In this document: positions 1 through 37,694 of the stretch, one piece after another
Position numbering within the stretch: position 1 is the first letter of the stretch
Layout: each line of letters opens with the position of its first letter
NCBI GenBank assembly: GCA_020250175.1
Contig: JADCEN010000031.1
Coordinates: forward strand, 1 to 37,694
From: Rhodobacter sp.
Lineage (GTDB): Bacteria; Pseudomonadota; Alphaproteobacteria; Rhodobacterales; Rhodobacteraceae
Direction of reading: 5' to 3'
Length of the DNA stretch: 37,694 bases
Translations under genes and position numbers: made by a program
The notes under the pieces: generated by a model
Told to the model about the DNA's origin: nothing
The model's input: only the letters and a program-made list of their open reading frames with translations
The model's database searches: none

Positions 1-182
1 CCAATTGCCAAAGATCGCCGAGCGTCGTCCTCCGGCCTGCATCCGTTCACTCACATGTCCCAGCAACGAAAGACCGGCGTCCCCCCCAGAGGCAGCGCCC
101 CACAAGATGTAGCAACCCCGGCATCAACGGGATAAGCCTTCCCACGGCATATACAGGCTAACGAGAGTTACAAAAAACCAAT
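1..182. other. non-coding left edge beyond a truncated gene
   Basis: I see no open frame of useful length on either strand. Because the methyltransferase gene to the right loses its family sequence about 60 bases before this stretch, the segment probably lies on the far side of the recombination or insertion junction that cut that gene. No transposase fragment, terminal inverted repeat or tRNA could be recognised here. Confidence 0.4.
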
Positions 183-674
183 CTAAATTGATTTCTCGTC
201 CACCTCAATGCGCCACTCGACCAAGTTATTGGAAACATTCCCCGCCCCAAACACCGCATCCAGCAAAATCTTCAGATAATGGCTCGCCGTCGGGTCACAG
301 TGCAGATAGAGGCTCCCCGTCGGTTTCAGCACCCGGTGCAGTTCCAGCAGCCGCACGGCCATCATCGCCAGATAGGCCATCATGTCATTGTCGCCCAGAA
401 AGCTGCGCATGGCGCGCAGCATCGTCGCCGCCGCCGCATTGCCGGATCGCACAACCTCGCCGAACGCCTCTTCGGCGCTGTCGTTCCAATGCCAGGTGTC
501 GTCGAATGCCTCGATCTGCGCGGCAGACCCGCTGCCGGACGGCCCCTTGAACAGCACATTGTAGCTGGCGTTGGAATTGAACGGCGGGTCCAGATAGATC
601 AGGTCAACGCTTTCGTCCCTGATCTGATCGCGCAGCACGATCAGGTTGTCGCCGTAGAACAGATGGTATGCCAT
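183..674 (-). CDS. truncated site-specific DNA methyltransferase (N-terminal half)
   Basis: The protein would be a DNA N6-adenine or N4-cytosine methyltransferase of the beta class, which transfers a methyl group from S-adenosylmethionine to DNA. The N-terminus carries YGDNL and then LIYLDPPFNSN, the catalytic DPPF motif, followed by the SLYLHCDPTASHYLK block typical of this family. The start is taken at the ATG at 674 because family members begin MAYxLxYGDN; a GTG four codons upstream (686) is also in frame. Family proteins run to roughly 300-600 residues, but this one stops after about 163. The last 15 or so residues after VFGAGN no longer look like the family, so the target-recognition and C-terminal parts are lost. 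It is probably inactive. A second restriction-modification relic lies at 15340-15752. Confidence 0.75.
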   Translation of the reverse strand: MAYHLFYGDNLIVLRDQIRDESVDLIYLDPPFNSNASYNVLFKGPSGSGSAAQIEAFDDTWHWNDSAEEAFGEVVRSGNAAAATMLRAMRSFLGDNDMMAYLAMMAVRLLELHRVLKPTGSLYLHCDPTASHYLKILLDAVFGAGNVSNNLVEWRIEVDEKSI

Positions 675-813
675 GCCCGACCGCACTCACCCGTGAAGAC
701 CCGCCCGACCGTGCCCGGGGTGTGATCAACAAAAGGTTAACCACCCCGCATCTTTGGCACAAGCCCGCACAAGCCCGCAGGACATCGGCCTGCCCGCCGC
801 GCAGCGCTTGGTG

Positions 814-2370
814 TCAGGTCACACGGACCTCGATCAGGTTCGGGCCGGGCGGGCGGGCGGCAAGTGCCTGTCGCAGGGCGTCCGGGTCCGCCGGGACCTG
901 GGCGAAGGGCAGATCGCAGGCTTGGGCAAAGGGCCGCAGGTTCAGCGGTGACGGGGTGCAGCCGATCACTTCCGTTCCGGCATCGGCCATGGCATCGGCA
1001 ATCTCCTGAAAGCCTGCGTTGTTCCAGATAACAAAGGTCACCGGCAGCCGTTCGTCCAGGGCTGTGCGCAACTCGCCTGGGCTGAACTGCAACCCGCCGT
1101 CGCCGGTCAGGCAGATCACCGGCGTGCCGGGCGCGGCCAGCGCCGCCCCCACGGCGGCACCGGGGGCAAAGCCAAGCGCGCCATAGCCGGTGGCGGCATT
1201 GAACCAGCCGCCCGCACGGTCGTGATCGTAGCAGAGATTGCCCGCATAGACCGGCTGCGTGCTGTCGCCCACGATGATTGCGCCGGGGACGGCCGCGCGC
1301 ATCGCCTCCAGCATCGCCACCTGACCGACCATCGCGGGTGAAAGTTCGGCCCGTGCTGCGGCGCGGGCGGCGGCGGCGCGGGCGGCCCCTTGCGCCGATT
1401 TTGCGCCCAGGCGCGGCAGCAGGGCCGACATCACCTCGCCCGCATCGGCCTGCAGCGTCAGGGCGGCGCGGTGGCGGGCCAGCTGGGCTGCGCAGAGATC
1501 GATCCGGATCATGCCCGACAGGTCCGGCAGGCCGCCCCGCACGTACATGTCATAGTCGGTGGGGCCGAATTCGGTGCCCAGGGCCAGCAGCTGATCCGAC
1601 CCGGCGATCAGCGCGCGGACCGCGTTCAGGCTGGGCGAGGCCGGCACGGTCAGGGGATGGCCATGCATCAGCCCGCGCGCGTTCACCGTCTGCACAACGG
1701 GCGCATCCAGCCGCTCGGCCAGCGCGCGCAGCGCCGCTTCTGCCCGGCGCACCCCCCCGCCCGCCAGGATGACCGGCCGCTGCGCCTGCGCCAGCCGCTG
1801 CACCGCCGCCGACAGGTCCGGCAGGGTGCGCTGTTCCGCCGGCGCAGGCGCTTTGGGCGGCGGGCAGGGCAGGGGCATCACATCGGTGGGAATTTCGATA
1901 TGCACCGGGCCGGGCCGCCCGGTCGTCAGCGCCGCAAAGGCCCGGGTCAGGACGCTGTCCAGCTTTTCGGGGTGGTCCACCTGAAAGCTGGGGCACAGCG
2001 CGCGCACCAGCGCCGCCTGATCCGGCACCTCGTGCAGCAGGCCAAGGCTCTTGCCCAGGCTGTCGCGGCGGTTGACGCCGGAAATGACCAGGATCGGCAC
2101 CGAATCGGCCCGCGCCTGCGCCATGGCGGTCAGCGCATTGGTCAGGCCCGGCCCGGTGATGACAAAGGCAACGCCGGGCTTGCCCGACACGCGGGCATAG
2201 CCATCGGCCATAAAGGCCGCACCCTGTTCGTGGCGCGGCGTGACATGGCGGATGCCGCCCCCCGACAGCCCGCGATAAAGCTGGATCGTATGCACGCCGG
2301 GGATGCCGAAGACCACCTCGACCCCGCGCGCGCGCAGCCCCGCGACCAGCGCCTGCCCGACGGTCGTCAT
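814..2370 (-). CDS. aruI: thiamine-diphosphate decarboxylase, probable 5-guanidino-2-oxopentanoate (2-ketoarginine) decarboxylase
   Basis: A 518-residue enzyme of the acetolactate synthase / pyruvate decarboxylase fold. The N-terminal PYR domain holds the cofactor-activating glutamate in TPRHEQGAAFMADGYAR (near residue 48). A central domain follows, and the C-terminal PP domain carries the GDGG...N diphosphate/Mg2+ motif (LTGDGGLQFSPGEL, then NN). The length is normal. Members beside an AruH-type transaminase decarboxylate 2-ketoarginine to 4-guanidinobutyraldehyde in the arginine transaminase pathway of Pseudomonas. Its ATG overlaps the stop of the transaminase gene (ATGA), so the two are translationally coupled. 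The later pathway genes (guanidinobutyraldehyde dehydrogenase, guanidinobutyrase) are not in the window. An acetolactate synthase-like role is the alternative, but there is no ilvN beside it. Confidence 0.8.
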   Translation of the reverse strand: MTTVGQALVAGLRARGVEVVFGIPGVHTIQLYRGLSGGGIRHVTPRHEQGAAFMADGYARVSGKPGVAFVITGPGLTNALTAMAQARADSVPILVISGVNRRDSLGKSLGLLHEVPDQAALVRALCPSFQVDHPEKLDSVLTRAFAALTTGRPGPVHIEIPTDVMPLPCPPPKAPAPAEQRTLPDLSAAVQRLAQAQRPVILAGGGVRRAEAALRALAERLDAPVVQTVNARGLMHGHPLTVPASPSLNAVRALIAGSDQLLALGTEFGPTDYDMYVRGGLPDLSGMIRIDLCAAQLARHRAALTLQADAGEVMSALLPRLGAKSAQGAARAAAARAAARAELSPAMVGQVAMLEAMRAAVPGAIIVGDSTQPVYAGNLCYDHDRAGGWFNAATGYGALGFAPGAAVGAALAAPGTPVICLTGDGGLQFSPGELRTALDERLPVTFVIWNNAGFQEIADAMADAGTEVIGCTPSPLNLRPFAQACDLPFAQVPADPDALRQALAARPPGPNLIEVRVT

Positions 2371-3554
2371 GCCTGCACCCCGTTCAGCGCAGCGGCATGG
2401 GCCGCAATCCGCGTGCAGGCAGCCTCGATCAACGCATCGGGCCGGGTCAGGGCAACGCGCACCCAGCCGCCCAGCGCCGTGCCAAAGCTTTCGCCCGGCA
2501 TCACGGCAACCAGGGTGCGCTCCAGCAGATCCAGCGCAAACGCCTGCCCCGACAGACCGGTTTCGCGCACATCGATCAGCGCGAACATGCCCGCCTCGGG
2601 CCTGTGGACGCGCAGCCCCGCCACATCCTGCAGGCGGGCGTGGATCAGACCGGCGCGGCGTTCAAAGCGTTCGACCATGCCGGCAGCGACGGGCGACGGT
2701 GCGCCGACGGCGGCTGCGGTCATGTCTGCGATGAAGGGCTGGTTGCCGAACAGCATGGTTTCCGACAATGGCAGCAGGCGGGCACAGAATTCCGCCGGGC
2801 CTACGCACCAGCCGGACCGGAAGCCGGGCGCGGCATGGGATTTCGAGATCGAGGAAGCAACGATGACCCGGTCGGCCAGCGCCGGATCGGACAGGGGCGA
2901 GACGAAGGCGGTTCCGGCAAAGATCAGATCCTCATAAACCTCATCACACAGCAGCCAAAGGTCGTGCCGGATCGCAAGTTCGCCCAGCGCGCGGATGTCG
3001 GCGGGGCGCAGGACCGCGCCCGTGGGGTTGTGCGGCGAATTCAGGAACAAAACGCGGGTTTGCGGCGTGATGCGGGCGGCCACATCTTCGGCCTGCAACC
3101 GGAAGCCGTGTTCGGGCCGCAGCGGAACGGGAACCAGCCTGGCCCCCGTTGCGGCGACAAGACCCTCGTAGGTGGCATAGAGCGGATCGCCCACGATCAC
3201 CTCGTCACCCGCCTGCACCAGCCCGTGCAGCACGGCATAAAGCGTGGTCTGGGTGCCGGGAAAGCACATGATCTGATCGGTTCCGATAGGGCGCCTGCGC
3301 CGCGCCGTATAGCGGTCGGCCAGCACGCGCACCAGGCCGGGTTCGCCGCGCCCGTTGGAATAGCCGGTGCGGCCCTGCTGCATGGACCCTGCGGCAGCTT
3401 CCATCAGCTGTGGCGGGGTGGGCACATCGGGCTCGCCGATGGTCAACTCGATGATGTCCTGCCCTTCGGCCTTCAGCCGCCGGGCGCGGGCATGCACATC
3501 CCATTTCGCGCCGCCCAGGCCCGCAAGACGGTCAGTCACGGTTGCATATCTCAT
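2367..3554 (-). CDS. aruH: PLP-dependent aminotransferase, probable arginine:pyruvate transaminase
   Basis: A fold-type I aminotransferase of 395 residues that aligns along its length, from memory, with Pseudomonas AruH. It begins MRYATVTDRLAG (AruH begins MRYSDF), which is why the start is placed at 3554 rather than at 3590. Visible features are FLNSPHNPTGAVL, the CDEVYEDL aspartate that contacts the pyridoxal nitrogen, SISKSHAAPGFRSGW with the Schiff-base lysine, and the C-terminal VRVAL arginine that binds the substrate carboxylate. It would convert L-arginine plus pyruvate to 2-ketoarginine plus alanine, feeding the decarboxylase whose start it overlaps. The basic-amino-acid importer across the divergent promoter supports an arginine substrate. 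Other cationic amino acids remain possible. Confidence 0.8.
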   Translation of the reverse strand: MRYATVTDRLAGLGGAKWDVHARARRLKAEGQDIIELTIGEPDVPTPPQLMEAAAGSMQQGRTGYSNGRGEPGLVRVLADRYTARRRRPIGTDQIMCFPGTQTTLYAVLHGLVQAGDEVIVGDPLYATYEGLVAATGARLVPVPLRPEHGFRLQAEDVAARITPQTRVLFLNSPHNPTGAVLRPADIRALGELAIRHDLWLLCDEVYEDLIFAGTAFVSPLSDPALADRVIVASSISKSHAAPGFRSGWCVGPAEFCARLLPLSETMLFGNQPFIADMTAAAVGAPSPVAAGMVERFERRAGLIHARLQDVAGLRVHRPEAGMFALIDVRETGLSGQAFALDLLERTLVAVMPGESFGTALGGWVRVALTRPDALIEAACTRIAAHAAALNGVQA

Positions 3555-3614
3555 CTCAGGGTGCCTTTGGCAGGTGGGACAGAAGATCAAGGTTCAGGAT
3601 CGCACCGACCGATG

Positions 3615-3986
3615 TCAGGCCGATTCGGGGAGTTTCACCGTCAGCGCAGGTCTCGGGCAGGGCAGAGCCTTGCGGCGCGTGTCGTCGATGACCGCGTTGC
3701 AGGCAATGGCCCGGGCGCGCAGCGTGGCAGCATCGGCCGGGCAGGGCAGGGCGGCCACCGGCCTGTCCATCAGCCTGCCGCAGGCGGCGCGCGTCCGGTC
3801 CTGCCCGGACTGAAAGCAACGCCGGATCAGACCGGGTGCCATCCCGGCGCGGTCAGCGATGGCCTGCACGGTCGCAGCCTGGGCACCGCCCTCGGCCATC
3901 CCCTGCAGGGCGGCATCCATCGGGGCTTCGCGTCGCGCCGTCCCGCCTTTGCGCCTGAACTTCCGGCGGTTTCCCGTGACGGCCAT
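3615..3986 (-). CDS. shortened TetR/AcrR-family regulator, probably degenerate
   Basis: Residues 20-75 resemble the N-terminal DNA-binding domain of TetR/BetI regulators: ARREAPMDAAL, then a helix-turn-helix in ATVQAIADRAGMAPGLIRRCF. Usual family proteins have about 190-210 residues, while this frame gives 123, and its second half does not look like a ligand-binding domain. A full-length gene would run about 200 bases into the transaminase gene, so a deletion or frameshift is likely. It sits between the transaminase operon and the divergently transcribed ABC importer, where a local regulator is expected. An inverted repeat that could be its operator lies at 4019-4047. It may survive as a DNA-binding fragment or be a pseudogene. 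Confidence 0.5.
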   Translation of the reverse strand: MAVTGNRRKFRRKGGTARREAPMDAALQGMAEGGAQAATVQAIADRAGMAPGLIRRCFQSGQDRTRAACGRLMDRPVAALPCPADAATLRARAIACNAVIDDTRRKALPCPRPALTVKLPESA

Positions 3987-4012
3987 CGACCGGACCTGCG
4001 TTGATTATTCCC

Positions 4013-4047
4013 TTGCGTCATTGCAGGACGGACGTCTAACTGCAATG
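4013..4047 (+). promoter_or_regulatory. possible promoter with overlapping inverted-repeat operator
   Basis: A perfect 8-bp inverted repeat, CATTGCAG (4019-4026) and CTGCAATG (4040-4047), separated by 13 bases, lies between the TetR-like gene and the importer. A possible sigma-70 promoter overlaps it: TTGCGT at 4013-4018 and TCTAAC at 4035-4040, 16 bases apart, pointing to the importer genes that begin at 4068. A 29-bp palindrome over a -10 element between divergent genes is the classical TetR-family operator arrangement. The repeat is seen directly; its function is inferred. Confidence 0.5.
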
Positions 4048-4067
4048 GCGAATCTACCGGGGACCGG

Positions 4068-4865
4068 ATGGGACAGGCGGCACCACAGACGTTTCTGGAC
4101 CTTCCGCCTGCGCGGCCCGAGGCCATAAGGATCGACGGCCTGCGGAAATCCTTCGGGACGATCGAGGTGCTGCGGGGCGTGTCGCTGCGGGCCTGTGAAG
4201 GCGATGTGGTGGCCATCATCGGCGGGTCCGGTTCCGGCAAGTCGACGCTGCTGCGCTGCATCAATTTTCTGGAAACCCCGACATCGGGCCGCATCGTGAT
4301 CGGCGGTGAGGAGATTGTCCTGCGCCCCGATGGCACGCCCGCCAGCCGCCGCCAGATCGAACAGGCGCGGCGCAGGCTGGGCATGGTGTTCCAGCAGTTC
4401 AACCTGTGGACCCACAAGACAATCCTGGAAAACCTGACCGAGGTGCCCGTGCATGTGCTGGGCGTGCCGCGCGCCGAAGCGGTGGCGCGCGCGATGGCGC
4501 TTCTGGCGCGGGTCGGGCTGGCGGAAAAGGCGGAGGCCTATCCAGCCTTCCTGTCGGGTGGCCAGCAGCAGCGCGCGGCGATTGCCCGCGCGCTGGCCAT
4601 AGACCCCCGCGCGATGCTGTTTGACGAACCCACCTCGGCGCTGGACCCCGAACTGGTCGGCGAGGTTTTGAACGTCATCCGCGATCTGGCCGCCGAAGGG
4701 CGCACGATGATCCTGGTCACGCATGAAATGAAGTTCGCGCGCGAGGTGGCCAGCCACGTGATCTATCTGCACAACGGCCTGATCGAGGAACAGGGGCCGC
4801 CTGCGGACCTGTTCGGCGCGCCCCGGTCGGACCGGCTGAAACAGTTTCTCAAATCCGTAAGTTAA
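4068..4865 (+). CDS. amino-acid ABC transporter, ATP-binding protein (HisP/OccP type)
   Basis: The 265-residue cytoplasmic ATPase of a polar-amino-acid importer. It has all the expected motifs: Walker A GGSGSGKST (residues 52-60), Q-loop QQFNLW, signature LSGGQQQR (162-169), Walker B MLFDEPTSALD (from 183), and the H-loop in LVTHEM. The insert RPDGTPASRRQIEQARRRLG before the Q-loop is typical of the His/Arg/octopine branch. It is the first gene of a four-gene operon (ATPase, binding protein, two permeases). The order and the adjacency to arginine catabolic genes suggest uptake of arginine or a related cationic amino acid. Confidence 0.9.
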   Translation: MGQAAPQTFLDLPPARPEAIRIDGLRKSFGTIEVLRGVSLRACEGDVVAIIGGSGSGKSTLLRCINFLETPTSGRIVIGGEEIVLRPDGTPASRRQIEQARRRLGMVFQQFNLWTHKTILENLTEVPVHVLGVPRAEAVARAMALLARVGLAEKAEAYPAFLSGGQQQRAAIARALAIDPRAMLFDEPTSALDPELVGEVLNVIRDLAAEGRTMILVTHEMKFAREVASHVIYLHNGLIEEQGPPADLFGAPRSDRLKQFLKSVS

Positions 4866-4899
4866 GCCTACGTACAACGCAACCAACAGGGGAACACAG

Positions 4900-5673
4900 A
4901 TGAAAAGACTCCTTGCACTTGCCGCAGCCGCCACCCTTGCGCTTTCGGGTGCGGCGCTGGCCCAGCAGATCAAGGTGGGCATCGCCGCCGAGCCCTATCC
5001 GCCCTTTGCCAGCCCCGATGCCGCAGGCAACTGGACGGGGTGGGAGATTGATTTCATCAACGCCGTCTGCGCCGCCGGTGCGATGGATTGCGTGATCACG
5101 CCGGTGGCCTGGGATGGCATCATCCCCTCGCTGACCTCCGGCCAGATCGATGTCATCATGGCATCAATGTCGATCACCGAAGAACGCGCGCAGACGATCG
5201 ACTTCTCGGACAAGTATTACAAGACGCCCGCGCTGGTCGCTGTGGCCAGGGGATCGGGGATCACGCCGGACGCGGCGGGGCTTTCGGGCAAGATCCTGGG
5301 CGTGCAGGCCTCGACCACGCATGCTGACTATGCGCAGAAGCATTTCGCGGGCGCGGCCGCCGAGATCAAGATTTACCAGACGCAGGACGAGGCGTTCCAG
5401 GATCTGGTCGCAGGCCGGATCGATGCGACGCAGGCCGACAGCATTGCGGTGGATGCCTTTCTGGCCACCGAGGCCGGGCAGGCCTGCTGCGAAGCGGTGG
5501 GGGCCGTGGCGGATGACCCGGAGATTCTGGGCGCGGGCGTCGGGGCCGGGGTGCGCAAGGGCGAAGCCGAGCTTCTGGCCAGGATCAACGCGGCGATTGC
5601 CAAGGTGATCGCCGACGGCACCTATGACAGGATTTCGGCCCCCTACTTTGCATCCTCGATCTACGGGGGCTGA
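4900..5673 (+). CDS. periplasmic amino-acid-binding protein of the importer (basic amino acid type)
   Basis: The 257-residue solute-binding protein (PBPb / family 3). A signal peptide is clear: MKR, a hydrophobic stretch, then ALAQQ, with cleavage after ALA near residue 21. It aligns well with HisJ/LAO-type proteins. PYPPF and GWEIDF near the N-terminus, the SITEERAQ arginine that binds the ligand alpha-carboxylate, the GRIDATQAD aspartate that binds the alpha-amino group, and the terminal SIYGG are all present. Those two residues indicate an alpha-amino acid ligand, which argues against carnitine despite the carnitine genes downstream. A purine-rich ribosome site (CAGGGGAACACAG) precedes the ATG. 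Confidence 0.88.
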   Translation: MKRLLALAAAATLALSGAALAQQIKVGIAAEPYPPFASPDAAGNWTGWEIDFINAVCAAGAMDCVITPVAWDGIIPSLTSGQIDVIMASMSITEERAQTIDFSDKYYKTPALVAVARGSGITPDAAGLSGKILGVQASTTHADYAQKHFAGAAAEIKIYQTQDEAFQDLVAGRIDATQADSIAVDAFLATEAGQACCEAVGAVADDPEILGAGVGAGVRKGEAELLARINAAIAKVIADGTYDRISAPYFASSIYGG

Positions 5674-5676
5674 GGT

Positions 5677-6429
5677 TTGGACAGCCTGATCGCAGCGTCG
5701 GGCCTTGGCCCGGCGCTGGATCTTCTGGCGCTTTCGCCGCCCGGCTGGGGCGGCAATCTTCTGCGCGGTCTGGTCAATTCGATCCAGATCGCGCTGGGGG
5801 CTTTCGGGCTTGGCCTGCTGATCGGGCTGCTTGGCGCCTATGGCAAGCTCTATGGCGGGCCGGTGATCCGCGACCTGCTGGCGGTCTATACCACCATTGT
5901 GCGGGCCGTGCCGGAACTGATCCTGATATTGATCCTGTATTACGCCGTCACCGACGCCTTGAACCAGTTTCTGGTCGCGTCGGGCTATGCCCGCATCCAG
6001 ATTTCCGGTGTCATGGCGGGAATTGCCGTGCTGGGCATCGTTCAGGGGGCCTATGCGACCGAGGTGCTGCGCGGGGCCATTCTGGCGGTGCCCGCAGGCC
6101 AGATCGAGGCGGCGCGCGCCTTTGGCATGCCGCCCGTGATGCTGGCGCGGCGCATCACGCTGCCTGCGATGCTGGCCTTCGCGCTGCCGGGCCTGGCGAA
6201 CCTGTGGCTGATCGCCACCAAGGATACCGCCCTTCTGGCGGTGGTGGGGTTTGCCGAGCTGACGCTGGAAACCCGGCAGGCGGCGGGGGCGACGAAGGCC
6301 TATTTCACGTTCTTTCTGGCCGCCGGCCTGTTGTATCTGCTGATCTCGCTGGTCTCGGGGCAGGTGTTCGGGTGGCTGGAACGCCGGGCGCGGCGCGGCG
6401 AGCCGGGGGTGGGCGGGGGCGGTCGATGA
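5677..6429 (+). CDS. amino-acid ABC transporter permease (HisQ/OccQ type)
   Basis: A 250-residue inner-membrane permease with five predicted hydrophobic segments. The EAA loop reads VPAGQIEAARAFGMPPVMLARRITLPAML, the docking motif for the ATPase. Translation starts at a TTG three bases after the stop of the binding-protein gene; no better in-frame ATG lies nearby, and the N-terminal residues before the NSIQIALGAF segment fit the family. Its end overlaps the next permease start by ATGA. It forms the heterodimeric membrane channel with that gene's product. Confidence 0.88.
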   Translation: MDSLIAASGLGPALDLLALSPPGWGGNLLRGLVNSIQIALGAFGLGLLIGLLGAYGKLYGGPVIRDLLAVYTTIVRAVPELILILILYYAVTDALNQFLVASGYARIQISGVMAGIAVLGIVQGAYATEVLRGAILAVPAGQIEAARAFGMPPVMLARRITLPAMLAFALPGLANLWLIATKDTALLAVVGFAELTLETRQAAGATKAYFTFFLAAGLLYLLISLVSGQVFGWLERRARRGEPGVGGGGR

Positions 6430-7196
6430 CCGGCTGGCTGCAACCGCACCGGGTGGTGATGATGGCGCTGGCGCTGTCGCTGCTGCTGTGGTCCGCGCTC
6501 AGCCTGCGCTGGGACTGGCTGGCGGATTACGCCCCGCTGATGGTCGAGGGCATCTGGAACACGATCTGGATTCTGGTGGTGACCAGCGTGCTGGGCATGG
6601 TGCTGGCGATTCCGCTTGGTTTGGCGCAGGCGGCGGGGCCGTGGTATCTGGCGGCACCTGCCCGCGCCTTCTGCACGGTGATCCGGGGCACGCCGCTGCT
6701 GCTGCAACTGTGGCTGCTGTATTACGGCCTTGGTTCGCTATTTCCACAGTTTCCCTGGATCAGGCAAAGCGAGCTTTGGCCGATCCTGCGGCAGGCCTGG
6801 CCCTATGCCGTGCTGGCGCTGACGCTTTCCTTCGCGGGCTATGAGGGCGAGGTGATGCGCGGCGCCTTCAAGGGCGTGCCGCGCGGCCAGCTGGAGGCGG
6901 CGAAGGCCATGGGGATGCCGCGCTTCACCATCCTGCGCCGCATCTGGCTGCCGCAGGCGGTGCAGCGCGCGCTGCCGACACTGGGCGGCGAGACGGTGCT
7001 GCAGCTGAAGGCAACGCCGCTGGTGGCAACGATCACGGTATTGGATATCTACGCCGTCTCCAGCCGGGTGCGGCAGGATACCTTCATCGTCTACGAGCCG
7101 CTCTTGCTGCTGGCGGTGGTCTATATGTGCATCACCGGGCTGATCGTTCTGGGCTTTCGCCAGCTGGAACGGCGGGTGCCGCAGCGGGTGGCCTGA
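6426..7196 (+). CDS. amino-acid ABC transporter permease (HisM/OccM type)
   Basis: The second permease subunit, 256 residues, multi-spanning. It has the EAA motif VPRGQLEAAKAMGMPRFTILRRIWLP and the family start pattern (LMVEGIWNTIWILV for the first core helix). The start is placed at the ATG overlapping the previous stop (ATGA at 6426). The open frame continues upstream, but only as an out-of-frame shadow of the HisQ-type gene. It closes the importer operon; the carnitine genes begin 114 bases further on in the same direction, so some read-through is possible. Confidence 0.88.
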   Translation: MTGWLQPHRVVMMALALSLLLWSALSLRWDWLADYAPLMVEGIWNTIWILVVTSVLGMVLAIPLGLAQAAGPWYLAAPARAFCTVIRGTPLLLQLWLLYYGLGSLFPQFPWIRQSELWPILRQAWPYAVLALTLSFAGYEGEVMRGAFKGVPRGQLEAAKAMGMPRFTILRRIWLPQAVQRALPTLGGETVLQLKATPLVATITVLDIYAVSSRVRQDTFIVYEPLLLLAVVYMCITGLIVLGFRQLERRVPQRVA

Positions 7197-7310
7197 CGGC
7201 GGGCGGGCGCGGGGGCAGGTGCGTTTTCCGCCATGAATGCTTCGCAAACCGCACACCACAACAGGGCGGACCCACCTAAGATCGTGCCGGAACGGGGGGA
7301 AGGAAACCAG

Positions 7311-8225
7311 ATGCCGCTTGCCATGAACCGCGAGGTCTTCATCACCTGTGCCGTGACCGGATCAGGCGGCACCCAGGACCGCAGCCCGCATGTGCCGCGG
7401 TCTCCGGAACAAATCGCCGACAGCGCCATCGCGGCGGCAAAGGCCGGGGCGGCGGTGGTGCATTGCCATGTGCGTGACCCGGAAACGGGAAAGCCGTCGC
7501 GCGATCTGGCGATGTACCGCGAAGTGACCGAACGGGTGCGCGACAGCGCCACGGATGTGGTGCTGAACCTGACCGCCGGCATGGGTGGCGACCTTGTGTT
7601 CGACGGGACCGAGGCGATGACGCGGATGTCGCCCCGCTCTGACATGGCGGGTGCTGCCGAACGGGTGGCGCATGTGGTGCAGTGCCGCCCCGAAATCTGC
7701 ACGCTTGACTGCGGCACGATGAACTTCAACGAAGCCGATTACGTCATGGTCAACACCCCCGGCATGCTGCGCGACATGGGCGCGCGGATGCGCGACGCCG
7801 GCGTGCGGATCGAGATCGAGGCCTTCGATACGGGTCATCTGTGGTTCGCCAGGGAACTGGTGAAGGAAGGCGTGATCCCGGCCCCGGTTCTGGTGCAGCT
7901 GTGCATGGGCGTGCCCTGGGGTGCGCCGGACGATCTGAACACCTTCATGGCAATGGTGAACAACGTGCCCGCCGACTGGCACTGGTCTGCCTTCAGCATC
8001 GGGCGCAACCAGATGCCCTATGTTGCCGCCGCTGTTCTGGCGGGCGGCAACGTGCGGGTGGGGCTGGAAGACAACTTGTGGCTCGACAAGGGCGTGCTTG
8101 CGACCAATGCTGGGCTGGTGGAACGCGCCGTGACCATCATCGAAAACCTCGGGGCCCGGGTCATCGGGCCCGCCGAGGTCAGGGCGCGGCTGAACCTGAC
8201 CAAACCGGGAGTGTTGCCGTCATGA
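7311..8225 (+). CDS. cdhC: beta-keto acid cleavage enzyme (DUF849), probable dehydrocarnitine cleavage enzyme
   Basis: A 304-residue TIM-barrel enzyme of the BKACE family (also called 3-keto-5-aminohexanoate cleavage protein). It shows FITCAVTGSGG near the start, the zinc-binding HCHVRDP histidines, and GLEDNLW with the glutamate characteristic of the family. In carnitine clusters the member condenses 3-dehydrocarnitine with acetyl-CoA and cleaves it to betainyl-CoA and acetoacetate. The start at 7311 follows a strong ribosome site (GGGGGAAGGA); an in-frame ATG at 7233 lacks one. The carnitine dehydrogenase two genes downstream fixes the substrate class. It is first in the operon and overlaps the next start by ATGA. 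Confidence 0.85.
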   Translation: MPLAMNREVFITCAVTGSGGTQDRSPHVPRSPEQIADSAIAAAKAGAAVVHCHVRDPETGKPSRDLAMYREVTERVRDSATDVVLNLTAGMGGDLVFDGTEAMTRMSPRSDMAGAAERVAHVVQCRPEICTLDCGTMNFNEADYVMVNTPGMLRDMGARMRDAGVRIEIEAFDTGHLWFARELVKEGVIPAPVLVQLCMGVPWGAPDDLNTFMAMVNNVPADWHWSAFSIGRNQMPYVAAAVLAGGNVRVGLEDNLWLDKGVLATNAGLVERAVTIIENLGARVIGPAEVRARLNLTKPGVLPS

Positions 8226-8749
8226 AAGCCCTTGCCTTTGCCGCCCTGCTGGCCGTCACGGCCTGCGCCCCCTTCATTCCGTCGTCGCGCTGGCTTGGCG
8301 CGCCGATGTTCGTTGTGTCGAACCTTGAGGCAAGCCAGCTTGCGGGACGCTGGTACGAAGTGGCCAGCTTTCCCGCCCGTTTCCAGGCAGGGTGCTATGC
8401 CACGGTGGCCGAATATACCCTTCGCCCCGATGGAACGATCGGCGTTCGCAACCAATGCAGGGTGGAAGGGCAACCGGGCGTGATCCGCCAGATCGAAGGT
8501 GTTGCGGAAATCGTCGGGCCCGGCCAGTTGCAGGTGCGGCTGCAGGGCGTGCCGTTCCCGGCGAAATACTGGGTGCTGGACATATCGAGCGACGGGCGCA
8601 CGTTGATCGTCGGCACCCCGACGCGGCAGGGCGGCTGGGTGCTGCGGCGTGATCCCAGCGTGACCCCGGAACAGCTGTTCGCGGCGCGCGAGGTGTTCGC
8701 GCGCAACGGATATGACGTCGCTGCCCTGCAGCGCACCAGGCAGAGGTGA
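8222..8749 (+). CDS. lipocalin family lipoprotein (Blc-like)
   Basis: A 175-residue protein with a lipoprotein signal: MKALAFAALLAVTAC, a lipobox ending at Cys15. The lipocalin signature LAGRWYEVASFP (the GxW motif) follows near residue 40, with CYATVAEYTLRPDG and KYWVLDIS matching the bacterial Blc group. Blc-type proteins are membrane-anchored carriers of lysophospholipids or fatty acids. Here the gene is translationally coupled on the left (ATGA) and separated by three bases on the right from carnitine catabolic genes, so it is part of that operon. A role in handling acylcarnitines or choline-containing lipids at the envelope is a guess from context. Confidence 0.85.
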   Translation: MKALAFAALLAVTACAPFIPSSRWLGAPMFVVSNLEASQLAGRWYEVASFPARFQAGCYATVAEYTLRPDGTIGVRNQCRVEGQPGVIRQIEGVAEIVGPGQLQVRLQGVPFPAKYWVLDISSDGRTLIVGTPTRQGGWVLRRDPSVTPEQLFAAREVFARNGYDVAALQRTRQR

Positions 8750-8752
8750 TCC

Positions 8753-10210
8753 ATGGCGCGCAAGGCGGCAATCATCGGCGGGGGCGTCATCGGCGGCGGC
8801 TGGGCCGCGCGCTTTGTGCTGAACGGCTGGGACGCGGCGGTGTTCGACCCCGATCCGCAGGCCGAACGCAGGATCGGCGAGGTCATGGCCAATGCCCGCG
8901 CGGCCCTGCCGGCCCTTGCCGACGTGCCCATGCCACCCGAAGGTCGGCTGACCTTCGCCGGCAGCATCACCGAGGCGCTGGACGGTGCCGGATATGTGCA
9001 GGAATCGGTCTCTGAAAACCTGGCCCTGAAGCAGCGGATCTTCGCGCAGATCCAGCAGGTGGCCCCGGGTCTGCCGGTCGGCTCGTCCACCTCCGGCTTC
9101 AAGCCGTCGGAGCTGCAGCAGGGGGCGGCGAACCCCGCCACCCTCTTTGTCGCCCATCCGTTCAACCCGGTCTACCTGCTGCCGCTGGCCGAAGTCGTGC
9201 CCTCGCCCGCCTCTGATCCGGCGGTGATCGAAGCGGCGAAAGAGACGCTGCGCCAGATCGGGATGTATCCGCTGCACATCCGCAAGGAAATCGACGCCCA
9301 TATCGCCGACCGTTTTCTGGAAGCGGTCTGGCGCGAGGCGCTGTGGCTGGTCAAGGACGGCGTCGCCACCACGGAAGAAATCGACGAAGCGATCCGCATG
9401 GGATTTGGCCTGCGCTGGGGGCAGATGGGCCTGTTCGAGACCTACCGGATCGCTGGCGGCGAGCCGGGCATGAAACATTTCATGGCCCAGTTCGGCCCCT
9501 ATCTGACCGCGCCCTGGACCCGGCTGACCGATGTGCCCGAATTCAACCAGGGGCTGGTCGATCTTATTGCGGGGCAGTCCGACGCGCAATCCGGCCACTA
9601 CACCATCCGCGAGCTGGAGCGCATCCGCGACAGCAACCTGATCGGCTTCCTGCGCGTGCTGAAAGACCGCAACTGGGGGGCGGGCCGTGTGCTCAAGGAG
9701 CATGACAGGCGGCTGGCGCAGGCCCTGCCGGCACCGGCACCCGACACGGCCGCCCCGATGGTGATGGCGCGGCTGCAGGTTCTGCCAGGCTGGATCGACT
9801 ACAACGGCCATATGACCGAAAGCCGCTATCTGTTCGCAGCCTCTGAAACGGTGGACACCTTCCTTCGGCTGATCGGGGCCGACATGGATTATGTCGCGGG
9901 CGGGCACAGCTACTACACCGCCGAGTCGCATATCCTGCACAAGGATGAGGCCAGGCTGGGCGACCGTCTGACCGGATCGGTTCAGGTGCTGCAGGCCGAT
10001 GAAAAGCGCCTGCGCGTCTTCGTGACCATTGCGCGGGGTGCCGATGTGGTGGCAACGGTGGAACAGATGCTGCTGCATGTGGACATGGCGGCGGGCAAGA
10101 CCTGTCCTGCATCGCCTGCGGTGCTGGCGCGGCTGATGCCGGTTGCCAGGGCGCACCAGGCCCTGCCAGCCCCGGCGGATGCGGGCCGGTCGATCGGGCG
10201 GAAGTCATGA
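8753..10210 (+). CDS. lcdH: L-carnitine dehydrogenase fused to a betainyl-CoA thioesterase
   Basis: A 485-residue two-domain protein. Residues 1 to about 325 form a 3-hydroxyacyl-CoA dehydrogenase-like enzyme with the NAD-binding IIGGGVIGGGWAARF and the HPFNPVYLLPLAEVV block with the catalytic histidine. Residues about 340-480 are a hot-dog thioesterase (LPGWIDYNGHMTESRY...). The fusion is known from rhizobial carnitine dehydrogenases, whereas Pseudomonas has separate CdhA and CdhB. The first domain oxidises L-carnitine to 3-dehydrocarnitine with NAD+. The second would hydrolyse betainyl-CoA, made by the cleavage enzyme upstream, to glycine betaine. Its end overlaps the SDR gene start by ATGA. 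Confidence 0.88.
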   Translation: MARKAAIIGGGVIGGGWAARFVLNGWDAAVFDPDPQAERRIGEVMANARAALPALADVPMPPEGRLTFAGSITEALDGAGYVQESVSENLALKQRIFAQIQQVAPGLPVGSSTSGFKPSELQQGAANPATLFVAHPFNPVYLLPLAEVVPSPASDPAVIEAAKETLRQIGMYPLHIRKEIDAHIADRFLEAVWREALWLVKDGVATTEEIDEAIRMGFGLRWGQMGLFETYRIAGGEPGMKHFMAQFGPYLTAPWTRLTDVPEFNQGLVDLIAGQSDAQSGHYTIRELERIRDSNLIGFLRVLKDRNWGAGRVLKEHDRRLAQALPAPAPDTAAPMVMARLQVLPGWIDYNGHMTESRYLFAASETVDTFLRLIGADMDYVAGGHSYYTAESHILHKDEARLGDRLTGSVQVLQADEKRLRVFVTIARGADVVATVEQMLLHVDMAAGKTCPASPAVLARLMPVARAHQALPAPADAGRSIGRKS

Positions 10211-10974
10211 CTGCGCAGCGGGTCCTGATCACGGCCGGGGCCTCTGGCATCGGGCTGGAAATGGCGCGCGCCTTTGCTGAGGGCGGCGCGGCGGCCGTCT
10301 GGGTCACGGATGTGGATCAGGCGGCGCTGGCTACGCTTCCCGACGGGATAAGGGGCGACCGTGTTGACACCTCGGACGAGGCCGCGATGGACGGGCTGTT
10401 CGCGGCTGTAAAGGCGGCTTGGGGTGGGCTGGATGTGCTCTGCGCCAATGCTGGCATCAAGGGGCCGACAGTACCGGTTGCGGACATGCCGATGGCAGAC
10501 TGGCGCGCGTGCCTGTCGGTCAATCTGGACGGTGCCCTGCTGGCCGCCCGGGGCGCGGCGCGCCTTATGGTGCCGCAGCGGTCCGGGGTGATGCTGTTCA
10601 CCTCATCGACCTCCGGCCTTTACGGAACGCCGTTCCGCGCGCCCTATTCAGCCGCAAAATGGGCGGTGATCGGGCTGATGAAAACCGTGGCGATGGAGCT
10701 TGGGCCGCAAGGCATCCGCGCCAATGCGATCTGCCCCGGATCGGTCAACGGCCCGCGCATCGACCGCGTGATCGAAGCCGAGGCCAAGGCCAAGGGCATG
10801 ACACCGGAGGCGGTGCGCCGGGGTTATGCCGCAGGCACCGCCCTTGGCCAGTTGTCGGATGCGCGGGATGTGGCGGCAATGGCCGTGTTCCTGGCCTCGC
10901 CCGCGGCCCGCATGGTGTCGGGGCAGGCGATTGCCGTCGACGGCTTCACGATCAACCCGGACCCGCAGGTGTGA
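10207..10974 (+). CDS. short-chain dehydrogenase/reductase, possible D-carnitine dehydrogenase
   Basis: A classical SDR of 255 residues. It has the cofactor motif TAGASGIG (residues 8-15), CANAGIKG, a catalytic serine in FTSSTSG, YSAAK (Tyr147, Lys151) and the PGSVNGPRID segment after the active site. An acidic residue after the second strand (TDVDQA) suggests NAD(H). It overlaps the carnitine dehydrogenase gene, and the acyl-CoA dehydrogenase gene starts one base after its stop, so it belongs to the same transcript. The D-carnitine dehydrogenase described from Agrobacterium is, as I recall, an SDR; that would let D-carnitine join at 3-dehydrocarnitine. A 3-hydroxyacyl-CoA dehydrogenase role is the alternative. 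The fold is sure, the substrate is not. Confidence 0.8.
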   Translation: MTAQRVLITAGASGIGLEMARAFAEGGAAAVWVTDVDQAALATLPDGIRGDRVDTSDEAAMDGLFAAVKAAWGGLDVLCANAGIKGPTVPVADMPMADWRACLSVNLDGALLAARGAARLMVPQRSGVMLFTSSTSGLYGTPFRAPYSAAKWAVIGLMKTVAMELGPQGIRANAICPGSVNGPRIDRVIEAEAKAKGMTPEAVRRGYAAGTALGQLSDARDVAAMAVFLASPAARMVSGQAIAVDGFTINPDPQV

Positions 10975-10975
10975 C

Positions 10976-12139
10976 ATGGATTTCGGACTGACCGACGAAC
11001 AGGCGATGATCGTCAGTGCCACCCGCGCCTTCGTCGAGGCCGAGCTTTTCCCCCATGAGGCCGGGGTCGAACGCAGCGGGCGCCTTGACATGGATCTGGT
11101 GCGCGACATCCAGAAGAAAGCCATCGCGGCCGGGCTTTACGCCGCCAACATGCCCGAAGAGGTGGGCGGTGCTGGGCTGGATACGCAAAGCTGGCTGCTT
11201 TACGAGAAAGAGCTTGGCAAGGCGAATTACGCGCTGCACTGGACCGCCGTGGCGCGCCCGTCCAACATCCTTCTTGCCGGAACAGCGGAGCAGCGCGAAC
11301 GCTATCTGATGCCCTGCATCCGGGGCGAGACCTGGGATTGCCTTGCGATGACCGAACCCGGCGCGGGGTCCGACCTGCGGGGCATGAAGGCGACGGCCCG
11401 GCAGGAGGGGGGCGACTGGGTGCTGAACGGCACCAAGCATTTCATCAGCCACGCCGATGTTGCCGGTTTCGCCATCGTCTTCATGGCCAGCGGCGAAGAG
11501 GAAACACCGCGCGGCAGGAAAAAGCTGATCACGGCCTTCTTCGTCGACAAGGGCACGCCCGGCTTTTCAGTGCGCGACGGCTACCGCAATGTCAGCCACC
11601 GGGGCTACAGCAATGCCGTGCTTGATTTCGACAATTGCCGGGTGCCGCAGGATCAGGTTCTGGGCGCGCCGCACAAGGGGTTCGAGGTGGCCAATACCTG
11701 GCTGGGCGCGACCCGGCTTCAGGTGGCCGCCACCTGCCTTGGCCGCGCCGAACGGGCACTGGGCCATGCCATGTCCTATGCCGCCGGGCGCCGCCAGTTC
11801 GGCCAGCAGATTGGGAAGTTTCAGGGCGTGTCCTTCAAACTGGCCGACATGGCGATGGAACTGAAGGCGGCGGACCTGCTGACGCGGGAGGCGGCGTGGA
11901 AGTTTGACAAGGGAACTGTCACCGAAGCCGATATGTCTATGGCCAAGCTGAAGGCGACCGAGGTTCTCGCCTTCATTTCCGACGAGGCGATCCAGATACA
12001 TGGCGGCATGGGGTTAATGGAGGATCTGCCGCTGGAACGCATCTGGCGTGATGCGCGGGTGGAACGGATATGGGAAGGCACCAGTGAAATCCAGCGCCAC
12101 ATCATCAGCCGGGAACTGCTGCGCCCGCTGGGCGCGTGA
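10976..12139 (+). CDS. acyl-CoA dehydrogenase family protein, probable gamma-butyrobetainyl-CoA or crotonobetainyl-CoA oxidoreductase
   Basis: A 387-residue FAD flavoprotein. The substrate/FAD block AMTEPGAGSDLRGMKATA is normal. The C-terminal IWEGTSEIQRHIISREL holds the catalytic base in the medium-chain position (Glu367), and QIHGGMGLMEDLPLER is the second FAD-binding motif. The start is the ATG one base after the SDR stop; the open frame further upstream is shadow. With the CaiD-type hydratase and the CoA ligase downstream, the likely job is dehydrogenation of gamma-butyrobetainyl-CoA to crotonobetainyl-CoA, comparable to CaiA running in the oxidative direction. No electron-transfer flavoprotein genes lie in the window. 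Confidence 0.82.
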   Translation: MDFGLTDEQAMIVSATRAFVEAELFPHEAGVERSGRLDMDLVRDIQKKAIAAGLYAANMPEEVGGAGLDTQSWLLYEKELGKANYALHWTAVARPSNILLAGTAEQRERYLMPCIRGETWDCLAMTEPGAGSDLRGMKATARQEGGDWVLNGTKHFISHADVAGFAIVFMASGEEETPRGRKKLITAFFVDKGTPGFSVRDGYRNVSHRGYSNAVLDFDNCRVPQDQVLGAPHKGFEVANTWLGATRLQVAATCLGRAERALGHAMSYAAGRRQFGQQIGKFQGVSFKLADMAMELKAADLLTREAAWKFDKGTVTEADMSMAKLKATEVLAFISDEAIQIHGGMGLMEDLPLERIWRDARVERIWEGTSEIQRHIISRELLRPLGA

Positions 12140-12150
12140 CTGCTGTCGGA

Positions 12151-12171
12151 CCGGGGGTTTCACACCCCCGG
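12151..12171 (+). terminator. hairpin after the acyl-CoA dehydrogenase gene
   Basis: A perfect 8-bp stem (CCGGGGGT / ACCCCCGG) with a 5-base loop lies 12 bases after the stop codon. It lacks a clear U run, so it may be a weak terminator or may only protect the 3' end. It adjoins the left arm of the larger inverted repeat at 12170-12352. Confidence 0.45.
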
Positions 12172-12352
12172 ACCCCCGTGGGATATTTGTGAACAGAAGA
12201 AGTAACCTTATGTTAACCTTGACCGGGCAGGATCACACTGCGGTACAGGCGGGGACGCCGATGACCGTAACGGGAGAAGGCCCCCTGTCGGCGAAAGCGG
12301 AACAGGGGGCTGACCCGGATTTCTTCCGTTCACAAATATCCTCGGGGGGGTC
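12170..12352. repeat. inverted repeat pair filling the gap inside the carnitine operon
   Basis: The stretch at 12170-12201 recurs on the opposite strand at 12321-12352 with few mismatches. Each arm runs GACCCCC, then GGATATTTGTGAAC, then GAAGAA, read towards the interior. The roughly 120 bases between hold a second hairpin, GCCCCCTGT (12280-12288) with ACAGGGGGC (12302-12310), and the direct near-repeat GTAACCTTATGTTAACCTT near 12202. There is no open frame. It could be a miniature inverted-repeat element or a paired post-gene motif; similar GGATATTT motifs after genes are, as I recall, common in Rhodobacterales. It splits the island into two transcription units or an attenuated one. Confidence 0.6.
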
Positions 12353-12403
12353 TGGGGGGGCAGACAGCCCCCCCAGCCTCTCAATCCGCGCACGGTTGCG
12401 GCC

Positions 12404-14407
12404 ATGACGCGCGATCTGTCCCGCCTGCTGCGCCCGCGTTCGATCGCCGTCCTGGGATCGGGCTGGGCGCAGAATGTGGTCGAGCAATGCGCCAAGATGG
12501 GCTTTGCCGGGCCGGTCTGGCCGGTGCATCCGACCCGTGACGCGATTGGCGGCGTGCCTGCGTTCCGCTCGCTGGCCGACCTGCCGGGAGTGCCGGATGC
12601 AACCTTCATCGGGGTGAACCGCTATGCGACGCTGGATGTCGTGGCGGAGCTTGCGGCGGCAGGGGCCGGGGGGGCGATCTGTTTCGCTTCGGGCTGGACC
12701 GAGGCCGGTGAGGCGGACTTGCAGGCCCGTCTGGTGGCGGCCGCAGGCGAGATGCCGATCCTGGGGCCGAACTGCTACGGGGTCATTAACTACCTCGACG
12801 GGGCGCTTCTGTGGCCGGATCAGCACGGCGGGCTGCGGGTGGAGCGGGGCGTGGCGCTGCTGTCGCAATCCTCGAACATCGTGATCAATCTGACAATGCA
12901 GCGCCGGGCCTTGCCGGTGGCCTATGTTGCCTGTCTGGGCAATGCGGCGCAGGTCGGTCTTGCGGAACTGGCCGGTGCCCTGCTGGCCGACCAGCGAGTA
13001 ACGGCGCTGGGGCTATATGTCGAAGGCATTGACGACGCGCCGGCCTTTGCCGCCCTGGCCGAAGCGGCGCGCAGGGCGGGCAAGGGGATTGCCTGTATCA
13101 AGTCCGGCAAGACCGAAGCCTCGCGCCAGGCGGCGGCCTCGCATACCGCCGCGCTTGCCGGGGGCGGGGCGGCGTCCAGCGCCTTTCTGCGGCAGGCGGG
13201 TGTGGCCGAGGTGGACACCTTGCCGGAACTTCTGGAAGTGCTGAAGATATTCCATGTCCATGGTCCGGGGCTGGGGCCGCGCCTGTGCTCGCTGTCCTGT
13301 TCGGGGGGCGAGGCGGGGCTGGTGGCCGATCTGGCCGCACCGTCGGGCCTTGTCTTGCCGCCGCCGGACGAGGCGCAGCGGACGCGGCTGGGCGAGATCC
13401 TTGGCCCGATTGTGGCGATTGCCAATCCGCTGGATTATCACACCTTCATCTGGGGCGACGGGCCGCGCACCCGGGATGTCTTTGCCACGATGCTGGGCGG
13501 CTATGACGCGGGCATCTTCATCATCGACCCGCCGCGCCCCGACCGCTGCGACGGGGCCTCGTTCGCGCCGGCCATCGAGGCCATCGTTGCCGCCCAGGCG
13601 GCGACAGGAAAGCCCGCCTTCCCGGTCTCGTCCATTCCCGAGAATTTCGCGGAAGACCGGGCTGAGGCGATGATGGCCGGGGGCGTGGTTGCCATGATGG
13701 GGCTGGAAACCGCCCTTGGGGCGTTGCGTGCGGCCCAGACCCTGCCGGGGCGTCCGGGGTGGCGGCCCCTTGCAGCAACCGCGCCGCAGGGACAGGCGCG
13801 GATGCTGGCCGAAGGCGAGGCCAAGGCGATGCTTGCAAGGGCCGGTATCGCCGTGCCGCGCGGGGTGTCGGGGGTGACGCTGCCGGAGGTGCAGGTCAGG
13901 GCCCTGGCGCTGGCCGCGCCGCTGGCGCTGAAAGGGCTGGGCTTTGCCCATAAGACCGAAGCGGGGGCGGTGCGGCTTGGCCTTGCCTCGCTGAACGGGC
14001 AGGCCGAGATGCCGGGTGCCACGGGATACCTGGTGGAAGAGATGGTGTCGGGCGTTGTGGCCGAGGTGCTGCTGGGGGTGCGGCGTGATCCGGTCTATGG
14101 CGTGACGCTGACACTGGGCATGGGCGGGGTTACTGCCGAACTGCTGGCCGATACCGTGACGCTGGTGGCGCCGGTGACGGGCACCGAAATCGCGGCGGCG
14201 CTGAAAACGCTGCGCCTCTGGCCGCTGCTGGACGGTTATCGCGGCCGGGCGCGGGCCGATGTCGCCGCCTGTGTCGATGCGGCGCTGGCCCTGCAGGCGC
14301 TGATGCAGGCTGCGCCGCAGTTGCAAGAGATCGAGATCAACCCGCTGATGCTGCGAGAAAGCGGCGCGGTTGCGGTGGATGCCGTTATCCGGGAGGACAC
14401 AGAATGA
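12404..14407 (+). CDS. NDP-forming acyl-CoA synthetase (acetate--CoA ligase family), probable betaine-CoA ligase
   Basis: A 667-residue single-chain enzyme with CoA-binding (residues about 5-130), succinyl-CoA-ligase-like (about 145-440) and ATP-grasp (about 455-667) domains. The phosphorylated histidine is expected at His247 in SHTAALAG. LQEIEINPLMLRESG closes the ATP-grasp domain. Such enzymes form acyl-CoA from acid, CoA and ATP with release of ADP and phosphate. Between the acyl-CoA dehydrogenase and carnitinyl-CoA dehydratase genes, the likely substrates are gamma-butyrobetaine, crotonobetaine or carnitine, replacing the AMP-forming CaiC of enteric bacteria. It overlaps the dehydratase start by ATGA, and the ribosome site before its own ATG is weak. 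Confidence 0.8.
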   Translation: MTRDLSRLLRPRSIAVLGSGWAQNVVEQCAKMGFAGPVWPVHPTRDAIGGVPAFRSLADLPGVPDATFIGVNRYATLDVVAELAAAGAGGAICFASGWTEAGEADLQARLVAAAGEMPILGPNCYGVINYLDGALLWPDQHGGLRVERGVALLSQSSNIVINLTMQRRALPVAYVACLGNAAQVGLAELAGALLADQRVTALGLYVEGIDDAPAFAALAEAARRAGKGIACIKSGKTEASRQAAASHTAALAGGGAASSAFLRQAGVAEVDTLPELLEVLKIFHVHGPGLGPRLCSLSCSGGEAGLVADLAAPSGLVLPPPDEAQRTRLGEILGPIVAIANPLDYHTFIWGDGPRTRDVFATMLGGYDAGIFIIDPPRPDRCDGASFAPAIEAIVAAQAATGKPAFPVSSIPENFAEDRAEAMMAGGVVAMMGLETALGALRAAQTLPGRPGWRPLAATAPQGQARMLAEGEAKAMLARAGIAVPRGVSGVTLPEVQVRALALAAPLALKGLGFAHKTEAGAVRLGLASLNGQAEMPGATGYLVEEMVSGVVAEVLLGVRRDPVYGVTLTLGMGGVTAELLADTVTLVAPVTGTEIAAALKTLRLWPLLDGYRGRARADVAACVDAALALQALMQAAPQLQEIEINPLMLRESGAVAVDAVIREDTE

Positions 14408-15201
14408 CCGAGTTCCCGACCGAGGGTCCGATCCGCACGCGGCGGGACGGTTCCATCCTGGAGGTAACGCTGGACCGGCCCAAGGCCAATGCCATCGACC
14501 TTGCGACCAGCCGGATCATGGGGCAGGTGTTCCGCGCCTTCCGCGATGAGGACACCTTGCGGGTGGCGATCCTGCGGGCAGAGGGCGAGAAGTTCTTCTG
14601 CCCCGGCTGGGACCTGAAGGCGGCTGCGGCGGGGGATGCTGTCGACGGGGACTATGGTGTGGGCGGCTTTGGCGGGTTGCAGGAACTGCCGAACCTGAAC
14701 AAGCCGGTCATCGCTGCGGTCAACGGAATCTGCTGTGGCGGGGGGCTGGAACTGGCGCTGTCCTGCGATCTGATCCTGGCGTCGGACAATGCCACCTTCG
14801 CCTTGCCGGAAATCCGGTCGGGCACCGTGGCGGATGCGGCCAGCATCAAGCTGCCCAAGCGCATTCCCTATCATGTGGCGATGGACCTGCTGCTGACGGG
14901 GCGGTGGTTCGACGCCGAAGAGGCTTTGCGCTGGGGTCTGCTGAAGGAGATCACCACGCCTGCCGATCTGTTGCCAAAGGCCTGGGACCTGGCGCGGCTG
15001 CTGGAAAGCGGGCCGCCGCTGGTCTATGCCGCGATCAAGGAAGTGGTGCGCGAGGCCGAGGCGCTGCGGTTTCAGGACGCGCTGAACCGGGTGACGAAGC
15101 GCCAGCTTGCCACGGTGGACCGGCTTTATTCCAGCGAGGATCAACGGGAAGGGGCGCGGGCCTTTGCCGAAAAGCGGGACCCGGTGTGGAAAGGGCGGTG
15201 A
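14404..15201 (+). CDS. caiD: carnitinyl-CoA dehydratase (crotonobetainyl-CoA hydratase)
   Basis: A crotonase-fold enzyme of 265 residues matching E. coli CaiD (261 residues) end to end from memory: GSILEVTLDRPKANAID, FFCPGWDLKAAA, NKPVIAAVNG and the identical C-terminus FAEKRDPVWKGR. The two acidic active-site residues fall at Glu116 (GGGLELAL) and Glu136 (LPEIRSG), offset by five from the enteric Glu111 and Glu131. The usual GIVPDSGG segment is replaced by GTVADAAS, a variant loop near the active site. It would interconvert crotonobetainyl-CoA and L-carnitinyl-CoA. It is the last gene of the island. Confidence 0.88.
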   Translation: MTEFPTEGPIRTRRDGSILEVTLDRPKANAIDLATSRIMGQVFRAFRDEDTLRVAILRAEGEKFFCPGWDLKAAAAGDAVDGDYGVGGFGGLQELPNLNKPVIAAVNGICCGGGLELALSCDLILASDNATFALPEIRSGTVADAASIKLPKRIPYHVAMDLLLTGRWFDAEEALRWGLLKEITTPADLLPKAWDLARLLESGPPLVYAAIKEVVREAEALRFQDALNRVTKRQLATVDRLYSSEDQREGARAFAEKRDPVWKGR

Positions 15202-15339
15202 CAGGGGGTGCCACCGTGGCCATCGCGTTTGGGGGGGCGAAAGGTATATGCGGCCCCTATGGCGGATGATCCGGCGTGCGGTACGGTTGATCGGGCCTTG
15301 ACCTGGGCCCTTGCCCAAGGCGTCATGGGGAAGGTCGGC

Positions 15340-15752
15340 ATGGTCCGGTCTGTTTCGGCCAGGATCCTGATGATCTTCTGACAGTGCTTCGCGTCATCAT
15401 GGCTCAGGGCGCGCTCCTTGCGGTCTGTCAGGCGCTTCTGCGCGGGCTGGCAGCCGCCGATGAAGAAGGTCGAGGACAGGCCGGGCACATCGGCGAAATG
15501 CTGTGTCCGGTTGATCCAGACCCTGCCACCTGCATAACGCGGCACTTTCACTTTTGCGCCGCCCTTGCCCCGGAACGGGTAGGGGGGTGGGCCGATGGTG
15601 GCAGGGTCCATCAGAGGCAGCTTGCGCAGGATGGTGCCTTTGGCCGAGACGTCCCGGAATTCTTCCGGGCTGGCGGGCCAGGGACTGCGCGGGAAGTCGA
15701 TTTTCAGGATTTCGGCATAGGAAGACCGGAATGTTCCGTCGCCCGCTTTGTC
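15340..15752 (-). pseudogene. C-terminal remnant of a type ISP restriction-modification enzyme
   Basis: Reading the minus strand from 15752, the frame gives YAEILKIDFPRSPWPASP, later GGRVWINRTQHFADVP, FIGGCQPAQKRLTDRKERAL and KIIRILAETDR. These match in order the C-terminal DNA-specificity region of type ISP (LlaBIII-like) restriction-modification enzymes, which are normally over 1000 residues. Here only about 135 residues remain, preceded by an in-frame TAA at 15753-15755. Neither helicase nor methyltransferase domains are present. The only ATG in the fragment (15611) lies inside it, so this is a dead relic. It stands in a 920-base gap with no intact gene. Confidence 0.7.
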
Positions 15753-16121
15753 TTATGTGCCTTGACGACCCGGCGAAGGAACTCTGCCACCAGAACCATG
15801 TCGGACTGCCCCTTGTTTTCTGCGGTTTTCACTTGTGAGGCAGGCAAGCGCATCCGGCAACAATGGCTTGTGTCCGGTGCAGCCGGTTTGATCGCTTATC
15901 CGCCGGGCCTGCACCGCTGTCGTGCCTTGCGCTGACCGGCCTTGCCAGATTCGTCACGGTTGCCTGCCTGGCCCCGCCAACCCCTTGATTCCCCTTGGCC
16001 CCGCCGCCCCCCCCCCGCTGGGCGGCACCTCGCCCGTTTCCCGTTACCCCGGCGCGACCAGGCTTGCCCATCGCAGCGCGCCTGGCTAGACCGGGGCCAT
16101 CCGGAACCCAGGGATATCGCC
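15753..16121. other. gap between the restriction-enzyme relic and glpX
   Basis: I find no credible gene here. A short minus-strand frame from 15799 (MVLVAEFLRRVVKAHK...) runs into the relic in another reading frame and may be more of the same decayed locus. The segment from about 15950 to 16080 is C-rich with long CCC runs and probably contains the glpX promoter, but no clear -35/-10 pair was found. Confidence 0.4.
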
Positions 16122-17087
16122 ATGGCCGATGCCACCGAATTTCATGACCGCATGTTGTCTTTGGGCCTGGCCCGCGTTTCGGAGGCGGCGGCGCTGGCCT
16201 CGGCCGGCTGGATCGGGCGGGGGGATGAAAAGGCCGCCGACCAGGCCGCCGTCAACGCCATGCGCGACCAGTTGAACCTGCTTGACATCGCCGGCGTCGT
16301 CGTGATCGGCGAGGGCGAGCGCGACGAGGCCCCGATGCTTTATATCGGCGAAGAGGTGGGCAGCGGCCAAGGCCCCGCCGTGGACATCGCCCTTGATCCG
16401 CTGGAAGGCACCACGCTGACCGCCAAGGACATGCCCAACGCCCTGACCGTGATCGCCATGGCCCCGCGCGGCACCCTGCTGCACGCGCCCGACGTCTATA
16501 TGGAAAAGCTGGCCATCGGCCCGGGCTACCCGGTTGACACTGTGACCCTGGACATGACCCCGGTCGAGCGGGTGCAGGCCCTGGCCCGCGCCAGGGGCTG
16601 CGCCCCCGCCGATATCACCGTCTGCGTGCTGGAACGCCCCCGGCACGAGGACATGATCCGCGATGTCCGCTCCACCGGGGCCGCGATACGGCTGATCACC
16701 GATGGTGACGTGGCCGGGGTGATCCACTGCGCCGAGGCGGAAAAGACCGGCATCGACATGTATATGGGGACGGGCGGCGCACCCGAAGGCGTGCTGGCGG
16801 CTGCCGCGCTGAAATGCATGGGCGGGCAGATCTATGGCAGGCTGCTGTTTCGCAACGACGATGAACGGGGGCGCGCGGCCAGGGCGGGTGTTGCCGATCT
16901 GAACCGGGTCTATACCCTGCACGAGCTGGTGACCGCCGATGTGATCTTCGCCGCCACCGGCGTGACCCAGGGGTCGATCCTGAACGGCATCCGCCGCGAA
17001 CCGGGCTGGGTCACGATGGAGACGATCCTGATGCGGTCGAAGACCGGCTCGGTCCGCCGGATCGAATACCGCAGCCCGGTGAAATGA
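16122..17087 (+). CDS. glpX: fructose-1,6-bisphosphatase, class II
   Basis: A 321-residue class II (GlpX) fructose-bisphosphatase, which hydrolyses fructose 1,6-bisphosphate to fructose 6-phosphate in gluconeogenesis. The metal-binding signatures IGEGERDEAP (residues 62-71) and DPLEGTT (92-98) are intact, as is the later GTGGAPEGVLAAAAL. The start at 16122 gives the family N-terminus MADATEFHDRMLSLGLARVSE. It overlaps recJ by ATGA, and the two are probably co-transcribed. A gluconeogenic enzyme fits growth on carnitine, acetate and amino acids, which the neighbouring genes suggest. Confidence 0.92.
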   Translation: MADATEFHDRMLSLGLARVSEAAALASAGWIGRGDEKAADQAAVNAMRDQLNLLDIAGVVVIGEGERDEAPMLYIGEEVGSGQGPAVDIALDPLEGTTLTAKDMPNALTVIAMAPRGTLLHAPDVYMEKLAIGPGYPVDTVTLDMTPVERVQALARARGCAPADITVCVLERPRHEDMIRDVRSTGAAIRLITDGDVAGVIHCAEAEKTGIDMYMGTGGAPEGVLAAAALKCMGGQIYGRLLFRNDDERGRAARAGVADLNRVYTLHELVTADVIFAATGVTQGSILNGIRREPGWVTMETILMRSKTGSVRRIEYRSPVK

Positions 17088-18841
17088 CCGGGGCCGGGCC
17101 GGAGCGTGCCTTTCTGGGGGTCGAAGCCTCGCTGACCGGGCGGCGCTGGATCGGACCCACCGGCGCGGAAGACCGGCTGTCCGAAGCCATGGCGCAGATC
17201 ACGCGCCTGCCCCTGCCGCTGTGCCGCACCCTGGTGCGGCGCGGCGTGGCCCCGGACGGTGCCGGGCGCTTCCTGGCACCGCAGCTGCGCGATCTGTTGC
17301 CCGACCCGATGGGGCTGCGCGACATGGGGGTGGCGGCAGACCGGCTGCTGCAGGCTGTGCGCGCGCGCCAGCGGATCGCCATTCTTGGTGACTATGATGT
17401 GGATGGCGGGGCCTCTTCGGCGCTCATCATCATCTGGCTGCGCGCACTCGGGCTGCAGGCGACGCTGTATATCCCGGATCGCATCGACGAAGGCTACGGC
17501 CCCAACGTGCCCGCAATGGCCGCCCTGGCCCGCGAACATGACCTGATCCTGTGCGTTGACTGCGGCACGCTGAGCCATGAGCCGATTGCAGCGGCCAGGG
17601 GCGCGGATGTGGTGGTGCTGGATCACCATCTGGGCGCCGAAACCCTGCCCCCCGCCCTGGCGGTGGTCAATCCCAACCGGCAGGACGAGGAAGGGACGCT
17701 GGGGCACCTGTGCGCCGCCTCGGTCGTGTTCCTGCTGCTGGTCGAGGCGAACCGCCGCCTGCGCGCCGGGGGCGTGCAGGGGCCGGACCTGATGGGGATG
17801 CTGGATCTGGTTGCCCTGGCCACGGTGGCCGATGTGGCCCCGCTGATCGGGGTCAACCGGGCGCTGGTGCGTCAGGGGCTGACGGTGATGGCGCGGCGCG
17901 TGCGCCCGGGCCTTGTGGCGCTGGCCGATGTGGCGCGGATGGACCGCGCCCCAAACTGCCATGCGCTTGGCTTCCTGCTGGGGCCGCGGGTGAATGCGGG
18001 CGGGCGCATCGGGCGGGCCGACCTGGGGGCGCGCCTCTTGGCCACCGACGACCCGGCCGAAGCCGTTTCGATCGCGGCACGGCTGGACGAGCTGAACAGC
18101 GAGCGGCGCGACATCGAACTGCGGGTGCGCGAGGCGGCCCTGGCCCAGGCCGGGGCGCGCGGGCTGGATGGGCCGCTGGTCTGGGCGGCGGGGGAAGGCT
18201 GGCATCCCGGCGTGGTCGGCATTGTCGCTGCCCGCCTGAAAGAGGCGACAAACCGCCCCGCCGTGGTGATCGGGCTGGAGGGTGGGATCGGCAAGGGGTC
18301 GGGCCGCTCGGTCTCTGGCGTGGACCTTGGTGCGGCGGTGCAGCGCCTGGCAGCGGAAGGGCTGCTGACGCGGGGTGGCGGGCACCGGATGGCCGCCGGG
18401 CTGACGGTGGCGGAAGACCGGATCGAAGCGGCCATGGCCCGGCTGGGCGAGTTGCTGGCGCGGCAGGGTGCCGGGCGCGGCGGCGCGGCGGATTTGCGGC
18501 TGGACGGGCTGCTGATGACCGGGGCCGCCACGGCGCAGCTCGTCGAACATCTGGAGGCGGCCGGCCCCTTTGGCGCATCGGCCCCCGCCCCGCGCTTTGC
18601 CTTTGCCGATCAGGCAGTTACCGCCCGCCGTGTCGGCGAAACCCATCTGCGGCTGACCCTGACCGACGGCATGGGACCGCCGCTCGAGGCGATTGCCTTT
18701 GGCGCTTTCGACAGCGCGCTGGGGCCGGTGCTGGCCCAGCCCGGCGCGCAGCGGTTTCACCTGGCCGGTCGGCTGGAGATCAGCCACTGGAACGGCCGCA
18801 GCAAGGTGCAACTGCGGCTGGAAGACGCCGCAAGGGCGTGA
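17084..18841 (+). CDS. recJ: single-stranded-DNA-specific 5'-3' exonuclease RecJ
   Basis: A 585-residue RecJ, close to the usual 570-580 residues. The DHH phosphoesterase core shows GDYDVDGGASSALI (from residue 102) and VVLDHHLG (Asp180-His182). The DHHA1 part has RVNAGGRIGRADLG and the RSVSGVDLG...GGHRMAAG block, followed by a C-terminal OB-like domain. It degrades single-stranded DNA in the RecF recombination, base-excision and mismatch-repair pathways, with Mn2+ or Mg2+ bound by the DHH aspartates. The ATG overlaps the glpX stop. Confidence 0.93.
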   Translation: MTGAGPERAFLGVEASLTGRRWIGPTGAEDRLSEAMAQITRLPLPLCRTLVRRGVAPDGAGRFLAPQLRDLLPDPMGLRDMGVAADRLLQAVRARQRIAILGDYDVDGGASSALIIIWLRALGLQATLYIPDRIDEGYGPNVPAMAALAREHDLILCVDCGTLSHEPIAAARGADVVVLDHHLGAETLPPALAVVNPNRQDEEGTLGHLCAASVVFLLLVEANRRLRAGGVQGPDLMGMLDLVALATVADVAPLIGVNRALVRQGLTVMARRVRPGLVALADVARMDRAPNCHALGFLLGPRVNAGGRIGRADLGARLLATDDPAEAVSIAARLDELNSERRDIELRVREAALAQAGARGLDGPLVWAAGEGWHPGVVGIVAARLKEATNRPAVVIGLEGGIGKGSGRSVSGVDLGAAVQRLAAEGLLTRGGGHRMAAGLTVAEDRIEAAMARLGELLARQGAGRGGAADLRLDGLLMTGAATAQLVEHLEAAGPFGASAPAPRFAFADQAVTARRVGETHLRLTLTDGMGPPLEAIAFGAFDSALGPVLAQPGAQRFHLAGRLEISHWNGRSKVQLRLEDAARA

Positions 18842-18876
18842 CGCGCAGCGCCCCGCAACAGGCGGCAAGAATCGTC

Positions 18877-18905
18877 TTGCGCTTGTTCCGCACCTCGCCT
18901 AAACA
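18877..18905 (+). promoter_or_regulatory. putative promoter of tRNA-Glu
   Basis: TTGCGC at 18877-18882 and TAAACA at 18900-18905 with a 17-base spacer lie just upstream of the tRNA gene. Transcription would start about 12 bases before the mature 5' end. The match to sigma-70 consensus is moderate and comes from reading only. Confidence 0.4.
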
Positions 18906-18923
18906 CCGCGCCAGACAGAGCAT

Positions 18924-18998
18924 GGCCCGTTCGTCTATCGGTTAGGACACCAGGTTTTCAACCTGGGAAGAGGGGTTCGACTCCCCTACGGGCTGCCA
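18924..18998 (+). tRNA. tRNA-Glu (anticodon TTC)
   Basis: A 75-base cloverleaf including an encoded CCA end. The acceptor stem is GGCCCGT with ACGGGCT (one G-U pair at the end) and discriminator G. The anticodon stem CCAGG/CCTGG encloses the loop TTTTCAA, with anticodon TTC. The T arm is GGGG-TTCGACT-CCCC, and the D arm contains CGGTTAGGA. It reads GAA/GAG codons. The gene stands alone and is followed at once by a lower-GC islet; the tRNA 3' end was not found repeated elsewhere in the window. Confidence 0.95.
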
Positions 18999-19123
18999 AA
19001 AGATCTACGTAAGCAATTGATTTAGTTTAGTAATTCGCAAGGTCAAAAATCTCTACCCGCAATCTACCTATGACATAATGACCCCTGAAAGCGGTCTTTT
19101 GGGCTCTGCGACAGGTTGGAAAC

Positions 19124-19193
19124 GATCACGCATTCGTGATCCGGTGGCTTGCGGTGCGCTTCAGCATGACAACGAACTTCGGTGGTTAACCAC
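19124..19193. promoter_or_regulatory. palindromes upstream of the tRNA-linked small-gene operon
   Basis: Two symmetrical elements precede the small genes: GATCACG-CATT-CGTGATC at 19124-19141 (7-bp stem) and the perfect 12-bp palindrome GTGGTTAACCAC at 19182-19193. Either could be an operator, or the first a weak terminator. Both lie in the AT-richer 263-base gap after the tRNA, where no gene is visible. Confidence 0.35.
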
Positions 19194-19262
19194 TAGCGCG
19201 ACTTCGATGCTTCGCGTATCTTGCACTAAATACAGTTACTTTATGCGAGGTTAACACCACTC

Positions 19263-19445
19263 ATGGCAGCGAAGTTCAAGCCCGGCGACATTGTTCAACT
19301 GAAATCTGGCGGTCCCGCGATGACCATTTCTAGCAGCGGTTCGGGCGACAGCTACTGGTGCGAATGGTTCAAGGGCGCGTCAAAAGAGCGTGCGCCTTTC
19401 AACGAAGAAACTTTGCAGCCTTATGTTGCGCCGAAGAAAACATGA
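19263..19445 (+). CDS. small DUF2158 (YodC-like) protein
   Basis: A 60-residue protein, KFKPGDIVQLKSGGPAMTI..., ending YWCEWFKG-x-KERAPFNEETLQPY. This is the compact DUF2158/YodC beta-barrel family, whose role is unknown. It is often found on phages, plasmids and islands. The length is normal for the family. It overlaps the next gene by ATGA and is the first of three small genes in a lower-GC segment immediately after tRNA-Glu. Confidence 0.8.
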   Translation: MAAKFKPGDIVQLKSGGPAMTISSSGSGDSYWCEWFKGASKERAPFNEETLQPYVAPKKT

Positions 19446-19699
19446 CGGAAGACGAAGCCGCCCGTTGGATGCTTGCAGAGTATGAACGGGACGGTTTTCT
19501 GTATCAGGAAGCCGCCGCAAGTCACCTGTTCCAACTTCAAGATGAGACCTTGGCGTATTTCGATAAGTCTTCGAACCTATGCGTCGGCAAAGGTGTGTTG
19601 AAGATTTTCAACGACTTGACACCGGAAGCGGTTTACGAACGCGCGGGCAAGTTCTGGCGCATTCGGCTTGAAACCGACCAGCCGGGGCGACAACAGTAA
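19442..19699 (+). CDS. small conserved hypothetical protein (DUF6953-like)
   Basis: An 85-residue protein, MTEDEAARWMLAEYERDGFLYQEAAASHL..., with KGVLKIFNDLTPEAV in the middle and FWRIRLETDQPGRQQ at the end. The pattern (short helix, fLYQ, a strand pair, vLkxFxxLT, a final WRxR...PGRQQ) is the one I recall for DUF6953 proteins, whose function is not known. It is translationally coupled to the DUF2158 gene (ATGA). There is no signal peptide or membrane segment, and no catalytic motif could be recognised. Confidence 0.7.
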   Translation: MTEDEAARWMLAEYERDGFLYQEAAASHLFQLQDETLAYFDKSSNLCVGKGVLKIFNDLTPEAVYERAGKFWRIRLETDQPGRQQ

Positions 19700-19711
19700 C
19701 GAAGGTCTTTC

Positions 19712-19999
19712 ATGGACAACGTGACTTCGGACATATTGAGCGGCTTGGGTTTGGCGATAACCTTGGTCGGGGCTTGGATCACCGCCCGCGCAGTCATTTT
19801 GAAGCAAGCTGCCGCAATTCATGTCGGGGTTCCGCGTTGGGCGGGCGCGACCGACGAAGAAAACCTGAAAATGCCTATGGTGCAGAACTTGCTTGCGTCT
19901 TCGCGCGGGGCGCGGCGCGGCTTGCTGTTCATCGCAAGCGGAACCGCGCTGCAAATCGTGCCCATTGCCGTTCGGCTAGTTTCGCTGGCATTCGCGTAG
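19712..19999 (+). CDS. small membrane protein of unknown function
   Basis: A 95-residue protein with two likely membrane segments: one near the N-terminus (LGLAITLVGAWITARAVIL) and one near the C-terminus (LLFIASGTALQIVPIAVRLV), with a polar loop between. I do not recognise a family. It lies 12 bases after the DUF6953-like gene in the same direction and is followed at once by a terminator hairpin, so it probably ends the small operon. Confidence 0.6.
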   Translation: MDNVTSDILSGLGLAITLVGAWITARAVILKQAAAIHVGVPRWAGATDEENLKMPMVQNLLASSRGARRGLLFIASGTALQIVPIAVRLVSLAFA

Positions 20000-20003
20000 A
20001 AAA

Positions 20004-20033
20004 GACCCCCGAAACCTTGCGGCAACGGGGGTC
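20004..20033 (+). terminator. terminator hairpin after the small-gene operon
   Basis: GACCCCCG (20004-20011) pairs perfectly with CGGGGGTC (20026-20033) around a 14-base loop, five bases after the stop of the small membrane protein gene. There is no clear U run, but the position fits intrinsic termination. Confidence 0.6.
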
Positions 20034-20485
20034 AGGTAGCTTCCTCAGTGGCCCTGCGGAAGAAGTTAGAAAGCGACTGCGCGTATCCCCGCAACAGCGC
20101 TGTCGGGGTCGATACCCGCAGCGACGCAGGCTTGACGAACGGTGGCCCCTGTGGCGACCGTAACACGGCGACGGGCCGGGGAAGTCTGGCCATCCCGCCT
20201 CTGCGCGGCGGGGATTGCCCCTAACAAAGGGCCGCACGGTGGGCGCATTCGACGCAGCCCTGCGCCGGTGCCTGCTGCAGGGCGATCCGGTGCGCTTGCC
20301 GGGCATCGTCTGCAAGGCGCGGCGGGCCAAGGTCCGGGCGCTGTCCGTCAATGACGCGCCCGCAGTTACCGCCGGCTGGCCCTCGCCAGAGGTAAATGCC
20401 GCCCATGGCCAGCCAGACCACGCGTGAAAGGCTTTCCTGTTTTCCGGTCAGCGATCCCTTCGGTCAGGGCTTCCTGATCGGCCGG
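20034..20485. other. gap with only weak short frames between the islet and the neuB-type gene
   Basis: I cannot support a gene here. Two minus-strand frames are the least implausible: 20221-20421 (66 residues, ending CVECAHRAALC, a possible zinc-knuckle-like end) and 20066-20248 (60 residues, ending in VRQACVAAGIDPDSAV...). They overlap each other, lack clear ribosome sites and match nothing I know. They may be remnants from the islet boundary. Confidence 0.3.
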
Positions 20486-21547
20486 TTAGAACGCCCTTTC
20501 GCCGCCCGGTCGCCCCGCAAGGCCGATGTCGGCCCAGGTCAGTTGCGTGTTCCGGGTGACGGCCCGCGTCAGGGTGCGGCCCACGACCAGATCGAAATCA
20601 TAGCCCGCAATCTGCCCCGATCCGGGGCGGCGGGCCCAGATGTCGGCCTCGGCAATCACATGGCCGGCCGGCAGGTCGCGGTCGGCCACCACGCTGGCGC
20701 GGGCAAAGCGGTAAACCGGTTCTTCCGCCGCCGTGCGCCGCTTGGGGTTGTGCAGGGCCGTGTGAATCTCGCGGCTGCGGTCGATCAGAAAGCGCAGCTC
20801 GGCGGGGTCCATCGAGTTGATGATGTCCGGGCCGATCCGATACCGCGTATCGGTATAGTGCCGCTCCAGAATGCAGGCCCCCAGCGCGACCGAGGCCAGC
20901 GCCATTTCCGGCCCGATGGAATGGTCGGAAAACCCGACGACCGCCCGCGGAAAGGCGCGCCGCAGGTCCGTGACCCCCTGAAGGCTGACGATTTCGGGCG
21001 GCGAGGGGTACAGGTTGGTGCATTCCAGCAGCGCATAATCAACGCCGGCAGCATCCAGGATGGCGACACTTTCGCGAAGCGTCTCAATCGTCTGCATCCC
21101 GGTTGACAGGATCACCGGCTTGCCAAAGCGCGCGATATGGCGGATCAGCGGCAGGTTGTCCGCCTCGCCCGAGCCGATCTTGAAGGCAGGCACGCCGATC
21201 TCCGCCAGAAAATCCGCCGCCTTGCGGCTGAACGGGGTGGAGATATAGATCATCCCCAGGCTTTCGGTGTAATCGCGCAGCACCACCTCGTCCTGTGCGG
21301 ACAGGGCACAGCGGGCCATCACTTCCCAGATCGAGACATCGGCATTGGGCGGGAAGATCTGCCTGGCCTCATCCGTCATTTCATCGTCAAGGAAATGCGT
21401 CTGATGCTTGATGCATTCGCAGCCCGACAGATGCGCAAGGCGGACCATTTCCTTTGCAACGTCAAGACTGCCGCCATGGTTGATGCCGATTTCGGCAATC
21501 ACAAGCGGCGGATGGGCGGGGCCGATCTGGCGGTTGGCAATCTGCAT
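20486..21547 (-). CDS. neuB: N-acetylneuraminate synthase family protein (NeuB-like)
   Basis: A 353-residue NeuB-type synthase, a TIM barrel followed by a C-terminal antifreeze-like SAF domain (about residues 290-345, from YRFARASVVADRDLPAGHVI). The barrel shows LVIAEIGINHGGSLDVAK, the KHQTHF strand, STPFSRKA, KIGSGE, STGMQT and GFSDHSIG, all typical. It condenses phosphoenolpyruvate with a hexosamine to give a nonulosonic acid (sialic, legionaminic or related). The start at 21547 gives the family N-terminus MQIANRQIG; the frame extends to 21610 but only as non-conserved residues. No neuA, neuC or flagellin glycosylation genes adjoin it, so the exact sugar is open. Confidence 0.85.
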   Translation of the reverse strand: MQIANRQIGPAHPPLVIAEIGINHGGSLDVAKEMVRLAHLSGCECIKHQTHFLDDEMTDEARQIFPPNADVSIWEVMARCALSAQDEVVLRDYTESLGMIYISTPFSRKAADFLAEIGVPAFKIGSGEADNLPLIRHIARFGKPVILSTGMQTIETLRESVAILDAAGVDYALLECTNLYPSPPEIVSLQGVTDLRRAFPRAVVGFSDHSIGPEMALASVALGACILERHYTDTRYRIGPDIINSMDPAELRFLIDRSREIHTALHNPKRRTAAEEPVYRFARASVVADRDLPAGHVIAEADIWARRPGSGQIAGYDFDLVVGRTLTRAVTRNTQLTWADIGLAGRPGGERAF

Positions 21548-21714
21548 GGGGTCCCCCGGGTCAGGGCCGCAGTCTTGCGCCAACGAAAAGGCAGACGCAA
21601 CCCGACACATGCGCCCGTTGCCGCAGCAAGGGCGCTGTCATGGCGGGCCCGTGCCCGAGGTAAAGCGCATGACGCGCGGTTGCGGCAGCCCGCCGGGCGG
21701 ACTGCCGCAAGGCT

Positions 21715-22635
21715 TCAGAACCGTATCGTAGCCACAAGACCGAACAGACTTGCGTCGTCATAGGTTTGCGTCGACAACTCCTTGCCGCTGGCGTCGTACA
21801 GCGTGAACTCGCCGCCCGTGGCAACACCGGCGAAGCCCATGACCTCGATCATTTCGGTCGGCCGCCAGGACGCTGTCGCGACGATAGGCGTGTAGGCTTC
21901 CTCGGCAACGCCGCCTGAGGCGGCCCCATGGTTGTTGTCCAGACGGAACTGGACATCTTCGAAACGCCCCTGGATGCCGAAGCTCCACGCATCGTTCGCC
22001 TGCCAGCTCAGCGTTAGGCCCGGCCCGCGCGAGGCTGCAAGCCCGCGCGCCGTTGACAGGCTTACGCTGTCGCTGATCTGCCAATCGACCAGCAGAATGG
22101 GAATGACGTCATCATCCCCTACCAGAGACTCGAACAAGCCGACGCCGGGACCGATGATAAGCCTTGGATTGAACTGCCAGGTGAAACCAGCGAGCAGTTC
22201 CGATGTTGTCCCGTCACCGCTGTCTGCCCCGGACTCGCCGTTAAGGGACAGGCCGGGTTCCAGGAAGAACTCAAGCCGGTCTGACGCGCTGTAGCTGAAC
22301 CTCAGACTGATCTCGTTTTGCTGCACCCAGCCCAACTCGTTTGCAAGCGGAAATCCGGAGACACCCGAGAAGTCATAGTCGGTTCCGCCGAAGCCAGCCT
22401 CAAACTCGATCGATGCCCGCTCGCCAAGCGGCAATTCTGCGCCGATCGAGGCAAAAGAGCGGTTTGCCGAAAACGTGCCGGAGCGTTCGAGATTCGCATC
22501 CCCCTGAAAGACAAACAGGGCGTCAGCCTCAAATGACAGGCCCTCCCCTTCGTCACGGTCCTGTGCGACGGCAAGGGCGGGGGCACCTGCTGCCAGCACT
22601 GAAGCAAGCAGACCACCCATAAAACGATGGAACAT
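21715..22635 (-). CDS. outer-membrane beta-barrel protein
   Basis: A 306-residue exported protein with a signal peptide (MFHRFMGGLLASVLAAGAPALAVAQ, cleaved near residue 25). The mature part alternates polar and hydrophobic residues in many amphipathic strands (SIEFEAGFGG, EISLRFSYSAS, LLAGFTWQFNP, ATASWRPTE) and ends LFGLVATIRF with a C-terminal phenylalanine, the recognition signal of the BAM complex. Acidic turns (GDDD, DSGDG) fit extracellular loops. I know no specific function; a DUF6268-like barrel or small porin is possible. It has a strong ribosome site (GAGGAGGT). Neighbours do not suggest a role. Confidence 0.75.
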   Translation of the reverse strand: MFHRFMGGLLASVLAAGAPALAVAQDRDEGEGLSFEADALFVFQGDANLERSGTFSANRSFASIGAELPLGERASIEFEAGFGGTDYDFSGVSGFPLANELGWVQQNEISLRFSYSASDRLEFFLEPGLSLNGESGADSGDGTTSELLAGFTWQFNPRLIIGPGVGLFESLVGDDDVIPILLVDWQISDSVSLSTARGLAASRGPGLTLSWQANDAWSFGIQGRFEDVQFRLDNNHGAASGGVAEEAYTPIVATASWRPTEMIEVMGFAGVATGGEFTLYDASGKELSTQTYDDASLFGLVATIRF

Positions 22636-23347
22636 CCAATATACCTCCTCGATTTTATTGTCCCGCTTCGCACTATATCAGGGATGACCGCCGTCCGCCA
22701 CCCCTCATTTCCGGCGGCGCTGTGGCAAGGGGTCGAAGGGCCGACCTTGCCTGAACCGGGATGCGCCGCCCGATGATGATGCCAAGGCTGCCACGCCTCT
22801 GGCACCCGTGAAGCCCCCTGCAACCCGTTCGGGACATCTGAAACGTCACCTGGCCCCGGCCCAAACGGTGGCCTGCGCGAAGATGACAAAGGCCCCTCAC
22901 AACCGGGGCCTTGCGTGTCCGGGTCTGACTGACGGCACGGAAGGGGCTGTTTCATCCGCTGTGGGTCGCCACCGGAGTCCACCGGCAAGCGCCCCGGCCT
23001 GCGGCATGGTCTGCCCCCGGCCCGGCAGGCGAAAACGGCGACTCAGGGCAGGGCGGCATCCTGACGCGCCGCGCGGTGCGTCACGCCCTGCCGCCGCGCC
23101 AACCGGATTTGGGGCGGCTGCACCGGGCGCAGCCTTGACAGGCAAACTGATGAAAACTGCCGCAAATCTTTGCCGCCCCTGCGGGACATTTTCATTCCTG
23201 ACCCGGATCAGTCAATAGATTTACAGAAAAAACTATATTTTAAAAAGGGATAGCAAAAAATTGACCAATGGGTTATCATCGTCCCGTCAAGGCCGCGATG
23301 CGGCTTGTCAGGCAGGCTGCGGCCGGGTGCCGCAAGGGGGGGTAGCA
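22636..23347. other. 712-base divergent intergenic region
   Basis: The region separates the outer-membrane protein gene (leftward) from acs (rightward). It holds a terminator-like hairpin at 22889-22912, a G/C-rich middle with several short palindromes, and an AT-rich tract (23215-23265) that probably carries the acs promoter. I find no convincing open reading frame. The size and the isolated terminator leave room for a small RNA. Confidence 0.4.
22889..22912 (-). terminator. isolated terminator-like hairpin
   Basis: AAGGCCCC (22889-22896) pairs with GGGGCCTT (22905-22912) around an 8-base loop. On the minus strand the stem continues into TTTGTC, so termination is likelier in that direction. 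No gene ends near it, which suggests an untranslated transcript from the right or a vanished gene. Confidence 0.45.
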
Positions 23348-25312
23348 ATGCAGGACCAGTCACATTCGGCCGGAGTCTATCCGGCGTCGCCCGAGTTCGT
23401 GGCGCGGGCCCATGTCGATGGGGCGAAGTACGACGCGATGTATGCCGCATCGGTTACCGACCCCGATGCCTTCTGGGCACATGAGGCGGAACGTATCGAC
23501 TGGATCAACACTCCGGCCAGGATCAAGAACTGCGACTTCACCTATGGCCGGGTTTCGATCAAGTGGTTCGAGGATGGCACGCTGAACGTCGCGGCCAACT
23601 GCGTTGACCGCCATGTCGCGCGGCGGGGCAGCCAGACTGCGATCATCTGGGAACCGGATGATCCCGCAACCCCGGCCCGGCACATCAGCTATGTCGAACT
23701 GCTGGAAAACGTCTGCCGCATGGCGAACGTGCTGAAGGCCCATGGCGTGCGCAGGGGCGACCGTGTTGTGCTCTATCTTCCGATGATCCCCGAGGCCGCC
23801 TATGCGATGCTGGCCTGTGCGCGAATCGGGGCGGTCCATTCCGTTGTCTTTGCAGGGTTTTCGCCCGATGCCCTGGCGAACCGGATCAATGACTGCGAAG
23901 CCCGGATCGTGATCACCGCAGACTTTGCGCCGCGCGGCGGCAAGAAGACCGCGCTGAAATCAAATGCCGACGCGGCCCTGCTGCATTGCGACGACCATGT
24001 GAAATGCCTCGTGGTCAGGCACACCGGCGACCAGACCAGCTGGACCCAGGGCCGCGACTTTGATGTGAAGGCGGAAATGGCGGCCGCCGCCCCCTATTGC
24101 GCCTATGCCGAGATCGGGGCGGAAGACCCGCTTTTCATTCTTTACACCTCGGGGTCCACCGGAAAGCCGAAAGGGGTGGTGCATACCTCTGGCGGCTATC
24201 TGGTTTATGCCGCGATGACGCATCAGCTGACCTTTGATTACCGCGATGGCGATATTTTCTGGTGCACCGCCGATGTGGGCTGGGTCACGGGCCACAGCTA
24301 TATCCTTTATGGCCCGCTTGCGAACGGCGCGACAACGGTGATGTTCGAAGGCGTGCCAACTTTCCCGGATGCGGGACGGTTCTGGCAGGTTTGCGCAAAG
24401 CATAAGGTGTCGCAGTTCTACACGGCCCCGACGGCGATCCGCTCGCTTATGGGGCTTGGCCCGCAATGGGTTGAAAAGCATGATCTTTCATCGCTCCGCC
24501 TGTTGGGGTCGGTGGGCGAGCCGATCAACCCCGAAGCCTGGAACTGGTACAACATCCATGTCGGCAAAGGCCGCTGCCCGATCGTCGATACCTTCTGGCA
24601 GACCGAGACCGGCGGGCACATGATTACCCCGCTGCCGGGTGCCATTCCGCAAAAGCCCGGATCAGCGACGAAGCCCTTCTTCGGCGTGAAGCCGGTGATC
24701 CTGGATCCGGCCACCGCCAAAGTGCAGGAGGCAACCGAAACCGACGGTGTGCTGTGCATTGCTGACAGCTGGCCCGGCCAGATGCGCACCCTGTGGGGCG
24801 ACCATCAGCGCTTCGAAGACGCCTATTTCGCGCAATACCGCGGCTACTACTTTACCGGCGACGGCTGCCGGCGCGATGCCGATGGCTATTACTGGATCAC
24901 CGGGCGGGTCGACGACGTGATCAACGTCTCGGGTCACCGGATGGGCACCGCCGAAGTTGAATCGGCGCTTGTCGCGCATCCGAAGGTCGCTGAAAGCGCC
25001 GTCGTGGGCTATCCCCATGACATCAAGGGGCAAGGCATCTACGCCTATGTCACGCTGATGAACGGGGTGGAACCGACCGACGCCCTGAAGAAAGAGCTGG
25101 AAGCCTGGGTGCGGACCGAAATCGGACCCATCGCCAAGCCCGATCTGATCCAGTGGGCACCCGGCCTGCCGAAAACCCGGTCGGGCAAGATCATGCGACG
25201 CATCCTGCGCAAGATCGCCGAAAACGATTACGCCGCACTGGGCGACACCTCGACGCTGGCCGACCCGACGGTGGTGCAGGACCTGATCGAAAACCGGATG
25301 AACCGGGCCTGA
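23348..25312 (+). CDS. acs: acetyl-CoA synthetase (AMP-forming)
   Basis: A 654-residue enzyme of normal Acs length that activates acetate to acetyl-CoA via acetyl-AMP. The motifs are complete: the phosphate loop [26 protein letters not shown], the hinge [18 protein letters not shown] and the C-terminal [11 protein letters not shown] with the lysine that is normally regulated by acetylation. The start at 23348 follows GGGGGG and gives the family N-terminus ([14 protein letters not shown]). The open frame further upstream (23261) is not conserved. It is followed by a small gene and a transporter on the same strand, probably an acetate uptake and activation unit. Confidence 0.95.
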
Positions 25313-25313
25313 G

Positions 25314-25583
25314 ATGGATGGCAGCCCCCTTGCCCCGCCCGCCGTTGTGACCCTGCCGGGGCCTGCGGGTGCCGGAAAGGGACCGCAGGCGCGCATGCCG
25401 GAACCGGATTTCGGCCCGATCCAGCTTTCGGCGACCGATCAACTGCGTGGCACCGTGCGGGCAGGCAGCCTGGTGTCGGATGACAGCGTGCTGACCATCC
25501 TGCAGGACCGGGTCGATGCGATGGCACCCATCGCGGACATCCGCAAGACGCTGGCGGCCATCGTGGCGCGGGTGGCGCAGTAA
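25314..25583 (+). CDS. small protein of unknown function downstream of acs
   Basis: An 89-residue protein that starts one base after the acs stop. The N-terminal third is low-complexity proline, glycine and alanine. The rest (PDFGPIQLSATDQLRGTVRAG, then DDSVLTILQDRVDAM...IRKTLAAIVARVAQ) looks like a compact helical domain. An alternative start is the ATG at 25395, which would leave only the better-looking 62 residues. No motif, signal peptide or membrane segment is visible and I do not recognise the family. The position between acs and a transporter suggests a linked but unknown role. Confidence 0.55.
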   Translation: MDGSPLAPPAVVTLPGPAGAGKGPQARMPEPDFGPIQLSATDQLRGTVRAGSLVSDDSVLTILQDRVDAMAPIADIRKTLAAIVARVAQ

Positions 25584-25779
25584 AGGCAAGGCCTGTGTCC
25601 GGGGCGGTTCCGGTCGCAGACATCAAGAACGGCAGGCGGATCGCGCAAGCGGGACGCCGGATTGCCCCTGGCACCGGAAGTACCTTTTGCGGGCAACCGC
25701 CGGGGGGAAAGCCGGGGCAGGGGGCCGCACCAGGGACAAGGGCCTGGTCCAAGGGACCATACAAGAAGGAGGACGCCTG

Positions 25780-27789
25780 ATGGCGACGACTGACATGAAC
25801 GTGAGGGATCGCTCACGTCCGATGACCGCAGAAGAGAAGAAGGTCATTCTTGCCTCTTCTGCGGGCACGATCTTCGAATGGTACGATTTTTACCTTTATG
25901 GCTCGCTGGCCGCGATCATCGGGGCGCAGTTCTTTACGCCGTTCCCCGAGGCGACGCGCAACGTCTTTGCGCTGCTGGCCTTTGCCGCAGGCTTCATCGT
26001 GCGTCCCTTCGGCGCGCTGGTCTTCGGGTCGCTGGGTGACCTGGTCGGCCGGAAATACACCTTCCTGATGACCATCGTGATCATGGGTGTATCGACCTTC
26101 CTTGTCGGTCTTCTGCCCAACTACTACAGTTGGGGTGTCGCGGCACCAATCATCCTGATTGCGCTGCGGATGCTTCAGGGCCTGGCCCTGGGCGGTGAAT
26201 ACGGCGGCGCGGCGGTTTACGTGGCAGAACATGCCCCGGCCAACCAGCGCGGCTACTTCACCGCCTTCATCCAGACCACGGCAACGCTGGGCCTGCTGCT
26301 GTCGCTGATCGTCATTCTTTCGGTGCAGGGCTATGTCAACGGCGCATTCCCCGATCAGCCGATCCTGGATGCGGCGGGCGTGGCGACGATGAACGCCGAC
26401 GGGACCCCCGCCATGATGAAGGCGTTCAACGCCTGGGGCTGGCGCATTCCGTTCCTTGGCTCGATCTTCCTGCTGCTGATCTCGCTCTACATCCGTCTGC
26501 AGATGAACGAGAGTCCGGCCTTCAGGAAGATGAAGGAAGAAGGATCGGCCTCCAAGGCACCGCTGCGCGAGGCGTTCGGCCCGGGGCGCAATGCCATGGT
26601 TCTGCTGATTGCACCGGTCCTGATGCTTGTGCTTGCATTCTCCGGCGCACTGACCGGGTCGCTTGCCATGTACATCGGCATCGCCTTTGTGGTGATTGCG
26701 GTGATCTGGGGCTGGCTGAACGCCAGGATTGCGCTGATAGCACTTCTGGGTCTGGTCGCGGGGCAGGCGGTTGTGTGGTACACGGGCCAGTTCTATGCGC
26801 TGTTCTTCCTGCAGAACGTCATCAAGGTTGATGCTTTCTCGGCCAACGTCTTTGTGGCCTGGTCGCTGATCATCGGCACGGGGGGCTTTCTGTTCTTCGG
26901 GGCGCTTTCAGACCGGATCGGGCGCAAACCGATCATCCTTGCGGGCTGTCTGATCGCCGCCCTGTCCTATCAGTTCGTGTTCCCGCTGCTGACCCAGACC
27001 GCCAACCCGATGCTGCACAGAGCACATCAGGTGCCGGTCGTGGTAACGGCGGACCCGGCCGACTGTTCGTTCCAGTTCAACCCGGTCGGCACGGCCAAGT
27101 TCACCAACTCCTGCGATATCACCAAGGCCCTTCTGTCGAAGTCGTCGGTTAACTACTCGACCGTCGCAGCTCCGGCAGGCAGCATCGCAACGGTAAAGAT
27201 CGGCGAAACGGAAATTCCGTCCTTCTCCGGCTCTGCCAATGCCGCTGCGGTCAAGGAACTGACCGCTGCGCTTGAAACCGCAAAGGCGGGCACCGACACG
27301 GCAGTGATCGATGCAGCGCAAGCCGCCCTTGACGCCGAAAAGGGCATACCGGCCGCCTTCACCAAGGCTGTGAACGCAGCGATTGCGGCGGCAGGTTACC
27401 CGCTGGTCGCGAAAGACAACACCACGGTCGCCAAGGCCGTGAACTTTGTCGATATCTTCACCGCGCAGAAACTGACGATCATTGCCATCCTGACCTACCT
27501 CATCATTCTGGTGACGATGGTCTACGGCCCGATCGCCGCCATGCTGGTGGAACTGTTCCCGACCCGGATCCGCTATTCCGGCCTGTCGCTGCCCTATCAC
27601 ATCGGCAACGGCTGGTTCGGCGGCCTGATGCCCGCAACCGCCTTTGCAATCTCGGCGCAAACCGGATCGGTCTATGGCGGGTTGTGGTACCCCATCGTCA
27701 TCGCCCTGATGACCGTTGTGATCGGGGCCCTGCTGGTGCCCGGCGGGACCCACAAGAAGAACATCTTCGGGGATGACACAGCGAGGTAG
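25780..27789 (+). CDS. MHS-family MFS transporter with two unusual insertions
   Basis: A 669-residue inner-membrane transporter of the metabolite:H+ symporter family, whose members usually have about 430-560 residues. Core motifs are intact: SSAGTIFEWYDFYLYG, GSLGDLVGRKYTF, the family block LRMLQGLALGGEYGG, WYTGQFYALFF, SDRIGRKP and VELFPTRIRYSGLSLPYHIG. There are two extras. One is a hydrophobic pair around residues 270-315 before the seventh helix. The other is a soluble, alanine-rich segment of about 145 residues (about 412-557), probably periplasmic, with two cysteines. The start at 25780 has a near-perfect ribosome site (AAGGAGG), preceded by a small hairpin at 25745-25759. The acs neighbour suggests a monocarboxylate substrate. 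Confidence 0.85.
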   Translation: MATTDMNVRDRSRPMTAEEKKVILASSAGTIFEWYDFYLYGSLAAIIGAQFFTPFPEATRNVFALLAFAAGFIVRPFGALVFGSLGDLVGRKYTFLMTIVIMGVSTFLVGLLPNYYSWGVAAPIILIALRMLQGLALGGEYGGAAVYVAEHAPANQRGYFTAFIQTTATLGLLLSLIVILSVQGYVNGAFPDQPILDAAGVATMNADGTPAMMKAFNAWGWRIPFLGSIFLLLISLYIRLQMNESPAFRKMKEEGSASKAPLREAFGPGRNAMVLLIAPVLMLVLAFSGALTGSLAMYIGIAFVVIAVIWGWLNARIALIALLGLVAGQAVVWYTGQFYALFFLQNVIKVDAFSANVFVAWSLIIGTGGFLFFGALSDRIGRKPIILAGCLIAALSYQFVFPLLTQTANPMLHRAHQVPVVVTADPADCSFQFNPVGTAKFTNSCDITKALLSKSSVNYSTVAAPAGSIATVKIGETEIPSFSGSANAAAVKELTAALETAKAGTDTAVIDAAQAALDAEKGIPAAFTKAVNAAIAAAGYPLVAKDNTTVAKAVNFVDIFTAQKLTIIAILTYLIILVTMVYGPIAAMLVELFPTRIRYSGLSLPYHIGNGWFGGLMPATAFAISAQTGSVYGGLWYPIVIALMTVVIGALLVPGGTHKKNIFGDDTAR

Positions 27790-27794
27790 CGGTT

Positions 27795-27826
27795 TTCCCG
27801 GGCCGGGAGTGATCCCGGCCCGGGAA
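27795..27826 (+). terminator. strong terminator after the MHS transporter
   Basis: A perfect 14-bp stem, TTCCCGGGCCGGGA with TCCCGGCCCGGGAA, around the tetraloop GTGA, starting five bases after the stop codon. The flanking TTTT and CTTTC give some U content. It should end the acs transcript and separate it from the response regulator. Confidence 0.8.
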
Positions 27827-27926
27827 CTTTCAGCTTATGGCTCACGCCGGGAACGGCAGGCATCACTCCCGCCAAGGGCACCCTGACAGTGCTTTTTGCG
27901 GGCAGGATGGCAAAGGGGGATGACAG

Positions 27927-28328
27927 ATGGCCGAGCGTCCGCCACGTCGCTGCGTCCTGATCGTCGAAGACGATGACAACATCGCCACCGCACTTGAGTA
28001 CGTCATTTCCCGCGAAGGACTGGATCAGGACCGCGTGGGCAACGGCGCAGACGCCGTGCGGCGCATCCGCGATCTTCGGCCTGACCTGGTTTTGCTGGAT
28101 GTCATGCTGCCGGAAGTTTCGGGATATGAAATCTGCCGCACCGTGCGGCAGGACAAATCCCTGGGCAATGTGAAGATTCTGATGATGACCGCACGCGGGT
28201 CAACAACCGAACGGCGCAAGGGGCTGGCGCTTGGGGCGGATGGCTTCATCTCGAAACCCTTCGAACTTAACGAATTGCGCAGCGAGGTGCGCCGTCTGCT
28301 TGGTGCCGGGGCACCGACCGGCCCGTGA
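27927..28328 (+). CDS. single-domain response regulator
   Basis: A 133-residue CheY-like receiver with nothing after it. The acidic pocket is VEDDD near residues 13-17, the phospho-acceptor is Asp58 (LVLLDVMLPEVSG), the switch Thr is in MMTARGS and the conserved lysine is in FISKPFELNEL. With no DNA-binding output domain, it must act through a protein partner or as a phosphate shuttle. No histidine kinase gene is next to it. It lies about 100 bases after the acs-unit terminator, so it has its own promoter. A link to acetate metabolism is only positional. Confidence 0.85.
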   Translation: MAERPPRRCVLIVEDDDNIATALEYVISREGLDQDRVGNGADAVRRIRDLRPDLVLLDVMLPEVSGYEICRTVRQDKSLGNVKILMMTARGSTTERRKGLALGADGFISKPFELNELRSEVRRLLGAGAPTGP

Positions 28329-28561
28329 CCCGCGGCGGGCTTTCGCGTGATGCGGGATGTCTTGCCGATTGTCATCGCGTTCAAGGGATCATGGGCTGTG
28401 GACTGGCCGGGACAGCGCAGGAAGACGCGGGCATTGCCAACGGCCCGCCTGACCAGGGGTTGAACCGCCACACCCCACCCCGGTGTCCGGCAGACAGCGG
28501 CCAGAACGGGGGGCGGTGCCCGTGCGGACACTGCAGCACCCCCCGCGCCGCAAGCGGTTCC

Positions 28562-29650
28562 TCAGCCCGATCCGCCGATGTCGCTTTGGGCCACGGCAAC
28601 CGACTTGATCACGGCGAACACCGCTTTGCCCGCCGCAAGACCCATCGCCTCGGCCGAGCGGCGCGTGACGCGCGCCAGCAAAAGGTCTGCTCCGGCGCGC
28701 AGCTGCACCACGGCCCCCGGCCCCTCGCCCAGCCGCAGCGCCGTGACGGTGGCGGGCAGGATGTTCAGGGCAGAGATGCCTTCGGGCCGGGTCAGGGCCA
28801 GCATCACGTCCTGCGCGGCAATCCGGACCCGCAGCATCGCCCCCGGATCGGCGGCGACACGGGGCAGCCACAGCGGACCGGCCGAGGTTTCCAGCCGCGA
28901 AAGCCCGTCCGCCTCGTGCCGCGCAAGCCGGGCGGCCAGCACTGAACCGGCCTCGCGGATGCCCAGCGCCGGAACCGCCGCCGGGTCTGACAGGATGTCC
29001 TGCGCCGGGCCCGCGCGCAGCACGCGCCCGCCCTCCAGCACCACCAGCGTTGTCGCCAGCCGGGCCACTTCGGCAAGCGCATGGCTGACAAACAGGACCG
29101 GCACCTGCGTTTCATCGCGCAGCCGTTCCAGATAGGGCAGGATCTCGGCCTTGCGCGCATCGTCGAGCGCCGCCATCGGCTCGTCCATCAGCAGCATCGC
29201 GGGGTTGGACAGCAGCGCGCGGCCAATGGCGACGCGGCTGCGCTCTCCGCCCGAAAGGGCACCGGGGCGGCGCGCCAGAAGCGGCTCGATCCCCAGAAGG
29301 TCCAGCACACGCGCCAGCGTCTCGCCCGGCCCGCGCGGCGCAAACCACCGCCCGTACAGCAGGTTCTGGCGCACCGTCAGATGCGGGAACAGGCGCGCAT
29401 CCTGAAACACATAGCCCAGACGGCGGCGATGCACCGCCACATCAATCCCGCCCGCGCTGTCAAACAGCACACGCCCGTCACGGGCGATACGCCCCGCGTC
29501 CGGGCGCAGCAGGCCCGCCACGGCATTGATCACGGTGGTCTTGCCCGACCCAGACCGCCCGAACAGCGCCGTAACCCCGGCCGGAGCCGTAAAGGCCACG
29601 TCCAGCGTGAAGCCCGCAAAAGCATGGCGCAGGCGCACGTCCAGCGTCAT
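28562..29650 (-). CDS. modC: molybdate ABC transporter, ATP-binding protein
   Basis: A 362-residue ATPase. Walker A is GRSGSGKTT, followed by FQDARLFPHLTVRQNL, the signature LSGGERSR, Walker B MLLMDEPMAALDD and FVSHALAEV. The C-terminal third is the TOBE (Mop-like) oxyanion-sensing domain (ISALNILPATVTAL...). The FQDARLFPHL pattern and the TOBE domain distinguish ModC from other ATPases. The start at 29650 overlaps the modB stop (ATGA). It energises import of molybdate (or tungstate) for molybdenum cofactor. Confidence 0.92.
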   Translation of the reverse strand: MTLDVRLRHAFAGFTLDVAFTAPAGVTALFGRSGSGKTTVINAVAGLLRPDAGRIARDGRVLFDSAGGIDVAVHRRRLGYVFQDARLFPHLTVRQNLLYGRWFAPRGPGETLARVLDLLGIEPLLARRPGALSGGERSRVAIGRALLSNPAMLLMDEPMAALDDARKAEILPYLERLRDETQVPVLFVSHALAEVARLATTLVVLEGGRVLRAGPAQDILSDPAAVPALGIREAGSVLAARLARHEADGLSRLETSAGPLWLPRVAADPGAMLRVRIAAQDVMLALTRPEGISALNILPATVTALRLGEGPGAVVQLRAGADLLLARVTRRSAEAMGLAAGKAVFAVIKSVAVAQSDIGGSG

Positions 29651-30345
29651 GCCCCGGCAATCCGACGCGCCACAGACCGGCCGACCCATTCCGACAGCAG
29701 CAGCGCCAGCATCGCGATAGCGATGGCCACCAGCACCAGCCGGAACGCCGCCGCATCCCCGCCGGGAACCTGCAGATAGGCATAAATCGCCGATGGCAGC
29801 GTCTGGGTCTGGCCGGGGATATTGGCAACGAAGGTGATCGTCGCGCCGAATTCGCCCATTGCCTTGGCAAAGGCCAGGATCGCCCCCGCAACGATTCCGG
29901 GCAGGATCAGCGGCAGCGTGACCGTGACGAACACCCAAGGACGAGAGGCCCCAAGCGTGCCCGCCGCCTCCTCCAGCCGGGGATCGACCGCCTCGATCGC
30001 CATGCGGATGGCCCGCACCATCAGCGGAAAGGCCATGACCGCCGCCGCAAGCGCGGCCCCGGTCCAGCGAAAGGCAAAGACCAGCCCGAAGGTTTCATCC
30101 AGAAATGCCCCCACCGCGCCCTTGCGCCCGAAGGTCAGCAGCAAAAGATACCCCGTCACCACCGGCGGCAGGATCAGCGGCAGATGCACCAGCCCATTCA
30201 GCAGCTGATGCCCCCAAAAGCGGTACCGCGCCAGCACATAGGCCACCGCGATGCCCAGGGGCAGGCTGATCAGGGTTGCCCAGAAGGACACGCGCAGCGA
30301 CAGGGCAACGGCGCGCCATTCATCGGGGGTCAACCAGTCTGTCAT
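29647..30345 (-). CDS. modB: molybdate ABC transporter permease
   Basis: A 232-residue permease with five hydrophobic segments. The EAA-type loop (RLEEAAGTLGASRPWVFVTVTLPLILPGI) is followed by the molybdate-specific AKAMGEFGATITFVANIPGQTQTLPSAIY. The start is the ATG at 30345, giving the family N-terminus MTDWLTPDEWRAVALSLRVS. The frame runs further upstream to 30633 but that part does not look coding. modA, which usually precedes modB, is absent: the 671 bases upstream contain no binding protein. Confidence 0.92.
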   Translation of the reverse strand: MTDWLTPDEWRAVALSLRVSFWATLISLPLGIAVAYVLARYRFWGHQLLNGLVHLPLILPPVVTGYLLLLTFGRKGAVGAFLDETFGLVFAFRWTGAALAAAVMAFPLMVRAIRMAIEAVDPRLEEAAGTLGASRPWVFVTVTLPLILPGIVAGAILAFAKAMGEFGATITFVANIPGQTQTLPSAIYAYLQVPGGDAAAFRLVLVAIAIAMLALLLSEWVGRSVARRIAGA

Positions 30346-31016
30346 CCGTCTCCGGCCCGGGCGCCTGTGCCCGTGTGCGCGCAGCCTAACAGGCTGCGAA
30401 GAAAGTGCCAGCCGCATGGGCTGCCGGAACGGAAGGCGGGAAACCTGGCCCCTGCGCGCCCCGCCCGATCTGGCCGGGGCCATCATCCCGTCCCCGCGTC
30501 GCGCGTGCCGCAGGCCCGCCGGGGGCCACCGCCCCCGGCGGGCGCTGGCCTGCGTTGCGCGTGCAGGAACCGTCACTATGCAGCCTTGGGGTGCAACCGG
30601 GCGGGGAAACGCCGTCGCGCAGCCGGGGTGCAATCAGACCTTCCTGGGCGGGGAGCTGCGATGCACCTTCGCTTGCGCCGGTGGCCGACACCCGAACGTG
30701 CCCTTTGGCCTTGCAATGCCCGTGCCGATGTCGACAGAGGTGATAACCGGGCTGCGAATGTTCCAAGAAGTTCAACAGGATGCGGCTTTCCCGGCCCGAC
30801 CCCCAATATCTGGCAGGATCACGGAGTCACAAAATCCTGCCCTTGAGAATCCTGCCTCAGAAGTGGTGCCCCAGGCCCGGCATCAGGGAATGCAGGACCG
30901 CGCCGGTGTTTCCCCTTGGGTCTTGATCCAAACGGCCCCGGGGAACGAAGGTCCGCATGTCGGTGTTGACAGCCAGAGGTCGCCGCGACGGGAACCAGCG
31001 CAAAGGCGTACGGTGC
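30346..31016. other. 671-base gap upstream of modB, no modA
   Basis: Open frames here have no recognisable protein features. The segment carries the large hairpin at 30514-30543, two copies of GGGGTGCAA about 40 bases apart (30590-30640), and a weakly AT-rich part near 30750-30840. A molybdate-binding protein would need about 750 bases, so modA is not hidden here intact. Confidence 0.5.
30514..30543. repeat. perfect 13-bp palindromic hairpin upstream of modB
   Basis: GCCCGCCGGGGGC (30514-30526) pairs perfectly with GCCCCCGGCGGGC (30531-30543) around the loop CACC. There is no U run on either side. It could be a terminator remnant of a lost gene, a REP-like palindrome or a leader structure of the mod transcript, since it lies about 170 bases upstream of the modB start. 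Confidence 0.6.
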
Positions 31017-31529
31017 TTAACCGTGGTTCATCTGTCTGGCTGGTGCAGGCCGCATATCCCGCCAAAGCGCAATCCCTGCGGCCAGCACAATGGCGAGTTC
31101 CAGCAGGAAGGTCCAGTGCAGGATGAAATTCCACACCCACCAGCCGTAGCGGGCAGGCACCTCGACCAGGTTCACCTCGTAACTGGCAAAAGGCTTCAGC
31201 CAAAGGATTTCCGCCGCAATGCTGTCCAGCACCATATGCAGCAGCAGGCAGGCCAGGGCGACCCGGATGAAAGGGTAAAGACGGGTCCAGTGCAGGATGC
31301 GCGCCACGGCCCAGGCGCAGGCGGCACAGGCCACCCAGAACAGGGGCCAGTGAAAGACGTAAGCGTGGTGGACCGTCTGCCGGTTATCGACAAGGTAGAA
31401 CCAGAGCAGATCGGTATCGGGCAGAACCGAGGCGACGATGCCGGTCAGGATCAGCGCCTTGCGGTCTGGGTGACCCCTGCTCAGGTACCGCGACAGCAGA
31501 TACCCGGCGGGAATATGGGCCACAAACAT
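31017..31529 (-). CDS. YdjM-like inner-membrane protein (metal-dependent hydrolase family)
   Basis: A 170-residue membrane protein with about four hydrophobic segments. It begins MFVAHIPAGYLLSRYL and has the PDTDLLWFY acidic motif and LLLHMVLDSI, the pattern of the YdjM/DUF457 family, annotated as membrane-bound metal-dependent hydrolases. The histidine and aspartate residues in AHIPAGY, PDTD and HMVLD are candidate metal ligands. The start at 31529 is chosen because family members start right at this M(F)xxH segment; an upstream extension to 31595 is not conserved. No neighbour indicates a substrate. Confidence 0.75.
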   Translation of the reverse strand: MFVAHIPAGYLLSRYLSRGHPDRKALILTGIVASVLPDTDLLWFYLVDNRQTVHHAYVFHWPLFWVACAACAWAVARILHWTRLYPFIRVALACLLLHMVLDSIAAEILWLKPFASYEVNLVEVPARYGWWVWNFILHWTFLLELAIVLAAGIALWRDMRPAPARQMNHG

Positions 31530-32118
31530 GGGGTGTCCGGCGGTGGGTTGGTTTCTGACGGCGGTCAGACTGGCGGAATGGTGTAATCTGCGCAAGGTGA
31601 ATACAGGAGTGAATCAGGGTGGAGCGTTGTTTGTGGGCGTGGCGGGCAACCCTGCCGGAGCGCTAGGCGGCGCGGCGGGGCGGTTCGGCTTCAGGAGGCG
31701 CGAGGCCGGGTGATCAGGTGGCAGGAGGCTGCGGGGGACCGGGTGTATTCTGGCGGGGATCGGATGGAAGCGGCGCGGGTCTTTGCCGAGAATCGAGAAG
31801 GGTAGGACAGGGCGGTGATGCCACTGTCCAAATGAGAGCGGTGTAGGGAATCCTTTAGAATCATATGGGTATGGCAGGTGGACTCAAGGTCTGCAAAGGA
31901 TTAAGGAGAGGGTGCGTCTGTGTTATGGTTACGTAGTCACTCCGAGGGGCGGGCAGACCCGACATCGCGTTGAGGAAACTTCTCCTGAAAGACAAGTCGT
32001 AAGCCATGATAGAGTTCTCACTTCTGTCAAGAAGAGATCAACACAGAGCGAGATAGGCTTGGACACTCGCGTAACTTTAGGGCTAAGATGATCACAGCGG
32101 AAGCCTGCCGAGATATTC
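31530..32118. other. 589-base gap leading into the low-GC island
   Basis: No gene is supported. The composition shifts from GC-rich to clearly AT-richer at about 31850, which I take as the left edge of the acquired segment. An 8-bp inverted repeat, AATCCTTT near 31849 and AAAGGATT near 31896, lies at this transition. The promoter of the downstream cassette must be in 31900-32118, but I cannot pick one -35/-10 pair with confidence. Confidence 0.4.
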
Positions 32119-32709
32119 ATGCCAATTCCTGAATTTACGGCGCATGGCGCGTTGCCACCTTTCATTTCAGGACGTGCTACCGATGAGAGCGCACGTTCTC
32201 CTTATCAAGCCACAATGTTCGATGTGGTTAATCGTTTTTGCAACTCTCCGACACGTGCGAAACTTCTCAAAGGTCTCAACGCTTACCGCAAACATCTTCA
32301 TGCGGGAGGATTCCTTACGGGAACCCAATGGATAGATGGAAGTTTTGTTGAGAATGTTGAGGTATCACGAAAACGACCACCGAAAGATATTGATGTCGTT
32401 ACTCTGTTCAATCGGCCACTAAAGTATCAGTTCGATGCTGGTGCTTGGATGAATGACTTCAACAGCTATGTATTCCAGACCTATTTCGACACCAAACTCA
32501 TGAAGCCCAGATTCATGTGCGATACCTACCCGATAGACCTTGATGCAGGGGCGCGCGCGCTGGTCAGGAACACAACATATTGGCATGGGCTATTCAGCGA
32601 CATGCGCGATACAAATGCAAAGAAAGGAATAGTGGAAATTCCTCTCGCTGTCGACGTCATGGAATTTTCAGCCATCGAGCAATTGATTGGGGACAAGTTC
32701 AATGTCTGA
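32119..32709 (+). CDS. DUF6932-type nucleotidyltransferase-like protein
   Basis: A 196-residue protein. IDGSFVENVEVSRKRPPKDIDVVTLF (central third) has the polymerase-beta nucleotidyltransferase pattern: GS, a spacer, then the catalytic DxD in DIDVV. A third acidic residue could come from VDVMEF near the end. The N-terminus (IPEFTAHGALPPFI) fits the DUF6932 proteins I recall, so the ATG at 32119 is kept although its ribosome site is weak. Such proteins occur in toxin-antitoxin and defence contexts, modifying tRNA or proteins with nucleotides; which applies here is unknown. Base composition is lower in GC than the chromosome. Its end overlaps the next start by 8 bases. Confidence 0.7.
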   Translation: MPIPEFTAHGALPPFISGRATDESARSPYQATMFDVVNRFCNSPTRAKLLKGLNAYRKHLHAGGFLTGTQWIDGSFVENVEVSRKRPPKDIDVVTLFNRPLKYQFDAGAWMNDFNSYVFQTYFDTKLMKPRFMCDTYPIDLDAGARALVRNTTYWHGLFSDMRDTNAKKGIVEIPLAVDVMEFSAIEQLIGDKFNV

Positions 32710-33652
32710 CCTCCAAAGAATCGCTGATCTTGAACTCCAACGGCGTGAACTAAAGACACTCATAGATGAATCGCGAAGTGATGGAGACATTGTTGGTCAA
32801 CGGAGTTTTTCGGCACGCCTAGAAGCTGTCGAAGAGGAGATATCTGCATTGACCGCAAGTGATGCAATGATCGCGGAGATAGCGCTCTTGTTTGACGGCG
32901 CTCCAGTTGATGGAGGACGATCTATAGACGCGACTTTTGCAACGAAAGCCCTCCACCACTTTCAATCTATCGTCACTCGCCTTTTTTCTGCAAACCTTCG
33001 CGGCGAACTAGCGGCGCGTGGAAAGATAAGAGGTGCAGACCTCGCCGCATTGAACATTCGCGGCATCGCGACGGGGTCTTTTGGGTTCATCCTCGAAGAA
33101 AAAGATGCACTGCAGTCCAGCGTCGTAAAGACACCTTTGAGGGAAGTTTTAGAGGAAGCCGCATCGCTCTTTGACGAGTTTACGCAGGAAAGTGATGATG
33201 AATTCTTGATCAATGTTGATGACATCAATCCGAGAGTATTTAAGGCATTGGCTCAGTTTTTTGGGCACCTAGAAAGGAACGATGCTTCACTTAAGGCCAA
33301 CCTTCCCGACCGTCAACTTTTGTTTGATCGCACAGGAATATCGAGGGCGTATAAGAGAATATCAGACACAAGCGTAAAAATTGATCCAGTCACTTGGGCT
33401 GGTACGCTAGTGGGGCTTTCGCCAATTAGACGAACCTTTGACTTTAAGAAAGATGGCACCCAACAAATAATCTCCGGAAAATTCAGCTATCAAGTAAGCC
33501 AAGACTACCTTGAGCGCATCGAGAGTGACGAAGGTATCACCCTCGGAGATAGATTTACTGCAAGAATCGAAATCGGCACGATTAAGAAGCCGGACGGATC
33601 CACGAGCGTAAGCTATACTGTCACCGACTTAGTTCAGATCGAAAGGAAGTGA
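32702..33652 (+). CDS. unknown partner protein of the nucleotidyltransferase gene
   Basis: A 316-residue protein I do not recognise. Residues 1-60 are rich in charged residues and heptad-like leucine/isoleucine (LQRIADLELQRRELKTLIDE... LEAVEEEISALTA), a probable coiled coil. The middle contains IRGIATGSFGFILEEKD and an acidic helical part (LREVLEEAASLFDEFTQESDDEF). The last 100 residues look beta-rich (GKFSYQVSQDYL, RFTARIEIGTI, SVSYTVTDLVQIERK). No membrane segment, nuclease or ATPase motif is visible. The start at 32702 overlaps the upstream gene in another frame, so the two are coupled. It could be an antitoxin-like inhibitor, a sensor or a scaffold. Confidence 0.7.
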   Translation: MSDLQRIADLELQRRELKTLIDESRSDGDIVGQRSFSARLEAVEEEISALTASDAMIAEIALLFDGAPVDGGRSIDATFATKALHHFQSIVTRLFSANLRGELAARGKIRGADLAALNIRGIATGSFGFILEEKDALQSSVVKTPLREVLEEAASLFDEFTQESDDEFLINVDDINPRVFKALAQFFGHLERNDASLKANLPDRQLLFDRTGISRAYKRISDTSVKIDPVTWAGTLVGLSPIRRTFDFKKDGTQQIISGKFSYQVSQDYLERIESDEGITLGDRFTARIEIGTIKKPDGSTSVSYTVTDLVQIERK

Positions 33653-33654
33653 AA

Positions 33655-33735
33655 TTGACGGATTTTTTTGAACTGGAAAAGCTTCTCAACATCACCACAT
33701 TTCTAAGCCGGTGCCAATCGCTTCCAACGCCCTAA
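33655..33735 (+). pseudogene. possible truncated third gene of the cassette (26 codons)
   Basis: Two bases after the partner gene's stop a TTG opens a frame, LTDFFELEKLLNITTFLSRC, that looks protein-like and stops at a TAA (33733-33735) just where the sequence returns to high GC. An AGGAAG ribosome site (33645-33650) is correctly placed. This could be the first part of a third gene cut off when the chromosome beyond was joined, or a real short peptide. The evidence is suggestive only. Confidence 0.35.
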
Positions 33736-33748
33736 CTTCATCTTGCCA

Positions 33749-34048
33749 CTACGCCACCGCCCCCAACGTCGGCACCCCCGACACATCCACCTCCCGCTCC
33801 GCGTGCCAGGCATCATAGGCCCCCTGCATCCTGATCCAGACCAGAGGTTCATTTCCGAACAGCTTGGCCAACCGCACGGCGACCTCTGCGCTGACCGGCT
33901 TTCGGGTGGCCAGGATGTCGTGCAGGTGCTGGCGCGAGATGCCGAGCATGCGGGCGATTTCGGCCTTGGGCTTGCCGGTGGCTGGGATCACATCCTCGCG
34001 CAGCATTTCGCCCGGATGGGTCGGGCAGCGGTCGGGGTTGCGGGTCAT
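33749..34048 (-). CDS. higA: HigA-type antitoxin (addiction module, HTH-XRE)
   Basis: A 99-residue antitoxin. It begins with the HigA signature HPGEMLREDVIPATG, then the XRE helix-turn-helix KAEIARMLGISRQHLHDILATRKPVS, then AVRLAKLFGNEPLVWIRMQGAYDAW, the usual C-terminal helix. It binds and neutralises the HigB toxin and represses the pair's promoter. It lies downstream of higB with nine bases between, the typical toxin-first order. GC content is high, unlike the nucleotidyltransferase cassette it faces. Confidence 0.92.
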   Translation of the reverse strand: MTRNPDRCPTHPGEMLREDVIPATGKPKAEIARMLGISRQHLHDILATRKPVSAEVAVRLAKLFGNEPLVWIRMQGAYDAWHAEREVDVSGVPTLGAVA

Positions 34049-34057
34049 CCTTTGCTC

Positions 34058-34333
34058 CTAATGATATTGCTCGAAATCCAGCACATGGGCGTCGCCGTTG
34101 CTGAATTCGAAGGTGATGCACCACGGGCCGTTGACATGGACCGTGTAGCGGGTGGGGCTGTGGCCCCGCAGCGCGTGAAAGTCGAAGCCGGGCAGGTTCA
34201 TATCCTCTGGCACGGTCGCAGCATCCAGCACATCCAGCCGCCGCAGGATGCGCGGGTGCATCCGGGCGTCAATCCGGGACGTACCGGTTTCCCAGAGGGC
34301 TTTGAGGTGCTTGCTGGCGAAGCTTTTTATCAT
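34058..34333 (-). CDS. higB: HigB-type toxin (RelE/ParE superfamily)
   Basis: A 91-residue toxin: MIKSFASKHLKALWETG at the start, then LRRLDVLDAA, LPGFDFHALRG and YTVHVNGPWCITFEF, ending in FEQYH. This is the host-inhibition HigB group, an mRNA endonuclease that cleaves at the ribosome. The histidine and arginine residues of the HALRG segment and the final His fit the family. The start at 34333 lies five bases after a -10 element, so its message is probably leaderless. It is first in the operon, before higA. Confidence 0.92.
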   Translation of the reverse strand: MIKSFASKHLKALWETGTSRIDARMHPRILRRLDVLDAATVPEDMNLPGFDFHALRGHSPTRYTVHVNGPWCITFEFSNGDAHVLDFEQYH

Positions 34334-34337
34334 GGTG

Positions 34338-34367
34338 ATATGTAGCCTGTCAGCTTACATATGTCAA
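34338..34367 (-). promoter_or_regulatory. higBA promoter with overlapping palindromic operator
   Basis: On the minus strand, TTGACA (34367-34362), a 17-base spacer and TACATA (34344-34339) form an excellent sigma-70 promoter. The inverted repeat ATATGTA (34338-34344) and TACATAT (34356-34362) overlaps both elements and is the likely HigA operator. The ATG of higB begins five bases after the -10 hexamer, so the +1 should coincide with the start codon. Confidence 0.75.
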
Positions 34368-34467
34368 CGAATGGCTTACAGCCGGAGTTGAGTGCGGCAA
34401 ATTCGGTCGTTTTTGGCCGTGCGCTTGCCCCGCGCGCCGCTAATGTCGCCCGAAAAACGGGGGCAGC

Positions 34468-36084
34468 ATGGACAATCCGGATTTCATCATCGTCGGCGCG
34501 GGGTCTGCCGGGTCCGTCCTTGCCGAGCGGCTGACGGCGGACGGGCGGTTCCGCGTGCTGGTGATCGAGGCAGGCGGCACGGACCGGCGGTTTTATGTGC
34601 AGATGCCGCTGGGTTATGGCAAGCTGTTCTATGACCCGGCGGTCAACTGGATGTACCGGACCGAGCCTGATCCGGGGCTGGCGGGGCAGCGGGATTACTG
34701 GCCGCGCGGGCGGCTGCTGGGCGGATCCTCTTCGATCAATGCGATGGTCTATATCCGGGGGCATCGCAGCGATTACGACGACTGGAAGGCGGCGGGCAAC
34801 CCCGGCTGGGGCTGGGACGAGGTGCTGGCCGCCTATCGCGCGATGGAAGACAATGAGGCAGGCGGTGATGAGTGGCGCGGCACCGGCGGGCCGCTGTTCA
34901 TCTCGGCCAATCTGCGCGACCAGCATCCGCTGATTGAAAGCTGCATCGCGGCGGGCAAGATGGCCGGTTTGCCGCATGTGGCCGATTTCAACGGGCCGGA
35001 GCAGGAAGGGGTCGGCACCTATCAGCTGACGGTCAAGAACGGGCGGCGCAATTCGGCGGCGCGCGCCTTTCTGCGACCGGCCATGAAGCGGCGCAATCTG
35101 GCGGTGCTGACCCATGCGCAGGCAACGCGCGTGGTGATCGAGGCTGGCCGCGCGGTGGGGGTGGAGGTGATGCATCGCGGGGCGCTGCGCATCTTCCGGG
35201 CGCGGGCTGAGGTGATCCTTGCCGGGGGCGCGATCAACTCGCCGCAGCTGCTGCAGCTGTCGGGCATCGGGCCGGGGGCGCTGCTGGCCGGTCTTGGCCT
35301 GCCGGTGCTGCGCGACAATCCGAATGTGGGCGACCATCTGAACGACCATCAGGGGCTGAATTACACCTGGCGGGTGAATGTGCGGACGTTGAACGAGGTG
35401 CTGCGGCCCTGGTGGGGCAAGCTGGCGGTGGGCGCGCGCTATCTGCTGACCAGGCGCGGGCCGCTGAGCCTGTCGATCAACCAGGGGGGCGGGTTCTTCC
35501 GCACCCGGCCTGACCTGGAGCGGCCCAATATGCAGCTGTACATGCAGGCGTTTTCCACGCTGATCCCGCGCGAGGGGGAACGGCCGCTGCTGTCGCCGGA
35601 CCCGTTTCCGGGCATGTCGCTGGGCCTTTCCAACTGCCGTCCGACCAGCCGGGGCCATATCCGGCTGGCCAGCCCCGATCCGCTGGCGCATCCGAAGATC
35701 GTCGCGAATGCGTTTTCGACCGATCAGGATGTCGAAGAAATGCTGGCCGCGGTGAAGTTCCTGCGCAAGATTGCCGCGCAGCCACCCCTGGCGCGGCTGA
35801 TTGCGGAAGAATTGCGTCCGGGGCCGGATTGCCGTAGCGATGATGACATGATCGCCGACTTCAAGGCGCGCGGCGGCACGGTCTATCACCCGTCCTGCAC
35901 CTGCCGGATGGGTCCCGACCCCGCCACTTGCGTCGTGGACCCCCGCCTTCGCGTCCATGGTGTGGCAGGATTGCGGGTCTGCGATGCCTCGGTGTTTCCG
36001 ACGCTGATCGCCGGAAACACCAATGCGCCGTCGATGATGGTCGGCTGGAAGGGCGCCGAGATCATCCTGGCGGATCAGAGGTAG
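34468..36084 (+). CDS. GMC-family FAD oxidoreductase (choline/alcohol dehydrogenase-like)
   Basis: A 538-residue flavoenzyme. The N-terminal ADP-binding fold reads FIIVGAGSAGSVLAERL. The two GMC signatures are RGRLLGGSSSINAMVYIRG and GGAINSPQLLQLSGIG. The catalytic histidine is in YHPSCTCRMG, and the C-terminal AGNTNAPSMMVGWKGAEIIL closes the FAD site. It oxidises an alcohol to an aldehyde, passing electrons to a membrane carrier. It differs from BetA in its N-terminus, so choline is not assured. It has a good ribosome site (ACGGGGGCAGC) and stands as a single gene. Confidence 0.88.
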   Translation: MDNPDFIIVGAGSAGSVLAERLTADGRFRVLVIEAGGTDRRFYVQMPLGYGKLFYDPAVNWMYRTEPDPGLAGQRDYWPRGRLLGGSSSINAMVYIRGHRSDYDDWKAAGNPGWGWDEVLAAYRAMEDNEAGGDEWRGTGGPLFISANLRDQHPLIESCIAAGKMAGLPHVADFNGPEQEGVGTYQLTVKNGRRNSAARAFLRPAMKRRNLAVLTHAQATRVVIEAGRAVGVEVMHRGALRIFRARAEVILAGGAINSPQLLQLSGIGPGALLAGLGLPVLRDNPNVGDHLNDHQGLNYTWRVNVRTLNEVLRPWWGKLAVGARYLLTRRGPLSLSINQGGGFFRTRPDLERPNMQLYMQAFSTLIPREGERPLLSPDPFPGMSLGLSNCRPTSRGHIRLASPDPLAHPKIVANAFSTDQDVEEMLAAVKFLRKIAAQPPLARLIAEELRPGPDCRSDDDMIADFKARGGTVYHPSCTCRMGPDPATCVVDPRLRVHGVAGLRVCDASVFPTLIAGNTNAPSMMVGWKGAEIILADQR

Positions 36085-36152
36085 GTTGACCCTGCGCACG
36101 GCTGAAAACCGGGCCGCGGGCCCGCCCTTGCCGCGTCTGCCCTGCCCGAAGA

Positions 36153-36359
36153 TCAGGCGAGCGAAAGGTTGGTGGCCGATTCGCGGCCATCGCGGCCCGC
36201 TTCGATGTCGAAGGTCACGGCCTGACCGTCCTTCAGCGAGCGAAGTCCGGCCCGCTCCAGCGCGGTGATGTGAACGAACACGTCCTTGCGGCCGCCCTCG
36301 GGGGCGATAAAGCCGTAGCCTTTGGTTTCATTGAACCATTTCACGGTGCCCTTGGCCAT
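36153..36359 (-). CDS. cold-shock protein (CspA family)
   Basis: A 68-residue single OB-fold RNA chaperone. It has MAKGTVKWFNETKGYGFIAPEGG with RNP1 (KGYGFIAP) and the DVFVHITAL RNP2 motif, and a normal length. It binds single-stranded RNA and prevents structure. The ribosome site AAGAGGAG is strong. The leader upstream (36360-36420) has a TTGACT and a TATCCG about 16 bases apart as a possible promoter. It is a single gene, convergent with the GMC oxidoreductase gene; CGGGCC-GCG-GGCCCG at 36110-36124 between them may be a weak two-way terminator. Confidence 0.93.
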   Translation of the reverse strand: MAKGTVKWFNETKGYGFIAPEGGRKDVFVHITALERAGLRSLKDGQAVTFDIEAGRDGRESATNLSLA

Positions 36360-36555
36360 CGTGATGTCTCCTCTTACATGCCGCCCGCGGATATGCGGCG
36401 GCCCGGCTCAGTCAACGCAAGATCGAGGGACTGTGCCTTTTGGAGCAGACAGTGGTCGATAGGATAACGTCGCCGGGTAAAATTGAAAGAAACGGAACGA
36501 AAAATCAAGAGGGAAGGTTGCAATCGCGTGTTGCGGACATCTTTCCTGCCGCAGG

Positions 36556-37524
36556 TCACACCGGAGAAAGGATATCATCCTCCAGAAACCAGCGTACCGA
36601 GTCTTCAAAGGAGGCATCCGTCACAAAGCCCAGACGTTGCGCTTTTTCCGGCCGGACGCGGGCGCGCCAGCCGCGCACGATGCGCTCGATGACGGGGTCG
36701 GATTGCCAGGTGATCCGCGCCTCGGCCGCCGGTCCGGCAACGCGGGTCATCGCGGCGATCATGTCGCCGATTGTATCCGTCCGGCCGGTCAGGTTCAGGC
36801 AGCGGTTGAAGCCGAAGGCGGCGCCGTCAAGCGTGGCCGCGTGGATCAGATTGGCAACCACGGTCCGGGGGGCGGTGTGCCAGACCTCAAAGTCACGCGG
36901 AACAGGGCAATTGGCCGTCTGCCCCTGCAGCGTCTCGCGGAAGATCGAGGACATGAAGCTGGACGCAGCCGCGTTGGGTTTGCCGGGGCGGATCGAGACG
37001 GTGGGCAGGCGCAGACCGCGCCCGTCAAGGAATCCGCGCCGCGACATATCGGACAACAGCAATTCGCCCATGGCCTTTTGCGTGCCGTAAGAGGTTTGCG
37101 GGTTCAACTCTACCCCGTCGGTGATCTCATCAGGCTCCTCTCCGCCGTGTACCGCGGCCGAGGAGGCATAGACCAGCACCGGCGCATTGCCTGCCGCCCG
37201 TGCCGCCTCATAAAGGTTGAGCGTTCCGAACAGGTTGACCCGCAGCCCAAGGTCGAAATCCGCCTCGGCCGCGCCCGAAACGACTGCGGCAAGGTGGAAG
37301 ATCACGTCAAAGGGGCGGGCCATGATCGCGCCAAGGGCCGTCCTGTCAGAGATATCGCAGGCCAGACAGCTGACAGGAAGAGGTGCCGGGACGGGGGCCG
37401 GCACGGCAAGGTCAACCAGGGTGACCGAGGCAATGGGCCTGCCCCGCAGTACCCCGTCCCCGACCAGACGCTGTGCCAGCTTGCGGCCAATGAAACCGCC
37501 GCCGCCCGTAATGAGAATATGCAT
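36556..37524 (-). CDS. denD: D-erythronate dehydrogenase (NAD-dependent epimerase/dehydratase family)
   Basis: A 322-residue extended SDR. The NAD motif is ITGGGGFIGRKLA. HLAAVVSGAAEADFDLGLRVN, the catalytic SYGTQK (Tyr, Lys) and LRLPTVSIRPGKPNAAASSF match, from memory, the D-erythronate dehydrogenase group characterised in Ralstonia. It oxidises D-erythronate at C2 as the first step of a four-carbon sugar acid pathway leading to dihydroxyacetone phosphate. The start at 37524 gives MHILITGGGG; the frame to 37551 is extra. Partner genes (kinase, decarboxylase, isomerase) are not in the window and may have lain to the right, where a transposase gene now ends. Confidence 0.85.
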   Translation of the reverse strand: MHILITGGGGFIGRKLAQRLVGDGVLRGRPIASVTLVDLAVPAPVPAPLPVSCLACDISDRTALGAIMARPFDVIFHLAAVVSGAAEADFDLGLRVNLFGTLNLYEAARAAGNAPVLVYASSAAVHGGEEPDEITDGVELNPQTSYGTQKAMGELLLSDMSRRGFLDGRGLRLPTVSIRPGKPNAAASSFMSSIFRETLQGQTANCPVPRDFEVWHTAPRTVVANLIHAATLDGAAFGFNRCLNLTGRTDTIGDMIAAMTRVAGPAAEARITWQSDPVIERIVRGWRARVRPEKAQRLGFVTDASFEDSVRWFLEDDILSPV

Positions 37525-37569
37525 GCCTTTCCCCCCGTAGTCCAAATGCAAGGCTAGAGCATGTCGCCC

Positions 37570-37694
37570 TCAATTCAAACCATAGCCTGCGGCGATGAAG
37601 TAGTTTCGGCATTCCTGTGGCTGGAACAGGTCGCAGACTGCGCCGACCTGTCTCCAGAGTGCCTCGTATGTTCTTGCAGCGGCTTTCCGCATCA
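37570..37694 (-). mobile_element. 3' end of an IS630-family transposase gene (runs off the window)
   Basis: Reading the minus strand from the edge gives [16 protein letters not shown], then [19 protein letters not shown] and a TGA at 37572-37570. This is the standard C-terminus of IS630-family DDE transposases (xEALWxxIG...FxPxECxNYFxAAGY). Only the last 41 codons are inside the window, so completeness cannot be judged. A TA dinucleotide within CTAG at 37554-37557, followed by GAGCATGTCGCC, is a plausible element end, since IS630 elements insert at TA. It adjoins the upstream side of denD. Confidence 0.75.

Follow-up and report, generated by a model that had tools for sequence, protein, structure and literature searches.

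A mobile two-gene unit in Rhodobacter that couples a putative DUF6932 nucleotidyltransferase to a remote relative of PDC-M63B

The locus and the limits of the unit

The window considered here is a stretch of 37,694 nucleotides from Rhodobacter sp. (contig JADCEN010000031.1, positions 1 to 37,694), in which an earlier note, made from the sequence alone, had singled out a nucleotidyltransferase cassette as a candidate new toxin-antitoxin or defence system. The two open reading frames of that cassette, here designated A and B, are present with the coordinates and the 8-base overlap that the note had given them, and the features of the locus are as follows.

32119..32709, forward strand: gene A, a DUF6932 protein of 196 residues with a polymerase-beta-type nucleotidyltransferase motif, G74 S75 ... 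D90 x D92, and a third aspartate, D135
32702..33652, forward strand: gene B, a partner protein of 316 residues with a predicted helical hairpin start, a GSFGFxLEE hairpin and a C-terminal beta-beta-beta-alpha-beta-beta unit; read as a divergent PDC-M63B
32060..32089, forward strand: promoter-like -35/-10 pair 5' of A (TGGACA, 18 bases, TAAGAT), from a pattern scan
31681..33753, no strand: inserted segment with the pair, its outer limits estimated from two genomes of the same genus

The low GC content ascribed to the pair was borne out by measurement, A and B together having 47.5% GC as compared with 65.6% in the rest of the window, and values this low or lower occur in 3 of 362 stretches of the same length taken in 100-base steps. 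HigA (TIGR02607, 3.9e-24) and HigB (PF05015 in Pfam, 5.1e-13) adjoin the pair on the opposite strand, also as claimed. We considered HigBA as a component of the unit and rejected it because another genome of the same genus, G387, carries the HigA side of the locus and lacks the pair. The optional third gene that the note had allowed for was likewise abandoned: the sole fitting frame (GTG, 33649-33735, 28 codons) is not conserved in 13 Rhodobacteraceae relatives (L008-L020), which have no counterpart of it 3' of B.

Insertion and mobility

In G387, the blocks that correspond to the window as far as 30612 and from 33754 onwards sit 172 bases apart, with HigA already standing beside the site, and in a second genome of the genus, G388, homology with the window stops at 31680. 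The pair therefore sits in an inserted segment that extends at most from 31681 to 33753. Homology to the closest relative (L008) runs from 32025 to 33652, the last position of the B stop codon, and it is at this codon that the cassette ends. On the 5' side of A, the -35 and -10 positions are kept in 14 Rhodobacteraceae loci while the further flanks differ; in this family the pair brings its own promoter. Neither an operator palindrome nor a target-site repeat was seen in 31600-33900. The GC content of the pair is below that of its flanks in 100 of the 110 loci with enough flank (median difference -0.076), and a survey of the genus found B in 2 of 7 genomes, the window's own counted. The pair is read as a self-contained mobile two-gene operon; it occupies different chromosomal sites, plasmids and prophages.

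Coupling of A and B

Searches through B yielded 69 genome loci and 41 loci on viral contigs. All of the viral loci and all but one of the genome loci (68 of 69) have a gene for A, whole or partial, directly 5' of B and in the same orientation, a recurrence that speaks against a chance arrangement and rules out the rare co-occurrence that the earlier note had named as fatal to its proposal; the sole exception, L076, has a B that is missing its N-terminal part. Judged by the record titles of the genome loci, B occurs in proteobacteria, cyanobacteria, planctomycetes, verrucomicrobia, acidobacteria, Fimbriimonadaceae and a Methanomicrobiales bin, among others. With start codons chosen by rule, the two genes share 1 to 17 bases in 107 of 116 pairs and are spaced by 0 to 119 bases in the other 9. 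The pairwise distances among A proteins and among B proteins are correlated with r = 0.88 over 77 pairs, and 1000 permutations gave at most 0.083. All four plasmid records with B also match A; two further plasmid records match A alone, one of them from Rhizobium (L006), in which the frame behind A was read as a transposase, and the other a 17% match. A match to A without B was also seen in one phage record. The proposal of a single functional unit is thus well supported by co-occurrence, overlap and correlated divergence, and from the sequences our confidence that A and B belong to one unit is very high.

Gene A as a putative nucleotidyltransferase

Protein A matches the Pfam family DUF6932 (PF22014; 1.7e-34, 119.7 bits, above the gathering cut-off of 27), the only Pfam family reached at E <= 1, as well as the PADLOC model PDC-M63A (PDLC04744; 5e-15) and phrog_9194 (1.4e-26); a comparison with solved structures gave no match. 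The GS...DID motif that had been claimed for A is there, with GS at residues 74-75 and DID at 90-92. We aligned the window's A with 77 others picked by the full length and non-redundancy of their B proteins, and G74, S75, D90 and D92 proved invariant in 78 of 78 proteins, so that the D-x-D motif does not fail in these homologues, as it might have done if the proposal had been mistaken. P28, R46, R57, Q70, P88, K169 and G170 are invariant in the same alignment, and D135 is retained in 76 of the 78.

A core in which GS, D-x-D and a further D lie on consecutive strands is the layout of polymerase-beta-type nucleotidyltransferases. The AlphaFold2 model of A (pLDDT 96) has the GS just past strand 68-73, D90 and D92 at the opening of strand 91-97 and D135 on strand 134-140, so A agrees with this layout in motif conservation and in predicted strand order. 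When the A profile was compared by hhalign with a profile of 21 minimal nucleotidyltransferases, the alignment fell exactly on the motif, at E 0.018 over 24 columns only, and five control comparisons gave E 0.14 to 0.68. Since the motif is invariant and the strand order fits, it is on motif and strands that the reading of A as a putative nucleotidyltransferase rests, and the profile comparison is suggestive.

Gene B as a remote relative of PDC-M63B

B matches phrog_18731 (7.4e-29). It is assigned to no family in NCBIfam or in Pfam, where DUF2388, at 0.8 and short of the cut-off, is all that appears at E <= 1, and at the same E value it matches nothing in PADLOC, including all six PDC-M63B models. 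With 77 aligned B proteins as queries against PADLOC at E <= 0.1, one PDC-M63B model matched 7 of them (best 8.3e-5) and a PDC-M32A model matched 10 (best 5.5e-8). In three loci, L151, L164 and L165, the partner of DUF6932 is a clear PDC-M63B protein (1.5e-154, 8.9e-44 and 8.5e-61), and hhalign matches a profile of just these three proteins to the B profile across 289 columns (E 2.4e-10, probability 96.8). Because this alignment is full-length, B is read as a full-length, remote relative of PDC-M63B, and the pair, by sequence, as a divergent subtype of PDC-M63AB, an uncharacterised phage defence candidate listed in PADLOC. The gene order and sizes of the two are equal and their first genes match, but the window's B has GSFGFxLEE where the PDC-M63B proteins that we read have GSS or GST. 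A standard defence finder misses half of the window's subtype because the models for the second gene do not reach it. Of the claim that the system is a candidate new one, the divergent subtype stands and the novelty of the pair type does not, since that type is already in PADLOC.

The start of B, which had been described as a coiled coil, is predicted to be a helical hairpin of residues 3-26 and 30-54. The AlphaFold2 model (pLDDT 91) places GSFGFxLEE in the middle part of the protein, on the strand pair 117-133, and has a C-terminal beta-beta-beta-alpha-beta-beta unit at 224-312 whose order, going by the list of strands and nothing else, looks OB-like. All 77 aligned B proteins keep G66 and F79. 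G125, S126, G128, F129, L131 and E133 are also invariant in 77 of 77, partly by construction, because the stretch from G125 to E133 served as the pattern of the genome and viral searches. No His residue is invariant or nearly so in the 77 proteins. Attempts to place B in a known family or with a solved structure produced no credible match, and weak HP1076-type matches (best 0.0027) were gone when a profile was used.

Prophage repressors and defence genes as neighbours

In two E. coli prophages, a LexA-type repressor gene is followed on the same strand by the pair, with cro on the other side. We built a repressor profile in this analysis and counted any CI-type gene on the same strand at most 1.5 kb upstream; such a gene is present at 29 of the 41 viral loci with B, at 14 of 16 viral loci with PDC-M63B, which are not independent because all were found with a single query, whose own gene stands behind a repressor, and at 2 of the 69 genome loci only. 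Clustering at 90% identity reduces the viral loci with B to 27 groups, and 16 of these have the repressor neighbour. Pfam agrees for the 41 viral loci, with S24 in 20 and HTH_3 in 9 of the remainder (positions compared by hand).

The order of a CI/LexA-type repressor gene and then the pair, all on one strand, can be read in the prophage loci L130 (14180-16484), L131 (13781-16303) and L164 (689-2879).

The place behind the repressor gene is that of rexAB in phage lambda. The prophage copies resemble rexAB as a two-gene unit behind a repressor gene on the same strand, whereas the window's copy is chromosomal with its own promoter, and no sequence relation is claimed.

Around the genome loci, 123 neighbouring ORFs matched 198 PADLOC models (1e-10), as compared with 15 models for 113 control ORFs from other genomes, a difference that these numbers overstate because many PADLOC models are redundant. 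Among the best 25 of the 198, a type I methylase model comes first (4 ORFs), and specificity subunits account for 3 ORFs. On a Bradyrhizobium plasmid (L004, 7539-10371), the pair adjoins genes for DUF6527, ThiF and multiubiquitin proteins.

Other partners of DUF6932

The search for PF22014 covered three sets of genomes: 385 from the class, of which 11 matched; 398 from the phylum, with 17 matching; and 369 from the class to which genome G761 belongs, with 5. Some genomes recur between the sets. The 31 distinct DUF6932 loci have B as the partner in 12 cases, PDC-M63B in 3, a coiled-coil-plus-HTH protein in 12 and none of these in 4. The last group comprises L162, with a whole A, L125, which has lost the motif, and L127 and L186, with partial matches; the DUF6932 protein of L125 (1489-1920) is by reading devoid of both GS and D-x-D.

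An HTH protein stands in place of B after a short DUF6932 gene in L118, L119, L120, L122, L123, L126, L152, L156, L157, L163, L183 and L184. The profile for these partners was made from 6 of the 12, all six of which match Pfam HTH_3, and the remaining ones were found by it. In L120 and L122 the partner has a match to a metalloprotease family as well, and the partners of L120 and L157 match PD-Lambda-2_B (8.8e-81 and 1e-75). The pairing of DUF6932 with an HTH protein is unlisted and looks toxin-antitoxin-like, many toxin-antitoxin loci having the same appearance. An N-terminal hairpin common to B and the HTH partners was considered and is unsupported (hhalign E 0.15). Scanning viral sequences with the L151 partner brought up no relative.

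The range of partners invites a wider reading, which we put forward tentatively and regard as rather less probable than the reading of the window's own pair given below. DUF6932 might be the catalytic part common to a widespread, undescribed family of nucleotidyltransferase modules with exchangeable second genes (the GSFGF protein, PDC-M63B, HTH or HTH-metalloprotease), several prophage lineages using it in the rexAB position for superinfection exclusion; the window would then hold a chromosomal, self-promoted version, with B as a nucleotidyltransferase inhibitor and phage sensor of a new type.

Which of the two genes is costly

Among the 110 loci found through B, A is broken or partial beside a whole B in 7 (L038, L044, L068, L069, L070, L071 and L074; the proteins of L069 and L070 are identical, and L068-L070 and L074 come from metagenome bins), and B is broken beside a whole A in 1 (L117). 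The lengths of the genes alone predict more breaks in B (P 0.007, or 0.016 without the identical copy; 0.04 with the truncated L076 added and the copy left out), although a search through B may itself favour whole B genes. In two loci found through A (L160 and L185), too, B is whole and a stop interrupts the match to A. The pattern inclines us to see A as the costly gene. In L006 and L162 A is whole while B is absent, and these two loci count against a toxic A because a strong toxin would not allow them. The suggestion that B neutralises A is thus plausible in so far as A is broken more often than B, and is weakened by the two whole A genes that stand by themselves.

A possible mechanism and its competitors

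In the reading that we prefer, while according it somewhat less than even confidence, a self-contained mobile operon of a divergent PDC-M63AB subtype acts as a toxin-antitoxin-like phage-exclusion module with A as the presumed effector. A would be the catalytic component, a polymerase-beta-type nucleotidyltransferase that puts a nucleotide on protein or on RNA, the example of MenT suggesting tRNA as an initial guess. B would bind A and keep it inactive, and the conserved beta parts of B might respond to a phage product. Infection would free A, growth or phage production would stop, and the lysogen or host would thereby exclude other phages. Confidence in the parts of this scheme decreases from the single unit, through a mobile defence or exclusion function, for which it is fair, and a toxin-antitoxin-like arrangement with a toxic A, for which it is moderate, to tRNA as the target, for which it is low. 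The scheme draws on the linkage, the invariant motif, the mobility of the unit, the repressor and defence neighbourhoods, the HTH-paired sisters and the bias of breaks towards A; against it stand a negative published test, the lone A genes of L006 and L162, the lack of an operator palindrome in 31600-33900, the failure of the A profile to match minimal nucleotidyltransferases significantly and the scarcity of repressors beside genome loci.

That published test concerns PDC-M63AB, and it is the only mention of "PDC-M63" in the literature searched. In PMC12409345, deletion of PDC-M63AB, perhaps of another subtype than the window's, from E. coli NILS69 caused no change for 10 phages. Of the systems cloned in K-12 and challenged with 15 phages, only PD-T4-3 and PD-T7-1 protected, PDC-M63AB being unnamed in that section of the paper. 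The claim of a defence or toxin-antitoxin function thus keeps its support from context (prophage repressors, restriction-modification neighbours and HTH-partnered sisters) and finds none in the activity reported for PDC-M63AB.

The roles of the two proteins might be reversed, such that B is toxic or phage-blocking and A counteracts it, either by binding or by nucleotidylation, as in HEPN-MNT and PD-lambda-2; we consider this improbable. PD-lambda-2, as described in PMC9519451, has a toxic second component from which the first gives rescue, and the sister DUF6932 genes of L120 and L157 are followed by HTH-metalloprotease relatives of that second component. PD-lambda-2 starts with a HigB-like gene according to PMC9519451, and the window's B is unrelated to PD-Lambda-2_B. 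Reversed roles would accommodate the whole A genes of L006 and L162 and the truncation of the lone B of L076, but not the breaks, which fall on A at seven loci, and again in L160 and L185, and on B at one.

HEPN partners carry the motif R-x(4-6)-H, and B, which is devoid of a near-invariant His in 77 proteins, offers no such signature of a type VII toxin-antitoxin partner. MenAT, AbiE and HEPN-MNT resemble the pair in coupling a small nucleotidyltransferase to a second gene, but neither A nor B matches any of their families, the nucleotidyltransferase and antitoxin families of AbiE and MenAT having been sought in Pfam at E <= 1.

We judge it equally unlikely that the pair serves the maintenance or lysogeny control of mobile elements, stabilising the element or tuning the repressor circuit, and not phage defence. 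Such a function would suit the position beside a phage repressor, the occurrence on plasmids and the lack of protection in the test of PMC12409345, but 67 of the 69 genome loci are without an adjoining repressor and restriction-modification genes are among the neighbours. A signalling pair of the CBASS kind, in which A would make a nucleotide signal and B would be its receptor or regulator, is the least probable of these possibilities, for although a nucleotidyltransferase has a conserved partner of unassigned fold whose invariant G66 and F79 could form part of a ligand site, no CBASS model is matched by A or B (PADLOC, E <= 1) and no further effector gene lies behind B in 13 relatives.

To return to the exclusion module that we favour, the sequences describe a real, mobile and strongly coupled pair, a divergent subtype of a predicted defence candidate, and its mechanism is one that we infer. 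No mention of "DUF6932" was found in the literature searched, and a word search there for a nucleotidyltransferase in a prophage immunity region came up empty; PMC12429752 lists PDC-M32 in Sinorhizobium prophages. A conserved nucleotidyltransferase-like protein whose partner varies between several kinds, and which often stands behind phage repressors, gives the orphan DUF6932 a testable role. If the module works, it would add to the known exclusion systems one based on a nucleotidyltransferase, and it would show such an enzyme being controlled in a new way.

Other features of the window

A gene for a YdjM-like membrane protein (31017-31595; PF04307, 4.2e-9) lies near the insertion site; it was matched in 1 of the other 40 genomes searched (E <= 1e-40) and may be a separate gain by the site. 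A second dip in GC content, to 0.533 at 19001-20000, directly follows a tRNA-Glu gene (18924-18998), and the region from 18924 to 20000, which holds short frames only, is perhaps an island at the tRNA.
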